A stretch of 6,303 bases of DNA from an uncultured Eubacteriales bacterium. Lineage in GTDB: Bacteria > Bacillota_A > Clostridia > Oscillospirales > Oscillospiraceae. This document shows, one piece after another, positions 1 to 6,303 of this stretch. The notes under the pieces were generated by a model. That model saw only the letters and a list, made by a program, of their open reading frames with translations, made no database searches and had not been told where the DNA came from. The stretch spans positions 1 through 6,303 of the forward strand of contig CATKHE010000273.1 in the NCBI GenBank assembly GCA_949747935.1, written 5' to 3'. Both the position numbers and the translations under genes were made by a program. The stretch's first letter is position 1. Each line of letters begins with the position of its first letter.

Positions 1-554
1 CCTCCAAGGCTCCAGAGCGGCTCATCGATCTGGCGGACAAGATTCTGCTGGCCTGGCGGGGCTACACCGATGAGGAGGCCTTCATCTTCGCCGAGACCGG
101 CGGCGAGCCCCACAACACCATCACCCCCATCGCCCGGATGCGGGACGGTAAATTTGAGCTGGACCTGGTCCTCCGGAACAACATCACCACCGAGGAGCAC
201 CCTCTGGGGGTCTACCACCCCCACAGTGAGCTCCACCACATCAAAAAAGAGAACATCGGCCTGATCGAGGTGATGGGCCTGGCGGTTCTGCCCGCCCGGC
301 TGAAGGAGGAGCTGGCCGCGGTGGCCGACGCTCTGGCCTCCGGCTCCGATCTGCGGGCCGGCGAGCTCACCGCCAAGCACGCCGATTGGGCGGAAGCTTT
401 CGCCAAAAACTATACCATCACCCCAGATAACGCCTTGGATATCGTCCACAGGGAGACCGGGCTGGTCTTTGCCCAGGTGCTGGAACACGCCGGGGTCTAC
501 AAGCGCACCCCAGAGGGCAGAGAGGCCTTCCTGCGCTTCCTGTGCACTGTCTGA
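1..554 (+). CDS. galT: UDP-glucose--hexose-1-phosphate uridylyltransferase, class II (C-terminal part)
   Basis: This is the 3' part of a gene that starts before the window; the first complete codon is at base 3, and 183 residues are visible before the TGA at 552-554. The enzyme is cytoplasmic and swaps UMP between UDP-glucose and galactose-1-phosphate in the Leloir pathway of galactose use. The recognisable blocks are HNTITPIAR (about residues 36-44 of the fragment), then HPLGVYHPHSELHHIKKENI and the following GLIEVMGLAVLPARL, all typical of the C-terminal domain of Firmicutes class II GalT (usually about 490-500 residues in total). The class II active-site histidine motif belongs to the N-terminal domain and is outside the window, so catalytic integrity cannot be judged. 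The frame is open with no defect. The gene converges on the minus-strand glycosyltransferase with 6 bases between stops, and no terminator of its own is visible in that gap. Confidence 0.95.
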   Translation, partial: SKAPERLIDLADKILLAWRGYTDEEAFIFAETGGEPHNTITPIARMRDGKFELDLVLRNNITTEEHPLGVYHPHSELHHIKKENIGLIEVMGLAVLPARLKEELAAVADALASGSDLRAGELTAKHADWAEAFAKNYTITPDNALDIVHRETGLVFAQVLEHAGVYKRTPEGREAFLRFLCTV

Positions 555-560
555 CTGCTG

Positions 561-1655
561 TCACATGCCGGGGAGCGCGCGCTCTATCATCCGCAGATTG
601 TCTTTCAGCCGCCCGTTTCCGGGCTCCAGCTCCAGAGCTTTTTTGACCTCCTTCAGCGCCTCCTGCCAGGCTCCGGTGTGGTAGAAGGCAATGGAGCGCA
701 GGTCATGGGGCAGGCTCCCCCAGGCCGCGGCCTCGCAGATATAGCTCCTGGGCCGGACGGTGATGGCCAGGGCGCAGGCGGTAAAATAAAGCACACCCTC
801 CCACTCACCTTGATCGTAGAGCATGAGCGCCAAATCCATATATGGTTCCCGCAGATGTGGGGCCTCAGTGATGGCCCGGAGAAACCAGTCTCGGGCCTGA
901 GCCGGGTCCCCCTTATTCCAATATGCCTTGGCGATGTACCGCATGGAGGCCGCCCGCTCGTCCCGCCAGACGGCAGTGGGCATGGCCAGATGGCTCTTCA
1001 GCGTCCGGATGCAGTCGTCCCACCGGCCCCAGTACATGTATTCCCGGCCCAGATAGTGGACGTTGCGGTCGTCCTCCGGCTCCTCCCGAACGGAGAGCTC
1101 CAGCAGCGGCAGATACTGTTCCCGGGACTTGGCGGGGTCCGGGTGGTGGTCCAGCTGGATGCCCTCCGCGCTGATCATAGGGCCCGGCCGACCCTCTCCC
1201 ACCCACTTGAGCACCTCGTGAACGGGGTGGACCCACTGATAGCCCCGGCGGGCGTGAATTTTCTCATACCAGAACACCACGCCCTCGGAGCCGTCGGCGT
1301 TGAAGGACCAGGTGTACCGATAGGACGCCTGTCCCGCTCCCGGGACCCATACCTTTTCCAGTTCCTCCCTCCAGCCCGGGTGAAAGACCTCGTCCAGATC
1401 GGTACAGACACAGATGTCTGTATCCTCGGGCACCAACTCCAGAGAGCGGTTTCGGGCCGTGTCAAAACGCCAGGGGGAGAATTTCTCTACTGTTACCTGA
1501 GCCCCGCGGGTCCGGAGCTTTTCCACCGTCTTGTCCTCAGAGCCGGTATCCAGTACCACTACCTGGTCTGCCTCAGACATGGAATCCATCCAGCGGTCCG
1601 CGAACCGCTCCTCATTTTTACAGATGGCGTAGACGCATACCTTGTACCGCTTCAT
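561..1655 (-). CDS. Family 2 glycosyltransferase with C-terminal TPR repeats
   Basis: This 364-residue protein has an N-terminal GT-A fold of family 2 type. Residues 5-15 form the first strand ending in ICKNE. VVVLDTGSEDKT (32-43) is the nucleotide-sugar binding strand with D36. DTARNRSLELV (65-75) leads into the metal-binding D-x-D motif D86-L87-D88-E89. Residues about 195-348 read as four TPR-like helical pairs (for example AKAYWNKGDPAQARDWFLRA), which usually bind a protein partner. There is no signal peptide or membrane segment, so it should act in the cytoplasm. GT2 plus TPR is the layout of peptide/protein glycosyltransferases such as SunS-like enzymes; sugar and acceptor are not readable here. 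ATG 1655 is preceded by AAAAGGAGG with 6 bases spacing. The gene follows the collagen-like gene on the same strand after 58 bases and shows no promoter of its own, so I infer co-transcription and that the Thr-rich collagen is its acceptor. A lipid- or cell-wall-directed role remains possible. Confidence 0.88.
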   Translation of the reverse strand: MKRYKVCVYAICKNEERFADRWMDSMSEADQVVVLDTGSEDKTVEKLRTRGAQVTVEKFSPWRFDTARNRSLELVPEDTDICVCTDLDEVFHPGWREELEKVWVPGAGQASYRYTWSFNADGSEGVVFWYEKIHARRGYQWVHPVHEVLKWVGEGRPGPMISAEGIQLDHHPDPAKSREQYLPLLELSVREEPEDDRNVHYLGREYMYWGRWDDCIRTLKSHLAMPTAVWRDERAASMRYIAKAYWNKGDPAQARDWFLRAITEAPHLREPYMDLALMLYDQGEWEGVLYFTACALAITVRPRSYICEAAAWGSLPHDLRSIAFYHTGAWQEALKEVKKALELEPGNGRLKDNLRMIERALPGM

Positions 1656-1670
1656 AGTGAACCTCCTTTT

Positions 1671-1704
1671 AAAAGACCGGCGCTCCCGGATTGGGAGCGC
1701 CGAC
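1671..1704 (-). terminator. Hairpin with short U-run between collagen-like gene and glycosyltransferase (attenuator-like)
   Basis: On the minus strand a perfect 10-bp GC-rich stem (1702-1693 with 1687-1678, 5-base loop 1692-1688) can be extended by two G-U pairs. It is followed at once by TCTTTTA. It lies 11 bases after the collagen-like stop codon. The U-run is only four bases and runs directly into the AAAAGGAGG ribosome site of the glycosyltransferase, so termination is probably incomplete. I infer a partial terminator, or an mRNA 3' stabiliser, that lets the structural protein be made in excess over its enzyme. Confidence 0.7.
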
Positions 1705-1713
1705 TGTCTGAAA

Positions 1714-2370
1714 TCAGGTTGCGATGACGCCGGCGGTCCTCAGAGAGGCCAGCAGTTCATTGATCTTGTCCACGAGCTCTGGCGTTCCAGCGCCTGGATC
1801 CTCGTCAGCCACAGCAGGACCAGGAGTAATTGCGGGACCGGCAGGGCCGGTGGGACCAGCAGGACCGGCAGGACCCTGGGCGCCTGTGGCCCCGGTTGCG
1901 CCCGCTGCTCCGGCAGGGCCGGTGGGACCAATGGGGCCGGCAGGGCCCTGAGCGCCTGTGGCCCCGGTTGCGCCTGTTGCTCCGGCAGGGCCGGTGGGAC
2001 CAGCGGGACCAGCAGGACCTTGGGCCCCGGTTGCCCCAGTGGCACCGGTGGAACCAGGAATACCCTGAGGACCAGTGGGGCCGACAGCTCCGTTAGGCCC
2101 CGGATATCCCTGAGGGCCTGTTGGGCCTATCGGCCCGGTAGGGCCGACGCCGGGGCAGGGAGGGAAGGGACCCGGAATAGGAGGACAGGTAGAGCAGGGA
2201 GGTACAGGGGGCAGAGTAGGACAGCCGCAGCTGGAATCACATCCGCAGTTTGTATTGCAGCCGCACCCTGTATTACATCCGCAGCCTGTATTGCAGCCAC
2301 ACCCGGTCAGGTGGGCCACAACGCCGTCACGACTGCTCTGCTCCCAATCAGAAGCATAGTATCTTCTCAT
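1714..2370 (-). CDS. Cysteine-rich collagen-like protein (Gly-X-Thr rich, BclA-like surface protein)
   Basis: This 218-residue protein has four parts. Residues 1-22 are polar, with no signal peptide. Residues 23-52 are five hexads of the form xCGCxx (GCGCNT three times, then NCGCDS and SCGCPT). Residues 53-75 are a proline-rich linker with three more cysteines, giving 13 in all, none after residue 72. Residues 76-180 are 35 uninterrupted Gly-X-Y triplets, 14 with Thr in the Y place. A linker then leads to a C-terminal hydrophobic helix (about 197-218). Gly-X-Y runs fold as collagen triple helices, and Gly-X-Thr bacterial collagens such as BclA are O-glycosylated. Lack of a signal peptide plus many cysteines fits a spore coat or exosporium protein made in the mother cell; that is inference. 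I chose ATG 2370 because AAAGGAG sits 6 bases upstream; an in-frame ATG at 2415 has no such site. It is probably the first gene of a unit with the glycosyltransferase. A phage-type structural origin is the main alternative. Confidence 0.9.
1840..2055 (-). repeat. Three tandem 72-bp units in the collagen domain
   Basis: Residues 106-177 consist of three consecutive 24-residue units, each eight Gly-X-Y triplets of the plan Gx[13 protein letters not shown] GPx GPT GPA (third unit begins GAA). The units correspond to 2055-1984, 1983-1912 and 1911-1840. Units differ by single residues (S107/A131/A155, T108/T132/A156, A122/I146/A170) and by silent changes. Such in-frame repeats change copy number by slippage or recombination, as known for bclA alleles. 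The whole triple-helix region covers 1831-2145. Confidence 0.88.
2215..2304 (-). repeat. Five 18-bp tandem repeats encoding Cys-Gly-Cys hexads
   Basis: Residues 23-52 of the collagen-like protein are five six-residue repeats with Cys-Gly-Cys at fixed places: [30 protein letters not shown]. Codons alternate between TGC and TGT and between GGC and GGA, so the DNA copies have diverged while the cysteine spacing has been kept. This suggests selection on the protein pattern, either for disulfide cross-linking or for metal binding. Confidence 0.88.
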
Positions 2371-2399
2371 AGCGCGCTCCTTTGCGTTGAAGTAATGGT

Positions 2400-2414
2400 T
2401 GTGGCAGTGCCACA
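2400..2414. promoter_or_regulatory. 15-bp inverted repeat upstream of the collagen-like gene
   Basis: TGTGGCAGTGCCACA is a perfect palindrome with 7-base arms around one central base. Two more G-C pairs (2397-2398 with 2416-2417) lie beyond one mismatch. It sits between the collagen-like start codon and the candidate -10 element, about where transcription would begin. It could be an operator for a dimeric regulator or a stem-loop at the 5' end of the transcript; the sequence alone does not decide. Confidence 0.4.
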
Positions 2415-2418
2415 TCCC

Positions 2419-2445
2419 ATACTATGACCGCCGCTGTCTTTGGTG
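2419..2445 (-). promoter_or_regulatory. Candidate sporulation-type promoter for the collagen-like gene
   Basis: The minus strand reads CAC (2445-2443), 16 bases, then CATAGTAT (2426-2419). This resembles the sigma-K pattern (AC, about 16 bases, CATAnnnTA, lacking the last A) and more loosely the sigma-E -10. No good sigma-A promoter is visible on this strand between the two divergent genes. The motif is short and GC-poor sequence is rare here, so chance is possible. Confidence 0.3.
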
Positions 2446-2453
2446 CGCAGGTC

Positions 2454-2482
2454 TTTACATCGGCGGCAGTTTCCTCTATAAT
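2454..2482 (+). promoter_or_regulatory. Consensus sigma-A promoter for the 86-residue hypothetical gene
   Basis: TTTACA (2454-2459) and a perfect TATAAT (2477-2482) are separated by 17 bases. The expected start of transcription is about 2488-2490, which leaves a leader of only about 15-17 bases before the TTG start at 2505. The ribosome site therefore lies at the very 5' end of the mRNA. Confidence 0.75.
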
Positions 2483-2504
2483 GGGGAGGAAGGAGGCGGC
2501 AGCG

Positions 2505-2765
2505 TTGAACAAGATTGAGATCCCCACCCTGCTTTTCTGGGAAAATGGAAACAGCTGGTATGGCAGCCTGGGCAACGCCCGGTTTTTTATCAAGCCAGAG
2601 GTCCCCGAGGGGACAGAGGAAAAGCAGCTCACCGTCCGGCTCTGGCGGGGGCCGCTGGCCATGGAGCTGAGTGAAATCATGGCCTCCTCCACCTTTTCCG
2701 TCTCCCAGGAGGGGCTGTCCCAAGCCTCTGCCTGGCTGGAGGAACGGGCCGCAGAGTTGAATTAA
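2505..2765 (+). CDS. Small hypothetical protein (86 aa), TTG start
   Basis: I do not recognise the family. The protein is soluble, with no signal peptide or membrane segment, and has no cysteine. Residues 4-35 and 42-52 look like beta strands (aromatic blocks FWENGNSWYG and ARFFI, then TVRLWRGP). Residues 51-60 and 68-85 look like helices, the last acidic and amphipathic (SAWLEERAAEL). I chose TTG 2505 because GGAGGAAGGAGG (2485-2496) ends 8 bases before it and because the promoter -10 element occupies 2477-2482. The in-frame ATGs at 2424 and 2481 lie upstream of or inside that promoter and cannot be used from it. The gene diverges from the collagen-like gene and ends against the terminator at 2764-2800, so it appears to be monocistronic. 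Existence is well supported by promoter, ribosome site and codon use; function is unknown. Confidence 0.78.
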   Translation: MNKIEIPTLLFWENGNSWYGSLGNARFFIKPEVPEGTEEKQLTVRLWRGPLAMELSEIMASSTFSVSQEGLSQASAWLEERAAELN

Positions 2766-2800
2766 AAAACTCCCATCCGCTGCGGCGCGGATGGGAGTTT
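2764..2800 (-). terminator. Intrinsic terminator of the antiporter gene, possibly bidirectional
   Basis: A perfect 14-bp stem (2767-2780 with 2787-2800, 6-base loop 2781-2786) lies 7 bases past the antiporter stop codon. On the minus strand it runs into six Ts (2769-2764), a strong intrinsic terminator. On the plus strand it starts one base after the small gene's stop codon, but the following tract is only TTTGACTT, so it should work less well in that direction. Confidence 0.88.
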
Positions 2801-2807
2801 GACTTGC

Positions 2808-3989
2808 TTACGCCAGTTCAGGACCTCTGGAGATGGCCAGTTTCAGCAGGACAGGGGTCAGCAGGGCGGAGGCGATCACAGCCAGTACAATGGCGGGCAG
2901 GATTACCGGGTCGATCATTCCGGCGCTGATGCCTCTCTGAGCCACCATCAGGGCCACCTCACTCCGGGCCACCATGCCGATGCCTATCACCAAAGACTGG
3001 TGGCGGCTCATACGGCAGGCCAGCCCACCCAGACCACAGCCCAAAACCTTAGACAGCACGGCGGCCAGCACCAGCAGCAGGGCAAAGACTAGGATATCGG
3101 CGTTCATGTCTCGCAGGTTGGTCTTCATACCCACGCCAGCGAAGAACACCGGGGTAAACACCATGTAAGAGGTGATGGTAAACTTTTTTGCCACGAACTT
3201 CCGGGCCTTGGTCACGTTGCACAAAATCAGTCCGGCGAAATAGGCTCCTGTGATATCGGCCACGCCGAACCACACCTCAGAGCAGTAGGCCATCAGCAGA
3301 CAGAAGGCCAGCGACCACACCGCTACCCGGCGGCTGTGCCAGTGCTCCTCGGCCACATAGGTGAAGATCCGGCGGACCACCAGCCCAACTGCCAGCACAA
3401 ATGCGAAAAACATGACGATGTGGACCAGAACCAGCACCGGGTCGGAATCCCCGGAACTGAAGGCGCTGAGGACGGACAGCACCACAATGCCGATAATATC
3501 GTCAATGAGGGCGGCGCTGAGGAGGGTAGTTCCTGTTCTGGTTTTCAGCTTGCCCATCTCGTTCAGGGTCTCCACCGTGATAGACACCGAGGTGGCGGAG
3601 AACACCGAACCCATAAAGGCGGATTTGAGCAGGTTATAGGCGGTCAGTTCCCCGCCGCAGAAGAAAAAGAAGTACAGCCCGCCGCACAGGAACAGGGGCA
3701 CAAATACCCCTAGCACGGCGATCAGGCCGGCCTGAAGTCCGGTCTCCTTCAGTTCCTTCATGTCAGTGTCGATGCCGGCGGTGAACATGAGCATGATCAC
3801 GCCGATCTCCGCTGCCTTCACCAGGAAGTCGGTGCTCTGAAGCACCCCAAACCCGCTGGGGCCCATGATGATGCCCGCCAGCAGCGCCCCCACCACCTGG
3901 GGCAGGTGGACATGCTCCGTGAGCAGGCCGAACACTTTGGTAGACAGCAGAATCACCGCCAGCAGCAATAGATATGTATAAGATTCCAT
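2808..3989 (-). CDS. CPA2-family cation:proton antiporter (Na+/H+ exchanger)
   Basis: This 393-residue membrane protein is almost wholly hydrophobic, with about 11-13 transmembrane segments, and matches the Na_H_Exchanger fold. It should exchange Na+ or K+ for H+ across the cytoplasmic membrane. Typical blocks are LPQVVGALLAGIIMGPSGFG (29-48), LMFTAGIDTDMKEL (67-80), ALIDDIIGIVVLSVL (160-174) and GMVARSEVALMVAQRG (338-353). The Asp pair D163-D164 in the crossed-helix region is the ion-binding ND/DD position; DD is the pattern of electrogenic NapA-like members. The protein ends soon after the last segment, with no RCK/TrkA-N or USP domain, so it is not a full KefB/KefC. ATG 3989 follows AAGGGAG at 6 bases spacing. 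It is transcribed alone from the consensus promoter at 4037-4065 and stops at the terminator at 2764-2800. Substrate ion cannot be told from sequence; GerN/NapA-like exchange is the nearest guess. Confidence 0.92.
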   Translation of the reverse strand: MESYTYLLLLAVILLSTKVFGLLTEHVHLPQVVGALLAGIIMGPSGFGVLQSTDFLVKAAEIGVIMLMFTAGIDTDMKELKETGLQAGLIAVLGVFVPLFLCGGLYFFFFCGGELTAYNLLKSAFMGSVFSATSVSITVETLNEMGKLKTRTGTTLLSAALIDDIIGIVVLSVLSAFSSGDSDPVLVLVHIVMFFAFVLAVGLVVRRIFTYVAEEHWHSRRVAVWSLAFCLLMAYCSEVWFGVADITGAYFAGLILCNVTKARKFVAKKFTITSYMVFTPVFFAGVGMKTNLRDMNADILVFALLLVLAAVLSKVLGCGLGGLACRMSRHQSLVIGIGMVARSEVALMVAQRGISAGMIDPVILPAIVLAVIASALLTPVLLKLAISRGPELA

Positions 3990-4012
3990 CTCGTTCTCCC
4001 TTCAAAATAACA

Positions 4013-4028
4013 GCCCGGCTCTCCGGGC
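4013..4028 (-). promoter_or_regulatory. Small GC hairpin in the antiporter leader
   Basis: The minus-strand leader can form a 6-bp all-GC stem (GCCCGG with CCGGGC) around a 4-base loop, beginning within a few bases of the predicted transcription start and followed by TGTTATTTT. It may protect the 5' end of the mRNA. It is too short to be a riboswitch. Confidence 0.4.
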
Positions 4029-4036
4029 GTCCCTGT

Positions 4037-4065
4037 ATTATACGCACCGGCCCCTGGGAAGTCAA
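4037..4065 (-). promoter_or_regulatory. Consensus sigma-A promoter for the antiporter gene
   Basis: On the minus strand TTGACT (4065-4060) and a perfect TATAAT (4042-4037) are spaced by 17 bases. Transcription should start near 4030, giving a leader of about 40 bases before ATG 3989. The near-consensus match suggests steady expression. Confidence 0.82.
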
Positions 4066-4070
4066 TGGTC

Positions 4071-4096
4071 AAACTGTCCGGAAAAGACGGTTTTTT
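4071..4096 (+). terminator. Possible weak plus-strand terminator upstream of polA
   Basis: On the plus strand an 8-bp stem with one G-U pair (4071-4078 with 4086-4093, 7-base loop) merges into a run of six Ts (4091-4096). It resembles a weak intrinsic terminator, but no plus-strand gene ends nearby. If real, it would stop plus-strand read-through running antisense across the antiporter and so insulate polA. Confidence 0.35.
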
Positions 4097-4097
4097 C

Positions 4098-4126
4098 TTG
4101 TCCAATGGGGTCAAAAATGATATACT
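4098..4126 (+). promoter_or_regulatory. Sigma-A promoter for polA with extended -10
   Basis: TTGTCC (4098-4103) and TATACT (4121-4126) are spaced by 17 bases, and TGA just before the -10 gives an extended -10 element. Transcription should start near 4133, leaving a leader of about 23 bases. The -35 is 32 bases from the divergent antiporter -35, so the two promoters may compete. Confidence 0.75.
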
Positions 4127-4155
4127 ATACTCAGACTTTTAAAGGAGCTTCCGCT

Positions 4156-6303
4156 ATGAAAAAACTGATGGTCATCGACGGCAATTCTATTGTCAACCGG
4201 GCCTTTTACGGGGTCAGTCAAAATCTGTCCACCCGGGAGGGCCAGCCCACCAACGCCATATTCGGCTTTCTGAACATTCTGAACAAGCTGCTGGAGGAGG
4301 ACAGGCCCGACGCCCTATGCGTCACCTTCGACCGTTCCGCCCCCACCTTCCGCCACCAGGCCTATTCAGAGTACAAGGCCAACCGCAAGGGGATGCCCGA
4401 CGAGCTTGCCAGTCAGATGCCTCTTTTAAAGAAGGTGCTGTCTGCTCTGAACGTGCCCATGTACGAGCTGGACGGCTGGGAGGCTGACGACCTGCTGGGC
4501 ACCATCGCCCGACTGGACGAAGGGGCGGGCTGGGCCACCGCCATCGTCACCGGGGACAAGGACGCCCTCCAGCTGGTGACCGAGACCACCACCGTCAAGC
4601 TGGTGTCCACCCGTATGGGGAGAACCACCACCCGGGACGTGACCCCGGAGAGCTTCCGGGAGGAGTACGGCTTCGAGCCCAAAAGCATCATCGACCTGAA
4701 GGCCCTCATGGGAGACAGCTCTGACAACTACCCCGGCGTAAAGGGAGTGGGGGAAAAGACGGCCATGGCCCTGATCCGGCTCTACCACACCATCGCCCAT
4801 CTCTACGACCACATGCCGGAGATCTGCTCCGCGCCCGACACCCCCGCCAAGCCCGGCCTTGTCAAAAAGCTGGAGGAGGGCAGGGAGAGCGCCCTGCTGT
4901 CCCACGACCTGGCCACCATTCGCACCGACGCCCCTATCGACTTCAAGCCGGAGGACAACCTGCGCCGGGATCCGGACAACAACAGGCTGTACCAGCTCTT
5001 CCTGGACCTGGAATTTGCCAAGCTCATCGACAAGTACGGCCTCACCGCCCCCCAGGGGGAGACAGCGGAGGAGGCCCCTGTCTTTGAGTGTACCTGCACC
5101 AGCGAAATTGTGGAAAGCCAGGCCCGGATGGAGGAGCTGCTGGAGCTGTGGCGAAGGAAGGGCTGCGTAGACGCGCTGGCTCTGCCCGGTTTGGATATCG
5201 TGTGCGTGGAGTGGCAGGAGGGGGAATCGGACAGCCATGCCGCCCTGTTTTTCGCCGGCAGGCTGGACTGCCACAACGACTTTCTGCGGGGCTTTTTCTC
5301 CGACCCCACCATCAAAAAGGCGGCCCACGGGGTGAAAAACCTGTGCCGCGCCCTGTTGGCTGAGGGGATCGCCCCCGCCGGCTTCGTCTTTGACACCGAG
5401 GTGGCCGCCTACCTCCTGGCCCCCACTGACGGCAGCTACGAGCTGGAAAAGCTGGCGCTGACCTACTTCAAGACCCAGGCCGACCCGGCCTCCGTCTATC
5501 TGGACGAGGGGGCCTTTGGGCCGCTGTCCGACCCGGCGGCCCCTATGGCGGCTCTCATGTCCCACTGCGCCTGGATCGGCGCGCTGCATGAGGTGCTGGA
5601 AAAGCGGCTCAAGGAGCTGGGCATGTGGGAGCTGTACGAAAAAGTGGAGCTGCCCCTGTGCCCCGTACTGGCCGAGATGGAGGCCGAGGGCTTCCTCATT
5701 GACCGGGGGGCGCTGGCGGAGTTTGGCGACATGCTGTCCGGGCGGATTGACGAGGTCCAGAAAACCATCTATGCCCTGGCTGGAGAGGACACCTTTAATA
5801 TTAACTCCACCCAACAGCTAGGTGCAGTTCTCTTTGAGAAGTTGGGCCTGCCTCCGGTGAAAAAGACCAAGACGGGCTACTCCACCAAGGCCGATGTGCT
5901 GGAAAAGCTGCAAGGCCAGCACCCCATCATCGACAGCATCCTGGAGTACCGCCAGCTCACCAAGCTGAAGTCTACCTATGTGGATGGCCTGGGCAAGATG
6001 ATCGGCCCCGACGGGCGCATCCACACCTCCTTCCAGAACACTGTCACCGCCACCGGACGGCTTTCCTCCACCGAGCCCAACCTGCAAAATATCCCAGTCC
6101 GCACCGAGCTGGGAGCGGAGTTAAGGAAAATGTTCGCCGTCCCCGCCGGAAAGGTGCTGGTGGACGCCGACTACTCCCAAATCGAGCTGCGCCTGCTGGC
6201 CCATATGGCCGGGGACCAGGCCATGATTGACGGCTTCAAAAGCGGCGAGGACATCCACACCGTTACCGCCTCCCAGGTCTTCGGCGTACCGGTGGAGGAG
6301 GTC
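4156..6303 (+). CDS. polA: DNA polymerase I (5' part of gene; runs off the window)
   Basis: 716 residues are open from ATG 4156 to the last base; AAAGGAG lies 8 bases upstream. The enzyme removes RNA primers and fills gaps in replication and repair. Residues 1 to about 295 are the 5' nuclease: FDRSAPTFRHQAYSEYKANR (58-77), metal ligands in E109-A-D111-D112, TGDKD (132-136), and GDSSDNYPGVKGVGEKTA (186-203), which carries D187, D190 and the helix-hairpin-helix. Residues about 308-490 occupy the place of the 3'-5' exonuclease but lack its acids: no D-x-E in the first motif (VFECTCTSE at 309-317), and L396 aligns with the E. coli D424 position. Residues about 495-716 begin the polymerase: TGRLSSTEPNLQNIPVR (633-649) and motif A ADYSQIELR with D672. 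The fingers O-helix and final HDE motif lie beyond the window, roughly 150-180 residues. As in Bacillus-type Pol I, proofreading should be absent. Confidence 0.97.
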   Translation, partial: MKKLMVIDGNSIVNRAFYGVSQNLSTREGQPTNAIFGFLNILNKLLEEDRPDALCVTFDRSAPTFRHQAYSEYKANRKGMPDELASQMPLLKKVLSALNVPMYELDGWEADDLLGTIARLDEGAGWATAIVTGDKDALQLVTETTTVKLVSTRMGRTTTRDVTPESFREEYGFEPKSIIDLKALMGDSSDNYPGVKGVGEKTAMALIRLYHTIAHLYDHMPEICSAPDTPAKPGLVKKLEEGRESALLSHDLATIRTDAPIDFKPEDNLRRDPDNNRLYQLFLDLEFAKLIDKYGLTAPQGETAEEAPVFECTCTSEIVESQARMEELLELWRRKGCVDALALPGLDIVCVEWQEGESDSHAALFFAGRLDCHNDFLRGFFSDPTIKKAAHGVKNLCRALLAEGIAPAGFVFDTEVAAYLLAPTDGSYELEKLALTYFKTQADPASVYLDEGAFGPLSDPAAPMAALMSHCAWIGALHEVLEKRLKELGMWELYEKVELPLCPVLAEMEAEGFLIDRGALAEFGDMLSGRIDEVQKTIYALAGEDTFNINSTQQLGAVLFEKLGLPPVKKTKTGYSTKADVLEKLQGQHPIIDSILEYRQLTKLKSTYVDGLGKMIGPDGRIHTSFQNTVTATGRLSSTEPNLQNIPVRTELGAELRKMFAVPAGKVLVDADYSQIELRLLAHMAGDQAMIDGFKSGEDIHTVTASQVFGVPVEEV

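Follow-up and report, generated by a model that had tools for sequence, protein, structure and literature searches.

A collagen-like protein gene paired with a GT2-TPR glycosyltransferase gene in Oscillospiraceae: a candidate sporulation module of the SgtA-BclA3 kind

The locus and its two gene products

The window, i.e. the whole 6,303-nucleotide stretch of Oscillospiraceae DNA analysed here (contig CATKHE010000273.1), carries on its minus strand a gene for a collagen-like protein and, 58 nt downstream (1656-1713), a gene for a family 2 glycosyltransferase (GT2) with TPR repeats; the features are compiled in Table 1. Coordinates, common strand and spacing of the two genes agree with those given in the first-pass annotation of this DNA. 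Further neighbours are the 3' end of galT, a CPA2-type antiporter gene, polA (named by eye) and a small divergent ORF that has no Pfam or NCBIfam match. This ORF has a near-consensus sigma-70 site (TTTACA-17-TATAAT, 2454-2482), may really start at TTG 2505, and has relatives at 15 of the 80 loci described below, where it does not always adjoin the collagen gene.

Table 1. Features of the window, with positions, strand and the evidence for each assignment
Feature	Position	Strand	Evidence
galT, 3' end	3-554	+	
GT2 + TPR glycosyltransferase gene, 364 aa	561-1655	-	Pfam, structure model, alignments
Hairpin in the gap between the two genes, putative partial terminator	1678-1702	-	folding, z -4.4
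Collagen-like protein gene, 218 aa, intact	1714-2370	-	ORF, Pfam
Short C-terminal end, putative helical trimerisation end	1717-1830	-	end-motif class, 49/71 paired collagens
Putative acceptor region: 35 Gly-X-Y triplets, 14 of them with Thr in Y	1831-2145	-	triplet count
Cys-rich N-terminal repeats (GCGCNT hexads)	2221-2304	-	sequence, homologues
-10 element, sigma-K/sigma-E type, CATAGTAT	2419-2426	-	motif comparison
Small divergent ORF	2424-2765	+	
-35 element, sigma-K type, GCACC; AC 16 nt before CATA	2442-2446	-	motif comparison

The collagen-like protein (Pfam Collagen, E 1.2e-16) is read from the ATG at 2370, which is preceded by AAGGAG; a longer frame from the ATG at 2415 is also open and is disfavoured because no ribosome site was seen upstream of it. 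The Gly-X-Y run is uninterrupted, with threonine never in X, and the count of threonines in Y bears out the figure of the first-pass annotation. A BclA_C or C1q-like domain was considered for the window protein and rejected, the Collagen model being the only Pfam match at E values up to 0.1. The Pro/Cys-rich linker (2166-2220, minus strand) contains an LPPVPP stretch; by eye, this LPPxPP pattern resembles the BclA exosporium leader.

In the enzyme, a GT2 catalytic domain (Glycos_transf_2, E 7.7e-6, 26.4 bits against a cut-off of 23.3) is followed by C-terminal TPR repeats (TPR_2, E 1.9e-11), as in the SgtA-type module, and its DLD motif (residues 86-88) is unchanged throughout the 33 aligned enzyme sequences. 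The structure model (mean pLDDT 94.6) has SunS and ThuS as its best matches among solved structures, though at only 15-17% identity, and its TPR half also resembles consensus TPRs and the TPR of O-GlcNAc transferase. SunS and ThuS S-glycosylate peptides, and we know of no collagen partner for either. A search of a protein database scored 7998 candidates, 7996 of them enzyme relatives, as sequences without gene context.

Conservation of the pair and of its promoter

For a set of close relatives, one genome per species was scanned with the enzyme, which gave 122 confirmed relatives, and 80 loci with enzymes of 67-87% identity were kept. A locus was called paired if a same-strand ORF with 10 or more Gly-X-Y triplets in a row ended no more than 600 nt upstream of the enzyme gene. 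By this rule a collagen ORF lies directly upstream in 71 of the 80 loci; eight more (L013, L018, L021, L027, L047, L050, L062 and L078) show a shorter run of Gly-X-Y and a collagen C-terminus in that place, so that a collagen or its remnant is found in 79, and in the last one (L074) the contig stops inside the collagen C-terminal domain. Under nearly the same rule, only 2 of 485 control genes of these loci (ORFs of at least 150 aa with a ribosome-site-like start, collagens and enzyme excluded) had such a neighbour. Chance pairing is thereby ruled out, with the proviso that the loci are related by descent and the counts are, because of this, not independent. Any other window neighbour was detected at only 16 of the 80 loci, many contigs being short, and the pair therefore persists while its context changes. 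The co-occurrence of enzyme homologues with collagen genes that the first-pass annotation had anticipated is thus borne out among close relatives, and the opposite pattern it had named, enzymes mostly lacking a collagen neighbour, is absent from this clade and appears in part farther out, where 7 of 15 members are unpaired.

These 15 come from a sample of 147 genomes of the order, 33 of which matched the enzyme at E ≤ 1e-10 and 17 at E < 1e-30. Among the 17 family members, a collagen or its remnant immediately precedes the enzyme gene in eight (G001, G008, G009 and G010, which also belong to the 80 loci, and G098, G114, G072 and G082) but not in seven, and two are fragments (G019, G063). In the unpaired seven (G047, G067, G083, G020, G107, G044 and G016), no adjacent collagen was found within about 3 kb or less on each side; G067 and G083 have one about 5 kb from the enzyme. 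At the G020 locus (L088) the enzyme is present in two tandem copies with no collagen adjoining. At 21 loci with weaker matches (L094-L114), a collagen ORF adjoins the enzyme in seven (L099, L101, L105, L107, L109, L110 and L113, the last in divergent orientation) and is absent beside the other 14; the SgtA-like start SLCxIVxNE is present in 14 of the 17 weaker-match enzymes read at the N-terminus. Pairing is near-obligate in the close clade and not universal in the order. As a separate line, linkage to sporulation through SpoIVA was found uninformative: its presence in 16 of the 17 enzyme-bearing genomes says little, because 128 of the 147 order members have it.

A tree of 95 enzymes places that of the window in a 28-row clade that is fully paired with collagen, all 80 loci being labelled as paired, including L074 with its C-terminal domain only. 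Six of the seven unpaired rows group together; the tree as a whole has several long branches, and its bootstrap support is not settled. Three SgtA-type rows, recognised by an N-terminus read from the published primer of SgtA (in the available text of PMC7157674) rather than by its full sequence, sit on a long, supported branch. The window enzyme lies outside this SgtA-type clade (start MxTISLCMIVKNEE), and it aligns with an SgtA-type enzyme of another genome nearly end to end at 25% identity.

The paired collagens share a composition. Threonine occupies a mean fraction of 0.54 of Y positions in 66 proteins (range 0.27-0.82; the window, at 0.40, is below the mean), and Lys or Arg is almost never found there. 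In 19 comparison collagens, hand-picked rather than random from listed matches in genomes where the enzyme profile had no hit at E ≤ 1e-10 (the twentieth, L137, had no usable ORF), the mean is 0.21 (range 0-0.74), a difference with p 1e-6 uncorrected for kinship, and three of the 19 are equally Thr-rich (0.55-0.74). All 36 intact N-termini of paired collagens contain at least five cysteines. The cysteine hexads, which had led the first-pass annotation to consider a family separate from BclA, occur in only ten of these, all within the 28-row clade of the window; a Cys-rich N-terminus is general, the hexads are not. By end motifs, the C-termini of the 71 paired collagens are helical in 49, BclA_C-like in 17 and other in five. 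Three of the 17 were run against Pfam and matched BclA_C below the cut-off (E 2e-6 to 4e-5), and a profile of all 17 matched the C-terminal domain of F-BclA, deposited as PDB 9h38 (PMC11952670, in the part available), at E 1.4e-7. The collagens are, accordingly, less separate from BclA than had been supposed.

A sigma-K-like promoter precedes the collagen gene of the window, and CATANNNT is a form of the sigma-K -10 element. Of 38 collagen starts, 36 have this motif upstream (2.5 on average and at most 7 in shuffled sequences), no -10 being seen at L035, and in 29 of the 36 regions aligned on the motif, ACC precedes it by 14-23 nt (shuffled mean 4.0, maximum 11). The combined pattern AC-N15-17-CATANNNT precedes 32 of 37 collagen genes vs 4 of 484 other genes; the set of 38 included L002, which was dropped from the 37 as its collagen start is false and has no -10. 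The window conforms to the pattern of the sigma-K regulon, with AC about 16 nt before a CATANNNT-type -10. According to the available text of PMC3789822, AC as against ATA tells sigma-K from sigma-E -35 elements, bclA1-3 of C. difficile are controlled by sigma-K, and a family 2 glycosyltransferase, CD3350, appears in the table with a ratio of 0.09.

The gap between the two genes folds into a hairpin, with a z-score of -4.4 against dinucleotide shuffles in the window. There are 72 such collagen-enzyme gaps; in all 70 that were folded (L030 and L067, longer than 160 nt, were left out; 40 mononucleotide shuffles each), z lies below -2, and the hairpin sequence differs between clades. It may end transcription in part and so set how much collagen is made relative to enzyme.

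SgtA of C. difficile adds beta-O-GlcNAc from UDP-GlcNAc to threonines of BclA3 collagen peptides in vitro, as described in the available text of PMC7157674, and the comparison with SgtA drawn in the first-pass annotation holds in that the layout of glycosyltransferase and TPR is the same. A GT2 domain precedes the TPR in both (SgtA 358 aa, window enzyme 364 aa), the enzyme gene lies beside the collagen gene, BclA3 has Gly-Pro-Thr repeats (PMC7157674, same part), and the collagen is under sigma-K (PMC3789822, as far as available), here as judged by the promoter motif. The window enzyme differs from SgtA in belonging to another clade and in gene order: its gene follows the collagen gene across a hairpin, while sgtA precedes bclA3. 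With BclA and F-BclA of Bacillus the window collagen shares a stalk with Thr in Y, and 17 of the 71 paired collagens share the type of C-terminal end of F-BclA (PDB 9h38; PMC11952670, as far as available); unlike these proteins, the window collagen has a short helical end and a Cys-rich N-terminus. Genomic support is strong for regarding the pair as a predicted, conserved sporulation module of the SgtA-BclA3 kind.

Split collagen genes in relatives

The most surprising observation of the analysis concerns the collagen genes themselves. At 60 of the 80 loci the gene beside the enzyme could be judged, and by eye it was split in 21 and intact in 39 (L034, L044 and L069 counting as intact and L018 as split); that of the window is uninterrupted. 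Split copies, which occur in named isolates as well as in MAGs, start abruptly inside the repeat and are preceded by foreign DNA. Flintibacter muris DSM 110149 (L001, 4.3 kb) and Flavonifractor sp. An82 (L116, about 14 kb) are two isolates with a split gene; Flavonifractor sp. An112 (L056), a cultured commensal, has an intact pair. Two collagen parts, 3.7 to 34 kb apart, are in view in nine genomes (L001, L002, L031, L078, L115, L116, L117-118, L119 and L120, with L117-118 outside the 80 loci). In each of them the two parts both break at a Thr codon and share the Gly-X-Y phase, given that the boundary searches required equal phase and that for some genomes the stretches were chosen by hand, the codons then being printed for all nine; a join there would therefore give an unbroken frame. 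Boundary identity ranges from about eight bases (L002, L117-118) down to little beyond the AC of the codon (L120).

Among the 21 split loci, tblastn detected serine recombinases in ten, in many cases immediately beside the junction (L002, L013, L014, L031, L042, L060, L067, L077, L078, and L001, whose recombinase is a distant one), and none was found by tblastn in the stretches examined of the other 11. In a longer stretch of the genome of L020 (L119), one ORF looks like a serine recombinase. Five recombinases (L001, L002, L031, L116, L120) contain Pfam Resolvase, Recombinase and zinc-ribbon domains, and one group of junctions has inverted arms, with TATGCGCAAC or similar on the left and TTGTGCATAAAT or similar on the right. 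The DNA of split genes carries, as cargo, a chemoreceptor (L002), an SLH protein (L031) and a relaxase (L116). In G004 (L115, 1230-12246) the interval between the collagen pieces holds the only alaS match detected in the genome; a junction also stands at the start of the left visible piece, which points to a third piece, and the gene appears to be split twice. Of 13 recombinases, 6 have the motif CATANNNT upstream, against 2.6 on average and at most 7 in shuffled sequences, which is no significant sign of mother-cell control. A phage origin was considered for two recombinases, and no phage was assigned: a scan of viral contigs confirmed no relative of that of L002, and the 436 phage-collection records matching that of L013 are all below 60% identity (46.9% for the best of the ten listed).

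Recombinase-bearing DNA that interrupts a gene recalls the skin, SPbeta/spsM, gin/gerE and yin/yabG elements (PMC5595907 for part of these, in its available text), as does a split gene with a mother-cell-type promoter and parts in phase. What sets the present case apart is its target, a collagen gene that offers numerous similar candidate sites, and excision is only proposed here. No report of collagen genes as targets of such elements was found among the papers listed in searches of the open-licence literature, and the available parts of PMC10083194, PMC5595907 and PMC13188886 do not mention them. It is suggested tentatively, as a reading somewhat short of an even chance, that the collagen gene is a recurrent landing site of serine-recombinase elements, with Thr codons as attachment cores and excision confined to the mother cell. 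With Thr codons as cores, one collagen gene would offer many sites. Excision in the mother cell, whose genome is disposable, could restore the collagen gene for the spore surface, and the position of alaS between collagen pieces could be tolerated only with excision confined to that cell. Alternatively, insertion may occur without programmed excision, the collagen repeat being merely a tolerant target.

A proposed sporulation operon and its meaning

Pairing, promoter motif, hairpin, predicted fold and Thr-rich acceptor region are the observations that support the following proposal, which is held to be quite probable: the two genes form a sporulation operon, whose enzyme would O-glycosylate the collagen before assembly. 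As judged by the promoter motif, sigma-K would transcribe the collagen gene in the mother cell, most transcripts would end at the hairpin and a minority would read through into the enzyme gene, so that structural protein would be abundant and enzyme scarce. Within the cytoplasm of the mother cell, the enzyme may bind the unfolded collagen chain and O-glycosylate the Y-position threonines of Gly-X-Thr, a reaction proposed because SgtA, of the same layout, modifies collagen threonines of BclA3; the sugar would probably be GlcNAc from UDP-GlcNAc, as in SgtA. The chain would then trimerise, and its Cys-rich N-terminus could cross-link it into the presumed site, the spore surface, as a glycosylated filament.

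Three other explanations have to be weighed. It is unlikely that transcription ends completely at the hairpin and the enzyme gene has a promoter of its own, the genes being neighbours rather than one operon; the hairpin is strong and is followed by GGTCTTTT, which speaks for this, but a consensus scan of the gap gave neither a terminator nor a sigma-70-like site, CATANNNT occurs in just 4 of 71 enzyme upstream regions, and the collagen-enzyme gaps are mostly short. Less probable still is an enzyme acting on another acceptor, a spore protein or peptide, with its position behind the collagen gene reflecting shared timing. The near-obligate adjacency in the close clade and the enrichment of Thr in Y of the collagens speak against this, while 7 of the 15 unfragmented order-sample members lack an adjacent collagen (G067 and G083 have the more distant one mentioned above), and the best structural matches, SunS and ThuS, modify peptides.

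A collagen that serves as an adhesin of the vegetative cell surface instead of a spore protein is very improbable. Bacterial collagens are often vegetative adhesins, and the top NCBIfam scores of the window protein are to Scl/Lcl adhesins, although these are far under the cut-offs (64.5 vs 325 and 54.1 vs 500). Against it stand the sigma-K-type promoter at 32 of 37 collagen genes, the BclA_C-like ends in 17 of 71 paired collagens, and a sequence in which neither LPXTG nor a signal peptide was seen by eye.

Oscillospiraceae are common gut bacteria whose spore surface has, to our knowledge, hardly been described, and the sporulation operon proposed here concerns a pair that is kept together across many gut bacteria. 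It offers a testable system of dedicated collagen glycosylation, with one enzyme, one acceptor and one promoter, and is present in cultured isolates. If the split collagens are rejoined in sporulation, a structural surface protein would be added to the targets of programmed DNA rearrangement, with a gene whose repeat would hold many attachment sites.
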